Shown piece by piece: positions 1 through 64,000 of a stretch of 64,000 nt of DNA. Each line of letters starts with the position of its first letter. Positions within the stretch are counted from its first letter, which is position 1. This DNA comes from an uncultured Lachnospiraceae bacterium (lineage in GTDB: Bacteria > Bacillota > Clostridia > Lachnospirales > Lachnospiraceae). The DNA is taken from contig CAMAGI010000002.1 in the NCBI GenBank assembly GCA_945833775.1, forward strand, positions 1-64,000, written 5' to 3'. The notes beneath the pieces are model-generated. The model was not told the origin of the DNA and ran no database searches. It saw only the letters and a list, made by a program, of their open reading frames with translations. The position numbers and the translations under genes are program-made.

Positions 1-48
1 AACGGCGGAAACAACGGCGGAAACAACGGCGGAAACAACGGCGGCAGC
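1..48 (+). repeat. Short in-frame tandem repeat (12-nt unit AACGGCGGAAAC, encoding NGGN) at the window edge
   Basis: Direct reading: aacggcggaaac repeated about 3-4 times, then a degenerate ggcagcaataac; encodes an Asn/Gly-rich linker in frame with the surface protein. Confidence 0.85.
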
Positions 49-969
49 AATAACGGTGGCGGAACGGTTACCAATCCTACACTGTATACGCTGACGGTTC
101 GAAACGGAAGCGGTTCCGGCAGCTATGTGGAAGGTGCACAGGCGATCATTATCGCAAACGATCCGGCTTCCGGAATGGAATTTGCCAACTGGACGGTTGA
201 TTCCGGAAGTGTGACATTGCCCAGTACGGCGATCTCCGCTACGGTCGTGACAATGCCTGCCGGAAATGTGACGGTTACCGCCAATTATAAAAAGAAGAGC
301 ACGGGATCCTCAAGCAGTAATAATTCTGTCAGCGGAGGCAATGCTAACAGTGGCAACAATGTAAATACAGGGACTGTTTCCAAAGGCGGAACTACGGTAG
401 TGATCGATAAAAACGGTTTGTCCAATACCGGTGTTGTGTCTGCTACGGTGAACGGATCCTCCGATAATTTCACAATCAAGATTACCGAGAATACCAATGC
501 GACGGAAGCGATTGTAAAGGCTTTGATCGCAGAGTACGGAAGCGACTTAAGTAATATCAAGTACTTCCCGATGGACATTACTTTGTATGACTCCACCGGA
601 AAGACGAAGATTACGGACACAACCGGGCTGTCCATCAGCATCACACTGCCTCTGCCGGATTCCCTCGCAACCTATGCAGGTAATAACAAGGTTGCAGGTG
701 TTGTGAATGATAAGCTGGATAAGCTGACACCGCGGTTTACCACCATTTCCGGGGTACCCTGTGTAACCTTTACCGCAGAACATTTTTCACCCTATGTGAT
801 CTATGTGGATATTACGAATCTCTCCGCTTCGGGAGCTGCGGATACAACACCGAAGACAGGTGACGGAATCCATCCCAAGTGGTTTTTGTCGATCGGACTA
901 GCTTGTGTATCGGTTGTATTGTTTTTGAAAAAGGATAAGAAGAGACAGCCTGTTAAGGCGAGAGCCTGA
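1..969 (+). CDS. Cell-surface protein, 5'-truncated by the window edge; Gly/Asn-rich linker, bacterial-repeat-like domain, C-terminal TPKTGD sorting-like motif + TM + basic tail
   Basis: Reading frame is open from base 1 (NGGNNGGN...). C-terminus TPKTGDGIHPKWFLSIGLACVSVVLFLKKDKKRQ resembles an LPXTG-type sorting signal. Confidence 0.8.
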   Translation, partial: NGGNNGGNNGGNNGGSNNGGGTVTNPTLYTLTVRNGSGSGSYVEGAQAIIIANDPASGMEFANWTVDSGSVTLPSTAISATVVTMPAGNVTVTANYKKKSTGSSSSNNSVSGGNANSGNNVNTGTVSKGGTTVVIDKNGLSNTGVVSATVNGSSDNFTIKITENTNATEAIVKALIAEYGSDLSNIKYFPMDITLYDSTGKTKITDTTGLSISITLPLPDSLATYAGNNKVAGVVNDKLDKLTPRFTTISGVPCVTFTAEHFSPYVIYVDITNLSASGAADTTPKTGDGIHPKWFLSIGLACVSVVLFLKKDKKRQPVKARA

Positions 970-987
970 GGCTGTGTAAGGAGGCCT

Positions 988-3249
988 ATGAGAGGCAGAA
1001 TACGTGTTATCGGGGCATTGATTGTTGCAGTTGCCCTGGTCATTCTGTCGCTTCCTTCATCGGAAGCAGATGCTGCAGGCACTGCTTCCGATTTTAAAAT
1101 GGAAGGGACTACACTGGTTAAGTACCGAGGCACGGCAAACACCGTGTCTGTTCCCGATACCGTTGAGACAATCGGTGAGAGCGCTTTTGAAGGCAATACC
1201 AATGTAGAACTGATCGTACTTCCGGCTTCGGTGACCAAAATTGAATCCTATGCTTTCTGGGGGTGCGAGAAGCTGGAAACCGTCGTGCTGGGAAAAGGCT
1301 TAAGCGAGGTGGGAGACTTTGCCTTCGCACGTTGCAGCGGTCTGAAACAGATTTCCATTCCTTCCAATGTATCAAGGATCGGGTTGATGGCGTTTGCCGA
1401 CTGTATGCGGCTGGAGGATGTTTCGATTCCGCCGGAGACATCCGATATCCATGAGACTGCGTTCGACGGATGTATTCGTTTGGCCATCCATTATGAGCAG
1501 GGAACTGCGGCGGAGAAGTTTGCAGAGAAATTTTATGAGAGGCAGAAGAATATGCCGGAGTATGAGGATATCGGTTCGATACCCGGAGACTCGGAAACTT
1601 CCGATTCCACAGGAAAAGAAGATGTAGAAGAGCAGGACACAAAACCGGATTCCGATGACGAGAGTAACGATAAACAGCAACAGGAAGAAACAGTGACCGG
1701 GAATGAGATGGGAAACTCCAAGGTAGTAGGGAACCGCGCCGTTGTTTTTCTGGATAACAGCCGGGAAACCGTATATCAGGGACAAGATAACCATTCGAAC
1801 AATCCCGAAACATCGGAAGCTGTCACCACCCAAAATGTTGTGGAAACCGGGATGGATTCGTCGGATTCGGACAATCGAACGGATCGGTTTTCAATACAAA
1901 ATCCGTTGAACAAATTCACGGTTGTGGATGGCAAAATCATTGCGGATCAAGCTTATTATCAGGCTCCTCTAAATTACGGGTTTGAAGTGCCTGAGGGGAT
2001 TACGGAAATCGGTCAGTTTTCTTTTGCCAGAAGCAGTGTCAAAAATGTGAGTTTACCGGATGGTGTGGAGACGGTTTCCTACGGCGCATTTTACCATTGC
2101 GATGAGCTGGTGGATATTGCTCTTCCGGACAGCATAAGGAACGTCGAGCCAAATGCCTTTGTACATACCGGCCTGGTAGATGCATTTTTGAACGGACAGA
2201 ATGTTATCGGAGGAAAAGCATATGTGGAAGACGATGATTTCTTAATCAGTGGTTCCACGCTTATTGCATACCGCGGCCACGACAAGGAAGTGCATATTCC
2301 GGACTCCGTCAGGGTGATTGCCGCGCAGTCTCTTTGCGGGCATACAGAGATTGAGAATGTAGTGATTCCAGATTCGGTACTGGTGATCGGGGAAGGTGCT
2401 TTTGAGGATTGTGAGAATCTTACCACAGTGGTTATCGGTGATTGTGTGGAAGCGATTAAAGACAGAGCTTTTTATCACACGAAACTGGTCAGTGTATCCC
2501 TTCCGGCTTCCCTGGATGAAATTGGGTTGCTTGCATTTCCCTCCAATACCGAGCGGGTTTATAACGGGTCTAATCGTCCGACGGCAACCTGTGAGAATTC
2601 GGCGCGGCGCCTTTCCAATGATGCCTACCGTGATTGCGGAGCGGAAACTGACGAGCCGGGTGTTACGGTTGTGGAGCTTCCGGACACCTATGCCTCCCTG
2701 GAGGGAGCGTCAAGAGCCTATGTCCTTCGAATCAATACACCCCGGGAGTCGGAAAATATAGAGCGGGCATGGGAGAGATTGTACGGTCAAAATACACCGG
2801 ATAATATGAACTTCTATGAGCTGATCTTTTTTGACAACAGCGGTATTCCGCTGAACAAACTGGGAAATCAATATTTGACGGTGTACGTTCCAATTCCGGA
2901 GAACTTACAAAATCAGAGGATTGAGGCAGTCACACTGGATCGAAACGGTCAGTTGGAAGCTATTTTCTGTGATCGTGTATCGCTCGCGGGAACGCAGTAC
3001 ATTCGGTTTCGCGTCAATCAGATATCAGAGATAGGTTTGTACGGAACGGGGGAGCTTTCGAACAGCTCACAGATTCAATGTGAGGAGGTTTCTCTGGAAA
3101 GCCTGTCCGGAATTGCAAAAGGAAATACCGGTGAGAGAGTAGCTGAGTTTGAAATTTCAACCGTAGTACGAAGAAGCATCGGAATTATCCTTTTGGCGGT
3201 GGGGAGTGTGATGCTTGTCCTTCACAGACCCGTTAAACGCAGAAAGTAA
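988..3249 (+). CDS. BspA-like leucine-rich-repeat (LRR_5) surface protein with signal peptide and C-terminal TM anchor
   Basis: N-terminal hydrophobic signal; repeated IGESAFEGN..L..I.LP..V..I...AF motifs; acidic linker between LRR blocks; C-terminal TM IGIILLAVGSVMLVL + RPVKRRK. Confidence 0.85.
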   Translation: MRGRIRVIGALIVAVALVILSLPSSEADAAGTASDFKMEGTTLVKYRGTANTVSVPDTVETIGESAFEGNTNVELIVLPASVTKIESYAFWGCEKLETVVLGKGLSEVGDFAFARCSGLKQISIPSNVSRIGLMAFADCMRLEDVSIPPETSDIHETAFDGCIRLAIHYEQGTAAEKFAEKFYERQKNMPEYEDIGSIPGDSETSDSTGKEDVEEQDTKPDSDDESNDKQQQEETVTGNEMGNSKVVGNRAVVFLDNSRETVYQGQDNHSNNPETSEAVTTQNVVETGMDSSDSDNRTDRFSIQNPLNKFTVVDGKIIADQAYYQAPLNYGFEVPEGITEIGQFSFARSSVKNVSLPDGVETVSYGAFYHCDELVDIALPDSIRNVEPNAFVHTGLVDAFLNGQNVIGGKAYVEDDDFLISGSTLIAYRGHDKEVHIPDSVRVIAAQSLCGHTEIENVVIPDSVLVIGEGAFEDCENLTTVVIGDCVEAIKDRAFYHTKLVSVSLPASLDEIGLLAFPSNTERVYNGSNRPTATCENSARRLSNDAYRDCGAETDEPGVTVVELPDTYASLEGASRAYVLRINTPRESENIERAWERLYGQNTPDNMNFYELIFFDNSGIPLNKLGNQYLTVYVPIPENLQNQRIEAVTLDRNGQLEAIFCDRVSLAGTQYIRFRVNQISEIGLYGTGELSNSSQIQCEEVSLESLSGIAKGNTGERVAEFEISTVVRRSIGIILLAVGSVMLVLHRPVKRRK

Positions 3250-3317
3250 ACATCGGCCCGTCCGCTGCATATATTTCAGTAATTATCTTTCATAAGCGGC
3301 AGACTGTCGCAGAAAAT

Positions 3318-4244
3318 ATGCAACGTGTCAGGCGTCAGATTGAAGCAGAATTTGAGAACCCGGAATTATTAGGCAGTCTTTCGAAAGAGCGGGTTGTCGC
3401 AGCGGTATTGGATACCGGCATCGGACGACACCCGGACTTTGACGGAAGACTGTTTGCGTTCCGGGATTTTGTAAACGGAAAAGATGTAATCTATGATGAT
3501 AGCGGACATGGAACTCATGTGTGCGGAATCCTGGGAGGCGACGGACACATCTCAGGCGGAAGGTATCGCGGAATTGCTCCCGGCTGTGGCTTCGCGGTGG
3601 GAAAGGTACTTGACCGATACGGCGATGGCAGTGTGGAAAACATGCTGGAAGGGCTGCAATGGGTGTTGGATTTAAAACACAGGCTTCCCATCCGTGTACT
3701 GAATATCTCAGTTGGCATCGGTGAACTTCGGGAAAGTGCCAAGGAAGATGCAATGCGAAGCATGCTGGAGCAGATCTGGAATGCCGACATTTTTGTTGTT
3801 TGCGCAGCTGGCAACAAGGGTCCTTCCGATGGGTCACTTTCCTCCATTTCCGGAGGAAAGATACTGTCTGTGGGCTGTCACGACGGTCCGTATTTTCAAA
3901 ATGTGGCAAACCGGTGCGAGACTTATTCCGGAAGAGGAGTGAAGGGAAGCAACTATCGCAAACCGGATATTGTGGCTCCCGGAACCAATATCGCCTCCTG
4001 CAATGCATTCTGGAGAATGGGGTACGGCAGAGCGCTCAATGCCTACGTAACAAAAAGCGGAACCAGCATGGCCGCACCGATTGTGGCAGGAACGGCAGTA
4101 CTGGCCTTTCAGGCAAAGCCACAATTATCCAATGAGGAATTGCGTTTCCTGCTTACAACAACAGCGACAGATTTGGGAGAGGATTGGAATAAACAGGGCT
4201 GGGGTATGGTAAATGCGAAAAAACTATTGACACGCCTCGTATGA
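3318..4244 (+). CDS. S8-family subtilisin-like serine protease, no obvious signal peptide
   Basis: Catalytic motifs D (AVLDTGIGRHPDF), H (GHGTHVCGILGG), oxyanion N (VCAAGNKG), S (SGTSMAAPIVAGTA). Confidence 0.9.
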   Translation: MQRVRRQIEAEFENPELLGSLSKERVVAAVLDTGIGRHPDFDGRLFAFRDFVNGKDVIYDDSGHGTHVCGILGGDGHISGGRYRGIAPGCGFAVGKVLDRYGDGSVENMLEGLQWVLDLKHRLPIRVLNISVGIGELRESAKEDAMRSMLEQIWNADIFVVCAAGNKGPSDGSLSSISGGKILSVGCHDGPYFQNVANRCETYSGRGVKGSNYRKPDIVAPGTNIASCNAFWRMGYGRALNAYVTKSGTSMAAPIVAGTAVLAFQAKPQLSNEELRFLLTTTATDLGEDWNKQGWGMVNAKKLLTRLV

Positions 4245-4255
4245 TTGTATACAAT
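4227..4255 (+). promoter_or_regulatory. Sigma-A-type promoter: -35 TTGACA (4227-4232), 17-nt spacer, -10 TACAAT (4250-4255)
   Basis: Consensus -35 and 5/6 -10 with ideal spacing, immediately upstream of the citrate-synthase-like/gntR/icd module. Confidence 0.7.
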
Positions 4256-4264
4256 TATACGAGG
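4235..4264. promoter_or_regulatory. 30-bp palindrome (one mismatched pair), CCTCGTATGATTGTATACAATTATACGAGG; candidate operator for the downstream GntR/FCD regulator
   Basis: Direct inverted symmetry; core ATTGTATACAAT resembles FadR/FCD-subfamily GntR operators; lies over the promoter spacer and -10. Confidence 0.65.
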
Positions 4265-4319
4265 TGAATTTTATTGCTATGAAAATACAATCAGAATGTG
4301 CGGAAGGAAGGCAGCGTTA

Positions 4320-5768
4320 ATGATGCGTGAGAATGAAACGTTCCAGAATCGTCCGGTAACGATGAATCAAAAGAATAATCTGCTTCAGATCGAGGAGCAC
4401 ATGTATATTTTGGATGACGTTGCAAAGCCAAATGTGTTCCGGAATATGTTCCCTTACTCCGAGATTCCCAAGATCCCGTTCAATGATCGAATTGTTCCAC
4501 ATAACATGCCAAAAGAAATCTGGATAACGGATACTACTTTCCGTGACGGACAACAGTCCAGAGCTCCCTACACGACGGAACAGATTGTCACGATTTTTGA
4601 CTATCTTCACAAATTGGGCGGCCCCAACGGCATGATCCGTGCAAGTGAATTCTTTCTGTACAGCAAGAAGGATCGGGATGCGGTCTACAAATGTATGGAG
4701 AGGGGATATCAGTACCCGGAGGTTACCAGCTGGATTCGTGCAAGCAAGGAAGATTTCAAGCTTGTCAAAGAAATCGGAATGAAGGAAACCGGTATTCTGG
4801 TAAGCTGCTCGGACTATCATATTTTCCTGAAATTGAAAATGACCAGACGTCAGGCAATGGATCATTACCTCAGTGTCATCCGGGATTGTCTGGAAGAGGG
4901 AATCAGTCCAAGGTGCCATCTGGAGGATATCACCAGAGCAGATATTTACGGATATGTGGTGCCGTTTTGTCTGGAACTGATGCGTCTGATGGAGGAATAC
5001 AAGATTCCGATTAAAATTCGTGCCTGTGATACCATGGGATATGGAGTCAATTTCCCAGGTGCGGTTATTCCGAGAAGCGTTCAGGGAATCATTTATGCGA
5101 TCCACACTCATGCGGGAGTGCCCCACGAGCTGATTGAGTGGCATGGACATAATGATTTCTACAAGGCAGTAGCCAACTCGACAACTGCCTGGCTGTACGG
5201 CTGTTCGGGAATCAATACTTCACTTTTCGGAATCGGAGAGCGTACCGGTAATACGCCTCTTGAAGCGATGGTCTTTGAGTATGCACAGTTAAAAGGCGAC
5301 TTAAACGGAATGGATACCACCGTGATCACGGAGCTCGCGGAATACTATGAGCGCGAGATCGGCTACGAAATTCCGCCCCGTACTCCTTTTGTGGGAAAGA
5401 ATTTTAATGTCACGAGAGCGGGTATTCATGCGGACGGTCTCTTGAAAAACGAGGAGATCTACAATATTTTTGACACCGAGAAATTCTTAAACCGGCCGGT
5501 TCTGTGTGCAATCTCCAATACATCCGGTCTTGCAGGAATCGCGCATTGGATCAATACTTATTACAAATTGCGTGACGGAAGACAGGTGGACAAGACCTCC
5601 GAGCTTGTTCAGGAGATTAAGAAGTGGGTGGATGAGGAATATGCCGGCGGACGAGTGACGGTACTTACGGATGAAGAGATTGTTGCATGCTTAAACCGCG
5701 TGTGCCTGGAAAAGGGGATTTCCCTCGAAACCAGTACAGCTGAAAGTCAGCAGGGAAGAGAAGGATAA
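4320..5768 (+). CDS. HMGL-like acyltransferase (isopropylmalate/homocitrate synthase superfamily), candidate Re-citrate synthase
   Basis: TTFRDGQQSRAPYT motif, HGHNDFYKAVAN, GERTGNTPLE; genomic linkage with NADP-isocitrate dehydrogenase. The ORF track starts at TTG 4245, but ATG 4320/4323 is more likely. Confidence 0.75.
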   Translation: MMRENETFQNRPVTMNQKNNLLQIEEHMYILDDVAKPNVFRNMFPYSEIPKIPFNDRIVPHNMPKEIWITDTTFRDGQQSRAPYTTEQIVTIFDYLHKLGGPNGMIRASEFFLYSKKDRDAVYKCMERGYQYPEVTSWIRASKEDFKLVKEIGMKETGILVSCSDYHIFLKLKMTRRQAMDHYLSVIRDCLEEGISPRCHLEDITRADIYGYVVPFCLELMRLMEEYKIPIKIRACDTMGYGVNFPGAVIPRSVQGIIYAIHTHAGVPHELIEWHGHNDFYKAVANSTTAWLYGCSGINTSLFGIGERTGNTPLEAMVFEYAQLKGDLNGMDTTVITELAEYYEREIGYEIPPRTPFVGKNFNVTRAGIHADGLLKNEEIYNIFDTEKFLNRPVLCAISNTSGLAGIAHWINTYYKLRDGRQVDKTSELVQEIKKWVDEEYAGGRVTVLTDEEIVACLNRVCLEKGISLETSTAESQQGREG

Positions 5769-5772
5769 GAAA

Positions 5773-6471
5773 TTGAGTACAGATTACGATGTAAAAAAAG
5801 AAGTGACGGATAAGTACTCTCTGCGGGGACGTGTTTTTCACAGATTGCGGGAAGATATTCTCAGCGGCAAATATGAAGAAAACGAAGAACTGCGGGAAGT
5901 TGCCATCGGCGAGGAGATGGGCGTCAGCCGAACGCCTGTCAGAGAAGCCCTGCGTCAGTTGGAGCTGGAGGGATTGATTCAGATCATTCCCAACAAGGGT
6001 GCGTATGTCACCGGAATCACCGAAAAGGATGTCAAGGACATTTACATGATCCGTTCCCTTTTGGAAGGATTATGTGCCCGCTGGGCTACGGAGAACATCT
6101 CCAAGGAGCAAATGGAAGAGATGGAGGAGAATGTTTATCTTGCCAAATTTCATGCCGAAAAGGGACATTGGGAACAGCTGGCAGAGCTGGACAATCGCTT
6201 TCACGATATTATGTATGAAGCCTGCAACAGCAAAATGCTGGAGCATCAGTTGAAGGACTTTCACCAGTATGTCCTACGGGTGCGTAAGAAGACGCTGTCC
6301 AGTGCCGTGCGCGGGAAAAAATCCAATGAAGAGCACGAGATGATCATGGAAGCGATCAAAGCGGGAAATGCAGAGCTGGCGGAGCAGTTGGCGCATCAGC
6401 ATATGATCAATGCGTATGACAATATGGTGAGCAATGGCTTAAAAGAAATATTCCGGCGTGTTGAAAACTAG
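5773..6471 (+). CDS. GntR-family transcriptional regulator, FCD subfamily
   Basis: N-terminal wHTH (VFHRLREDILSGKY...GVSRTPVREALRQLELEGLI) and C-terminal FCD-type helical domain (FHDIMYEACNS...HEMIMEAIKAGNAELAEQLAHQHM). Confidence 0.92.
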   Translation: MSTDYDVKKEVTDKYSLRGRVFHRLREDILSGKYEENEELREVAIGEEMGVSRTPVREALRQLELEGLIQIIPNKGAYVTGITEKDVKDIYMIRSLLEGLCARWATENISKEQMEEMEENVYLAKFHAEKGHWEQLAELDNRFHDIMYEACNSKMLEHQLKDFHQYVLRVRKKTLSSAVRGKKSNEEHEMIMEAIKAGNAELAEQLAHQHMINAYDNMVSNGLKEIFRRVEN

Positions 6472-6510
6472 ATGCTGTCCGCATCGACAATATGGAAAGG
6501 ATGAGAAAAA

Positions 6511-7719
6511 ATGAGCAAGATTCAGATGAAGACCCCGTTGGTAGAGATGGACGGAGATGAGATGACCCGAATCCTCTGGCAGATGATAAAGGACGAGCTT
6601 TTGCTCCCTTATATTGATTTGAAGACAGAGTATTATGACCTTGGTCTGGAGAATCGCAATGCAACCGATGATCAGGTTACCGTGGATAGTGCAAATGCAA
6701 CGTTAAAATACGGTGTAGCGGTAAAGTGCGCGACGATTACTCCCAACGCAGCCCGAATGACGGAGTATCAGTTGAAGGAGATGTGGAAGAGTCCGAACGG
6801 AACGATCCGTGCAATACTGGATGGCACGGTATTTCGTGCGCCGATTCTGGTAAAGGGAATTGTACCTTACGTGAAGAATTGGACCAAGCCGATCACAATT
6901 GCGCGTCATGCATATGGTGACGTATACAAGAATACCGAGATTAAGATTCCCGGAGCGGGGAAAGCGGAACTTGTCTACACAGCTGAGGATGGAACCGAGG
7001 TGCGTGAACTGATCCACAATTTCACCGGTGCAGGGATTATACAGGGTATTCACAATACGGAGAAGTCAATTTCCAGCTTTGCAAGAGCCTGCTTTTCTTA
7101 TGCAGTGGATACAAAACAGGATCTCTGGTTTGCAACAAAGGATACCATATCAAAGAAGTATGACCATACCTTCAAGGATATTTTCCAGGAGATCTATGAC
7201 ACGGAATATAAGTCAAAGTTCGAAGAACTGGGCATCGAGTATTTCTATACGCTGATCGATGATGCCGTGGCAAGAGTCATTCGTTCCGAGGGAGGATTTA
7301 TCTGGGCGTGCAAGAACTATGACGGCGATGTAATGTCCGACATGGTCGCAACCGCTTACGGGGATCTATCCATGATGACCTCCGTACTGGTAAGCCCCAG
7401 CGGAGTGTACGAGTATGAAGCAGCACACGGAACCGTGCAGCGTCATTATTACAAACATCTGAAAGGGGAGGAGACTTCCACCAATTCCATCGCAACCATC
7501 TTTGCATGGAGCGGAGCACTCAGAAAGCGTGGCGAACTGGATCAGATACCGGAGCTTAGCGCATTTGCCGATAAACTGGAGCAGGCCTGCATCAAGACAG
7601 TGGAGGACGGAAAGATGACCAAGAGTTTAAGTCTGATTTCCACCTGTCCCAATCCCGTGATTTTGAACAGCCTGGACTTCATTAAGGCCATCCGGGAAAC
7701 GCTGGATACGTTGTTATAA
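6511..7719 (+). CDS. icd: NADP-dependent isocitrate dehydrogenase (about 402-aa eukaryote-like subfamily)
   Basis: [61 protein letters not shown] motifs. Confidence 0.93.
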
Positions 7720-7742
7720 AGATTTTAAGGTTCAATATGTGG

Positions 7743-7782
7743 GGGATTTGCATGGAAGTATTCGATGCAAATCCCTTTTTTT
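7743..7782 (+). terminator. Rho-independent terminator after icd
   Basis: 11-bp perfect stem GGGATTTGCAT / ATGCAAATCCC, 11-nt loop, followed by 7 T. Confidence 0.93.
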
Positions 7783-7916
7783 CATGCATCGTGTACTTTG
7801 GAAATATTTCTTTGACAAAGGACTTTCCCTTTGACTGATAATGTGATAGAATAAATTTTATCGTTTTCGGAAAGAGATAGCGATACAAAACCGGAGTCCT
7901 GAGAGGAGAAAAAGAG

Positions 7917-9248
7917 ATGAGTGCAGTGGTTTTGAAAAAGAAACTGACATCATTTCAGATCATTATTCTTGGCTTTTTAGGCGTTATTCTGGTGGGAACT
8001 TTGCTTTTAATGCTGCCGATTTCCAGCCGTAGCGGACAGATGACAACTTTTTGGGATGCATTGTTTACTTCCACTTCGGCGGTTTGCGTAACGGGGCTGG
8101 TGGTTTATGATACGGCAAGCTATTGGTCTCTCTTTGGGCAGTTGATTCTTCTTCTGCTGATCCAAATTGGGGGAATGGGTGTTGTCACGGTAGCTGCATC
8201 CATTGCCATGATATCCGGAAGAAAAATATCCCTGATGCAGCGAAGTACCATGCAGGAGGCAATTTCCGCACCGAAGGTTGGGGGAATCGTTCGACTGACC
8301 GGATTTGTAGTGAGGATTACGTTTGTCATAGAACTGATCGGAGCCCTTGTCATGGCTCCGGTGTTTTGCAGAGATTATGGGATGAAGGGATTTTGGATGG
8401 CCCTGTTCCACTCCGTTTCGGCATTTTGCAATGCAGGATTTGATTTAATGGGGGGAAGGGCGCCGTTTTCTTCCCTGACAGGTTATGTGACGCAGCCGGT
8501 TATCAATTTCACAATCATGCTCTTAATCATTGTGGGCGGAATCGGATTCCTGACCTGGGATGATATTCGTACGAACCGGCTGCATCTCCATAAATACAGA
8601 CTTCAGAGTAAGGTGATTCTCACCACGACGTTTTTTCTTCTGGTGGTGCCGGCTGTTTACTTTTATTTCTTTGAATTTCAGGAACTGAGCCCGGGTGAAC
8701 GAATTTTTCCCGTTCTCTTTCAGACGGTGACAGCGAGAACAGCAGGCTTTAACACGGCGGATCTGACGGATTTAAGTGAGGCGGGGCAGTACATCATGAT
8801 TTCGCTTATGCTTGTCGGTGGAAGCCCCGGTTCAACTGCCGGAGGAATCAAGACAACCACAATTGCGGTTTTATTTACGGCGGCATTATCCACCTTTCAG
8901 CGCAAGGAGAATGCTACTTTCTTCGGTCGAAGAATTGACGATGTTGTGGTCAAAAATGCGGCAACTATTTTCCTGATGTATATTTCTTTATGCTTTTCTG
9001 CCGCTTTATTCATCAGTATCACGGAGGGCTTGCCGATGCTTACTTGTCTGTTTGAAACCGTTTCGGCAGTGGCAACGGTGGGCCTTTCTCTGGGAATTAC
9101 CGGAAGCCTTGGCCTGTTTTCCAGAATTGTTTTGATCCTGTTGATGTTTTTTGGGCGGGTAGGTGGACTGACATTGATTTTTGCAGCGTTGTCACAAATG
9201 AGAAAAAATGTGTCAAAGTTGCCTCGTGAAAATATAACAGTAGGGTAA
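7917..9248 (+). CDS. ktrB: TrkH/KtrB-family potassium uptake membrane subunit
   Basis: Repeated P-loop-like TSTSAVCVTGL, SAFCNAGFDL, TARTAGFNTADL, SAVATVGLSLG; multiple TM segments; partner of a downstream KtrA-like protein. Confidence 0.9.
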   Translation: MSAVVLKKKLTSFQIIILGFLGVILVGTLLLMLPISSRSGQMTTFWDALFTSTSAVCVTGLVVYDTASYWSLFGQLILLLLIQIGGMGVVTVAASIAMISGRKISLMQRSTMQEAISAPKVGGIVRLTGFVVRITFVIELIGALVMAPVFCRDYGMKGFWMALFHSVSAFCNAGFDLMGGRAPFSSLTGYVTQPVINFTIMLLIIVGGIGFLTWDDIRTNRLHLHKYRLQSKVILTTTFFLLVVPAVYFYFFEFQELSPGERIFPVLFQTVTARTAGFNTADLTDLSEAGQYIMISLMLVGGSPGSTAGGIKTTTIAVLFTAALSTFQRKENATFFGRRIDDVVVKNAATIFLMYISLCFSAALFISITEGLPMLTCLFETVSAVATVGLSLGITGSLGLFSRIVLILLMFFGRVGGLTLIFAALSQMRKNVSKLPRENITVG

Positions 9249-9258
9249 AGGAGACATT

Positions 9259-9906
9259 ATGAAATCAATTCTATTAATTGGTCTTGGACGATTCGGAAGA
9301 CATATCGCCAGGCATCTGAATCAATTGGGACATCAGGTGATGGCGGTTGATGAAGCAGAGGAGAGGGTAGAAGCTGTTCTGCCCTATGTGACGAACGCCC
9401 AGATCGGAGACAGTACGAATGCACCCTTCCTGGAATCTCTGGGAATCCGCAATTTTGATGCGTGTATCGTAACCATAGGTAACGATTTTCAAAGTTCGCT
9501 GGAGACAACCTCCTTACTCAAGGAACTTGGGGCGCGCCTTGTAGTATCCAGGGCCGCAACGGATGTACAGGAAAAGTTTTTGCTTCGAAACGGTGCGGAC
9601 GAAGTTGTCTATCCGGAAAAACAGCTCGCAAAGTGGACGGCTATCCGTTACAGTGCGGAGCACATTCTTGACTACATCGAATTGGACGAGGGACATGCCA
9701 TATTTGAGATCCCGGTACCGAAGGAATGGGCAGGTCAGACGGTAGGACAGATCGATATACGAAAGAAATACAGCATCAACATTATGGGGATTAAAAAGGA
9801 CGGAAAGCTGCATCTGTCCATTTCGTCGGAAACAGTTCTGGAAGCGGACGAGACTATGCTGGTTCTGGGCAATAACAAGGATTTGCAAAAGTGCTTCCAT
9901 ATTTAA
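9259..9906 (+). CDS. ktrA: KtrA/TrkA-family K+ uptake regulatory subunit (RCK_N + RCK_C)
   Basis: LLIGLGRFGRHIARHLNQLGHQVMAVDE Rossmann fold; adjacent to ktrB. Confidence 0.9.
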   Translation: MKSILLIGLGRFGRHIARHLNQLGHQVMAVDEAEERVEAVLPYVTNAQIGDSTNAPFLESLGIRNFDACIVTIGNDFQSSLETTSLLKELGARLVVSRAATDVQEKFLLRNGADEVVYPEKQLAKWTAIRYSAEHILDYIELDEGHAIFEIPVPKEWAGQTVGQIDIRKKYSINIMGIKKDGKLHLSISSETVLEADETMLVLGNNKDLQKCFHI

Positions 9907-9987
9907 TGAAATGACGGATAAGCTCGAAATGACGATTGGCGGGTTATCGAAGGATCGTGCACAATAAGGATTGGAATTGTAAGGGAA

Positions 9988-10026
9988 AATGGGAGATCCC
10001 GGCTTACTCAGCCAGGGTCTCCCATT
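9988..10026. terminator. Candidate terminator hairpin between convergent ktrA and ABC-F genes; overlaps the ABC-F stop codon
   Basis: AATGGGAGAtCCCGGC...GCCaGGGtCTCCCATT stem; the ABC-F stop (10004-10006) lies in the loop region; short T/C-rich tails only. Confidence 0.6.
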
Positions 10027-11938
10027 CTTCGTAGAGTGCTTCCAATTGGGCTCTGATGTCGCTTTGTTCGGAGGTAAGCTCCTGCAGCCGGACGGATTGG
10101 GTTGCCACAGAGGGATCGGACATTTCCGCATCGATTGCGCTGCATCTTTCTTCCAGAAGGGCGATTTTTTCCTCGCACTTTTTGAGGTCGTTTTCTCTCT
10201 TGCGCAGACGGGCTTGTTCTTCCTTTTGGGACTTCCAGTCTTGTTTGCCAGGTTCAGAGGAAGCGGGCGCAGGGATCGTATCGGCGCGGGAGGCTGAGGC
10301 GGAGGGAGATTCCACGGGCAGTGCGGCCATCTGTACCTCGCGCTTTTCCAGATAATAATCGTAGTTGCCGATGTAGTTGACAAAACGATGGGCTGTCAGA
10401 TCCAATATGCGATGAGCCGTTCGGTTGATGAAATAACGGTCATGGGAAACATAGAGAACCGTTCCCTCATAGCTGTTAAGCGCGTCCTCCAGAATCTCCT
10501 TGGAGGCAATATCCAAATGGTTGGTAGGCTCGTCAAGAATCAGAAAATTTGCATTTCCGAGCATCAGCTTTGCCAGGGAGACGCGGCCCCGTTCTCCGCC
10601 GCTTAGATCCTTGATCTGTTTGAATACATCATCTCCGGTGAAGAGGAACGCAGCCAGAGTATTGCGAATCTGCGTGTTTGTCAGATAAGGGTAATCATCG
10701 GAGATTTCCGCAAACAAGGTCTTCTCACTGTGGAGTACATGGTGCTCCTGATCGTAGTACCCGATTTCAACATTGGTTCCCAGCCGAAAGGTGCCCGAAT
10801 CTGCGGGTACCAGTTCGTTCAGAATTTTTAAAAGAGTGGTCTTTCCGGTTCCGTTGTCACCGATGATAGCCACATGCTCCCCGCGTTTGATGGAAAAGCT
10901 GACATTTTCAAACAAGGTAAGCGATCCGAAGGATTTGGAAAGTCCTTCGACCGTTAGAACATCGTTGCCACTTTGGCGGAAAGGTACCAGCTTCAGCTTC
11001 ATATCGGTATTTACCTGGGTGGGTTTGTCGAGAACTTCCATCTTGTCCAGCATCTTTTCGCGGCTCTGTGCACGACGGATTGACTTCTCGCGATTGAAGG
11101 AGCGAAGCTTTTCTATGACCTCCTCCTGATGCTTTATCTCGCGCTGCTGATTCTGATAGGCATTGAGCGCAGCAATGCGAAGCTGTTCTTTTTTGACAGC
11201 GTAATCCGAGTAATTTCCCTCAAAGGTTGTAGCCTTTGTCTGGTCAATTTCAATCACCTTGGTGGCGATCCGATCCAAAAAGAAACGGTCGTGAGAGACA
11301 ATCAAAACCGCACCCTTATAGTTGAGAAGATAGGTTTCCAGCCAGGAGATGGAATTTAAATCCAAATGGTTGGTGGGCTCGTCGAGAATGATCAGGTTGG
11401 GTTTTTGCAAAAGCAGTTTGCCCAGTGCGACACGGGTTTTCTGCCCACCGGAAAGGGTGGAAACAGGCTTTGTAAACTCGTCCTCCGCAAAACCAAGTCC
11501 CTTTAACACCCCGATCAGTTCACTGCGGTAAGCATATCCGTCGCCGGATTCAAAGGCATGGGTAAGATCGTTGTAGCGCTTCATCAATTGTTCCAGCTCA
11601 TCACCGTCTGCGTGTTTCATCTGCTCTTCACAAATGCGCATTCCATGCTCCATATCAATGAGATTCTGTTTTACGGAGAGAAGTTCTTCGTAGATAGTAT
11701 TGGACCCGTCAACGGCTCCGTTCTGAGCCAGATATCCCATGGTTTTGTCCTTGGAGAGTGTCACAGTGCCCTCATCCGGGGACATTTCCCCCACGATTAT
11801 TCGAAGAAGCGTCGTTTTACCGGCTCCGTTGATGCCGACAAGAGCCGCCTTTTCATAGTCTTCTATATGAAAACTGATATCTTTTAAAACCTGATTTTCT
11901 GCAAAGGCCTTGGATAGATTGGAACAGGAGAGTACCAT
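10004..11938 (-). CDS. ABC-F family ATPase (two ABC domains, YdiF/Uup-like)
   Basis: Two Walker A (GINGAGKTTLLRI; GDNGTGKTTLLKI), two signature motifs (LSGGQKTRVALGK; LSGGERGRVSLAK), interdomain linker, no TM segments. Confidence 0.93.
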   Translation of the reverse strand: MVLSCSNLSKAFAENQVLKDISFHIEDYEKAALVGINGAGKTTLLRIIVGEMSPDEGTVTLSKDKTMGYLAQNGAVDGSNTIYEELLSVKQNLIDMEHGMRICEEQMKHADGDELEQLMKRYNDLTHAFESGDGYAYRSELIGVLKGLGFAEDEFTKPVSTLSGGQKTRVALGKLLLQKPNLIILDEPTNHLDLNSISWLETYLLNYKGAVLIVSHDRFFLDRIATKVIEIDQTKATTFEGNYSDYAVKKEQLRIAALNAYQNQQREIKHQEEVIEKLRSFNREKSIRRAQSREKMLDKMEVLDKPTQVNTDMKLKLVPFRQSGNDVLTVEGLSKSFGSLTLFENVSFSIKRGEHVAIIGDNGTGKTTLLKILNELVPADSGTFRLGTNVEIGYYDQEHHVLHSEKTLFAEISDDYPYLTNTQIRNTLAAFLFTGDDVFKQIKDLSGGERGRVSLAKLMLGNANFLILDEPTNHLDIASKEILEDALNSYEGTVLYVSHDRYFINRTAHRILDLTAHRFVNYIGNYDYYLEKREVQMAALPVESPSASASRADTIPAPASSEPGKQDWKSQKEEQARLRKRENDLKKCEEKIALLEERCSAIDAEMSDPSVATQSVRLQELTSEQSDIRAQLEALYEEWETLAE

Positions 11939-12006
11939 TTTCGTGATCCTTTCGTGAAAGCATAATTACCATCATTTTATCTTCCCGAAAATATCCTGTC
12001 AATTCA

Positions 12007-12035
12007 TTGACATGTTTTTAACAAAGTGATATGCT
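12007..12035 (+). promoter_or_regulatory. Putative rex promoter (TTGACA-17-TATGCT) overlapping a candidate Rex-box-like sequence TTGACATGTTTTTAACAA (12007-12024)
   Basis: Direct reading; second half-site TTAACAA matches the clostridial-type Rex consensus exactly, the first only partly. Confidence 0.4.
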
Positions 12036-12080
12036 ATAAGCAATGGAAATTACCGTTGGACGGTTTTGAAGGAGATTATT

Positions 12081-12722
12081 ATGGAGGAGAAAGAAATATC
12101 ACAGGCTGTGATCGGACGACTTCCCCGGTATTTCAGATATTTGGGAGAACTTAGGGATGAGGGTGTGGAACGGATTTCTTCCCAGGAACTCTCGGAGCTT
12201 ATGAAGGTGACGGCATCCCAGATTCGACAGGATTTCAACAATTTCGGCGGTTTCGGTCAGCAGGGCTATGGATATAATGTGGACTATCTGTACAAGGAAA
12301 TCGGCAAAATCCTGGGCCTTGATAAAAAGCATAACTTCATTATTGTGGGTGCGGGAAATCTGGGGCGTGCTCTCGGTAATTACTTGAATTTTGAGCGCAG
12401 GGGCTTTATTTTCCGCGGCATATTTGACCAAAATCCGGAGCTTATCGGACAGGATGTGCGAGGCATCAAGGTCATGCCGATGGAGAAGCTGGAAACCTTT
12501 GTACGTGAGAATGATATTGATATAGCCGTACTTACGATTCCTAAGACCGGTGCGGTTGAGATAGCGGACAGGCTGGTAAACAACGGAATCCGTGCAATCT
12601 GGAATTTTGCGCATGTGGATTTGAATGTTCCCGATGGAATTCAGGTGGAAAATGTTCATCTTTCCGACAGCCTGATGAAGCTTTCCTATAATATTACGCG
12701 TTACATGAAGGAGAATCAGTAG
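12081..12722 (+). CDS. rex: Redox-sensing transcriptional repressor Rex
   Basis: RLPRYFRYLGEL...ISSQELSELMKVTASQIRQDFNNFGGFGQQGYGYNVDYL and IVGAGNLGRALGNYLNF NAD-binding motif; SD GGAGATTATT before ATG 12081. Confidence 0.96.
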   Translation: MEEKEISQAVIGRLPRYFRYLGELRDEGVERISSQELSELMKVTASQIRQDFNNFGGFGQQGYGYNVDYLYKEIGKILGLDKKHNFIIVGAGNLGRALGNYLNFERRGFIFRGIFDQNPELIGQDVRGIKVMPMEKLETFVRENDIDIAVLTIPKTGAVEIADRLVNNGIRAIWNFAHVDLNVPDGIQVENVHLSDSLMKLSYNITRYMKENQ

Positions 12723-12730
12723 CGGGCGCG

Positions 12731-13408
12731 ATGTCCGGGATCGGAGGAACCATGGGCAACAGGGGCGGCAGCCGTAAAGCCGATCAGTTTTATGAATCTC
12801 TGCAGGGGAAAAAGCTCCCTATTTTGACGTTGGACAGTAAGTGGTACAAATTGCTGGATGAAATCGGCAGAGACGATGCTAAGGATTTGGAGAATGAACT
12901 GAATGAACTGTTGAAACGGCAGGGTAAACTGAACACAGATACCCATGAGATCAAAAAGCTCAAGAAGAAACTGATGAATGAGATTGTTCCTCTGGTCGAC
13001 GAGATGGAGCATGGCGGAAATCGTTCACTGGAAAAACAGATTGCGGACAGAAAGCGTCTGATCCAAGAATGTAATGAGAAACTGGAAGCCTATCAGGACG
13101 AACTTCTGGAACTTCCGTTTCAGATCGATGATGTGAACTTCCGGTTAATGCTGCTCACCATGGAGCATTGCTATGATAATATTCAGCAGAACGCGGAGGA
13201 TATCGCAAAAATTACGGAATGGGTTGCCAAAATCCGTGTTGAGCTGAAGAAAAACCTGGTTCGAAAGCAACAGATGGAACAGGAAAACCAGGATATTTAT
13301 GCCTATATGCACGATATTTTCGGTGCAGACGTGGTGGATCTTTTTGACATGCAGTTTCTGCCGCAGAATGCGGAGGAGAGCAAAAAGGCCAAAGAGAATG
13401 AGAATTAA
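12731..13408 (+). CDS. Hypothetical protein, predicted coiled-coil, Glu/Lys-rich
   Basis: ORF between rex and nnr on the same strand; long charged heptad-like stretches (ELLKRQGKLNTDTHEIKKLKKKL...); no recognised motif. Confidence 0.75.
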   Translation: MSGIGGTMGNRGGSRKADQFYESLQGKKLPILTLDSKWYKLLDEIGRDDAKDLENELNELLKRQGKLNTDTHEIKKLKKKLMNEIVPLVDEMEHGGNRSLEKQIADRKRLIQECNEKLEAYQDELLELPFQIDDVNFRLMLLTMEHCYDNIQQNAEDIAKITEWVAKIRVELKKNLVRKQQMEQENQDIYAYMHDIFGADVVDLFDMQFLPQNAEESKKAKENEN

Positions 13409-13474
13409 AGGGAGAGGGCGTTCCGCATGACGGGCGTCCTTTTGCACTTGCAAAGCAAAGAGGGCAAAGAAGCT

Positions 13475-14971
13475 ATGGAGTATCTGGTAACGGCAAAAGA
13501 GATGAAAGAATATGATCGGAATACGATCGAAAAAATCGGAATTCCGGCTGCGGTATTGATGGAGCGGGCTGCATTGAGTGTATGGGATCTGATCCGGGAA
13601 CGGATGTCGGATATTGCGGCCCGGGCGGTTACGATTGTTGCCGGTATGGGAAATAATGGTGCGGATGGGCTGGCTCTGGCAAGACTCCTTTCCTGCAAGG
13701 GTTACCCGGTTGTGGTATATTGTGCCGGTGACCCCGCGCGGGCATCGTCTGAGTGGAGAAGGCAATATAGCATTCTGCAGCATTATTCGGTTCGGTGTCT
13801 GGATGTGGGGACCGATTTTAAGGGAATTTCCGGGATTGCTTCCGGAATACTCGTGGATGCACTCTTCGGCGTCGGATTATCCCGTGATGTGGAAGGATTG
13901 CAGCGCTCTGTAGTGGAGGCAATGAATAATTGCCGGGCGGAAGTACGGATTGCGCTTGACATCCCCAGTGGAATTGACAGCGACTCCGGAGTAGTACGGG
14001 GGATAGCGGTTGAAGGAATTGATTATACAGTCACATTTGGATTTTGTAAGAGGGGGTTGCGACTTTATCCGGGGTGTCGTCACTGCGGTGTAGTGATCCT
14101 TGCGGATATCGGAATCGATCAGACTGCCTTTCTGGGTCAGATTCCTCAGATGGTGTGTTTTGATACATCGGATCGGGAGCTTTTGCCGCAGCGTGACCCA
14201 TACGGAAATAAGGGAACCTTTGGAAAGGTGCTTTTGCTTGCAGGAAGCAAAAATATGGCCGGTGCAGCACTGCTTGCGGCAAAGTCTGCTTATCGGACCG
14301 GAGCAGGCATGGTCAGACTGATTACGGCTTCGGAGAATCGTGTGATCGTACAGGAGAGTATACCGGAAGTGCTGCTTGCGGAGCAGACGGATCTGGAGGA
14401 AAGTCTGCAGTGGTGTGATGTGGTGGCAATCGGTCCGGGTCTGGGGAAGAGTGATACGGCAAAAGCGTGCCTGAAAGCTGTTTTACAGAATTCGGATAAA
14501 CCGCTCTTGATCGATGCGGACGGATTGAATTTGCTTGCGGAGGAACCGGATTTGCCGGAGCTTCTTTCGCAGCGTAAGCGCCCCGCCATTCTGACACCCC
14601 ATGTGGGAGAACTAAAACGACTCCTGCACGAGTCGGAGAAGACGGAGTCTTTTAAAATACTGTTGCACGAAAAGGCAAAAATGCTTGCCCACAAACTACA
14701 CACGGTTGTAGTTGCAAAAGATGCGGTGACCTGTATCTGTGCCGAGGATCATCCCATCTGTGTGAATGCCTCTGCCAATTCCGGAATGGCTACGGCGGGA
14801 AGCGGAGATGTGCTGGCTGGCGTGATTGCAGGGCTTTTAGCACAGGGACTCTCTCCCTATGAAGCGGCATGTAAAGGTGTGCGATTACACGCTCTTGCGG
14901 GGGGACGGGCAGTGAAAGCTCATGGAGAACATGGATGTATGGCCGGTGATATAGCGGATCATCTGATATAG
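13475..14971 (+). CDS. nnr: Bifunctional NAD(P)H-hydrate epimerase / ADP-dependent NAD(P)H-hydrate dehydratase
   Basis: N-terminal YjeF_N domain (VVAGMGNNGADGLALARLL), C-terminal carbohydrate-kinase-like domain (GPGLGKSDTAK..., NSGMATAGSGDVLAGVIAGLLAQG). ORF open from 13427; ATG 13475 likely. Confidence 0.93.
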   Translation: MEYLVTAKEMKEYDRNTIEKIGIPAAVLMERAALSVWDLIRERMSDIAARAVTIVAGMGNNGADGLALARLLSCKGYPVVVYCAGDPARASSEWRRQYSILQHYSVRCLDVGTDFKGISGIASGILVDALFGVGLSRDVEGLQRSVVEAMNNCRAEVRIALDIPSGIDSDSGVVRGIAVEGIDYTVTFGFCKRGLRLYPGCRHCGVVILADIGIDQTAFLGQIPQMVCFDTSDRELLPQRDPYGNKGTFGKVLLLAGSKNMAGAALLAAKSAYRTGAGMVRLITASENRVIVQESIPEVLLAEQTDLEESLQWCDVVAIGPGLGKSDTAKACLKAVLQNSDKPLLIDADGLNLLAEEPDLPELLSQRKRPAILTPHVGELKRLLHESEKTESFKILLHEKAKMLAHKLHTVVVAKDAVTCICAEDHPICVNASANSGMATAGSGDVLAGVIAGLLAQGLSPYEAACKGVRLHALAGGRAVKAHGEHGCMAGDIADHLI

Positions 14972-14984
14972 AGAGGAATGTTTT

Positions 14985-16193
14985 ATGTTAGCGATTGATG
15001 AGAAAATGGAGACATACAGCCGGGTTTACGCCCGGATTAATCTGGATGCCATCGTAAAGAATCTGGAAAACATGAAGAGCCTTTTGGAGGCGGAAACTCA
15101 AATTATGGCAGTCATTAAAACGGATGGTTACGGTCATGGGGCAGTACCGATTGCCAAAGCAACCGAGCATTTACCGTTCTTGAAAGGGTATGCCGTAGCC
15201 ACCGCAGAGGAAGCACACATTCTGCGCTGCGCGGGAATTGAGAAACCGATTCTGATACTGGGGTATACATTTCCGTATTCCTACAGACAGCTGGCGATTG
15301 AGGAAATACGTCCGGCAGTCTTTCGCAGAGACTCTCTTCCCATGTTGAATGCAGCTGCCCAGGCCGCAGGCAAAAAAATCAAAGTACATATCAAGGTGGA
15401 TACCGGTATGGGACGCATCGGTATCAGGCCGGACGAAGAGGGAATCGACTTTGTGCGAGAGATTCTGAAATATCCGGATTTGGAGATTGAGGGGATCTTT
15501 ACCCATTTTGCAAGAGCGGATGAATTCGACAAATCTGCGGCCCGAAATCAGTTTGACAGATTTCTGCGATTCTGCAGCAGGGCGGAGGAAGCATGTAACA
15601 TAACGATTCCCCTGAAGCATTGTGCCAACAGCGCGAGTATTCTGGAACTGCCCGGGATGCAGCTGGATATGACCAGGGCAGGGATTACTCTGTATGGGCT
15701 GGCACCTTCGGAGGAAGTCAATATGAATGTGATTCCTCTGGAGGCTGCTCTCTCTCTTCACAGTCATATTGTCTATCTTAAGGACCTGAATCCCGGCGAG
15801 AGCGTAAGCTATGGAGGAACCTTCACGGCAACCCGCAAAATGCAGGTTGCCACAATACCGGTGGGGTATGGAGACGGGTATCCCCGTCTGCTTTCCGGCT
15901 GCGGATCGGTACTGATTCGCGGACAGCGTGCCCCGATTCTCGGTAGAGTGTGTATGGATCAGTTTATAGTAGATGTCACAGAGATTGCAGGAGTCTGCGA
16001 GGGTGACCCGGTCACTCTGATCGGAAGGGATAAAGCAGAATGCATAACGGCGGAGGAACTGGGGGATTTAAGCGGCCGCTTTAACTATGAGCTTGTCTGT
16101 GATCTGGGCAGAAGAATACCGCGCGTCTATATGAAGGACGGTAAGGTGTGCGGTCTGCGGGATGCCTATTCCGAAGACTATCTCGAAATCTGA
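14985..16193 (+). CDS. alr: Alanine racemase
   Basis: INLDAIVKNLENMKSL...MAVIKTDGYGHGAVPIAKA PLP-binding motif; SYGGTFTATRKMQVATIPVGYGDGYPRLLS; GRVCMDQFIVDV. Confidence 0.96.
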   Translation: MLAIDEKMETYSRVYARINLDAIVKNLENMKSLLEAETQIMAVIKTDGYGHGAVPIAKATEHLPFLKGYAVATAEEAHILRCAGIEKPILILGYTFPYSYRQLAIEEIRPAVFRRDSLPMLNAAAQAAGKKIKVHIKVDTGMGRIGIRPDEEGIDFVREILKYPDLEIEGIFTHFARADEFDKSAARNQFDRFLRFCSRAEEACNITIPLKHCANSASILELPGMQLDMTRAGITLYGLAPSEEVNMNVIPLEAALSLHSHIVYLKDLNPGESVSYGGTFTATRKMQVATIPVGYGDGYPRLLSGCGSVLIRGQRAPILGRVCMDQFIVDVTEIAGVCEGDPVTLIGRDKAECITAEELGDLSGRFNYELVCDLGRRIPRVYMKDGKVCGLRDAYSEDYLEI

Positions 16194-16323
16194 TATTTGA
16201 TGAGAACAGGAAAGGCGGGCAGGCGTGTGTAATATAATTTCATTGAAAGTTTTCCTACGGCCGGTTTAGACGGTTATTTTCCGGTAATACTTGGCTTATC
16301 AGGTGAAAAAGCTGGAGGAAAGC

Positions 16324-16701
16324 ATGAGAAGAGGAGATGTATATTACGCAGACCTAAGACCGGTGGTGGGCTCCGAACAGGGAGGCATCCGTCCGGTGTT
16401 GATTATTCAAAACGATGTGGGCAACCGTCACAGCCCGACGGTGATTTGTGCAGCCATAACCTCTAAGATGAATAAGGCAAAGCTGCCCACGCATATTGAA
16501 CTCTCGGCGGCACGATATGACATGGATAAAGATTCGGTAGTCCTTTTGGAACAACTTCGAACGATTGACAAGAAGAGACTGAAAGATAAAGTATGCCATC
16601 TGGAGGGAGACATTATGCGCAAGGTGGATCACGCTTTGATGATCAGCCTGGAATTGCAGCTCGACAGGGCTACATACCCCGTTCTTGACAAGAAAACGTG
16701 A
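16324..16701 (+). CDS. mazF: MazF/PemK-family endoribonuclease toxin (NdoA-like)
   Basis: [46 protein letters not shown]...[25 protein letters not shown] before ATG 16324. Confidence 0.93.
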
Positions 16702-16758
16702 GAAATGATATATTTATGCCGATTTCGAAATACAAAGAGAAAAGAGGAAGAGAAGGAA

Positions 16759-18155
16759 TGGACAACGGCGGGGCTTTTGCCGGCATAATTCTTTTTACAC
16801 TCCTGTTGTTGACGGATGTTGTATTTTACGGATTTGATACCGCTCTTAGGGGTGTGAACGAAAAAGAGATTGAAAAGCGCGCGCAGGAAAACGACAAACG
16901 GGCAGAGAGATTGCGTAAGATTATGGAGGGGCACACTGTATATGAAAATGCGCAGATGCTCATGATCGTGCTCGTCAATATGATTCTTGTTACATATTAC
17001 CAGCCAAGGTGGAGCGGCTTTGTTGAACAGTGCATACGAGGAAGCTTTGATACGTCGCATCTTGCGCCCTGGAGCGTTCCTGTGTTCTCCGAAATCCTCT
17101 CGGCATTTGTGCTTCTGTACCTGGTACTGACCTTTGGGGTGTTACTGCCTCGCCGCATTGCCGCCCGTATTCCCGAAAAATGGGCTTACGCATGTGTGCC
17201 CTTTATGACCTTTTTCAAGACGGTACTGACACCCTTTACCGGGCTGATCTCTGTGACGGTAAGCGGCGTTCTGTACCTGTTTGGAGTCCGTGATAAAGGG
17301 GATGAAGCGGATGTGACGGAAGAAGAGATCATCAATATGGTCAATGAGGGTCATGAGCAGGGAGTGATTCAGGCCAGTGAGGCTCAAATGATCTCCAATA
17401 TCTTTGAGTATGGAGACAAGGAAGCACAGGAAATCATGACACATCGCAATAACATCATTGCGATCGCGGATACCGTGACGCTACGGGAGGCCGTCGATTT
17501 CATGCTGGCGGAGAAAAACAGCAGATATCCGGTATATGAGGAAAGTATCGATCATATTGTGGGTATTTTGTACTTAAAGGATGCCCTCCGGTTTTGCAAA
17601 GCGCGACAGGAATCCGAGGATGAGTACCTGAAAAACTGCGAAGGGCTGTTGCGGGACCCTCAATATGTACCACAGACCAAGAATATCGATGAGCTGTGTA
17701 AGGAGATGCAGAAAAAGAAGCTTCAGATGGTCGTCGTTATCGATGAATACGGACAGACAGCCGGATTGGTAACCATGGAGGATATTCTGGAAGAAATCGT
17801 CGGAAACATTCTGGATGAATACGATGAAGATCGGGAGTATATTGAGGAAAAGGGAGATGACAGCTATGTGCTGGACGGAACGACTCCGTTAAAGGAACTG
17901 GAGGAGCAATTGGATATCACCTTCGGAGAAACCGAGTTTGAGACCATAAACGGTTTCCTGATTTCGAAGCTGGACAAGATACCTGAGCCGGACGAGGAAT
18001 TCGATGTGGATTACGGGGGATATAACTTTAAGATTTTGTCGGTCGAGAATAAAATGATCAGCAGTGTGCTTGTCACAAAACTGGAACCGGAGACAGATGA
18101 GGAGAGCGAAACGGACTCACAAAAAGAATCCACACTTGAAGAAAGTGAGAAATAA
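16759..18155 (+). CDS. HlyC/CorC-family (DUF21 + CBS + CorC_HlyC) transporter/hemolysin-like protein
   Basis: N-terminal TM domain, EEEIINMVNEGHEQGVI, paired CBS motifs, C-terminal FGETEFETINGFLISKLDKIPEPDEEF; start 16759 after GAAGGA; ORF open from 16698. Confidence 0.9.
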
Positions 18156-18209
18156 TGCTATGATGTTTCATGGTATGTTAAAATTCTAAGGACAATAAGG
18201 AGTAGACAG

Positions 18210-18938
18210 ATGTCAGGACATTCGAAATTTGCAAATATTAAGCATAAAAAGGAAAAGAACGATGCTGCAAAGGGCAAAATCTTTACCATTATCGGCCGTG
18301 AAATCGCAGTAGCCGTAAAAGAAGGCGGTCCCGATCCCAACAATAACTTTAAACTGGCAACCGTTATTGCGAAAGCAAAGGCAAACAATATGCCCAACGA
18401 TACCATTGAACGCGGTATCAAGAAGGCTGCCGGCGATGTCGGAAATGTAAACTATGAATATGTCACCTATGAAGGATATGGTCCAAACGGTATAGCAATT
18501 ATCGTTGATGCGCTGACGGATAACAAGAATCGTACAGCGGCGAATGTGAGAAGTGCTTTCACCAAGGGACAGGGCAACGTGGGAACACCCGGCTGTGTAT
18601 CCTTTATGTTTGACAAGAAGGGGCAGATCATCATCGACAAGGAAGAGTGCGATATGGAAGCCGATGACCTGATGATGGTGGCACTGGATGCCGGCGCAGA
18701 GGATTTTTCCGAGGAGGAAGACAGCTTTGAAGTGCTGACGGATCCGGACAGCTTTGAGGATGTCCGCAAGGCACTTGAGGAAGCCGGAATTCCCATGATG
18801 AGTGCGGAAGTGACTATGATCCCCCAGAATTATGTACAGCTTACGGATGAGAACGCTATTAAATGTCTTCAGCGAACGCTGGATCTTCTGGAAGAAGACG
18901 ATGACGTTCAGGCAGTATACCACAACTGGGATGAGTAA
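18210..18938 (+). CDS. yebC: YebC/PmpR-family (TACO1-like) regulatory protein
   Basis: [32 protein letters not shown]...[39 protein letters not shown]. Confidence 0.95.
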
Positions 18939-18956
18939 TTGACTTCGGAGGTAGAG

Positions 18957-19910
18957 ATGGACAAACTTGCGATTGTAGTACCCTGTTATAATGAGGAGCC
19001 GATGCTTAAAATTTCATCCGAGGCCCTGCGTGGCGTACTGGACGATCTTGTGGCAAAAGGCAAAATCTCACCCGACAGCTTTGTTCTGTTTGTCAATGAC
19101 GGAAGTAAAGATCGGACCTGGGACTTAATTGAGGAAGAGCACAAGCTTTATCCAAAGCAGGTATGCGGCGTGAAGCTTGCCGGGAATGTGGGTCATCAGT
19201 ATGCTCTTACTGCAGGGTTGTTGACCGCAAAGGATATGAGCGATGTTACGGTTTCCATTGATGCCGATCTTCAGGACGATGTAGCCGTGATCGAAGAGAT
19301 GATTGATAAATTTCACGCGGGCTGCGACATCGTGTACGGTGTGCGGAGAGAACGTAAAACCGATACTTTCTTCAAGCGCACGACAGCCCAGGGATTCTAC
19401 AAAATGATGGACATGATGGGGGTAAAGACCATATACAATCATGCGGATTTTCGCCTGATGTCGAAACGTGCCGTGGAGCAGTTTTCCCAGTACAAAGAGA
19501 CCAATCTCTATCTGCGCGGCATGATGCCCCTGATCGGTTATCAGACGGATTCGGTTTATTACGATCGCAAAGAGCGTGTTGCGGGAGAGTCCAAATATCC
19601 GCTTAAGAAGATGCTTGCATTGGCATTTAACGGTATTTCCTCTCTCAGCGTGAAGCCGATCACGTTGATTCTGGGGCTTGGATTGTTGATTATCGGCATT
19701 TCGGTTTTAGCGGCGCTTTACGCATTGATTTCCTATTTTACCGGACATGTTGTACCCGGGTGGACCTCATTGATTCTTTCGATCTGGTTTCTGGGAGGCC
19801 TGCAGCTTCTCGCAATCGGTCTCGTCGGACAATACATCGGAAAAATCTATATTGAGGTGAAACACAGACCCCGTTACAATATCGAAAAGATTCTGCAATC
19901 TGAGGAATAG
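18957..19910 (+). CDS. Family 2 glycosyltransferase (GtrB/DPM1-like) with two C-terminal TM helices
   Basis: VVPCYNEEPML, FVNDGSKDRTWDLI, SIDADLQDD; two C-terminal hydrophobic helices. Confidence 0.9.
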   Translation: MDKLAIVVPCYNEEPMLKISSEALRGVLDDLVAKGKISPDSFVLFVNDGSKDRTWDLIEEEHKLYPKQVCGVKLAGNVGHQYALTAGLLTAKDMSDVTVSIDADLQDDVAVIEEMIDKFHAGCDIVYGVRRERKTDTFFKRTTAQGFYKMMDMMGVKTIYNHADFRLMSKRAVEQFSQYKETNLYLRGMMPLIGYQTDSVYYDRKERVAGESKYPLKKMLALAFNGISSLSVKPITLILGLGLLIIGISVLAALYALISYFTGHVVPGWTSLILSIWFLGGLQLLAIGLVGQYIGKIYIEVKHRPRYNIEKILQSEE

Positions 19911-19912
19911 GT

Positions 19913-21430
19913 ATGGATTGGAAAAAGAACGGATTCAGTTATTTCGCCTGGCTGGCGTATACCTTGATGGCCGGATGTGCACTGTTTATCAGTGCGGTTT
20001 GTCTGGTCGACCGGATATTTGAAAAGCCCGCGTGGATAGGCATTCCTGTCTGCGCGGCCTTTTTGGCGTTGGCTGCGCTGCTTGTCTATCTGTTACATAC
20101 GATTTGCTGTGTCTTACCCCGTCCGCGTGGTGGGAAACTGATCGGTATTGCGGTGGAGGGAATTTTACTGGTGGCATTTGTTGCTGCGGCTGTGGTGATC
20201 CGTTCTTTTTCTATGGACTTGGCCGCTGAGGAAGCGACTTATTATGAGAACGCCATGGTGGTCAGCGGACAGACGATTCCGCAGATTGCACATGGAGCGG
20301 TTTATCTGTATTTACAGCTCTTGCATCTTACCTGTATGGTGTTTGGCAATAAAATGATTGCCTGTGTGTGGCTTCAGATTGTGCTGCAGCTTGCGGGCGG
20401 ACTTTTTTTGTACGGCGCGGTCAGAATACTTTCCGGTTCGATCGCCGCACTGTCGGTATTTGCATTCATCGGTCTTTCTCCCTATATGCTGAGAGAATCT
20501 CTGACGCTTTCTCCCAGGAGTCTGTATCTGTTCCTCTTTTCATTTGTTTTGTTCCTGCTGGCATGCCTGATACGAAACCGCAGAAGGAAGGCATTGGCTT
20601 TCCTGTCGGTGGGACTGCTTGTCGGTGTGATTGTGTATCTCGATCTGCAGGGAAGTCTGCTTTTTCTTGCAGCAATCGCGGTTTTATTTGGGGAGGACTG
20701 CGAAGAAAAAAGGGAGGAGATCCGCCCGGTCAGGGTGCGTCTTCTAAACTATCTGGCGGTACTTTTTGGTGGTTTCCTGGGATTGTTCGGATCTCTTTTT
20801 GCGGACAGCTGCATGAGTGCCAAAGCTTATAGCAATGTCTTAAAGGCGTGGTGGAGTATCTATACACCGAAGGGGTTCTCGCTGCCTGCTACCTTGCAGC
20901 TGCCCGGAAAAGAAGCGGAAATCTGGCTGCTGATCGCAGGTTCCTTTCTGGTGGTATTGGGAGTATTCAGCTTCTGGTGCAGAAGAAAGACGGAACGCCA
21001 GAGCATTTGGGTATTTCTGGTGATTGCCCTGGCTCTGGGACAGTGTTTTCAGATGACCACCGCCTCACTCGCCGGATTTGATTTGTTGTATCTGTTTCTT
21101 GTCGCTCTGACGGGTACCGGTATCGGTGATATTTTTACACGCGAGGTTTTGGAGCAGGAGGATGCCCAATTGGCAGGTTCCAATGACCTGCCCGATGAAG
21201 AACCCGAAGAGAAGAAGCTTCCGGCGACACAGGCAGAAAAGACACAAGAATCCGCAGAAGAGAACCTGCAGGAGACAGCGTCGGAGGAAATTCCGAAGGT
21301 TACCTATCTTTCCAATCCGCTTCCGCTACCCAGGAAGCATGTCAGAAAGAAACTGGAATTTGATTATGAGGTTCCTGACGACGCGGAATTTGATCTTACC
21401 GTTTCGGATGAAGACGATTTTGACATCTGA
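19913..21430 (+). CDS. Polytopic membrane protein, possibly GT-C-like, with acidic C-terminal tail
   Basis: About 10 hydrophobic helices, ends EFDYEVPDDAEFDLTVSDEDDFDI; 3-nt spacing from the GT2 gene. Confidence 0.7.
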   Translation: MDWKKNGFSYFAWLAYTLMAGCALFISAVCLVDRIFEKPAWIGIPVCAAFLALAALLVYLLHTICCVLPRPRGGKLIGIAVEGILLVAFVAAAVVIRSFSMDLAAEEATYYENAMVVSGQTIPQIAHGAVYLYLQLLHLTCMVFGNKMIACVWLQIVLQLAGGLFLYGAVRILSGSIAALSVFAFIGLSPYMLRESLTLSPRSLYLFLFSFVLFLLACLIRNRRRKALAFLSVGLLVGVIVYLDLQGSLLFLAAIAVLFGEDCEEKREEIRPVRVRLLNYLAVLFGGFLGLFGSLFADSCMSAKAYSNVLKAWWSIYTPKGFSLPATLQLPGKEAEIWLLIAGSFLVVLGVFSFWCRRKTERQSIWVFLVIALALGQCFQMTTASLAGFDLLYLFLVALTGTGIGDIFTREVLEQEDAQLAGSNDLPDEEPEEKKLPATQAEKTQESAEENLQETASEEIPKVTYLSNPLPLPRKHVRKKLEFDYEVPDDAEFDLTVSDEDDFDI

Positions 21431-21465
21431 TCGGAATTATACATACTTTTTCGGGAATGCTAAAG

Positions 21466-21495
21466 AGGACTGTATCGAAGGGTACAGTCCTTTGT
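21466..21495 (+). terminator. Putative terminator hairpin
   Basis: AGGACTGTA ... TACAGTCCT 9-bp stem with a short TTTG tail. Confidence 0.55.
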
Positions 21496-21521
21496 AATAT
21501 TTCCGGAGGAGTGGGTATTCT

Positions 21522-22226
21522 ATGGACAGACTGCATAATGACGTTTCGAAGAATCCGTCGACAGGAGAAAAGACAGAGGAGCACAGCGATGAGCGAATTG
21601 AAAAATACGGACAGTTAACGCTGAAAGACGGAGAAAAGCAAATCCATCTTCTCTCCGTGATCGGTGAAATCGAGGGACACGAAAATCTGGATCGAAATGC
21701 CAAAACGACAAAGTACGAGCATGTTTTACCACAGCTTGCAGCCATTGAAGAGAGTGAAACGATCCAGGGGGTTCTTGTTCTGCTCAATACCATGGGCGGT
21801 GATGTGGAAGCAGGACTTGCCATTGCGGAGATGATTGCTTCCTTAAGCAAACCTACGGTATCTCTGGTGCTTGGAGGAAGTCACTCGATCGGTGTTCCGA
21901 TAGCGGTCAGCACGGATTATTCCTTTATTGTTCCCAGCGGAACCATGGTGGTACATCCGGTTCGCTTGAACGGAACCGTCATAGGTGTTCCGCAGACCTT
22001 TGAGTACTTTAAGCTGATACAGGATCGGATCACCGGTTTTGTATGTGACCATTGTGGTATCGGACGAGGTCGTTTTGAAGAACTTATGATGGAAACCGGT
22101 GTACTGACAAAAGACATTGGCACGATTTTAGTCGGCGTAGAAGCAGTCAATTGCGGCATTATTGATGAGGTCGGCGGAATCCGGGAGGCTGTGAAAAAGC
22201 TTCGGGAATTAATGAGTGACAAGTGA
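21522..22226 (+). CDS. tepA: ClpP-like/TepA family protease
   Basis: NTMGGDVEAGLAIAEMIASLSKPTVSLVLGGSHSIGVPIAV; ClpP-fold Ser motif GGSHSIG; located just upstream of ftsK/spoIIIE, as in other Firmicutes. Confidence 0.85.
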   Translation: MDRLHNDVSKNPSTGEKTEEHSDERIEKYGQLTLKDGEKQIHLLSVIGEIEGHENLDRNAKTTKYEHVLPQLAAIEESETIQGVLVLLNTMGGDVEAGLAIAEMIASLSKPTVSLVLGGSHSIGVPIAVSTDYSFIVPSGTMVVHPVRLNGTVIGVPQTFEYFKLIQDRITGFVCDHCGIGRGRFEELMMETGVLTKDIGTILVGVEAVNCGIIDEVGGIREAVKKLRELMSDK

Positions 22227-22244
22227 TAAGAAAAATGATATACT
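22216..22244 (+). promoter_or_regulatory. Putative promoter GTGACA-17-TATACT upstream of ftsK
   Basis: Spacing and -10 close to the sigma-A consensus. Confidence 0.5.
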
Positions 22245-22292
22245 TATCCTTTAGAGAAGAAGTACGAAGAAATAGAACAGGAGTGTTTTTGC

Positions 22293-24962
22293 ATGGCATC
22301 AACATCTGGCAGAAAGACATCATCCGGAAGAAGTGGAAACACCAAAAAGGTAGCCGGTTCCCAGGAACGGCACAATAAGCAGAAGGATTCCTACAGAAGA
22401 GAACAGGACAGTGCACTGTATCATGAGATCGGTTTGATTGTTCTGTTTGTGGCGGTGGCGATTCTCTTTTTTTGTAATTTCGGTGTAATCGGGCCGGTTG
22501 GCAACGCAATCAGTGGGGTTTTGTTTGGACTTTTCGGAATCACCGCATACATTGTGCCCATTCTTCTTTTTCTGGCAGTGGCCTTTTGGTTTGCCAATGA
22601 GGGGAATCCCAATGCGGTCCGCAAATTGGTGTCCGGCATTGTACTGTATATTATGATCGGTGTGATCTGCGATCTGATTGCAAGGGATGCCGTGACACTG
22701 GATACTTACAATATAAAAGAAATCTATGAGAAATGTCGTGACGGTCATCTCGGAGGCGGAGTGATTGCAGGAAGTCTTGCTTATGTACTGCATAAGTATC
22801 TGGAGACGATCGGCACGGTTCTTGTGGTGCTTCTCTGCTCCGTAATCAGTCTGATTCTGCTGACCGAGAAGTCATTTCTTGGCAGCGTAAAGAGTGGAGG
22901 CTCCAGAATCCGGGAACTGTCCCGCGAGGATTCCCTGCGCAGAAGGGAACTTGCCAGACAGCGACGCCTGGAACAGGAAGAGGAAAAGCAGCGCCGCGAG
23001 GAAGAACGGCGTGTGCGGGAGGAAGAGAAGGAGAATGAGCAAATCCTTCGAATGGAGCGCAAGCGAAGCGGCGTGACTATGAATACTTCCATCAAACAGG
23101 AGAGGGAAGAAAGTGCACATCCTGAGGATATGCATGAGATTAAGCTGAGCGAAGACGAAGATGAAGCCTCCACATTAACCGGGGCAGAACCGATCACAGA
23201 GACCAGACAGGATGCGGGACATTCTTCCTTTGATTTTGAGAAGATTAAGATTCGAAGCGTTCATCAGGTGACCATGGAGGAAGATGCTTTATCCGATCCT
23301 GACATGGCAGAGCAGGCATCAAGAATTCGGGTACATAAGGAGGATATTCCGGAAGAGACCGCCCATGAGACACAACGGATCCGCCCGACTGCACATCTTA
23401 GTGAGAATGCGGATAGCAGAGGAGGCTTTGAAGGCGCGTCGGAGATTTCGAAGGATATCCAGAGCACAGAGAAAAAGGTGCCCAAGAAATACATGTTTCC
23501 GCCACTTTCCAGACTTCAAAAGGGCGTTGCGGCAACCGGTGATTCCACGCATGAATTAAAAGAGACGGCGATGCGTCTTCAACAGACGTTGAATACCTTC
23601 GGTGTCCGAGTTGCGATTACGGATATCAGTCAGGGACCCAGTGTAACACGGTATGAGCTGCAGCCGGAACAGGGTGTGAAGGTATCCAAGATTGTAGGCC
23701 TTGCCGATGATATCAAACTCAACCTTGCGGCTACGGATATCCGAATTGAAGCTCCGATCCCGGGAAAGGCGGCCATCGGTATTGAAGTCCCGAATAAGGA
23801 GAATATGATGGTTGCTCTGCGCGATCTTTTGGAGAGTCGGGAATTTAAGGATTTTCCCTCCAATATTGCGTTTGCGGTGGGGAAGGATATTGCAGGAAAG
23901 GTTGTCGTCGCCGATATTGCCAAGATGCCGCATATGTTGATTGCAGGTTCCACCGGTTCCGGAAAGTCTGTCTGCATCAACACTTTGATTATGAGTATTC
24001 TCTACAAGGCCCATCCGGATGATGTCAAACTGATCATGGTGGATCCGAAAGTGGTGGAATTGTCGGTCTACAACGGCATTCCGCACTTATTGATACCGGT
24101 CGTAACGGATCCGAAAAAGGCATCAGCGGCGCTGCATTGGGCGGTTTCCGAAATGGAGGATCGTTATCGCAAGTTTGCGGATTTCAACGTGCGTGATCTG
24201 AAGGGCTATAACAAAAAACTGGAGACCATGCGCGAAAACGGTGAAGAGAACGTACCTGCAAAGCTGCCTCAGATTGTGATTATTGTGGACGAGCTTGCAG
24301 ACCTAATGATGGTCAGCCCCGGTGAGGTTGAGGAATCCATCTGTCGTCTGGCACAGCTGGCAAGAGCCTGCGGGATCCATCTGGTGATTGCAACCCAGCG
24401 CCCCAGTGTGGATGTCATTACCGGTCTGATCAAAGCAAATATGCCCAGCCGTGTGGCATTTGCCGTCTCCAGCGGCGTCGATTCCAGAACCATTCTGGAT
24501 ATGGTGGGGGCTGAAAAGCTTCTCGGGAAAGGGGATATGCTGTTCTATCCTCAGGGGTATTCCAAGCCCGCCCGTATCCAGGGAGCTTTTGTGTCGGATA
24601 AGGAAGTTTCGGATGTTGTAGATTTCCTGAAGAATCAGTCACTCGGTAATGTCTATGCGGAAGACGTAGAGGAAAAAATCCGTAACATCGGTTCCGGTTC
24701 CACCGCCGGCGGTTCCGGGAGCGGCAGCGGTTCATCGAACGGACGGGATGAGTATTTTGAGGAGGCAGGTCGCTTTATCATTGATAAAGATAAAGCCTCG
24801 ATAGGAGCATTGCAGCGACTTTTGAAGATCGGCTTTAACAGAGCGGCGAGGATTATGGATCAGCTCTGTGAATACGGAGTGGTCGGCGAAGAAGAGGGCA
24901 CAAAACCCAGACGCGTACTGATGTCCATGGAACAGTTTGAACAGCTCTTGGAAGAGATCTGA
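22293..24962 (+). CDS. ftsK: FtsK/SpoIIIE DNA translocase
   Basis: 4 N-terminal TM, charged linker, Walker [17 protein letters not shown], DEFxDLM-like [11 protein letters not shown]-terminal gamma winged-helix [23 protein letters not shown]. Confidence 0.96.
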
Positions 24963-25036
24963 CAGATTCCCTGGAAAAATCCATTTGATTTGTTGAGGCT
25001 AGTGTGAAAAATATGCCTGATAACATATTTTAACAC

Positions 25037-25147
25037 GGCTATTTGTGCCGCAGGCGCCACAAAGTAGCCTATATCGCAGAGACGAATCGGAAATTCGTCT
25101 CGCGATTCCTCCGACGCATAAGCGTCTGCGGAATGGAGATTAACATG
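25037..25147 (+). promoter_or_regulatory. Structured 5' leader of fhs: three consecutive hairpins, the last belonging to the dispersed GCRTCTGCGGAATG element
   Basis: Hairpins 25037-25069 (GGCTA.TTTGTG/CACAAAGTAGCC), 25079-25101 (GAGACGAAT/ATTCGTCTC) and 25113-25126 (GACGC-ATAA-GCGTC), then GCGGAATGGAGATTAACATG. Confidence 0.7.
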
Positions 25148-26815
25148 AAAACAGACATTGAAATTGCACAGGAAGCAGTCCTTTCGCCCATCACGGAAGT
25201 AGCCGGTAAACTCGGAATCGATGCGGACGAGTTGGAATTGTACGGTAAATACAAGGCAAAAATTTCTGACGAGTATATGCGAAAACTGGAGAGCAATCCC
25301 GACGGTAAGCTGATATTGGTAACCGCAATTAATCCCACACCGGCGGGAGAGGGAAAGACTACTACGACGGTAGGTCTGGGACAGGCGTTTGATAAGCTCG
25401 GGAAAAAAGCGATCATTGCACTGCGTGAGCCCTCTCTGGGCCCTTGCTTTGGAATCAAGGGCGGTGCTGCCGGCGGCGGTATGGCTCAGGTGGTACCCAT
25501 GGAGGATTTGAATCTTCATTTTACGGGAGATTTTCATGCAATCACATCCGCCAATAATCTGCTGGCGGCACTTTTGGACAATCACATTCAACAGGGGAAT
25601 GAGCTGGGGATTGATACCAGGCAGATCGTATGGAAGAGATGCCTGGATATGAATGATCGTGTTCTGCGCAATATTGTGGTTGGCCTCGGCAATAAAATGG
25701 ATGGATTTGTGCGGGAGGATCATTTTGTCATCACCGTTGCAAGTGAGATCATGGCGGTTTTGTGCCTTGCAGATGACATGCACGACTTAAAGGAAAGACT
25801 CTCCAGAATTATTGTGGCGTACAATTATGCCGGAGATCCTGTGACGGCAGGAGATCTGAAGGCAGTCGGAGCTATGGCGGCATTGCTTAAGGATGCCTTA
25901 AAGCCCAATCTGATTCAGACGCTGGAACATACTCCTGCACTGGTTCACGGCGGACCGTTTGCCAATATTGCACATGGATGTAATTCTGTCAGGGCTACCA
26001 AGATGGCGCTGAAGATGGCGGATTATTGCATTACGGAGGCAGGTTTCGGCGCAGATTTGGGCGCGGAGAAGTTCTTTGATATCAAGTGTCGCATGGCGGG
26101 ATTAAAGCCGGATGCGGTTGTTCTGGTTGCTACCGTCCGCGCATTGAAGTACAACGGCGGAGTCAAGAAGGAAAACCTGAATACGGAGAATCTGGAAGCC
26201 CTTCAGAAGGGAATCGTCAATCTGGAAAAACATATTGAGAATCTTCAAAAGTACGGTGTGCCCATCGTAGTGACACTGAATGCCTTTGTCAGCGATACGG
26301 AGGCAGAGATCGCATTTGTGCAAAGCTTCTGTGAGGAACGGGGCTGTGAGTTTGCCCTGTCCGAGGTCTGGGAAAAGGGAGGCGAAGGCGGTATCGCTCT
26401 GGCAGAGAAGGTGATCGAAACGATTGAAACAAAGGAGAGTCATTTTGCCCTTCTCTACGAAGATGATCTTCCTCTGAAGGAAAAGATCAACCGGATTGCT
26501 TCCGAGATTTATGGTGCGGGCAGTGTCAACTTTGCGCCCGCAGCCGAGAAGCAATTGGAGAAGCTTACCAAAATGGGCTTTGGAAAGCTGCCTGTCTGCA
26601 TGGCAAAGAACCAGTATTCCCTTTCGGACGATCCTTCACTTTTGGGAAGACCCGTGGGATTTGAGATGCTGGTACGGGAAGTGTATGTTTCTGCCGGAGC
26701 AGGATTTGTTGTCGCATTGACCGGAACGGTGGTCACCATGCCCGGTTTATCAAAAACTCCCGCGGCTTATGGAATCGATGTGAATGATGAAGGCTTGATT
26801 ACCGGTTTGTTTTGA
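25145..26815 (+). CDS. fhs: Formate-tetrahydrofolate ligase
   Basis: [62 protein letters not shown] open from 25043; ATG 25145 likely. Confidence 0.96.
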
Positions 26816-26835
26816 TATTCGATGGGAGGAAAAAC

Positions 26836-27678
26836 ATGGCAAAAATAATTGATGGGAAAACCATATCTGCACAGATCAAAGAAGAGTGTAAGGCGCGTGT
26901 CGCAGAATTGAAAACGCAGGGGATTACGGTGTGTCTTGCTGTTATTCAGGTGGGTACCGATCCGGCCTCCACGGTTTATGTGGGAAATAAAAAGAAGGCC
27001 TGTGAATATATCGGAATCAAATCCCTGAGCTATGAGCTGCCGGAAGAGACCACTCAGGCTAAACTTCTGGATTTGATCGAAGAGTTAAACGGACGGTCCG
27101 ATGTAAACGGAATTCTGGTTCAGCTGCCGTTGCCTGCCGGGATCGATGAAGATGCCGTCATTCGGGCAATTGATCCCCGAAAGGATGTGGATGGTTTTCA
27201 TCCGCAGAATGTGGGCGCACTCTGTATCGGTCAGCCCGGATTTGTATCCTGCACTCCGGCCGGTATCATCCAGCTTTTGAAGCGTTCCGGTATTGCGATA
27301 GAAGGGAAAGAATGTGTAGTCGTGGGACGAAGCAATATTGTGGGCAAACCCATGGCACTGCTTTTGCTTCGCGAAAACGGAACCGTTACGGTGACGCACA
27401 GTCGTACTAAAGATCTGAAGGCGGTAACAAAGCGTGCGGACATCCTTGTGGTGGCAATCGGAAAGCCGAAATTCATTACCGCTGAGTATGTGAAAAAAGG
27501 AGCTGTTGTAATCGACGTCGGAATTCATAGAAATGAGCAGAACAAACTCTGTGGTGATGTGGATTTTGAAACGGTGGAACCTTTGTGCAGCGCGATCACA
27601 CCGGTCCCCGGCGGAGTAGGTCCAATGACGATCGCTATGCTTATGCACAATTGTGTTGAGTCGGTGTCAATTGGTTGA
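26836..27678 (+). CDS. folD: Bifunctional methylene-THF dehydrogenase / methenyl-THF cyclohydrolase
   Basis: VGTDPASTVYVGNKKKACEYIGI, ILVQLPLPAGID, DVDGFHPQNVG, VVGRSNIVGKPMALLL, PVPGGVGPMTIAML. Confidence 0.97.
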   Translation: MAKIIDGKTISAQIKEECKARVAELKTQGITVCLAVIQVGTDPASTVYVGNKKKACEYIGIKSLSYELPEETTQAKLLDLIEELNGRSDVNGILVQLPLPAGIDEDAVIRAIDPRKDVDGFHPQNVGALCIGQPGFVSCTPAGIIQLLKRSGIAIEGKECVVVGRSNIVGKPMALLLLRENGTVTVTHSRTKDLKAVTKRADILVVAIGKPKFITAEYVKKGAVVIDVGIHRNEQNKLCGDVDFETVEPLCSAITPVPGGVGPMTIAMLMHNCVESVSIG

Positions 27679-27716
27679 TCATCGAGCAGGAGTTAACCGA
27701 TTTGTAGAGGATTTGT

Positions 27717-29171
27717 ATGATGAAATGTCCAAACTGCGGTGAGCAGATGCCTGAGAATTCTCTGTATTGTGAACGATGCGGGGAAGATATCCATATTGTT
27801 CCCGACTTTGAGCCTGAGGTAGAGTTCAGTCTTGAGGAGACACTCCAGGGAATCAAAGAAGAGCTGGGGGGGAATGAAGCCGGTGAGTATAAGACCGGAC
27901 AGGAACAAAAGAAGGATCGCGTGCCGGTTTTTCGAAAAAGCGTCAGAGTCGTTGTGTGTGTGATCTGTCTGTTGGTTCTTATACTGGCAGGAAGCGTTGC
28001 AGCAGTATTTTTTATTCGCTATAATTCGGAGGATTACCAACTCTCAAAGGCTCGCGAGTGCGTCGCGCGGGAACGGTTTGATGAAGCTCTTACATACTAT
28101 GGAAGAGCATTGGAACTTCCGGATGCTTGTGTTCTGGATATTGAATTCGAAATGCTGGAGGTGTACCGTCTCAAGGAGAATAAGGTTGAGCTCGAGTACC
28201 TGCTTCGAGCAATCATCAATGACCCGAATGCAAACGAAGAACAGATTGACAGTGCATACAGTCAGCTGATCGGTATCTATCGCGATCGGAAAGACTATCA
28301 ATCAATCAATGAACTGTTGAATGGTTGCCTGCATGACAATATCAAAATAAAGTATCAGAATTATCTCGTAAACAATCCTTCCTTCAGTGTGGAAGAGGGT
28401 TATTATACAGAACTTCAGGCGCTGAAACTGTCAACCCCCGGTTCGGGTGTGATTTACTATACGATGGACGGCAGCAAACCGGATACGGACAGTGATGTGT
28501 ATACAGCACCCATTATTCTGGATAGCGGTGATTATACAATCAGTGCCTATTTTGTAAGTGAATACGGAATTGCCAGTGATGTGGTTACGAAGAATTACCA
28601 TATTGAGATCGAGAAACTTCCGGAACCTTCTGTAAACGCGGTGAGCGGAGATTATTTTTTCCCGATCTGGGTGGAAGTTATCGGCGATGACGGAGCGGAA
28701 ATCTTTTACACAATTGACGGGGATGAACCGGATATTCATTCTACGCAGTATATGGGGGAGCTTCCTCTGGCATTGGGAAGACATACCTATCGCTTTATCG
28801 CGTATCTCGATGGTCGTTACAGCGATGTGGTGGAGAGAACGTATCATTTTGTTATGAATACGAAATATCGACCCTCACAGGCAGAAAAAGATCTGGCGAA
28901 ATATGCGTTTGAGAGTGGGAAAACGCTGGATGAAGAAGGCCATTACGACGAGTCCGGTTTCCGTTATGTGTACATGTACCAATATGTCACGAATATCAGT
29001 GAAGTAGATGATTTCTATATTCTCTCCGAGGGAATATGTGATCCGGCCGGCAGCGTTACAAAGACCGGAAGTTATTATGCAGCCAATGCCTACACGGGCG
29101 AATTGTTCAAAGTGCAGATTGATTCGGATGGTTATGCGCTTACAAAACTGGAACCGGTTGTACAGGAATGA
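27717..29171 (+). CDS. Membrane-anchored protein: N-terminal zinc ribbon, TM, TPR-like region, chitobiase/beta-hexosaminidase C-terminal-like domains
   Basis: MMKCPNCGEQMPENSLYCERCGED; TM VVVCVICLLVLILAGSVAAVFFI; two copies of VIYYTMDGSKPDTDS / IFYTIDGDEPDIHS. Confidence 0.75.
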   Translation: MMKCPNCGEQMPENSLYCERCGEDIHIVPDFEPEVEFSLEETLQGIKEELGGNEAGEYKTGQEQKKDRVPVFRKSVRVVVCVICLLVLILAGSVAAVFFIRYNSEDYQLSKARECVARERFDEALTYYGRALELPDACVLDIEFEMLEVYRLKENKVELEYLLRAIINDPNANEEQIDSAYSQLIGIYRDRKDYQSINELLNGCLHDNIKIKYQNYLVNNPSFSVEEGYYTELQALKLSTPGSGVIYYTMDGSKPDTDSDVYTAPIILDSGDYTISAYFVSEYGIASDVVTKNYHIEIEKLPEPSVNAVSGDYFFPIWVEVIGDDGAEIFYTIDGDEPDIHSTQYMGELPLALGRHTYRFIAYLDGRYSDVVERTYHFVMNTKYRPSQAEKDLAKYAFESGKTLDEEGHYDESGFRYVYMYQYVTNISEVDDFYILSEGICDPAGSVTKTGSYYAANAYTGELFKVQIDSDGYALTKLEPVVQE

Positions 29172-29172
29172 A

Positions 29173-29226
29173 TGTGTAACTGTGAATACACAGAGAATGA
29201 TAGGAGGAGTGCCCGCAGGACGGGCA
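29173..29226 (+). promoter_or_regulatory. Two consecutive short hairpins in the nfnA-like leader
   Basis: TGTGTA-(8)-TACACA (29173-29192) and TGCCCG-CAGGA-CGGGCA (29210-29226), followed by AGAGGTGAGTTATG. Confidence 0.5.
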
Positions 29227-29239
29227 GAAGAGGTGAGTT

Positions 29240-30115
29240 ATGTATAAGATCGTGAAGAAGAGAGAGCTGACTACCAACATTTTTCTGATGGAGGTAGAGG
29301 CAAAAAGGGTTGCTAAGACCTGTCAGCCCGGACAATTTGTCATTGTCAGAACGGATGAACAGAGCGAGAGAATTCCTTTGACTATCTGTGACTATGATCG
29401 CGAGAAGGGTACGATTACCATTGTTTTCCAGACGGTAGGTGCCGGTACCAGGATCATGGCCCGGTTAAACGAAGGAGATTCCTTCCATGACTTTGTGGGG
29501 CCGCTTGGATGTCCCTCTGAGCTTGTGAAGGAGAGCAATGAGGAACTGAAAAAGAAAAAAATTCTCTTTGTCGCAGGTGGTGTCGGAGCCGCACCTGTTT
29601 ATCCACAGGTAAAGTGGCTGCATGAACAGGGCGTTGACTGTGATGTTATTGTCGGCAGCAAGACGAAGGAGCTCCTGATCCTTGAGAAAGAGATGGAAGC
29701 GGTTGCAGGTAATCTCTATGTGACTACGGATGACGGCTCCTACGGACGAAGCGGAATGGTAACCCAGACGCTGAAGGATCTGGTCGAGGAGGGCAAGAAA
29801 TACGATGTGTGCATTGCCATCGGACCGATGATCATGATGAAGTTCGTGTGCCTGCTCACCAGGGACCTGAATATTCCCACTGTTGTAAGCTTAAATCCGA
29901 TTATGGTTGACGGGACCGGAATGTGCGGAGCATGCCGTGTGACCGTCGGTGGGAAAGTGAAATTTGCATGTGTTGACGGACCGGAGTTTGACGGCCATGC
30001 AGTTAATTTTGACGAAGCGATGCGCCGTCAACAGATTTATAAGACAGCAGAAGGTCGTGCGTTGCTGGCCCTTGAGGAAGGTGACACTCATCACGGAGGC
30101 TGCGGAGCCTGTTAA
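29240..30115 (+). CDS. Ferredoxin-NADP+ reductase-like subunit (NfnA/SudB-like, FAD/NAD + 2Fe-2S)
   Basis: FVIVRTDEQSERIPLTICD, FVAGGVGAAPVYPQVKWL, C-terminal MCGACRVTVGGKVKFACVDGPEFDGHAV cysteine motif. Confidence 0.88.
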   Translation: MYKIVKKRELTTNIFLMEVEAKRVAKTCQPGQFVIVRTDEQSERIPLTICDYDREKGTITIVFQTVGAGTRIMARLNEGDSFHDFVGPLGCPSELVKESNEELKKKKILFVAGGVGAAPVYPQVKWLHEQGVDCDVIVGSKTKELLILEKEMEAVAGNLYVTTDDGSYGRSGMVTQTLKDLVEEGKKYDVCIAIGPMIMMKFVCLLTRDLNIPTVVSLNPIMVDGTGMCGACRVTVGGKVKFACVDGPEFDGHAVNFDEAMRRQQIYKTAEGRALLALEEGDTHHGGCGAC

Positions 30116-30145
30116 GAACGATTACGAGGATAAGGAGAATAAAAA

Positions 30146-31528
30146 ATGGATGTTTTAAAGAAAATTCCTGTCAGAGAGCAGGATCCGGTAGAGCGCGCTG
30201 CCAATTTTGAGGAGGTGTGTCTCGGCTACAATGTGGAGGAAGCCTGTGCGGAGGCTTCCCGCTGTATCAATTGTAAGAATGCACAGTGCGTGAAAGGCTG
30301 TCCTGTTTCCATCGATATTCCGGGTTTTATTGAGAAAGTGAAGGAAGGTGACATTGCAGCCGCTTACCAGATCATCAGTGAGTCCAGTGCACTTCCTGCG
30401 GTATGCGGACGTGTATGTCCTCAGGAAAGCCAGTGTGAAGGCAAATGCATTCGCGGAATTAAAGGGGAAGCCATCTCAATCGGTAAGCTGGAGCGCTTTG
30501 TTGCTGACTGGGCAAGGGAAAATGGGATTAAGCCTACGGCGACGGTTGAGAAGAAGGGCAAGAAGGTTGCCGTAATCGGTTCCGGCCCCGCTGGTCTTAC
30601 CTGCGCCGGGGATCTTGCCAAGATGGGCTATGATGTGACCATTTTTGAGGCACTGCATGAGGCAGGCGGTGTTCTGGTTTACGGAATTCCAGAGTTTCGT
30701 CTTCCCAAACAGGCGGTTGTTGCGAAAGAAATCGAGAATGTGAAAGCCCTGGGTGTAAAGATCGAAACCAATGTCGTGATCGGTAAGTCAACAACGATCG
30801 ACGAACTGATGAAGGCAGAAGGATTCAGTGCGGTATTTATCGGATCCGGTGCAGGACTTCCCAAGTTCATGGGCATTCCCGGAGAGAATTCCAACGGTGT
30901 CTTTTCTGCGAATGAGTATTTGACCAGAAGCAATTTGATGAAGGCATTTGACGAAAATTCCACAACACCGATCATGCGCGGCCATAAGGTAGCGGTGGTA
31001 GGCGGAGGAAACGTTGCCATGGATGCGGCAAGAACTGCCCTTCGATTGGGTGCAGAAGTTCATATTGTCTACAGAAGAAGCGAAGAAGAGCTTCCTGCCA
31101 GAGTGGAAGAGGTGCATCATGCAAAGGAAGAGGGCATCATTTTTGATCTGTTAACCAACCCCACCGAAATACTGGCAGATGAAAAGGGCTGGGTCACCGG
31201 TATGAAGTGCATTCGCATGGAACTGGGAGAGCCGGATGAATCCGGAAGACGTAAGCCGGTGGAGATTCCCGGATCCGAATTTGTTATGGAACTTGATACC
31301 GTTATCATGTCCCTCGGAACGTCGCCCAATCCTTTGATTTCCTCTACCACAGAGGGTCTTGAGACCAATCGGTGGAAGTGCATTATCGCAGATGAAGCAA
31401 ACGGCGCTACAACCAAAGAGGGAGTATATGCCGGCGGAGATGCCGTGACCGGCGCTGCGACCGTAATTCTTGCAATGGGTGCCGGGAAAGCTGCTGCAAA
31501 GGGTATTGACGAGTATTTGAGCAAATAA
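30146..31528 (+). CDS. Glutamate-synthase-small-chain-like NADPH oxidoreductase (NfnB/SudA/GltA-like)
   Basis: CINCKNAQCVKGCPVSIDIPGFIEKV Fe-S region, VIGSGPAGLTCAGDLAKMGYDVTIFEA, VVGGGNVAMDAARTALRLGAEVHIVYRRSEEELPAR. Confidence 0.9.
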   Translation: MDVLKKIPVREQDPVERAANFEEVCLGYNVEEACAEASRCINCKNAQCVKGCPVSIDIPGFIEKVKEGDIAAAYQIISESSALPAVCGRVCPQESQCEGKCIRGIKGEAISIGKLERFVADWARENGIKPTATVEKKGKKVAVIGSGPAGLTCAGDLAKMGYDVTIFEALHEAGGVLVYGIPEFRLPKQAVVAKEIENVKALGVKIETNVVIGKSTTIDELMKAEGFSAVFIGSGAGLPKFMGIPGENSNGVFSANEYLTRSNLMKAFDENSTTPIMRGHKVAVVGGGNVAMDAARTALRLGAEVHIVYRRSEEELPARVEEVHHAKEEGIIFDLLTNPTEILADEKGWVTGMKCIRMELGEPDESGRRKPVEIPGSEFVMELDTVIMSLGTSPNPLISSTTEGLETNRWKCIIADEANGATTKEGVYAGGDAVTGAATVILAMGAGKAAAKGIDEYLSK

Positions 31529-31576
31529 AGGATAAAGCGCCATTCTCGGAGGCGGAAAAAGAGGAGGTATTGGGGT

Positions 31577-32485
31577 ATGCCTTGGTGTCCGAAATGCAAA
31601 AATGAATATCGCAAGGGAATCCGCGTCTGTGCGGATTGCGGAATGGAACTGGTGGAGGATGACATGTCCGTTGAGTACGTTCCCATCACCTTTGGTGAGG
31701 AGGAACAATTGAAGGGGCTGCAGGGATTTCTGGAGTATCATCAATACACGAAGTCCATCATTGAGTTCAGCAAGCAAGACGGAGTGTATGAACTCAAAGT
31801 GCCGAAGCCGGACCGGGAGCAGGTGGAAAAGATGACGAAAGCGTTCATGATTCAGCTTGCCAGGAAGCAGCAACAGGCCTACGAAGAAGCGATGCAAAAC
31901 GGATCAGAGCCGGAAGATGAGAAGGAGGATGGGATCGTTGTTGATAAGTTCTCTGCCAATGGGGTAAGGCGGCAGACCACAGCGAAGAATCCATCTTCCT
32001 ACGGCCTCTATGAGAGCAATTCGGATAAGGCGGAAAATAACCGCTCTTCCGGCTGGATGCTGTTGACGCTTGGCATATTAGGGCTGGTTGTTGTCGTACT
32101 TTGTATGATGGGTGTGATTCCGTTCCGTCCCGGCAGTGCCTATCTGTTTTATGGCGTGATGTCGGCGATGTTTTTGCTTTTCGTGGTAATGGGCGTGGTA
32201 TCGATGAAAAATGCAAGGATCTTTGCTGGAAGAGCAGAATCCGAAAACTCACTGCGTGCCACCATGCAGGAATGGTGCCGCGACAATTTGAAAAAAGAGG
32301 AATTGGACGCTCAGCTGGGCGGAACCCAGGGAATATCGGAGGAGGTGCTCTATTTCAGGAGATTTGCGCTGCTGAAGGAGAGACTTAATCACCAGTTCAT
32401 GAATCTGGATCAGTCGTTTTTGGAGAGCTTTATTGACAACTATGTCTACGACAGTGTCTTTGAGTCCCACGACAGTGAAGCATAG
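31577..32485 (+). CDS. Hypothetical membrane protein with N-terminal zinc ribbon (CPKC...CADCGMEL) and two TM helices
   Basis: MPWCPKCKNEYRKGIRVCADCGMEL; two hydrophobic stretches. Confidence 0.7.
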   Translation: MPWCPKCKNEYRKGIRVCADCGMELVEDDMSVEYVPITFGEEEQLKGLQGFLEYHQYTKSIIEFSKQDGVYELKVPKPDREQVEKMTKAFMIQLARKQQQAYEEAMQNGSEPEDEKEDGIVVDKFSANGVRRQTTAKNPSSYGLYESNSDKAENNRSSGWMLLTLGILGLVVVVLCMMGVIPFRPGSAYLFYGVMSAMFLLFVVMGVVSMKNARIFAGRAESENSLRATMQEWCRDNLKKEELDAQLGGTQGISEEVLYFRRFALLKERLNHQFMNLDQSFLESFIDNYVYDSVFESHDSEA

Positions 32486-32499
32486 AGATCGGTAGCTTT

Positions 32500-32979
32500 A
32501 TGAGAATATCAATTGTCTGTGTGGGAAAAATCAAAGAAAAATTTTATCGGGACGCACTGGACGAGTATGCCAAAAGGCTGTCTCGCTATTGCAAATTTGA
32601 GATCATTGAAGTGCAGGATGAGCAGACACCGGACAGAGCCTGTGAGACCCAGGAGGACAAAATTCGGGAAAAGGAAGCTGCCCGTATTCTGTCAAGGCTG
32701 CGGGAGGACACGTATGTTTGTACTCTGGAAATTTCCGGCAGGATGTTGGACAGTGTAGAACTTGCGGATTGGATCAATCAAGCAGCGCTTTGCGGGAAAA
32801 GTGATATCACGTTTGTGATCGGAGGTTCCCTTGGCCTCCATGATTCCGTGACCAAACGGTCAGATTTTCACTTGAGTTTTTCAAGGATGACATTTCCGCA
32901 TCAACTGATGCGCGTTATTCTGAGTGAACAGATCTACCGAAGCTTTCGGATTATCAACGGGGAACCCTATCACAAATGA
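32500..32979 (+). CDS. rlmH: 23S rRNA pseudouridine-1915 N3-methyltransferase
   Basis: VGKIKEKFYRDALDEYAKRLSRYCKFEIIEV, FVIGGSLGLHDSV, LSFSRMTFPHQLMRVILSEQIYRSFRIINGEPYHK. Confidence 0.97.
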   Translation: MRISIVCVGKIKEKFYRDALDEYAKRLSRYCKFEIIEVQDEQTPDRACETQEDKIREKEAARILSRLREDTYVCTLEISGRMLDSVELADWINQAALCGKSDITFVIGGSLGLHDSVTKRSDFHLSFSRMTFPHQLMRVILSEQIYRSFRIINGEPYHK

Positions 32980-32999
32980 CGATACAGGGCAAGGAATAA

Positions 33000-33036
33000 A
33001 CGGCTTTATGGCGTCTGCGGAATGAGGATTACTATG
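33000..33036 (+). promoter_or_regulatory. nth copy of the dispersed leader element
   Basis: ACGGC-TTTAT-GGCGT imperfect stem followed by CTGCGGAATGAGGATTACTATG; shares the 14-mer GCGTCTGCGGAATG with the fhs leader. Confidence 0.6.
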
Positions 33037-33666
33037 ACGAAAAAACAACGGGCGCTGGAAATTATTCAGCGTTTAAAGGCGGAATACCCGGATGCGGATT
33101 GTACTCTGGAATATGATCAGGCATGGAAACTTTTGGTCAGCGTTCGGCTGGCTGCACAGTGCACCGATGCGCGTGTCAATGTGGTGGTGGAAAAGCTGTA
33201 CGAACAGTTTCCCGATGTTTGTTCCCTGGCAGATGCACCGGTAGAAGAGATTGAGCGCCTGGTCCATCCCTGTGGCCTTGGAAAGAGTAAGGCACGGGAC
33301 ATCAGCGCCTGTATGAAAATGTTGCGGGACGAGTTTGATGGTAAGGTGCCGGATGATTTTGATACCTTGTTAAAGCTTCCCGGTGTGGGCAGAAAGAGTG
33401 CGAATCTGATTATGGGGGATGTGTTCGGCAAACCGGCCATTGTCACGGATACGCATTGCATCCGGCTCACCAACCGAATGGGCCTGGTGGATGGAATCAA
33501 GGAGCCTGCCAAAGTTGAGAAAGCATTGTGGAAGATCATACCTCCCGAGGAGGGAAACAGTTTTTGTCATCGACTGGTAGAGCACGGTAGAGCAGTCTGT
33601 ACAGCAAGGACAAAGCCATATTGTGAGAAGTGCTGTCTGAAAGATATCTGTAAACAGATTCTGTGA
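33022..33666 (+). CDS. nth: Endonuclease III (start ATG 33022 or 33034)
   Basis: LPGVGRKSANLIMGDVFG HhH motif, VDTHCIRLTNRMG-type site, 4Fe-4S CTARTKPYCEKCCLKDIC. Confidence 0.94.
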   Translation: MRITMTKKQRALEIIQRLKAEYPDADCTLEYDQAWKLLVSVRLAAQCTDARVNVVVEKLYEQFPDVCSLADAPVEEIERLVHPCGLGKSKARDISACMKMLRDEFDGKVPDDFDTLLKLPGVGRKSANLIMGDVFGKPAIVTDTHCIRLTNRMGLVDGIKEPAKVEKALWKIIPPEEGNSFCHRLVEHGRAVCTARTKPYCEKCCLKDICKQIL

Positions 33667-33726
33667 GCATGTAGGAACAGGAAACGACATATATAATTGC
33701 AAACACATTTTCCGGTCGGTAGAAGC

Positions 33727-34869
33727 ATGATCTATGTAGTAAAAGCAGGTGATACCGTGGACAGTATTGCACAGGAATTGAGAGTTTCCGTTTCCGCACT
33801 TACCTATGACAACCAAATACCATATCCCTATGAGCTTGCCATTGGGCAGGCTCTTTTTGTACAAGAAGAGATAAGAGAAGCGAGTCGTTCCGTTCAGGTC
33901 GCCGGCTATGCATATCCCTTTATCAGTACCTGGGTGCTGGAGCAGACGCTCCCTTTTCTTACAGAACTTCCGATTTTTTCCTATGGTTTTACGGGAAACG
34001 GGGATCTGATACCTCCGATATGGGATGATGAACGTCTGATTGCACTTGCACTGCAATATGGCACAAGGCCGATTCTGACACTCACTCCTTTTGGCCCTGA
34101 CGGAAGGTTTAACAACAATCTGATCAGTTCCGTTGTCAACAATGAGACCAATCGTACCAATCTGATCCGGAATCTGATCGAAGTTATGCAGAAGAAAGGC
34201 TATCAGGGAATCGATATTGATTTTGAATACATTTTGGCCGAGGACAGGGATGCTTTTACAGAATTTGTGGTGGAAGTCTCATTACAGATGGGAGCATACG
34301 GTTATACAACAAGCGTTGCTCTGGCTCCCAAGACAAGCGCAGATCAAAAGGGGTTATTGTACGAAGGCAAGGATTACGCTGCATTGGGCGCAGCGGTGGA
34401 TTATGTTCTAATCATGACCTATGAGTGGGGCTATACGTATGGCCCGCCAATGGCAGTGGCACCCATTCATCAGGTGAGGCGGGTGGTGGAATATGCGATA
34501 ACGGAAATTCCTCCAGGGAAGATCCTTCTGGGGATACCCAATTACGGGTATGACTGGCCCCTTCCCTTTGAGAGAGGCGTTACCGCTGCTACCACCATTG
34601 GCAACATCGAAGCGGTACGCATAGCGGTTGAACAGGGTGCATCCATCAAATTTGATGAGGTTTCACAAAGCCCTTTCTTTAACTACTTTGATTTCTATAC
34701 CGGTGTGGAGCATGAAGTATGGTTTGAGGATGTGCGCAGTCTGCAGAGAAAATTTGATCTGATAGAAGAATTCGGGCTTCGCGGAGCCGGTTACTGGCAG
34801 ATCATGCAGTGGTTTCGGGCAAACTGGCTGGAGCTTTCGGCGACTTTTTTTATCGGTAAAGAGGGATAG
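33727..34869 (+). CDS. LysM + GH18-like spore-germination/cortex protein (YaaH/SleL-like)
   Basis: N-terminal LysM MIYVVKAGDTVDSIAQELRVSVSALTYDNQI; GH18 motif GYQGIDIDFEYILAEDRDAFTEFV. Confidence 0.87.
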   Translation: MIYVVKAGDTVDSIAQELRVSVSALTYDNQIPYPYELAIGQALFVQEEIREASRSVQVAGYAYPFISTWVLEQTLPFLTELPIFSYGFTGNGDLIPPIWDDERLIALALQYGTRPILTLTPFGPDGRFNNNLISSVVNNETNRTNLIRNLIEVMQKKGYQGIDIDFEYILAEDRDAFTEFVVEVSLQMGAYGYTTSVALAPKTSADQKGLLYEGKDYAALGAAVDYVLIMTYEWGYTYGPPMAVAPIHQVRRVVEYAITEIPPGKILLGIPNYGYDWPLPFERGVTAATTIGNIEAVRIAVEQGASIKFDEVSQSPFFNYFDFYTGVEHEVWFEDVRSLQRKFDLIEEFGLRGAGYWQIMQWFRANWLELSATFFIGKEG

Positions 34870-34947
34870 AGCTTGTCAATGGAAGTGCGCGTGCGTTATA
34901 CTCAAAGTAGCATCGACCAATCGATTTGGTACAGGAGGGCACGTAAT

Positions 34948-36255
34948 ATGCGGATGTATGATATTATCATGAAAAAGAGAAACGGACAGACCCTGACTGA
35001 GGAGGAAATCAATTGGTTTATTCAGGGGTATACCAATGGAGAAATCCCGGATTATCAGGTTTCCGCATTGATGATGGCAATCTATTTTCAGAAGATGCAA
35101 AGGGAGGAAACGCTCGCACTTACCATGGCCATGGCAAGAAGCGGGGACCAACTGGACTTGTCTGCAATACATGGAATCAAAGTGGATAAGCACAGCACCG
35201 GAGGGGTTGGTGATAAAACTTCTCTTGCCTTGACTCCGATGGTTGCTGCTTGTGGTATTCCGGTCGCTAAAATGAGCGGAAGAGGTCTGGGACATACCGG
35301 GGGTACGATTGATAAGCTGGAAAGCTTTCCGGGATTTACAACTTCCATTTCCACAACAAAATTCATCGAGAATGTGAATACGATCGGAATTGCGATCATG
35401 GGACAGACAGCTGATCTTGCGCCTGCGGACAAAAAACTGTATGCTCTTCGGGATGTGACTGCTACCGTTGATAACATGTCCCTGATTGCCAGCTCCATCA
35501 TGAGTAAAAAACTGGCTGCCGGTGCAGATGCAATTGTTCTGGATGTCAAGACCGGGAGCGGTGCGTTTATGAAGACAACGGAGGACGCCTTTGCGCTTGC
35601 ACGGGAGATGGTCCGAATCGGAACCGATGCCGGACGTAAGACGATAGCTGTTGTCTCCGATATGGATCAACCTCTCGGAAGGGCTGTCGGAAATGCGTTG
35701 GAGGTCAAAGAGGCAATTGAGACCCTGCGGGGAAACGGGCCGAAGGATTTTGAGGAATTGTGCTTGACGATTGGCGCTCAGATGTTGATTGCCGGAGGAA
35801 AGGCCGAAAGCGAAGAGGAGGCAAGAGAAAAGTTAGTAAGAACCATTGAGGACGGTTCTGCGCTCCATAAGTTTGCTGAGTTTGTTGCAGCACAGGGAGG
35901 AGATGCATCTTATGTCTTTGAGCCGGAGAAATTGCCAAAGGCTGCAATTGTGGAAAACATTTGTGCCGATAGGGGTGGTTATCTGTCCAAAATCATATGT
36001 GATGAGGTTGGGATCTGTTCCCTCATACTCGGTGGCGGAAGGGAGACAAAGGAGAGTGAAATTGATCTGTCGGTAGGACTTGTCCTGAACAAGAAAGTTG
36101 GGGATCATGTGAAACCGGGGGATGTGCTTGCTGTCATGCATGCAAATGATGAGGAGCGTTTCCAACAGGCAAAGAAGCGTTTTCTTGAAGCCTGTCAGAT
36201 CACGGAGGAGGAACCTGTGAAAGAACCGTTTATCAAAGGAATCATCAGAGCATAA
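34948..36255 (+). CDS. pdp: Pyrimidine-nucleoside phosphorylase
   Basis: [73 protein letters not shown] open from 34873. Confidence 0.95.
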
Positions 36256-36319
36256 TAAATTTGCTTCTGAATGGAGCAAAACCGCATATAGTGTAGTAAA
36301 TGTCATTGCAGGCGATGTT

Positions 36320-36598
36320 ATGAAGAAGAAATCGGTGAGCAGTTCTGCTGAAAAAATCGTGGATCGCTTTCATTTGCCGAGAGATATCTGTGCGGGAGCA
36401 ATTTGCATTTCTCTTACCGGGGATCGTGAAGCATGGATCGAAAATTATCGGGGGATTCTGGAGTATACCGATACATCCATTCTTTTACAGTCGAAGACCT
36501 GCCGGGTATGTCTGGAGGGCGAGGGACTTGCCATTGACTATTATACCAACGAGGATATGAAAATCAGTGGTTTGATTCGTTGCGTTAAATATTTATAG
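36320..36598 (+). CDS. yqfC: Sporulation protein YqfC (YabP/YqfC family)
   Basis: Small protein, RFHLPRDICAGAICISLTGDREAWIENYRGILEYTDTSILLQSK...; immediately upstream of yqfD. Confidence 0.88.
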   Translation: MKKKSVSSSAEKIVDRFHLPRDICAGAICISLTGDREAWIENYRGILEYTDTSILLQSKTCRVCLEGEGLAIDYYTNEDMKISGLIRCVKYL

Positions 36599-36607
36599 GC
36601 GGTGTAT

Positions 36608-37831
36608 ATGCTTCGATTCTTTTATTTATTGCGCGGATATGTGATGATCAGACTGACCGGTTTTGCACCGGAGCGGTTTATGAATTTGTGCAGCAACAAG
36701 GGAATTCTTTTGTGGGATGTCAATAAGTGCGGTCAGGAATATACAATGTGTATCGGCCTTAAGGAATTCCGACAGATAAAATCCATCGTCCGTAAGACAG
36801 GGACAAGGGTAGCGGTACTGAAACGGTGCGGGCTGCCCTTTTTTGTTCCCAAAATGCTTGCCAGAAAGTGTTTCCTTTTCGGGATGATCCTGGCAATCGG
36901 ATTCTGGATTGTCTCATCCTTTTTTGTCTGGGATATACGGGCGGAGGGTAATCTTTGTGTGACGAAGGATCAACTGTTTGCTTTTCTGGAGGAAAATGAG
37001 ATTTATCGCGGAATGCGCAAAAGTAGTCTTGATATTGAATCTTTGGAGAAACAGATTCGAAGACAGTATCCGATTGTCACCTGGACCTCGGCCAAACTGG
37101 AGGGGACCCGGCTGGTGATTCAGATAAAGGAAAATGATATGCCGGACTATGAACGTGTACAGGACGGCGAAGCGGGAAATCTATCCGCTGATTTTGACGG
37201 AACAATTGTGTCCATGATTGTTCGAGAGGGTGTTCCGAAAGTGAAGATCGGAGATAGCGTGGAAAGGGGAACTGTCCTTGTGGAGGGGAAAATCCCGGTC
37301 ATGAATGAGGACGCGACGGTACGGGAATACCTATCGGTGAAAGCGGATGCGGATATTGTGGCAGAGCATACGCGGTCATTTCATGATGAGTTGAAGAAAT
37401 CATACCTCCAAAAGGATTACACGGGAAGAATCAGGAAGGAAGCCTATATTCGCTTTGGAAGCAGACAGCTTAAGCTTCCGGCAGATTCACCGTTTGCGGT
37501 ATATGACAGTGTGGTTCGGGAAACCCGTCCGGAGGTGTTTGAGTTACTTAAAATACCGCTTTATTTTGGGGAAATAACCCATCGGGAATACCAGAATACG
37601 CAGCATTATCACACAATGGAAGAGGCAAAGGGGATTCTTTCGGACAATCTGACACTTTTTCTTGAAACTTTAGTGGAAAAAGGGGTACAAATTATTGAAA
37701 AAGATGTTAAAATAGAACATGATGGCACAAAGTGGATTTTGGATTGCAATCTTTGTGTCAGGGAACGGATCGGAATCCTGACGGAGATTCCGGAAGAGAA
37801 TGTGGGAGAGGCGGAAGAAGCTCCGCAGTGA
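36608..37831 (+). CDS. yqfD: Sporulation protein YqfD
   Basis: FYLLRGYVMIRLTGFAPERFMNLCSNKGILLWDV; one TM; conserved order yqfC-yqfD-phoH. Confidence 0.9.
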   Translation: MLRFFYLLRGYVMIRLTGFAPERFMNLCSNKGILLWDVNKCGQEYTMCIGLKEFRQIKSIVRKTGTRVAVLKRCGLPFFVPKMLARKCFLFGMILAIGFWIVSSFFVWDIRAEGNLCVTKDQLFAFLEENEIYRGMRKSSLDIESLEKQIRRQYPIVTWTSAKLEGTRLVIQIKENDMPDYERVQDGEAGNLSADFDGTIVSMIVREGVPKVKIGDSVERGTVLVEGKIPVMNEDATVREYLSVKADADIVAEHTRSFHDELKKSYLQKDYTGRIRKEAYIRFGSRQLKLPADSPFAVYDSVVRETRPEVFELLKIPLYFGEITHREYQNTQHYHTMEEAKGILSDNLTLFLETLVEKGVQIIEKDVKIEHDGTKWILDCNLCVRERIGILTEIPEENVGEAEEAPQ

Positions 37832-37839
37832 CAGAATTT

Positions 37840-38847
37840 ATGCAGACAGTGCACAAGATGGAGATGTCCTCCGAAGTGATGCAGAATATTTTCGGACGGC
37901 AGGATGCCTATATCAAAAAACTGGAACGGGATTTTAACGTAACTGTTGTGGACAGAAACGGCTCAGTGACAATCACCGGCGAAGAGGATGATGTCATTCA
38001 GGTTGAAAAGGTGATCAAGCAGCTTACAATACTATCCGAACGCGGAAATGAAATCGAGGAACAGAATGTGGATTATGCAATTGAGATGGGGAAAGAGGAT
38101 AACGAGGAAGTGATTTCGGAGATTGATTCCGATTGTATCTGCCATACAATAAACGGAAAACCGATTAAGCCGAAGACCCTGGGACAGAAGAATTATGTGG
38201 ATGCCATCCGAAAGAATATGATTGTATTCGGACTGGGACCGGCCGGAACCGGCAAGACCTATCTTGCCATGGCGATGGCAATTACAGCCTTTAAGAATGA
38301 AGAGGTCAGCCGTATTATTTTGACAAGACCGGCTATTGAAGCAGGAGAGAAACTGGGCTTTTTACCCGGGGATCTGCAGAGCAAAGTAGATCCCTACCTT
38401 CGACCGCTCTACGATGCATTGTATCAAATCATGGGGGCGGAGAGTTTTGCGCGCAACATGGAAAAGGGACTGATCGAGGTGGCGCCGCTTGCGTATATGC
38501 GGGGACGTACGCTGGACAATGCCTATATCATTCTGGATGAGGCACAGAATACGACTCCTGCTCAGATGAAAATGTTTTTGACGCGTATCGGCTTCGGTTC
38601 GAAAGTGATCGTGACCGGTGACTCCTCTCAGAAGGATCTCCCTTCCGGAACCGTTTCCGGTCTGGATGTTGCGGTACGTGTTTTGGATAAAATTGATGAT
38701 ATTGCGTTCTGCAATCTTACAAGCAGGGATGTTGTGAGACACCCTCTGGTGCAGAAAATTGTCAAGGCATATGATACTTATGAAGCCCGCGAGAAGCAAA
38801 GAAGCGGGAAGCGAACCGAAAGGAAAGCCGGTAATGGAAGAAAATAG
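37840..38847 (+). CDS. phoH: PhoH-family ATPase
   Basis: KPKTLGQKNYVDAIRKNMIVFGLGPAGTGKTYLAMAMAITAF, YIILDEAQNTTPAQMKMFLTRIGFGSKVIVTGDSSQKDLP. ORF open from 37732. Confidence 0.94.
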   Translation: MQTVHKMEMSSEVMQNIFGRQDAYIKKLERDFNVTVVDRNGSVTITGEEDDVIQVEKVIKQLTILSERGNEIEEQNVDYAIEMGKEDNEEVISEIDSDCICHTINGKPIKPKTLGQKNYVDAIRKNMIVFGLGPAGTGKTYLAMAMAITAFKNEEVSRIILTRPAIEAGEKLGFLPGDLQSKVDPYLRPLYDALYQIMGAESFARNMEKGLIEVAPLAYMRGRTLDNAYIILDEAQNTTPAQMKMFLTRIGFGSKVIVTGDSSQKDLPSGTVSGLDVAVRVLDKIDDIAFCNLTSRDVVRHPLVQKIVKAYDTYEAREKQRSGKRTERKAGNGRK

Positions 38848-40015
38848 AGCTTCATTAACCTGGAAATATCTGGGATTTGAGATCTTTGTTCTGCTGCTTT
38901 CCTGTGCAGCTGTGTTTGGCCTGTCCTTCTGGCAAAATGGGGCAAATATGGTTGTAGCTGTAAGAGATGCCTGTATGGCATTGATCGGTACAGCGGTAAC
39001 GGGGTTCGTACTTCGAAGAGAATTCCTGACCGATCAGTTGGATTGCGACAATGCAGAGCATTTGTTCCGTTTTTGGACGAGCTATATAGCAGGCATTTTA
39101 TTTGTTTTGTGCAGTGTGTTTCTGCCGGTTGGCGGATGGCCCTATCCGGTTGTGTTTGTGATGCTGGCGCTGTTCTCAGACCGCATTGTGGGAATCGTGG
39201 CTGCATCATCGCTGCTGATGCTGTCAACTCTTGTGACCGGTTCTGCCGGCAGTATATTTTTGTTGTATTTTGTGAGTGGTGTATTTGCAGTGATACTGTT
39301 CGGAAAACCGGAACAGGAATGGAAGATAGCAGCACCGCTTTTACTGTCTTTGTTGTGTCTCCTTCTTCTGGAGACGGCGAACGTGATTCTTACGGCCAAC
39401 GAGAAGATTGGAATGGAATCCTTTGTGATTCCCCTTGTCAATTTGATTGTCACCGGGCTTCTCATGATGACTTTGCTGAAGATCTATTCGGGAAGGGTAC
39501 TCTATCGTTATCATATGAAGTATCAGGAGCTTAACGATACGGAGAATCCTGTTTTGGTGCAGATGCGCAAAACATCACGGGGAGAATATTTCCGTTGCAT
39601 CCACACAACCTATTTCTGTGAAAGGATTGCCGGTAAATTAAACATGGATGTGGAGGCATTAAAATGTGCCGGGTATTATCATCGTATCGGTGATCTGAAT
39701 GAGGTTTGCGAAACACTTGATTTCCCGCCCAGAGCGAAAGAGATTTTACAAGAGTATGCTACCTATAAGACGAAGCCGGTCAAAAGACGTGAGACGGCCG
39801 TTTTAATTCTCTCGGATATGGTTATCAGCACAATGTTATATCTGATTGCAAAGACTCCGGATAAACAACCGGATTGTGACCAGGTTATCGGGGCTGTTTT
39901 TGAACAGATTCAAAAGAACGGAACCTTTGATCACAGTGACCTGACTTTGAATGAACTACGGATTATACAAAAAACATTCCGGGAGGAAAAGCTGTATTAT
40001 GACTTTTTACGTTGA
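38834..40015 (+). CDS. PgpH/YqfF-like membrane protein with degenerate HD domain
   Basis: Start ATG 38834 (MEENRASLTWKYLG); about 6 TM helices followed by an HD-like region AGYYHRIGD in place of YYHDIGK; position between phoH and ybeY matches pgpH (yqfF). Confidence 0.78.
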   Translation: MEENRASLTWKYLGFEIFVLLLSCAAVFGLSFWQNGANMVVAVRDACMALIGTAVTGFVLRREFLTDQLDCDNAEHLFRFWTSYIAGILFVLCSVFLPVGGWPYPVVFVMLALFSDRIVGIVAASSLLMLSTLVTGSAGSIFLLYFVSGVFAVILFGKPEQEWKIAAPLLLSLLCLLLLETANVILTANEKIGMESFVIPLVNLIVTGLLMMTLLKIYSGRVLYRYHMKYQELNDTENPVLVQMRKTSRGEYFRCIHTTYFCERIAGKLNMDVEALKCAGYYHRIGDLNEVCETLDFPPRAKEILQEYATYKTKPVKRRETAVLILSDMVISTMLYLIAKTPDKQPDCDQVIGAVFEQIQKNGTFDHSDLTLNELRIIQKTFREEKLYYDFLR

Positions 40016-40505
40016 AAATGAAACCGGTGTGGAATTTGAATTTGATATCGAGGAAGTTGTACAACGCGTTTGTGAGGCGGTATTAAAGGCAGAGAAATGT
40101 CCCTTTGATACACAGATCAATGTTCTGCTTACGGACAATGCGGGAATTCGAGAGTTCAATCGCGATTATCGTCAGATTGATCGGGAGACGGATGTTTTAT
40201 CGTTCCCGAATATGGAGTTTGCCGAACCGGGCAGATTTGAGCTTCGGCCTGAAAATGAGGCTGATTGTCTGGATCCCGATACCGGAGAACTGATTCTGGG
40301 CGATATCATAATAAGTGTTGACAGAGTGCGGGAACAGGCCCGGGAATACGGTCACAGCCAGAAACGGGAATTTGCCTTCCTTGTGGCGCACAGTATGTTC
40401 CATCTGTGCGGTTACGATCATATGGAAGAGAGGGAACGTCTGCTCATGGAAGAAAAACAGGAGGCGGTTTTAAACGATCTCGGCATTACCAGAGAAAACA
40501 ATTGA
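39999..40505 (+). CDS. ybeY: Endoribonuclease YbeY
   Basis: REFNRDYRQIDRETDVLSFP, LGDIIISVDRV, HSMFHLCGYDHMEERE metal site; start ATG 39999. Confidence 0.95.
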   Translation: MTFYVENETGVEFEFDIEEVVQRVCEAVLKAEKCPFDTQINVLLTDNAGIREFNRDYRQIDRETDVLSFPNMEFAEPGRFELRPENEADCLDPDTGELILGDIIISVDRVREQAREYGHSQKREFAFLVAHSMFHLCGYDHMEERERLLMEEKQEAVLNDLGITRENN

Positions 40506-40529
40506 TCGATTCACGATGAGGATATTTCT

Positions 40530-42134
40530 ATGAATCAGAAAGAAATCAAAAGAAGACAGATTGGACTTCTGGCAGACGGAATGGGATTTGTCATCCTGTT
40601 TCTGCTTGTAAAAATTGTGGGTTTTGAGAGTGTTGTCTATATTGCGGCTGCTTATGAGACAATGCAGTTGATTTGGACCGTGACCGGAAAGTCCTCCACC
40701 GACGCCCTGGGAAGGATTTTGCGAAGTCGCAGGGCAAAGGGACAGTATAAAAATGCAGCGATTATCGGTAAGAATATTATTTTTCTGCAGGGAGTAACCG
40801 GACTTTTGGGAAGTATTCTTTTTGCCGGAGTTGGCGGTTTCTTTGCAGGGAAGGTGTTTGGTATTCCGCATGCGGCTGCTGCTTTTTGGATTCTGGCCCC
40901 TGCTCTTTTCCTGCGCAATTTGTCTGCTGCGCTGGAGGGATCTTTTGTCGGTGAGGGCATCCAGCTGGCCTCTGTGATTGCGGGAATCATGCGGAGAGTT
41001 TTTCAAGGGGGATTTTGTGTCCTTTTTTGCAGTGCACTGTATCGTTACGGAGAAAAGGCCGGTGCATTGCTGATACTGGAAGAGGTTCGGTATCAATATG
41101 CAGGAATCGGATTTGCAATTGCAATTACCCTGACAGAATTATTGGTTCTTCTGTTTATGATCCTTCTATATTTCGGTAATCGCCAAAGCAGAAAAAAAGA
41201 GTCTGTTGAGGGCGGTATGCGGGCAACGGAGAATATGACCAGCAGTATCGGAATCTATTACAGTCATGCCGGGCTTCAAAGTCTGACGCTTTTCCTGGAA
41301 AGATTACCGATCTGGCTGGGCATGGTACTATACCTTCGCTATTTGCAGACCCACTCTTCGGTCAGCTACGGAGTGTTCTATGGCGGATTTTTAATTGCTG
41401 CCGGCTTGCCTGCGGTGCTTGTCTGTGTACTGATGATACCGGTGTGTGTAAGGACTTCCGCAGGTATTCGCAGAGAGGAGATGCGTTATGCCAGAAACGG
41501 AGTACAGACCGGATTTCAGTCCGGAATTGTATATGCATTGTTCATGACCGTCTTTCTGGCTGTTACGGCAGCACAGAGTGCCGAATTGCTGGGGGGAACG
41601 GAGCATGCAAGAATCCTGACTCAGTGTATGCAATATGGTTCTGCGGTTGTTTTGTTCCGGGTTTTGATTTTCTATTTTTCCGGAGTTTTGAGTGCGACCG
41701 GAAAGAGATTGCTTGTTATGATCGGATATGTGACCGGCAATATCGCCTATTTGATTGCTCTGATTCCAATGCTAAACGGTGGAAAACTGGGGATATTATC
41801 TCTCGTGGATGCTCTTGTTGTCGGAGCGGGTATTTGTTGTGTCGTGCTCGGAGCATTTGTGTTTATGCAGATCGGTTCCGGTGTGGACTGGCTGCACTGC
41901 GTTTTGCTACCGGCAATTGCGGCTGCAGTGGTGGGGCTTGCGGATCTGTTTCTCGGAAAAGCTCTTGCACCGCATCTTGGTGTGGTGGTAACGCTACTTA
42001 TCTGTTTTGTGGCAGCCTTTCTGATATTTTGGATCCTATTGCTTTTTACGGGATGCTTTCGAGAACAGGATCTGAAATCGGTTCCCTGTGGCAGCCTGAT
42101 TCGTAAATTGGGGCAGCTTCTTCGTATTTATTGA
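40530..42134 (+). CDS. MOP-superfamily flippase-like polytopic membrane protein (MATE/SpoVB/Wzx-like)
   Basis: About 13-14 hydrophobic helices across 534 aa; overall layout only. Confidence 0.6.
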   Translation: MNQKEIKRRQIGLLADGMGFVILFLLVKIVGFESVVYIAAAYETMQLIWTVTGKSSTDALGRILRSRRAKGQYKNAAIIGKNIIFLQGVTGLLGSILFAGVGGFFAGKVFGIPHAAAAFWILAPALFLRNLSAALEGSFVGEGIQLASVIAGIMRRVFQGGFCVLFCSALYRYGEKAGALLILEEVRYQYAGIGFAIAITLTELLVLLFMILLYFGNRQSRKKESVEGGMRATENMTSSIGIYYSHAGLQSLTLFLERLPIWLGMVLYLRYLQTHSSVSYGVFYGGFLIAAGLPAVLVCVLMIPVCVRTSAGIRREEMRYARNGVQTGFQSGIVYALFMTVFLAVTAAQSAELLGGTEHARILTQCMQYGSAVVLFRVLIFYFSGVLSATGKRLLVMIGYVTGNIAYLIALIPMLNGGKLGILSLVDALVVGAGICCVVLGAFVFMQIGSGVDWLHCVLLPAIAAAVVGLADLFLGKALAPHLGVVVTLLICFVAAFLIFWILLLFTGCFREQDLKSVPCGSLIRKLGQLLRIY

Positions 42135-42175
42135 CAAATTGAATAATTTACAAAAATTGACTGATACTGAAAGCA

Positions 42176-42928
42176 GTGAGGTGTGTTATGAGAATTGTCA
42201 GAGGTATCAGTTTATTTTTTGTGTTGCCGGTATTACTTTTAGGAATCGGATTTTTTGGTGGATTGAAATGCCATGAATTTTTTTATCCCTCGGGTGAGTG
42301 GGGAAGTCAAGTATCGCAGCGAACAGGTCTGCCGGAAGAAACTGTGGATCCCTCCACAAATTTGGGCATTTCGGAAGAAAAGACACAACAGGATTCCATG
42401 CAGGAAAGTGCTTTTTATGAGGAATTGACAGCGGATGGTTATGGCTGGTATGATACAGAAGCCCGTACGGTATCCACGGATTCGGAAACACTCTGTGCAG
42501 ATACCGAGTATGTTGTCAGGGAGGTTGATATTCTGCGCAACACGGAGGTTGAGATGAGCGGAAAACTCCCGGGGAAATATTTTGGAATGGATCGTGAGAA
42601 ATTTGTGGAAAGTATGAAAGTCTATGAGATGGCTCCTCCGCTTGCCGAGTTGGAGAGAGGCTTTGTAAGTCTTGAGGTACTGTCCTTTTCACGGGAACGT
42701 GTTGTCGTACAGATGAACTATCAATACGTTCAGCCCAGTTCCAACTTCTATCTTGGTGCGTTGAACAATGAGGTTGTCGTTTATCTTGAGGACAAGAGCA
42801 CCATTTATATCTATACCGGAATATCCATGGCGGATCTGCCGGAGAGTCTGCAACTGGAAATCATTCAGCTGATGTGGATTGAGAATGAAGAGAGTCTGTA
42901 CAATTTTTTGGAGGCATATTCTTCCTAG
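42176..42928 (+). CDS. Membrane-anchored protein with possible BofC-C-like C-terminal domain
   Basis: N-terminal TM SLFFVLPVLLLGIGFFGGL; C-terminus IYTGISMADLPESLQLEIIQLMWIENEESLYNFLEAYSS. Confidence 0.55.
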   Translation: MRCVMRIVRGISLFFVLPVLLLGIGFFGGLKCHEFFYPSGEWGSQVSQRTGLPEETVDPSTNLGISEEKTQQDSMQESAFYEELTADGYGWYDTEARTVSTDSETLCADTEYVVREVDILRNTEVEMSGKLPGKYFGMDREKFVESMKVYEMAPPLAELERGFVSLEVLSFSRERVVVQMNYQYVQPSSNFYLGALNNEVVVYLEDKSTIYIYTGISMADLPESLQLEIIQLMWIENEESLYNFLEAYSS

Positions 42929-42955
42929 CATCAGAATAGAAAGTGGAGTAACAAT

Positions 42956-44185
42956 ATGAACAGAAGAATCAAAATCGGAGTCGTCGGAGGAGGAGCTGCC
43001 GGAATGGCCGCAGCAATCACGGCTGTGAGACGCGGGGCGGAGGTCACGATTCTGGAAGGCGGAGAACGGCTTGGACGGAAGATCCTTTCGACCGGAAACG
43101 GAAAATGCAATCTGGGCAATCGGAACCTCTCGGTGCAGGATTATTACACTTCGTATCCCAAACGTATGGAGAGCTGGCTGAATGCGATTTCTACGACGGA
43201 TGTAATTGACTTTTTCCGGGAACTCGGGCTGTTGATTAAGGAGAAGAACGGCTATTTGTATCCGCTCAGTGAGCAGGCTTCCTCTGTTTTAGATGTGCTG
43301 CGATTCGGCGTAAAAGAGCTGGGAGTGGAAATCGTAACGGAATGTAAGATTCGGTATATTCGGAAAGAAAACGGCGGGATACGAATAGAAAGTGCAGATA
43401 GAAGTTACCTTTTTGACAAGGTGATTCTTGCCTGCGGTGGAAAAGCGGCCCCGAAAACCGGGTCGGACGGGAGTGGTTTTAAGCTTGCGAAACAAATCGG
43501 ACACTCAATCGCCCCCACCGTTCCCGCCCTTGTGCAGCTGCAATGCGAGGAGGAGTATTTCAAAGCGGTTGCAGGTGTGCGTACCGAAGCAATGATAACG
43601 ATCCGCAGTGGCGGAGCGAATCTTTGTGAACGCGGCGAATTACAGTTGACACAGCAGGGAATATCCGGAATTCCGGTATTTCAATTGAGTCGTAACGTTA
43701 ATTATCTCCTTCGCGAAAAAGAGCGCGTGGAAGCGGTGATTGATCTGCTCCCGGATCTGTCCCGGGAGGAGTGGGAGCGGATCATGATGTCAAGAAGTAT
43801 TCTTCTGCGGGGAAGAACACTGGAGGAATATTTCACCGGCATTTTGAATAAGAAGCTGATGCTCTTGTTTATTAAGCTGGCAGGGTTGAAGGCGACGGAT
43901 GCTGCGGATAATACTTCCAGGGAGGCACTCTCCAGGGTCTTTTCGTATTGCAAAGAGTGGCGAGTACATATCATCGGCAGCAATTCCTATGAGAGTGCAC
44001 AGGTTACCGCCGGAGGAGTTCGTCTTGAGGAGATAAGTGACACCTTTGAATCCGGGAAAATGCAGGGAGTATACCTGATCGGAGAGATGCTGGATGTGGA
44101 TGGCCGGTGTGGCGGTTACAATCTGCACTGGGCATGGTGCAGCGGAATCATTGCCGGAAGAGCTGTTACAGATACGGAGAGATAA
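42956..44185 (+). CDS. HI0933-family flavoprotein (NAD(P)/FAD-dependent oxidoreductase, YhiN-like)
   Basis: KIGVVGGGAAGMAAAITAVRRGAEVTILEGGERLGRKILSTGNGKCNLGN; C-terminal LIGEMLDVDGRCGGYNLHWAWCSGIIAGR. Confidence 0.93.
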   Translation: MNRRIKIGVVGGGAAGMAAAITAVRRGAEVTILEGGERLGRKILSTGNGKCNLGNRNLSVQDYYTSYPKRMESWLNAISTTDVIDFFRELGLLIKEKNGYLYPLSEQASSVLDVLRFGVKELGVEIVTECKIRYIRKENGGIRIESADRSYLFDKVILACGGKAAPKTGSDGSGFKLAKQIGHSIAPTVPALVQLQCEEEYFKAVAGVRTEAMITIRSGGANLCERGELQLTQQGISGIPVFQLSRNVNYLLREKERVEAVIDLLPDLSREEWERIMMSRSILLRGRTLEEYFTGILNKKLMLLFIKLAGLKATDAADNTSREALSRVFSYCKEWRVHIIGSNSYESAQVTAGGVRLEEISDTFESGKMQGVYLIGEMLDVDGRCGGYNLHWAWCSGIIAGRAVTDTER

Positions 44186-44188
44186 ACT

Positions 44189-45841
44189 ATGCTGCGAATC
44201 AGTCAGGTGAAATTGAGACCCGGGCACAGCCGGGATGAGTTGAAGAAAAAAATAGCGGATATACTGCGCCTTAGAGAACAGGAAATCGTGACTTTTGAAC
44301 TGGTAAGACAATCCATAGATGCCCGCAAAAAGCCGGATGTTTTCTGCATTTATACAGTGGATGTCAAGGTGGAGCAGGAAGAGAAGGTCTTAAAAAAGCT
44401 GAGGGGGAATCGGAATGTTGAGCGTATGATACCACAACAATACCGTTTTCCGGCGTCGGGCAGCAAAAGCCAGAAGCATCCGACGGTGATTATCGGCAGC
44501 GGACCGGCTGGTTTGTTCTGTGCCTATTATCTGGCGCTGCACGGCTATTGCCCATTGTTGTTGGAGCGCGGAAAATGTGTGGAGGAAAGACAACAGGATG
44601 TGGAGCGGTTCTGGCAGAAAGGAATACTGGATCCGACCTCGAATGTACAGTTTGGAGAAGGCGGAGCCGGTACATTCTCGGACGGGAAGTTAAATACACT
44701 TGTGAAGGAGAAGGAAGGACGAAACCGGGCGGTTTTGGAGACCTTCGTGAAGTTCGGAGCCGAGGAGTCCATTTTGTATGATGCGAAACCTCACATTGGG
44801 ACCGACGTGTTGTGCGGAGTGGTCCGCAATATGAGAGAAGAAATCCTTCGCCTCGGCGGAGAAATCCGATTCGAAAGCTGCGTCACAGCTCTGGAGTTGG
44901 ATGAACAGCGTAAGGTACAGGCAGTAATCGTAAATAAGCAGTACAGAATCGAATGTGAACAGGTGGTACTTGCCTGCGGACACAGTGCGAGAGATACCTT
45001 TGAGATGCTGTTGGAGCGAAAGGTTCCCATGGAAGCGAAGTCCTTTGCCGTGGGATTTCGGGTACAGCACCTGCAGCGCAGGATCAATCAGGCACAATAC
45101 GGCACGGAGGATGGGTCAGTCCTCGGTGCGGCACCTTACAAGGTAACAGCAAAGACTTCCTGTGGCCGTGGGGTGTATTCCTTCTGTATGTGTCCAGGTG
45201 GATATGTGGTCAATGCTTCCTCCGAGGAAAACCGCCTTGCAGTAAACGGAATGAGCTACAGCGGGCGTGACGGAGAAAATGCCAACAGTGCAATTATTGT
45301 TTCGGTCACACCTGATGACTACCAAAACGATACACCGCTTGCCGGCGTTATGTTCCAAAGAAAACTGGAAGAGAAAGCCTATCGGCGGGGGACAGGAAAC
45401 ATCCCGCTGCAGCGGTACGGAGCTTTCAGAAAAGAAGTTTTGGGAACGGGAGATGAAGACGAGAGTACAAAAGAGCAGGCTTCTGTACTGCAACCGGCTT
45501 GCAAGGGTAATTATCGATGGACTTCTCTGGCGGGAATCCTTCCGGAGGAATGTGAGCGGGCATTTCTGGAAGGCATGGAAGTCTTTGCGCGGCAGATTCC
45601 CGGTTTTGACGAGGAAGATACGATTCTTGCGGCGGTAGAGAGCCGAACTTCCTCCCCCGTTCGAATCATCCGGGATGAAACGTTGCAATCCGAAGTGCGT
45701 GGACTTTACCCCTGTGGTGAGGGAGCCGGCTATGCCGGAGGAATCACATCCGCAGCAATGGACGGTATGCGTGTTGCGGAGGCAATCGCATCGGAATATG
45801 CGCCTTTTTCGAAAGAAAACCGGCATATTGCCAAGGACTGA
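44189..45841 (+). CDS. FAD-dependent dehydrogenase (COG2509-like)
   Basis: VIIGSGPAGLFCAYYLALHGYCPLLLERG, NVQFGEGGAGTFSDGKLNTLVK, PCGEGAGYAGGITSAAMDGMRVAEAI. Confidence 0.92.
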   Translation: MLRISQVKLRPGHSRDELKKKIADILRLREQEIVTFELVRQSIDARKKPDVFCIYTVDVKVEQEEKVLKKLRGNRNVERMIPQQYRFPASGSKSQKHPTVIIGSGPAGLFCAYYLALHGYCPLLLERGKCVEERQQDVERFWQKGILDPTSNVQFGEGGAGTFSDGKLNTLVKEKEGRNRAVLETFVKFGAEESILYDAKPHIGTDVLCGVVRNMREEILRLGGEIRFESCVTALELDEQRKVQAVIVNKQYRIECEQVVLACGHSARDTFEMLLERKVPMEAKSFAVGFRVQHLQRRINQAQYGTEDGSVLGAAPYKVTAKTSCGRGVYSFCMCPGGYVVNASSEENRLAVNGMSYSGRDGENANSAIIVSVTPDDYQNDTPLAGVMFQRKLEEKAYRRGTGNIPLQRYGAFRKEVLGTGDEDESTKEQASVLQPACKGNYRWTSLAGILPEECERAFLEGMEVFARQIPGFDEEDTILAAVESRTSSPVRIIRDETLQSEVRGLYPCGEGAGYAGGITSAAMDGMRVAEAIASEYAPFSKENRHIAKD

Positions 45842-45856
45842 AAAGTTGTGTATAAT
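45828..45856 (+). promoter_or_regulatory. Putative proB promoter TTGCCA-17-TATAAT
   Basis: Perfect -10 and 17-nt spacing, about 43 nt upstream of the proB start. Confidence 0.65.
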
Positions 45857-45898
45857 CAAGAGCGAATTGAAGGAAGAATAGAGTGAGGATAAGAAATC

Positions 45899-46765
45899 AT
45901 GAGTACGCTTCGAGAAATGATCAAAGAGAAACAACGCATCGTTGTAAAGATCGGCTCATCATCCCTGCAGCATGCGAAAACAGGTGATATGGATTATATT
46001 CGTCTGGAAAAGCTGGTACGTGAATTGTGTGATATCCGTAATCAGGGAAAAGAAGTCATTCTTGTCACATCCGGAGCCATTGCGGCGGGGCGAAAAGCAG
46101 TGAATCTCAAGCCCTCTAACGATAAGAAGCCGGAGGCGGCGATGGCGGAGAAGCAGGCTTGCGCTGCTATCGGACAGGCAAGACTTATGATGACTTATCA
46201 GAAGCTTTTTGCGGAATACAATCAGATAGCCGCACAGATTTTGATGACGAAGAATACCATAGTGGATGATTTGAACCGCTACAATGCGAGAAATACTTTC
46301 TTTGAGCTTCTTCGCATGGGAGTTATTCCGATAGTCAATGAAAATGATACGGTAGCTACCTACGAGATCGAAATCGGGGACAATGATACCCTGTCCGCCA
46401 TTGTGGCTGCATTGACAGAGGCTGATCTCTTGATTCTTTTGTCCGATATCGACGGACTTTACACGGATGACCCCAGAAAAAACCCGGAAGCGAAATTCAT
46501 CGAGCAGGTGGATGAACTGACAGAAGAACTGATGCAGATGGGCAAACCTTCAACCGGCAGTAATGTGGGAACCGGTGGAATGAATACCAAACTGGTTGCC
46601 GCTAAGATTGCCACCAGCTGTGACGTGGATATGATTATTGCAAACAGCAAAGATCTGGGTGTATTGCATCGGATTTTAGATGGCGAGAATGAGGGCACAC
46701 TCTTTGTGGCCAAAAGGGACGAAGCCTTTGATCTGCCAGGCTTTGTTGAGAATTTACATAAGTGA
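45899..46765 (+). CDS. proB: Glutamate 5-kinase (short form without PUA domain)
   Basis: IVVKIGSSSLQ, VTSGAIAAGRKAV, PIVNENDTVATYEIEIGDNDTLSAIVA, GTGGMNTKLVAAKIA. Confidence 0.95.
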   Translation: MSTLREMIKEKQRIVVKIGSSSLQHAKTGDMDYIRLEKLVRELCDIRNQGKEVILVTSGAIAAGRKAVNLKPSNDKKPEAAMAEKQACAAIGQARLMMTYQKLFAEYNQIAAQILMTKNTIVDDLNRYNARNTFFELLRMGVIPIVNENDTVATYEIEIGDNDTLSAIVAALTEADLLILLSDIDGLYTDDPRKNPEAKFIEQVDELTEELMQMGKPSTGSNVGTGGMNTKLVAAKIATSCDVDMIIANSKDLGVLHRILDGENEGTLFVAKRDEAFDLPGFVENLHK

Positions 46766-46807
46766 TATCCAAAGAATAGACAGTGACTATAATTGCTGTC
46801 CGGGAGA

Positions 46808-47032
46808 ATGAATATGACAATGGAACAGCGCATTGCGCGGATCAATGAATTGTATCACAAATCCCAGAAGGAAGGTCTTACAGCCAAGGAGAAGGAAGAA
46901 CAGGCAAGACTTCGCAGGGAGTATATCGAGAGTGTCCGCGGTAATTTGCGGGCACAACTCGACAACATCAATATTGAACAGCCGGACGGCACAATTGTGA
47001 ATCTCGGTGAAAAGTATGGAAAAAAACGATGA
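46808..47032 (+). CDS. DUF896-family protein
   Basis: RIARINELYHKSQKEGLTAKEKEEQARLRREYIESVRGNLRAQLDNI. Confidence 0.92.
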   Translation: MNMTMEQRIARINELYHKSQKEGLTAKEKEEQARLRREYIESVRGNLRAQLDNINIEQPDGTIVNLGEKYGKKR

Positions 47033-47603
47033 CCCCAATATTTTAAAAAAACAGATTCGAAAAGCAGTTCTTTCTGCGCGTAATACTCTTTCCGAAGAGC
47101 AATTATACCGGGCAAAGGTACTAATCACCGAGAAACTGTGCGGCCACCAATGGTTTTATCGTTCGGACATCCTGTTATGCTTTCTAAGCTACGGCTCGGA
47201 AATCGATACGAAGGATATCGTTAACGAGGCATTGCGACTGGGAAAAAAGGTGTTTGTCCCAAAAGTTGAGGGAGAAGAGATGGTGTTTTATAGAATCACA
47301 TCTCTATACGGATTACAGGAAGGCTATAAGGGAATACCGGAGCCTTCGGGTGATTGTGAAAAATATGAGTATCCTGGGGATGAAAACGAGGAATTGCAGC
47401 ACACGCTTTTGCTTATGCCGGGAGTTGCTTTCGACCCCTACCGCAATCGAATCGGTTACGGGAAAGGCTTCTATGACCGGTTCCTTCGGGATAAACAGGG
47501 GCTTTGGACAAGAAGCATAGCAATCGGGCACTGCTGTCAACAGGTGGACATAATTCCGGCAGAGGAGTTTGATATTCGACCATATCAAGTGATTTTAGTG
47601 TGA
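47016..47603 (+). CDS. 5-formyltetrahydrofolate cyclo-ligase
   Basis: [42 protein letters not shown]; overlaps the DUF896 stop. Confidence 0.93.
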
Positions 47604-47616
47604 GGTGACGTGGAAA

Positions 47617-48864
47617 ATGACAGATTTAGAGCAGATGGGTCAGAAGGCGGTTCAAGCCAAGTATATTCTTCAAAAATTAAGCAGCGAACAAAAGGATAAG
47701 CTGCTTCGATACGCTGCCGAACAGCTCCGGCTTGGGCGAAAGGAAATTCTTGCAGCCAACGCCGAGGATATAGCACTGGGAGAACAAAACGGTATGCATG
47801 CGGGATTGCTTGATCGCCTCCGACTTACCGAGGATAGAATCGATGCCATGGCGGAGGGACTTACGCAGGTCGCAGAGCTTCCGGATTGCATCGGTGAGGT
47901 GATGGAAAGCTTTGAGCGTCCCAACGGCTTAAAAATCGAGAAAAGAAGAGTCCCGCTGGGTGTTATCGGAATCATCTACGAATCCCGACCGAATGTGACA
48001 GCCGATGCTTTCGGACTCTGTTTTAAAACCGGTAACGCAGTCATCCTAAAGGGGGGGAGTGATGCGCTACATTCCAATATCGCTATTACGAAGATACTGC
48101 GCAGAGCACTCTCTTTGTGTGATTTGCCGGAGGATGCAATTCAGTTGATTGAGGATAGGGATCGGGCGGTGACGGCACAGTTTATGCGTCTCAATCAATA
48201 TGTGGATGTGCTGATTCCGAGAGGCGGTGCGGGACTGATCCGAAACGTAGTGGAAAACAGTACGGTTCCGGTCATCGAGACCGGAACAGGCAACTGTCAT
48301 GTCTATGTGGATAAGGATGCGGATCTTGCGATGGCAGTGGATATCATTTACAATGCCAAAACACAGAGGATCGGCGTGTGCAATGCCTGTGAATCGCTGG
48401 TGATACACAGGGATATCCGGGAGGTGTTTTTACCGAAATTGGCTGAGAAGCTTCGCTCCCGGAATGTGGAAATGCGTGGGGACGAACAGATCCGTGAAAT
48501 TCTTCCCGACTGCACAGCGGCAACCGAGGAAGACTATGGAAAAGAATATCTGGATTATATCATTTCCATGAAGACGGTGGAGAGTGTGGAGGAAGCCATT
48601 GCACATATTAACCGTTACAACACGAAGCATTCGGAATGCATTGTGACCAATAACCCGGATACTGCAGAACGTTTTTTAAACGAGGTGGATGCGGCTTGTG
48701 TATATGTGAATGCGTCCACAAGATTCACAGACGGTTTCGAGTTCGGATTCGGCGCGGAGATCGGAATCAGTACGCAGAAATTACACGCGAGAGGTCCGAT
48801 GGGCTTAAGAGAGCTTACGTCCTATAAATATACAATACGCGGCAATGGACAGATTCGAGGATAG
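47617..48864 (+). CDS. proA: Gamma-glutamyl phosphate reductase
   Basis: [76 protein letters not shown]. Confidence 0.96.
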
Positions 48865-48883
48865 AAACTCAGGGAGGGCGATT

Positions 48884-49435
48884 ATGAAAGAGGTAAACGG
48901 AAGTATCTGGCATACGATGAGTACGCATCGGGTAACACCGACGGATTTCATATGTGTGATCGAGATCTCGAAAGGAAGTAAGAACAAATATGAGTTGGAT
49001 AAGGAGACCGGTCTCTTGATATTGGACCGTATTCTGCATACTTCCACCCATTATCCCGCAAACTATGGATTTATTCCCCGGACCTACGGGGATGACGGAG
49101 ACCCGCTGGATGTGCTTCTCCTGTGCTCGGAATCCATCCAACCGATGACACTTGTAAGGGCTTATCCCATTGGTGTTATCTCCATGCTGGACGGCGGTAA
49201 GAATGATGAGAAGATCATTGCGGTTCCTTTTAACGATCCCAACTATAACTGCTATCGGGATATTTCCGAACTGCCTCCCCATGTGGTGGAAGAGATGGAG
49301 CACTTTTTCACAATTTATAAGTCCCTGGAGAACAAGACAACTGCCGTCAATGAAAAGGGAGATCGTGAAGAAGCAATTGCAGTGATTAAGAAATGCCTGG
49401 ATAACTACATCGAAACATTTATAAAAAGCTGGTAG
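48884..49435 (+). CDS. ppa: Inorganic pyrophosphatase (family I)
   Basis: VIEISKGSKNKYELDKETGLLILDRILHTSTHYPANYGFIPRTYGDDGDPLDVLLL. Confidence 0.93.
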   Translation: MKEVNGSIWHTMSTHRVTPTDFICVIEISKGSKNKYELDKETGLLILDRILHTSTHYPANYGFIPRTYGDDGDPLDVLLLCSESIQPMTLVRAYPIGVISMLDGGKNDEKIIAVPFNDPNYNCYRDISELPPHVVEEMEHFFTIYKSLENKTTAVNEKGDREEAIAVIKKCLDNYIETFIKSW

Positions 49436-49455
49436 AATATCTGCCGGCTTTTCCT
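49424..49455 (+). terminator. Putative terminator after ppa, overlapping its 3' end
   Basis: AAAAGCTGG - 11 nt - CCGGCTTTT with TTTTCC at the 3' arm. Confidence 0.6.
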
Positions 49456-49488
49456 GTGGAAAGAGCTTGACGGGAGGGAAAATAATAC

Positions 49489-50181
49489 ATGAATTTAGAA
49501 GAACGATATGGTGTTAAGGTGGACCAACTGATCTATGAAAATGGACTTTGTTCCGAAAAGGATGTGGAAGGATTTGTATTGGAGGGAAGTGCGAAGGTGA
49601 GCTTTCCCGGGGGACGCATGCGCCTGGAGAATGCGATGGACGAAAACCTTGGTCAAAAATCCAATTACGTATTCTGGTGTCCGGAGGTATTCCCGGATAA
49701 TATTATGATCGAATGGGAGTTTCAGCCGATCCGTGAACCCGGTCTTTGCATACTTTTTTACGCCGCAACCGGTCAAAACGGTAAGGATCTGTTTGATCCG
49801 TCTCTCCAAAGACGGACCGGAGAATACGATCAGTATCATCATGGCGATATCAATGCGTTTCATGTCTCATATTTCAGAAGAAAATGGGAGGAGGAGCGGA
49901 GTTTTCATACCTGTAACCTGAGAAAAAGTTATGGCTTTCACCTGGTTACTCAGGGGGCTGATCCCATTCCGGATGCGGATGAGGTGAAAAGACCCTATAA
50001 GATGACCGTAATCAAAAAAGGCGCACTCAATCTGTTTTTCTGTGATGAACTTGAAATTTTTCGCTTTGAAGACGATGGAAAAACATATGGTCCTTTTCTT
50101 AGAGGCGGAAGAATCGGTTTCCGGCAAATGGCGCCGCTCATCGGTGAGTACGGAAATCTAAAGGTTTACAGTCTATTGTAG
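49489..50181 (+). CDS. DUF1961 / YesU-like protein (concanavalin-A-like fold expected)
   Basis: MIEWEFQPIREPGLCILFYAATGQNGKDLFDPSLQRRTGEYDQYHHGDINAFHVSYFRR; linked to GH2 and YetA-like genes. Confidence 0.8.
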   Translation: MNLEERYGVKVDQLIYENGLCSEKDVEGFVLEGSAKVSFPGGRMRLENAMDENLGQKSNYVFWCPEVFPDNIMIEWEFQPIREPGLCILFYAATGQNGKDLFDPSLQRRTGEYDQYHHGDINAFHVSYFRRKWEEERSFHTCNLRKSYGFHLVTQGADPIPDADEVKRPYKMTVIKKGALNLFFCDELEIFRFEDDGKTYGPFLRGGRIGFRQMAPLIGEYGNLKVYSLL

Positions 50182-50194
50182 GAAAGGAGAGGCT

Positions 50195-53100
50195 ATGGCG
50201 ATTTCTCTCGCAGGAGAGTGGGCTGTCACATTGGAAGAAAATTCTGATTACGGACCGGATTGCAGAGCGGTAAAGCTATCCGGTAAGATTTCACTTCCTG
50301 GAAGCCTGCAACAATATGGTTTCGGTTATCCGGTTGAAAAAAAGACACCGTGGGTCAGTAGCCTGTATAATCCCTTTTGGTATGAGCGGGATGAATACAC
50401 TTATGCTCAGGAAAGCGGGATAAAAGTTCCTTTTCTGGCCCAGCCCGCAACGCATTATCTGGGACGTGCGTTTTATAGCAAGAAGATTGTTTTGGATAAA
50501 GATATGCAGGATTGTGTACTCTTTCTGGAAGTGACCCGCTGGAAAACCTCTGTGTTTGTGGACGGAAAAGAATGTGGGCAGGAGACATCCCTGTGTACCC
50601 CTCATGTCCACAGGCTCGGAGATTTGTCTGCAGGAGAGCATACAATCGCTATAGAGGTTGATAACCGAATGATTTACCCTTATCGACCGGACGGACATGG
50701 TGTTTCGGATGCACTGGGAGCAACATGGAATGGTATCGTCGGTAAAATGGTGCTTTTAAGCGGCAGGGAATGGAATGACCTGGAAGAAAAGAAAAAGGAA
50801 TATGCTACGAAACATGCTCGGAAAATGGGTGTATCCAATGGTAAATTTCTGTCAGACGGACAGGTAGTTTACTTTCGGGGAACTCATTTTGGAGGAGATT
50901 ATCCCATCACCGGGTATCCGAACACCGCCGATGAGTGGTGGAACGATCTCATGAATACCGTAAAATCTTTCGGTATTAATTTTATTCGGTTTCATTCTTA
51001 TTGTCCGCCAGAGGCTGCCTTTGCTGCAGCAGACCGTGCAGATATCTTTCTCCAGCCGGAATGCGGTATGTGGAATTATTTTGAGGATGAAACAGAAATG
51101 TATGAAATCCTGAAAAGTGAGACGGTAAGGATACTAAGAGCATTCGGACATCATCCCTCTTTTGTATTGTTCTCCCCTTCCAATGAACCCGGCGGGAAAT
51201 GGTATTCCATATTACGGGAGTGGGTAATGTATGCGAGAGAAACAGATCGGTCTTTGGGATATGAGGGCAGAAGACTCTATACGGCACAATCCGGTTGGTT
51301 TTATGATACCGCTCCGTCGGAGACAACAGGGACGGATTATTTGTACTTTCACCGATCAGCATACGGACCGCTTCCGGGAGGAACCATTCGAAATTCAGAA
51401 GGTTGGAAAGGCAGAAACTATGATTCTTCTCTTGAAAACTCTAAACTTCCGGTGATCTGTCATGAACTGGGACAATGGTGTTCTTATCCGGATTATGGAG
51501 TGATCGGTAAATTTGCGGGAGTACTGCAACCCGGAAACTACGAGATCTTCCGGGAAAGCGCAAGAAATAGCGGTGTCCTGGAGAACAATAAGGAATTTGT
51601 GTTTTGTTCCGGACGCAATCAGGTGCGGCTCTATAAGGAGGATATTGAGGCCAACTTTCGCACGAGACATCTGTATGGATTTGAATTACTTGATCTGCAT
51701 GATTACCTGGGACAGGGAACCGCCAATGTGGGAATTCTCGATCCGTTTTGGGACAACAAGGGATATGTTACACCGGACGAGTTTCAAGAGTTTTGCGGGG
51801 ACACGGTAATCTGTACGGAACTATCTTCCTATGTGTGGAAGAATACGGATATTGTCACAATTCCGATAGTGGTGTGTCATTATGGAGCAAGAACCATTCA
51901 GAATGCGGTGCTTGAATGGAAACTTACAGATGCCATGTCCGGACTGTTGTTGGATGCAGGAAACGAACCTTGTGAAAAGATACCGGCAGGAGAAAACACG
52001 AAAGTTTGTACATTGCGAATAGAGCTTTCGTTCCTTTCTCGGAATACGCTGTGCAGACTGGAGGTTTCAATAGGTGAGGTCCGAAATCATTGGATGTTAC
52101 ATGTCTTTGCATCTGCAATGAAAGATGTTTTGACAGAGGAGGAAAGTTTTTTATATACGCGTGATTGGTCAGAAGTTAAGAAGGCATTGAATGCCGGAAA
52201 GACTGTAGTATTCAGTCCCTATCTGTCCGATTTGGATTATGATTGTCCTGCGGTAAGCATGAAAAATGTATTCTGGAATGCGCAGATGAATCCTTCCTGG
52301 TGCCGCTCCCTGGGAGTGATCTGTGACAGAGACCATCCAGTATTTGATCGTTTTCCGACTTTTGCGGATGGTGGTTGGCAATGGGAAGAAATCTTGAAAT
52401 ATTCGCGTGCTTTTTGTATGGATGATATGCCGAAGCAGTTGCAACCGATTGTCCGGGTTATTGACGATTGGAATCGTAATCTTCCCTTGTGCCTGCTTGC
52501 AGAGGCAAAGGTAGGGAAAGGCCATCTGATTCTTTCCGGTATCTGCCTGGACACAACGCCGGATTCCCTGCCACAACAAAATGCTTTTCGACAGGCAGTT
52601 TTTTGTTATGCGCGCAATTGTGTGCATAAAACAAATCCGGAAGTACCTTATGAGGCCATTGAAAAACATCTGTTTCCGATGCTCTTTACCCAAAAACTCA
52701 TTCAGAGAGTCACGGATCAAAACGGAGTGGTGTTTCCCCATGACAATCTGGCGGACCCCAATCCGAATTTGACATTTCGTTATGAACAAATTCAATATCC
52801 GATTACTTTGGAAATCCATCTGTCAGAATATGTTGCAATAAAAGGACTGTATTTACTGCCTGTGCAAAAGGATCGAATGTTTGAAGGATGTATACGAGAA
52901 TTTTGTATTGAAGGTGTAGTTGAGACGAGTTCATCGGAGTCTGCTTTGGAGGAGAAAGAAGTTTCATGGAAGACTTTGAGCAAGGGAATCATGAAGAACA
53001 ATTTGTTCGGTCAGAAGATCTATTTTGATGAAGTTTTTACAACGGACTGCATACGCTTGATTGTCTTATCCGGCTACGGGGAAGATATTCGACCTGTATG

Positions 53101-53260
53101 GCATGTAAAAAACGGCGGATGGGTTTATGAAAAGGAACAAACGAAGGCTGTATTGCAGTTGGCAGGTTTTCATCTGATAACGGATTGTCAATGTACCGGC
53201 GAAGACAGTTTGTTTTGGATGGAAGGATACAAGAGTATTTCTAAGGATGTGGAAAACTAA
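50195..53260 (+). CDS. GH2-superfamily glycoside hydrolase, no signal peptide
   Basis: Jelly-roll N-terminus (RAFYSKKIVLDKDM...FLEVTRWKTSVFVDGKECG), candidate acid/base FSPSNEPGGKW, candidate nucleophile VICHELGQWCSYPDY. Confidence 0.82.
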   Translation: MAISLAGEWAVTLEENSDYGPDCRAVKLSGKISLPGSLQQYGFGYPVEKKTPWVSSLYNPFWYERDEYTYAQESGIKVPFLAQPATHYLGRAFYSKKIVLDKDMQDCVLFLEVTRWKTSVFVDGKECGQETSLCTPHVHRLGDLSAGEHTIAIEVDNRMIYPYRPDGHGVSDALGATWNGIVGKMVLLSGREWNDLEEKKKEYATKHARKMGVSNGKFLSDGQVVYFRGTHFGGDYPITGYPNTADEWWNDLMNTVKSFGINFIRFHSYCPPEAAFAAADRADIFLQPECGMWNYFEDETEMYEILKSETVRILRAFGHHPSFVLFSPSNEPGGKWYSILREWVMYARETDRSLGYEGRRLYTAQSGWFYDTAPSETTGTDYLYFHRSAYGPLPGGTIRNSEGWKGRNYDSSLENSKLPVICHELGQWCSYPDYGVIGKFAGVLQPGNYEIFRESARNSGVLENNKEFVFCSGRNQVRLYKEDIEANFRTRHLYGFELLDLHDYLGQGTANVGILDPFWDNKGYVTPDEFQEFCGDTVICTELSSYVWKNTDIVTIPIVVCHYGARTIQNAVLEWKLTDAMSGLLLDAGNEPCEKIPAGENTKVCTLRIELSFLSRNTLCRLEVSIGEVRNHWMLHVFASAMKDVLTEEESFLYTRDWSEVKKALNAGKTVVFSPYLSDLDYDCPAVSMKNVFWNAQMNPSWCRSLGVICDRDHPVFDRFPTFADGGWQWEEILKYSRAFCMDDMPKQLQPIVRVIDDWNRNLPLCLLAEAKVGKGHLILSGICLDTTPDSLPQQNAFRQAVFCYARNCVHKTNPEVPYEAIEKHLFPMLFTQKLIQRVTDQNGVVFPHDNLADPNPNLTFRYEQIQYPITLEIHLSEYVAIKGLYLLPVQKDRMFEGCIREFCIEGVVETSSSESALEEKEVSWKTLSKGIMKNNLFGQKIYFDEVFTTDCIRLIVLSGYGEDIRPVWHVKNGGWVYEKEQTKAVLQLAGFHLITDCQCTGEDSLFWMEGYKSISKDVEN

Positions 53261-53341
53261 GGATTGCAGACGAGAAACTGAATGCGCGGATTTCTCGTCG
53301 CATCTTCGCAACAAAGTTGCTCAGAAATGAGGGTTAATATG
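53261..53341 (+). promoter_or_regulatory. Two-hairpin leader element of the YetA-like gene
   Basis: GACGAGAAA(53269-53277)/TTTCTCGTC(53291-53299), GCAAC-AAA-GTTGC (53308-53320), then TCAGAAATGAGGGTTAATATG. Confidence 0.7.
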
Positions 53342-55978
53342 AGACTACATAAACTGACCAAAGGAAAAGCAAATGGATACACTACCTGGGGATGTCTGTG
53401 GGACAAGGGAGAATGCCGTAAGGATACGGAATATATCTGCCGTAATGAAAATGGTGAAGTAGTTCCACTGCAGAGCAGAGTGACGGCATATTGGCCGGAC
53501 GGAAGCGTAAAATGGACTGCACATACTGCGGACAGCACCTTGCTCGGAGAGAAAATAGAGGTTCTGCCACGAGAGCCGCTTATGGACTGCGGGGAAAAAA
53601 ACCCGGAATCAGGCATTCGAATAACGGAAACGGAGAAAGAATATCGGATTTGCGGCGGGAAGCTGGAAATTGTGGTGTCCAAGAGAAGTAATTACCTGTT
53701 TGAAAATATTAACTATGACGGAAAAGAATGCGCTTTGCATGCAACTTTGGAACTTTTGTTGGAAAATCCTGTGACAGTGGAAGATAATCCTGCTAAGATA
53801 GAGCGAAAGTACCAGGGAAGAATTGATACAATAGAAATTGAAGAATCCGGTAATCTGCAGGCGATTTTGAAGTTTTCCGGTATTCACACGGATCGCAGGG
53901 GGGACGAAAAGTTTCCCTTCATTCTTCGAATGCGTGTAAATTTCAATGATCCACGGCTTCATTTCATGCATACGTTCCTCTATGACGGTGACGAGGATCA
54001 AGACTTTTTAAAGGGGATCGGGATCTCCTTTCAAACTCCCGTTGCGGGAAAACTTTACAACCGCCATTTGAAGTTTGCGGGGGACAACGGGGTATTTCAC
54101 GAGGCTGTGGTTCCGTTTATCAGCTGGAGACCCAGAGTTCCGGCAGGCCTTTATGAGAGACAAATGGCGGGAGAATGTCTTACTTTATCGGGGGATCAAG
54201 ACAGGATAGCAGAGCAGATTTTGAAGGATACACCGTACTGGGATACCTATGATATCTGCCAGGACAGTGCCACCCACTTTGCGGTACGTAAAAAACTGGC
54301 GGATGCCAATTGCTGCTATATCAATGCACTGCACGGACAGCGAAGTGTGGGAGGACTGTCCTTCGGAAGTGAGGCAGGAAGTTGTCTGGTGAGTATCCGT
54401 GACTTCTGGCAGAAATACCCTTCCGGATATACGATTAGCGGTCTGTCCTCTGACCGGGTGAACTGTAAGGTCTGGTTCTGGTCCCCATCGGCTCCGGTGA
54501 TGGACTTTCGCCATTATGCAAACCGCGGATACAATCAGGTTTGTTATGAGGGCTATGATTATAAGGGAGCTTCTGCAGATGGAATCGCCTGTACCAATGA
54601 GTGCACTATCACCTTTATGCCCCGGATGATTCCGGATGATGACACACTTGTACAATTTGCGGAAACAGAAAATGACACCACACTCTTTGTGGCGGATCCG
54701 GAGTTTTATCACGAAAAGCAGGCCTTCGGAATCTGGTCTCTTCCCTCTTATGAGACGGAAACGCTAAGATGGCTGGAGGAGCAGCTGGAGGGAGCCTTCT
54801 TATTTTACAAAAATGAGGTAGAACAGCGCGGATGGTATGGAATGTTTGACTACGGAGACTTCATGCATACCTACGACAGTATTCGTCATCAGTGGCGTTA
54901 TGATATCGGTGGTTATGCCTGGGACAATACGGAACTGGTTCCGACGCTCTGGCTCTGGCTGTACTTTATGCGCACCGGAAGGGAGGATGTGTTCCGCCTG
55001 GCGGAGAAACTGTCCCGCCATGCCAGTGAAGTGGATGTCTATCACATGGGCAAATACAAGGGGCTGGGATCAAGACACAATGTGCGTCATTGGGGATGTC
55101 CCTGTAAAGAGGCGCGTATCGCCATGGCGGCACATCATCGGTATTACTATTACCTGACCGGTGATCGGCGGCTGGAGGATATCTTTGAAGAATTGAAGGA
55201 CAATGAAATCAGTTTTTATAACCGGGATCCTCTCGGTGATTTCTATGAGAAGGACAAAATGGTATATCCGTCCCATGCGCGTAGCGGTCCCGACTGGTCA
55301 TCTCTATGTTCCAACTGGATGACCGAATGGGAGCGATTCTGTGATGTCCGATACCGTGACAAGATACTGGTGGGACTGCGTGACATCAAAAAGGCACCCT
55401 TACAGCTTGTATCCGGTCCGGACTTTGAGTTTGATCCCGCGTCCTGCCATCTGCGCTATATCGGAGAACGCACGACAGGGGGTACCCATTTACAGATCTG
55501 TATGGGGGCACCTTCCGTCTGGATGGAACTGGCGGAGCTTCTGGAGGATGAGGAATTCCGAAAGATGATTGCCGATTACGGACGGTTTTATTATCTGCCG
55601 AAAGAGGAACAACAAAGGGAATCGAAGGGCCTTGTCGGAGATCGCGAGTTTTCTCTGCCCTTTATGGCGGCTGCCATGGGAGCCTACGGTGCAAAGTATT
55701 ATCAGGACGATGTCCTTGCAATGCGTACCTGGCGTATTCTCCTGCACACCCTGATCCACGAAGAACGAATAGAGGGATTTACCCCGCAGATTACGCAAAA
55801 CTGCGGAAATCACGAAAAACTTTCGGAGATTGAATGGATTACGACCAATTTCACAGCCCAGTTTTGTCTGAATACGATTATGGTATTGGACCTGATTCGC
55901 GAAAAACTGCCGACAACCATTTCCGAAGTGAAGAAATTGGTTGCGGATATGGACATCTCCACATTTCATAAGGCATGA
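53339..55978 (+). CDS. PcRGLX/YetA-like (PL26-like) protein, no signal peptide
   Basis: N-terminal RIFT-like region with WPDGSVKWTAHTA; large helical region with WDNTELVPTLWLWLYFMRTG. ORF open from 53282. Confidence 0.75.
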   Translation: MRLHKLTKGKANGYTTWGCLWDKGECRKDTEYICRNENGEVVPLQSRVTAYWPDGSVKWTAHTADSTLLGEKIEVLPREPLMDCGEKNPESGIRITETEKEYRICGGKLEIVVSKRSNYLFENINYDGKECALHATLELLLENPVTVEDNPAKIERKYQGRIDTIEIEESGNLQAILKFSGIHTDRRGDEKFPFILRMRVNFNDPRLHFMHTFLYDGDEDQDFLKGIGISFQTPVAGKLYNRHLKFAGDNGVFHEAVVPFISWRPRVPAGLYERQMAGECLTLSGDQDRIAEQILKDTPYWDTYDICQDSATHFAVRKKLADANCCYINALHGQRSVGGLSFGSEAGSCLVSIRDFWQKYPSGYTISGLSSDRVNCKVWFWSPSAPVMDFRHYANRGYNQVCYEGYDYKGASADGIACTNECTITFMPRMIPDDDTLVQFAETENDTTLFVADPEFYHEKQAFGIWSLPSYETETLRWLEEQLEGAFLFYKNEVEQRGWYGMFDYGDFMHTYDSIRHQWRYDIGGYAWDNTELVPTLWLWLYFMRTGREDVFRLAEKLSRHASEVDVYHMGKYKGLGSRHNVRHWGCPCKEARIAMAAHHRYYYYLTGDRRLEDIFEELKDNEISFYNRDPLGDFYEKDKMVYPSHARSGPDWSSLCSNWMTEWERFCDVRYRDKILVGLRDIKKAPLQLVSGPDFEFDPASCHLRYIGERTTGGTHLQICMGAPSVWMELAELLEDEEFRKMIADYGRFYYLPKEEQQRESKGLVGDREFSLPFMAAAMGAYGAKYYQDDVLAMRTWRILLHTLIHEERIEGFTPQITQNCGNHEKLSEIEWITTNFTAQFCLNTIMVLDLIREKLPTTISEVKKLVADMDISTFHKA

Positions 55979-56058
55979 GAAGATACTGCTTGCTTTCCGT
56001 CCCGTTTTGTGATTAAATGATGATGTGTTAAAAAAATATCAAGCCAATTGAGGACTGC

Positions 56059-56132
56059 GTGTGTGGCATCCGGCAGATGCGATGCTTTACACACGGTTTG
56101 TTTGTGGCATCTGCGGAATGGAAACGACTATG
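56059..56132 (+). promoter_or_regulatory. Structured leader of the [FeFe] hydrogenase gene with two mutually exclusive hairpins
   Basis: GTGTGT.GCATC/GATGC...ACACAC (56059-56094) versus GCAGATGC(56073-56080)/GCATCTGC(56107-56114); ends GCATCTGCGGAATGGAAACGACTATG. Confidence 0.55.
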
Positions 56133-57631
56133 AGTATGAGAGGAATCGATACCCCTGTGCGGCAAAGAAGACGCCGCGTATTTAAAGAGGTTGCGAATTT
56201 AGCTTATGAATCCAGGAATTTGAAAGATGATTGTGAAGCACTTCCCTACAAGATTGTGGATTATGAAGAGTCCCAGTATTGGGAGAGCGTTTACCGTGAT
56301 CGGGCGATTATCCGTGAGCGTATCCGACTGGCGATGGGGATGAGTCTGCGCCCGGAGAATCGTGACAGGCCGGGGCACCTCACGGAGGGGATCGAAGAGA
56401 GCAATATTGATGAAAAGTATTATGAACCCCCGCTTATGCAGGTCATTCCATCTGCCTGCAATGCCTGCCCTGAGAATCGCTACGAAGTGACGAATTCCTG
56501 CATGGGATGTCTGGCACATCCCTGTCAGGAGGTTTGTCCCAGGGACGCGATCCGTTTTGTCAATGGAAAATCCGTGATCGATCAGGAAAAATGCATCCGA
56601 TGCGGAAAATGCAAAACAGTGTGCCCCTATGACGCAATTTGCCATAAGGAGCGGCCGTGTAAGTCCGCTTGCGGAATCGGTGCGATAAAGTCCGACAAAT
56701 TCGGGCGTGCCTGTATCGATAATGAACTGTGTGTATCCTGCGGTATGTGTATGGTAAGCTGTCCCTTCGGAGCCATTGCGGATAAATCTCAGATTTTCCA
56801 ATTGATCCGGGCTATGCAGTCAGGAAGAAAAATCATTGCGCAGGTGGCGCCCGCTTTCGTGGGGCAATTCGGACCGCTTGTGACACCTGAGAAATTTAAG
56901 ACAGCCCTGAAACAGCTTGGCTTTGCGGATGTCTATGAAACGGCGATCGGTGCAGATATGGGCTGTATGGCGGAAGCGGAGCATTACGTAAAAGAGGTTG
57001 CCGGCGGAAAACAGGCATTTGCACTTACCAGCTGTTGTCCGTCCTGGTCTGTGATGGCAAAACATTTCTTTCCGGAAACCATTGATAAGATCAGCAATGA
57101 GCTGACGCCCATGGTTGCAACGGCACGGTTGATCAAAAAGGAACACCCGGAAGCATCCGTGGTGTTTATCGGACCCTGTGCCTCCAAAAGCTGGAGGCAA
57201 GTCGCAAAAGCGTCAGGTCGGACGTCGATTTTGTCATCACCTTCGAGGAATTAACCGGCATGTTTGAGGCAAAGGGGATTCTGTTAGAGGAAATTGAGGC
57301 GATGGATACCATGCAGGATGCAACGGGTGCGGGTCGAGGATACGGTGTTGCGGGAGGAGTTGCGAGTGCAATCGCAAGCTGCATTAAAACCTATTATCCC
57401 GGAACCGAAGTGCGTATTGAGCATGCGGAGGGCTTGGCTGACTGCAGGAAAGTACTTACCCTTGCAAAGGCAGGGCGCATGAACGGCTGTCTGATTGAGG
57501 GAATGGCTTGCCCGGGCGGGTGTATCGCGGGTGCCGGGACCAATATTGCAATCAAGCAGGCAGCGAAGGAGGTTGCCCGGTTTCAGGAATCTGCCGAGAA
57601 GAAAGTACCGGATGAAATGGAAACATTATAG
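56130..57631 (+). pseudogene. [FeFe] hydrogenase (group-B-like, 4Fe-4S ferredoxin domains + H-cluster domain), split by a 1-nt frameshift near 57190
   Basis: H-cluster motifs TSCCPSW, GPCASK and EGMACPGGCIAGAG are split across ORFs 56061-57254 and 57260-57631; a -1 shift at CCTCCAAAAGCTGG restores CASKKLEASRKSVRSDVDFVITFEELTGMFEAKG. Confidence 0.85.
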
Positions 57632-57695
57632 ACTTTCCCATTGCCATGTGCTATACTGATGAAATATTCGAAAAGACGGGATACTTCATGGAATC

Positions 57696-57719
57696 CTGTC
57701 AACATTTAAGATGTGACAG
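57696..57719 (+). promoter_or_regulatory. Hairpin in the gltX leader
   Basis: CTGTCA(a)CAT-TTAAG-ATGTGACAG stem, 22 nt upstream of the start codon. Confidence 0.5.
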
Positions 57720-57741
57720 ACACAGAAGGGAGTAGAAGAGG

Positions 57742-59202
57742 ATGAAGATCAGAACAAGGTATGCGCCCAGCCCCACCGGTAAAATGCACGTGGGCAATCT
57801 GCGCACCGGACTCTATGAGTTTTTGATCGCCAAGCATGACGGCGGTGATTTTATGCTTCGTATCGAGGATACGGATCAGGAGAGACTTGTGGAGGGAGCA
57901 ACACAGATCATTTACCGCACCCTTGAAAAAACCGGTCTTATACATGATGAAGGCCCGGATAAGGACGGCGGCCACGGTCCCTATGTTCAAAGTGAGCGTA
58001 TGAAGACCGGCATCTATATGAAATATGCCAAGGAGCTTGTAAAGAAGGGGGAAGCATATTACTGTTTCTGTGATAAGGAGCGCCTTGCAACCTTAAAAAC
58101 CGAAGTAGTGGACGGCAAAGAGATCAGTATTTATGACAAACATTGTCTGTCCCTCTCCAAGGAAGAGGTGGAAGCAAATCTTGCCGCCGGAAAGCACTTT
58201 GTCATTCGCCAAAACATTCCGAACGAGGGTTCCACCACATTCCACGATGAGCTTTACGGGGATATTACGGTGGAGAATGCAGAGCTGGATGATATGATAT
58301 TGATCAAATCCGACGGCTATCCAACCTACAATTTTGCCAATGTTGTGGACGATCATACCATGGAGATTACACATGTGGTAAGAGGAAATGAGTATCTTTC
58401 TTCCTCCCCCAAATATCAGCGGTTGTACGATGCATTCGGATGGGAGAGCCCCGTATATATCCATCTGCCCCTAATCACCGATGAGAATCACAAAAAACTT
58501 TCCAAGCGGTGCGGGCATTCTTCCTTCGAGGATCTTTTGGAGCAGGGCTTTGTGACCGAGGCGATTGTCAACTACATTGCGCTTCTTGGTTGGTCGCCCG
58601 AGGACAATCGCGAGATTTTCAGCCTGGAAGAGCTGATCCGCGAATTTGATTACCACAGAATCAGCAAATCACCTGCGGTATTTGATATTGTGAAGCTTCG
58701 CTGGATGAACGGTGAGTATCTGAAGGCAATGGATTTTGAGAAATTCTATGAGATGGCTGAACCTTATCTTAAGAAGGTGATTACAAAACCTCTGGATCTT
58801 CGAAAAATTGCAGCTATGGTAAAGACCCGTATCGAGGTTTTTCCCGACATTGCGGAGCATGTTGATTTCTTCGAAAAAATGCCGGAGTATGACGTGGCAA
58901 TGTATACACACAAGAAAATGAAGACCGATTCCGAGAGCTCTCTGGCGGTTTTGAAGGATCTTCTTCTGATTCTTGAAGCACAGGAGGATTACAGTAATGA
59001 CGGGCTGTATCAGACTCTTGTAAAATACGTGGAGGAGAAAGGGGTAAAGAACGGTTACGTGATGTGGCCGATTCGAACCGCGGTCTCCGGCAAGCAGATG
59101 ACTCCCGCAGGAGCCACCGAGATCATGGAAGTGCTCGGTAAGGAGGAGACGCTTGCTCGTATCCGCAAAGGCATCGAATTGCTTGAGAATGCCGGAATAT
59201 AG
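57742..59202 (+). CDS. gltX: Glutamate-tRNA ligase
   Basis: [28 protein letters not shown] (HIGH-like), KLSKRCG (KMSKS-like). Confidence 0.95.
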
Positions 59203-61165
59203 ATCACTTTCCCCGAGAGAGGTAATTCTGGAAGGCTTGAACGAACCGCAGCGAAAGGCTGTGTCGCATAACGAGGGCCCGCTTTTGATATTGGCGGGCC
59301 CGGGTTCCGGCAAAACCCATGTTATCACCAGAAGAATCCGATACCTCCTTGATGTCTTAAGGGTTCCCCCGGAGAAAATTTTGGTGATTACCTTTACAAA
59401 AGAGGCTGCACTGGCTATGCAGAAGCGGTTTTTCGAGCAATCCGGTCCTATGATTCCCGTCAATTTCGGAACTTTTCACTCTGTCTTTTATCATATTCTG
59501 AGACAATCCCAACCATTTAAGAAGAATGAATTGTTAACGGAAAGCAGGAAAAAGAACCTGTTGTACCCGATTATGTCCAAAATTCGCAATTCCATGACAA
59601 ACGAAGAGCGCGATATGCTGGAGGAAGAACTGTCCGACGATGTGACCCGCATGCTCTCGGCATTCAGTCTTTACAAAAACAGTGAAGACCTTGAAAAAGC
59701 TGCTTTGGTGGCAGGCCCTGTCTGGGGCCGGTATTTTCCGATGCTCTTTGAGCGTTATAACCGAATTTGCAAGGCGGAGAAGCTGTTGGATTTCGATGAT
59801 ATGGTGTATCGTTGCAGACAGCTTTTCGAAAGTGATACTGCTGTTTGTGAGGCATGGGCAAATCGATTTTCCCATATCCTGATTGATGAGTTTCAGGATA
59901 TCAACCCGCAACAGTATGCGGCGGTAAAGAAGCTTTCCAGGCCACCATACAATCTGTTTGTGGTAGGGGATGACGATCAGTCAATTTATGGATTTCGGGG
60001 ATCCGGACCTCAGTGCCTGTTTCATTTTGCGGAAGAAATGAAGGCAGATCAGATTGTCTTAAACGTCAATTATCGCAGTGTCCCGCAGATTGTGGATTCC
60101 TCCCTCAGAATGATCGGAGAAAATCAAAATCGTTTTTTCAAGGATTTGAAAGCTTACCGGTGTGCGGAGAGCGGTTCAGGCATAAAAATTCAAGCATTTC
60201 CTACGCGGGAAGAACAATACTGTGAACTCGTGGAAGAAATTCGCAAATGGATGCAGGAGACACCGATGTCGGATCCGGGAGAAACTGAAGCCCCGGTCCT
60301 TAGGACAGCAGCTGTGCTTTTTCGCACCAATCTGGAGATTCGACGCGTTGCAATGCTTCTGGAAAAGAATCATATTCCCTATCGGTGCAGGGAAAAACTT
60401 CAAAATCCTTACGACCATTTTGCGGTCAAAGATATTGTAAGTTATTATCGCCTGGCCAGCGGAATATGGGAACGAAGTGATTTCCTTCGGGTCATGAATC
60501 GACCATGCCGCTCGATTAACAGGGAGGCGGTGGGTGAGAATCCAATTGTGACGCCTCAACAAATCCTGGAATTTTACCGGTTATATGGGGAGCCCGACAA
60601 AAGAGATGTTGTACAGAATCAAATGACACGGCTGAAACGACATCTTGCGCAATTGTCTCAAATGTCCCCGGCACTGGGCATCCACTTTATCCTGAAGGTG
60701 ATTGGCTATGAGCATTATTTAGAGGAAAACATAAAAAGTGAAGAACAACGAAAGGAGATTCTAAGGAATCTGGAGGAACTTCGACTGGATGCAAAAAGAT
60801 ATGGCAATTTTGAAGAATGGTACAAAGCGATGGAAAAGATGGATAAGGATCTTGCCAACCAAAGAAAGATGGTGACAATACCGGAAGAGTGCGGGGAGAA
60901 GAAAGCGGTGGTCGAACTTATGACAGTACATGCTTCGAAGGGACTGGAATTTGACCGTGTATGGATTCCAAACTGTAATGAGGGGGTATTTCCTTACGGT
61001 AAAATGCTGTCGGAGGAGCAAATTGAGGAGGAGAGAAGAATCTTCTATGTTGCAATGACACGAGCAAAAGGAAGCCTGGAACTGTTCTACCGAAAAGGAA
61101 CGATAGAGCATTCCGGGCTTCCCTCCAGATTTTTGAATCCTTTCCTGCATGAGAAACGATTCTGA
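59189..61165 (+). CDS. UvrD/Rep-family DNA helicase
   Basis: [98 protein letters not shown]; overlaps the gltX stop. Confidence 0.94.
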
Positions 61166-61181
61166 GGAATTGTTTTAACGA

Positions 61182-61499
61182 TCATTCATCCAGAAGTTCA
61201 TCAAACTCACAGTTGTCCAGATACTCATCGAAAGCATCTGCCACCTTTTCGTATTCCTCATCATCCTCGATGAAGTCAAGCTCCGGTTCCTCGTTGGGAT
61301 CGTCGGGATTTTCGCGATAGCCGTAGAACCAAACCTCTCCGTCGGAATTCTCCCCGTTTTCATCAATGGGAAGAAGGGCAATATAGTCCTTTTTGTCCAC
61401 TTCCAAAATTGTGATAACAGCACAGTTTACGAGAGTGCCGTCTTCCAATTCCAGTTCAACCGTCATTTCTTCATCCGCGTAATTTTCGTTATTCGACAT
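61182..61499 (-). CDS. DUF1292-family acidic protein
   Basis: MTVELELEDGTLVNCAVITILEVDKKDYIALLPIDE; start ATG 61499 (alternative in-frame ATG at 61511). Confidence 0.9.
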   Translation of the reverse strand: MSNNENYADEEMTVELELEDGTLVNCAVITILEVDKKDYIALLPIDENGENSDGEVWFYGYRENPDDPNEEPELDFIEDDEEYEKVADAFDEYLDNCEFDELLDE

Positions 61500-61547
61500 A
61501 GGTTTCCTCATTTCTGCGCTGTTGCTGCGCGTATAAGCTTTTGTCTC

Positions 61548-61576
61548 ATTATAATCTATTGCAAGGTAAATCACAA
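61548..61576 (-). promoter_or_regulatory. Putative DUF1292 promoter TTGTGA-17-TATAAT
   Basis: Minus strand: -35 at 61576-61571, -10 at 61553-61548, 17-nt spacer. Confidence 0.65.
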
Positions 61577-61635
61577 GCGGTTATAATAATTGTGATAATT
61601 GTTTGATAGAAATTCTGAAAAACGGAGGGAATACG

Positions 61636-63516
61636 ATGAATTCAACAGATAGTCAGACACCATATCCCCTGGGCGTTACCACAACCGATTCCGGAATCCG
61701 TTTTTCCTTTGTATCCGAATCCCCGGATTGCGGGATTTTACTGTATGAACGAGCGAGCGGAAGATGTCTTGAAAAGATACCTTTTCAGCCCGGGGAGCGC
61801 ATGGGAAAAGTCTATACAAAGCTCTTGAGTGCAAAACAGCTGCATGGATTGAAGAATACGGAGATTGCATGGCAGTTTTACAGGGAAGAGAAAATTGTAT
61901 GTGATGAGCGGGCGGGTGCATACATCGGCACACTTCCGTACGGAAAACCTCGTTGCAAGGAAAAGGTGCTTGCAGCGTTTCCGCTGACGGAGGATTTTAC
62001 CTGGGAATCGGATAAAAGACCGGGGCTTTCCTATGAAGACTGCATCGTGTACTGCATGCATGTGCGGGGATTTACCAGACACAGTTCCTCCAAGGTCGGA
62101 AAGAAAGGTACCTTTTCGGGAATCATTGAAAAGATTGATTATTTGAAACAAAGCGGTTTTACGACACTGGAACTCCAGCCTGCTTATGAATTCGATGAGT
62201 TGCCGGATGATGGAAGTTGTGCTCCTTCCCGCTTAAACTACTGGGGGTATTGTAAGGGCTTCTATTATGCCCCCAAGGCGGCATATGCGTCAGCGAATGC
62301 GGCAAAGGAAATGAAAGAACTGGTGAAGGCTCTGCATCAAAAAGGAATGGAGTTGATTTTGCAGATGTACTTTCCGGAGGATGTCAATGTGCTTGAGATA
62401 CCCGTGATCCTGCGTTTCTGGGTTTCGGAATATCATGTGGACGGATTTCACTTACTGGGCGCGACACTTCCGGCTGATCTGATCGCCTCGGATCCGGCCC
62501 TCAGCGATACGAAGCTCTGGTATTACCATTTTGACACAACTCATATTTATGGGAAGGGAACAGAGGTAACGGAACGAAATCTTGCCGAATGCAAGGATGA
62601 TTTTCTCTATGCAGCACGGAAATTTCTAAAAGGAGATGAGGGCATACTATCGGATATGCTTTCGCAGATGCGCTTTCAGCCGGATTGCATGGGTCGAATT
62701 CATTATATGACCAATTATAATGGTTTTACACTCTATGATCTGGTATCCTATGACCGCAAACATAATGAAGATAACGGTGAGGAGAATCGGGACGGAAGCG
62801 ACTATAATTTCAGCTGGAACTGTGGAGAAGAGGGAGAGACGAGAAAGAAGAACATTCGGAAGCTGCGTATTCGACAGATCAAGAATGCAATGTGTCTTTT
62901 ATTGCTTTCCCAATCCACTCCGATGGTATTTATGGGAGATGAGTTCGGCAATTCCCAGAAGGGAAACAATAATCCGTACTGTCAGGACAATGGGATTGCA
63001 TGGCTGGACTGGCGCTGCCTGGAGAAGAACAGGGAACTGTATGATTTCTGGTGCGGGTTGACACAATTCCGCAGAGAGCATCCCATTCTACACGGTGCGA
63101 AACAGTTGCGACTGATGGATTATGCGGCATGCGGATATCCGGACCTGTCCTATCATGGTGAGAATGCCTGGCAGCCGGCGCTTGCAGGCTTCGATCGGCA
63201 GATCGGCATTATGTATTGCGGAAAGTACGCCCATATCGATCGCGTGACGGAGGATGATTTCCTCTATATCGCCATCAATATGCATTGGGAGCCCCATGAA
63301 TTGGGGTTGCCCAAACTTCCGAAGGGAATGTGTTGGGAGATAGTCCTGGATACCCTGGAGGATAGGGGAACTTCGGAGTCAAATTTATCCGCCGGCCTGC
63401 ATTTTGAATCATCGACCAGCTCTACCATTGTTGCCGCTCGAAGTATAAAGGTATTAAAGAGTGTTCCCTGCAAGGTCGAAAAAGAAAAAGAGAAAAAGCT
63501 CAGAAAGAAGAGTTGA
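61636..63516 (+). CDS. GlgX/isoamylase-like GH13 protein that appears catalytically inactive
   Basis: GH13_11-like framework (NYNGFTLYDLVSYDRKHNEDNGEENRDGSDYNFSWNCGEEG; TPMVFMGDEFGNSQKGNNNPYCQDN) but catalytic D, E, D and the HD of region IV are replaced. Confidence 0.82.
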   Translation: MNSTDSQTPYPLGVTTTDSGIRFSFVSESPDCGILLYERASGRCLEKIPFQPGERMGKVYTKLLSAKQLHGLKNTEIAWQFYREEKIVCDERAGAYIGTLPYGKPRCKEKVLAAFPLTEDFTWESDKRPGLSYEDCIVYCMHVRGFTRHSSSKVGKKGTFSGIIEKIDYLKQSGFTTLELQPAYEFDELPDDGSCAPSRLNYWGYCKGFYYAPKAAYASANAAKEMKELVKALHQKGMELILQMYFPEDVNVLEIPVILRFWVSEYHVDGFHLLGATLPADLIASDPALSDTKLWYYHFDTTHIYGKGTEVTERNLAECKDDFLYAARKFLKGDEGILSDMLSQMRFQPDCMGRIHYMTNYNGFTLYDLVSYDRKHNEDNGEENRDGSDYNFSWNCGEEGETRKKNIRKLRIRQIKNAMCLLLLSQSTPMVFMGDEFGNSQKGNNNPYCQDNGIAWLDWRCLEKNRELYDFWCGLTQFRREHPILHGAKQLRLMDYAACGYPDLSYHGENAWQPALAGFDRQIGIMYCGKYAHIDRVTEDDFLYIAINMHWEPHELGLPKLPKGMCWEIVLDTLEDRGTSESNLSAGLHFESSTSSTIVAARSIKVLKSVPCKVEKEKEKKLRKKS

Positions 63517-63517
63517 A

Positions 63518-64000
63518 ATGCTGGCAAGGCACTTAAAAACAATCTGTTATCACAAATATCTGGTGGCAAAGGGATGCTTTCGGGTCGGACTTTATAGACA
63601 GGGATTGCTTCATGACCTGTCGAAGTTTAGCCCAACGGAGTTCCTGGTGGGTGTTCGCTACTATCAGGGAAATCGAAGCCCGAACAATGCGGAACGGGAG
63701 GAAAAGGGATATTCCGAGTCCTGGCTGCACCACAAAGGACGCAATAAGCATCATTATGAGTATTGGATTGATTATTCCCTGAAAGATGGTCAAGGCGGAT
63801 GCATGGTTCCGGTTCCCATGCCGGACAAATACATTGCGGAAATGATTATGGATCGCATTGCAGCCAGCAAAGTGTATGAAGGCAGCGCCTATACCGATCG
63901 TTCTCCACTCAATTATTACTACAGAGGAACGGACAGGGCACCGATTCATGAAAAGACCAGAGCAAAATTACTGCATTATCTGAGCCTTCTTGCAAATGAG
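63518..64000 (+). CDS. DUF5662-like protein, 3'-truncated by the window edge
   Basis: ATG 63518 opens a frame with no stop to 64000: MLARHLKTICYHKYLVAKGCFRVGLYRQGLLHDLSKFSPTEF...HHKGRNKHHYEYWIDYS... Confidence 0.8.
   Translation, partial: MLARHLKTICYHKYLVAKGCFRVGLYRQGLLHDLSKFSPTEFLVGVRYYQGNRSPNNAEREEKGYSESWLHHKGRNKHHYEYWIDYSLKDGQGGCMVPVPMPDKYIAEMIMDRIAASKVYEGSAYTDRSPLNYYYRGTDRAPIHEKTRAKLLHYLSLLANE

Follow-up and report, generated by a model that had tools for sequence, protein, structure and literature searches.

What is a nearly perfect palindrome doing on top of a consensus promoter, at the very point where one gene ends and an operon begins? The question arises from a 64,000-nucleotide stretch of DNA from an uncultured Lachnospiraceae bacterium (the window), where the order, all on the + strand, is S8 protease, dyad, synthase, GntR regulator and NADP-dependent isocitrate dehydrogenase (IDH). 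The nearest genomes are Lachnospiraceae, many with the label Acetatifactor. The protease gene (subtilase; PF00082, E 1e-40) spans 3318-4244, and its stop codon lies inside the palindrome, as originally predicted. The promoter is composed of a TTGACA -35 box (4227-4232), a 17-nt spacer and a TACAAT -10 box (4250-4255), and scores 11/12; the 30-bp palindrome CCTCGTATgATTGTATACAATtATACGAGG (4235-4264) matches at 14/15 pairs, the single mismatched pair being 4243/4256. Both elements are as the original prediction had described them. No other even palindrome of 30 bp in the window has as many as fourteen pairs (the runner-up has 12), and this number was reached in 2/200 first-order Markov windows (~1%). 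A structured RNA family was rejected, as positions 3900-4700 gave no Rfam match.

The first gene of the operon (4320-5768, +) encodes an HMGL-family synthase (PF00682) that reached no NCBIfam equivalog cut-off. Judging from its family and its neighbours (it adjoins the NADP-IDH), it is a putative Re-citrate synthase; genes for this enzyme often carry a wrong annotation as homocitrate or isopropylmalate synthase (PMC12016533). The regulator gene follows at 5773-6471 (+), and then the NADP-dependent IDH gene at 6511-7719 (+; NF006156 equivalog, 669.6 bits versus a cut-off of 335). The operon likely ends at a hairpin read directly in the sequence, GGGATTTGCAT/ATGCAAATCCC with a T run (7743-7782, +). 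Past the operon, two genes at 7917-9906 resemble by sequence a Trk/Ktr-type potassium transporter and a NAD-binding TrkA-like subunit. A conventional Si-citrate synthase is encoded as well (G000:C26:22377-23552), and coexists with the HMGL-type synthase in 28/31 sampled genus genomes; one Lachnospiraceae genus has been described with both Re- and Si-citrate synthases (PMC11170127). The idea that the operator controls carbon entry toward 2-oxoglutarate stands as far as the operator is concerned, but carbon has another way in besides this operon, because the Si-citrate synthase is also encoded. Our search of the literature found no paper bringing together a GntR regulator, a Re-citrate synthase and an IDH.

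The product of the second gene has an N-terminal GntR winged helix (PF00392; 5.2e-19) and a C-terminal FCD domain (PF07729; 2.1e-28), confirming an FCD-type GntR regulator in the second position of the cluster; it is the proposed repressor of the operon promoter. Residues D140, H144, H188 and H210 align with the metal-site residues of TM0439 (His list in PMC4746285). The related regulator CitO uses such a metal to bind citrate (PMC4746285), and the effector here is likely a metal-bound carboxylate. No more than two FCD proteins turned up in the genome, this one included; the other (G000:C11:35345) was 33% identical in a tblastn comparison.

Orthologous synthase genes were gathered from 61 genus genomes, 200 family genomes and 80 further loci. 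Footprint sites were picked by the 12-bp core alone, so that flanks and -35 box played no part in their choice. Over 160 distinct sites, the positions of the core ATTGTATACAAT (4244-4255), whose right half is the -10 box, were 95-100% conserved, and those of the GTAT/ATAC flanks 84-94%. Of these sites, 144/160 had the TTGACA hexamer at one fixed offset, core -17. Based on this conservation of core and flanks and on the fixed offset of TTGACA, the predicted operator is the central 22-bp GTATnATTGTATACAATnATAC (4239-4260), with its right half doubling as the -10 box. Footprinting upstream of the orthologous modules, which had been proposed as a check, thereby found the operator conserved at about 160 promoters. 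The palindrome had been predicted as operator over its full length; the central 22 bp are conserved, but the outer CCTCG/CGAGG arms show no sequence conservation. The centre, GTATAC (99-100% per position over the 160 sites), matches the palindromic consensus NyGTM-N0-1-KACNy published for FadR-subfamily operators (PMC4494728), in line with the expected likeness of the core to operators of this class. Exceptions were seen at a few close loci with the GntR gene: L149 has no good core within 400 bp, and L082 has 2 mismatches.

The operator is also rare. A genus-wide pattern scan placed it in essentially two places per genome, with a reversed-pattern control near zero. In the 2.67-Mb genome to which the window belongs, the exact 12-mer ATTGTATACAAT occurs once, and the 22-bp motif has one exact copy and one copy with 2 mismatches; a genome-wide motif scan had been suggested, and these two are the sites that it yields. 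Allowing up to 3 mismatches, the 22-bp motif was kept only at the operon promoter and at an aspartate aminotransferase gene. A larger regulon in this genome was rejected, since, of ten core sites with at most 1 mismatch, most fall in ORFs. We found no paper containing the 12-mer in the literature searched.

Within the family, operator and regulator gene go together. The operator was present upstream of the synthase in 69/70 family loci with the FCD-GntR gene versus 3/17 without it (Fisher p=1.8e-12, a value that is indicative only, as the loci are related). The three motif-bearing loci without a local GntR (G248, G083 and G221) come from genomes that encode the GntR elsewhere, and in G248 the relocated gene has its own core, preceded by a TTGACT box. 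Most genomes lacking both the gene and the motif had no GntR match, or a distant relative at 32-34% identity. The sole family locus with GntR and without the motif upstream of the synthase, in G126, has a rearranged operon (L323, G126:C9) in the order IDH-synthase-gntR, with a degenerate site before IDH that has 4 mismatches and retains TTGACA. In three further loci (L234 of G045, L302 of G033 and L304 of G171) the module has no synthase gene; the operator lies directly before gntR-icd, and the order S8 protease, operator, gntR, icd is kept. Among class-wide relatives at 42-50% identity, several carry the same core, fused to TTGACA, immediately ahead of gntR; we claim no rate for these loci, which were taken as +/-1.5 kb, often missing the operon start, and whose control mixed strands. 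A site before the regulator's own operon that tracks the regulator across genomes is what is expected of an autoregulatory site, and this assignment is well supported by the comparison of genomes. Conservation, genome-wide rarity and co-occurrence with the gene all favour the reading of the palindrome as an autoregulatory operator of GntR.

The second copy of the operator (G000:C31:16102-16123; L008/L241), outside the window, differs at 2 of 20 positions and precedes a gene for an aspartate aminotransferase of type Ic (NF053594, PF12897), with its centre 43 bp before the gene. The site was found in 33/33 orthologous loci, with 1-3 mismatches of 20 versus 7-11 in adjacent coding DNA. Against the link with this regulator, G054 has the aminotransferase site together with an FCD protein that is only 36% identical, in an assembly that is 74% complete. 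A promoter-like TTGT...TATAGTATGATA stands immediately upstream, which puts the operator in a position suggestive of repression, and the locus has a separate upstream terminator. On our best reading, the two-promoter regulon would cover the 2-oxoglutarate/glutamate/aspartate node (synthase, IDH and aspartate aminotransferase).

The outer arms differ from the core in how they are conserved. In read-through transcripts from the protease gene, positions 4233-4266 (+) could form a hairpin of 15 pairs (dG -21.7 kcal/mol, z -5.8), followed by a moderate, terminator-like T-rich tail, AATTTTATTG (4267-4276, +; 6 T of 10). The hairpin can act only in such transcripts, because RNA started at about 4262 lacks the left arm. 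At arm positions +/-6 to +/-11 the sequence varies, and pairing persists in about half of the close relatives. Of 66 distinct arm combinations, 14 were fully paired, whereas shuffling would lead one to expect 0.6 (5000 shuffles gave 4 at most); the pairing collapsed once the register was slid. The arm types include CCTC, GCTC, TCTC, CCCC, TCCT and TCTT. Pairing is bimodal, 40/79 close loci having at most 3 of 6 arm pairs, and mean dG of the 40-nt hairpin was -22.1 kcal/mol at paired-arm loci versus -8.2 at unpaired ones. Tails had 4.2 T per 10 nt after paired arms versus 2.4 (p=0.0005, collapsed by arm type). A simple terminator rule was passed by 11/34 paired-arm relatives versus 1/40 unpaired. 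The stronger hairpins and T-richer tails of paired-arm loci favour a weak terminator overlapping the operator; against it, the majority of tails fall short of a strong U run, and arm pairing bears no relation to how far off the upstream stop lies. The clearest operator/terminator-like overlaps are L019, L075, L076 and L063, perfect palindromes of 38-40 bp that run over part of the -35 box and have T-rich tails. An apparent inversion of the promoter in L025 proved to be an artefact of how a fully palindromic 40-mer was oriented.

The stability of this hairpin, its T tail, the protease stop codon within it, the covariation of the outer arms and the T-richer tails at paired-arm loci are all what would be seen if the palindrome did nothing but end protease transcripts as an intrinsic terminator, and its likeness to an operator were incidental. 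A terminator, however, needs just pairing, and the core is nearly invariant; the core persists where the arms are unpaired and where a different gene lies upstream. Moreover, the dyad tracks GntR, nearly always carries the -35 box, and recurs before the aminotransferase gene despite the separate terminator there. With the core sequence conserved beyond pairing and tracking GntR, we reject a terminator and nothing else as extremely improbable. The refuting alternative that had been raised, termination of the protease gene by the palindrome, is probably true in part: some weak termination of the upstream transcript probably occurs at the dyad, alongside its role as operator and not in place of it. 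We also considered a genuine operator whose main reader is another regulator, such as the second FCD protein (G000:C11:35345); GTATAC-centred palindromes are common to many members of the FadR subfamily (PMC4494728). Against this, the motif comes and goes with the local GntR even where the synthase is missing from the module or the GntR has been relocated, and the second protein is only 33% identical; we regard such a reader as very unlikely.

A further account leaves the operator under selection and bears on the terminator part only: the symmetric core would seed hairpins during replication, and template switching would rewrite the promoter spacer, itself unconstrained, as a mirror of the start side, giving arms without a function of their own. 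Perfect stems that carry compensatory changes are known to arise, and to persist, through template switching (PMC8794818), which would suit the bimodal pairing of the arms, the right arm ATACGAG that recurs even at loci with an unpaired left arm, and the failure of most paired loci under the simple terminator rule. It would also suit the absence of correlation (Spearman 0.02) between arm pairing and how far away the upstream stop codon lies; on this ground, that distance was rejected as what sets the need for a terminator. On the other hand, mutation alone does not predict T-richer tails after paired arms, and long arms are far less common in the wider family, where the cores are no less symmetric. 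Functionless arms are a real contender, somewhat less likely than not.

We hold it highly probable that the palindrome serves as operator for the FCD-GntR that the second gene of the operon encodes, with binding, repression, a two-promoter regulon and weak termination as predicted properties. Under this operator model, a GntR dimer would bind GTATnATTGTATACAATnATAC, which covers the spacer, the -10 box and the predicted start site, and would exclude RNA polymerase; a second dimer may bind the outer GTAT half-sites. The synthase-gntR-icd operon would then be repressed by its own GntR in a negative autoregulatory loop. We infer repression because the site covers the -10 box and the start site, the direction being deduced from promoter geometry only. 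The same GntR would repress the aspartate aminotransferase gene from the operator downstream of that gene's predicted promoter. The GC-containing outer arms would stretch the dyad into the 15-pair hairpin with its T-rich tail, so that weak termination of the protease transcript could keep read-through out of the repressed operon. More tentatively, and at a little under even chances, we propose that one dyad does three jobs, as GntR operator, as promoter -10 box and, through covarying arms, as a terminator of the upstream gene that blocks bypass of repression; the arms would have been remade in many paired forms, the operator core possibly seeding their growth by template switching.

Operators of FCD-GntR regulators are known; what is unusual is an operator apparently fused with the -10 box and, in a subset of loci that includes the window, with a terminator-like hairpin. 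The autoregulatory operators surveyed in the FadR subfamily (PMC4494728) resemble the present case in that the FCD-GntR gene lies inside its own target operon, and in their A/T-rich palindromes with GT/AC boxes and weaker extra half-sites near the main dyad, such half-sites being described for many members. The survey covers only one clostridial factor (PMC4494728). Unlike its cases, the operator here is fused to the -10 box, keeps a fixed -35 spacing and is stretched into a hairpin in some species. CitO of Enterococcus faecalis is likewise an FCD-GntR tied to citrate metabolism, and its metal site was modelled on TM0439, with which the window protein shares the metal-site residues; it activates citrate fermentation, however, in a citrate-dependent way and from sites upstream of the promoters (PMC4746285), whereas the present site lies on the -10 box and start region of a presumably citrate-making operon, implying repression. 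Within the same bacterial family, LacI-type regulators of Clostridium phytofermentans have conserved palindromic operators at or just downstream of start sites, for which repression and self-regulation were proposed (PMC5171806); regulator family, motif and pathway differ from those here. The regulon of GntR_1482, from DAP-seq in C. thermocellum, is unrelated to the present one.

We found no published report on a regulator of the citrate-to-2-oxoglutarate branch of Lachnospiraceae in the literature searched. The present analysis assigns to this branch, in a major gut family, a candidate regulator, the motif it would bind and a regulon of two promoters. The extended arms, paired or unpaired around the same core, offer a natural series for asking whether an operator may be turned into a terminator. 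If the three-job reading is true, the repressor's own binding site also stops the read-through that would bypass repression. The switch itself would give a handle on the link that these anaerobes make between the entry of carbon and the synthesis of glutamate and aspartate.
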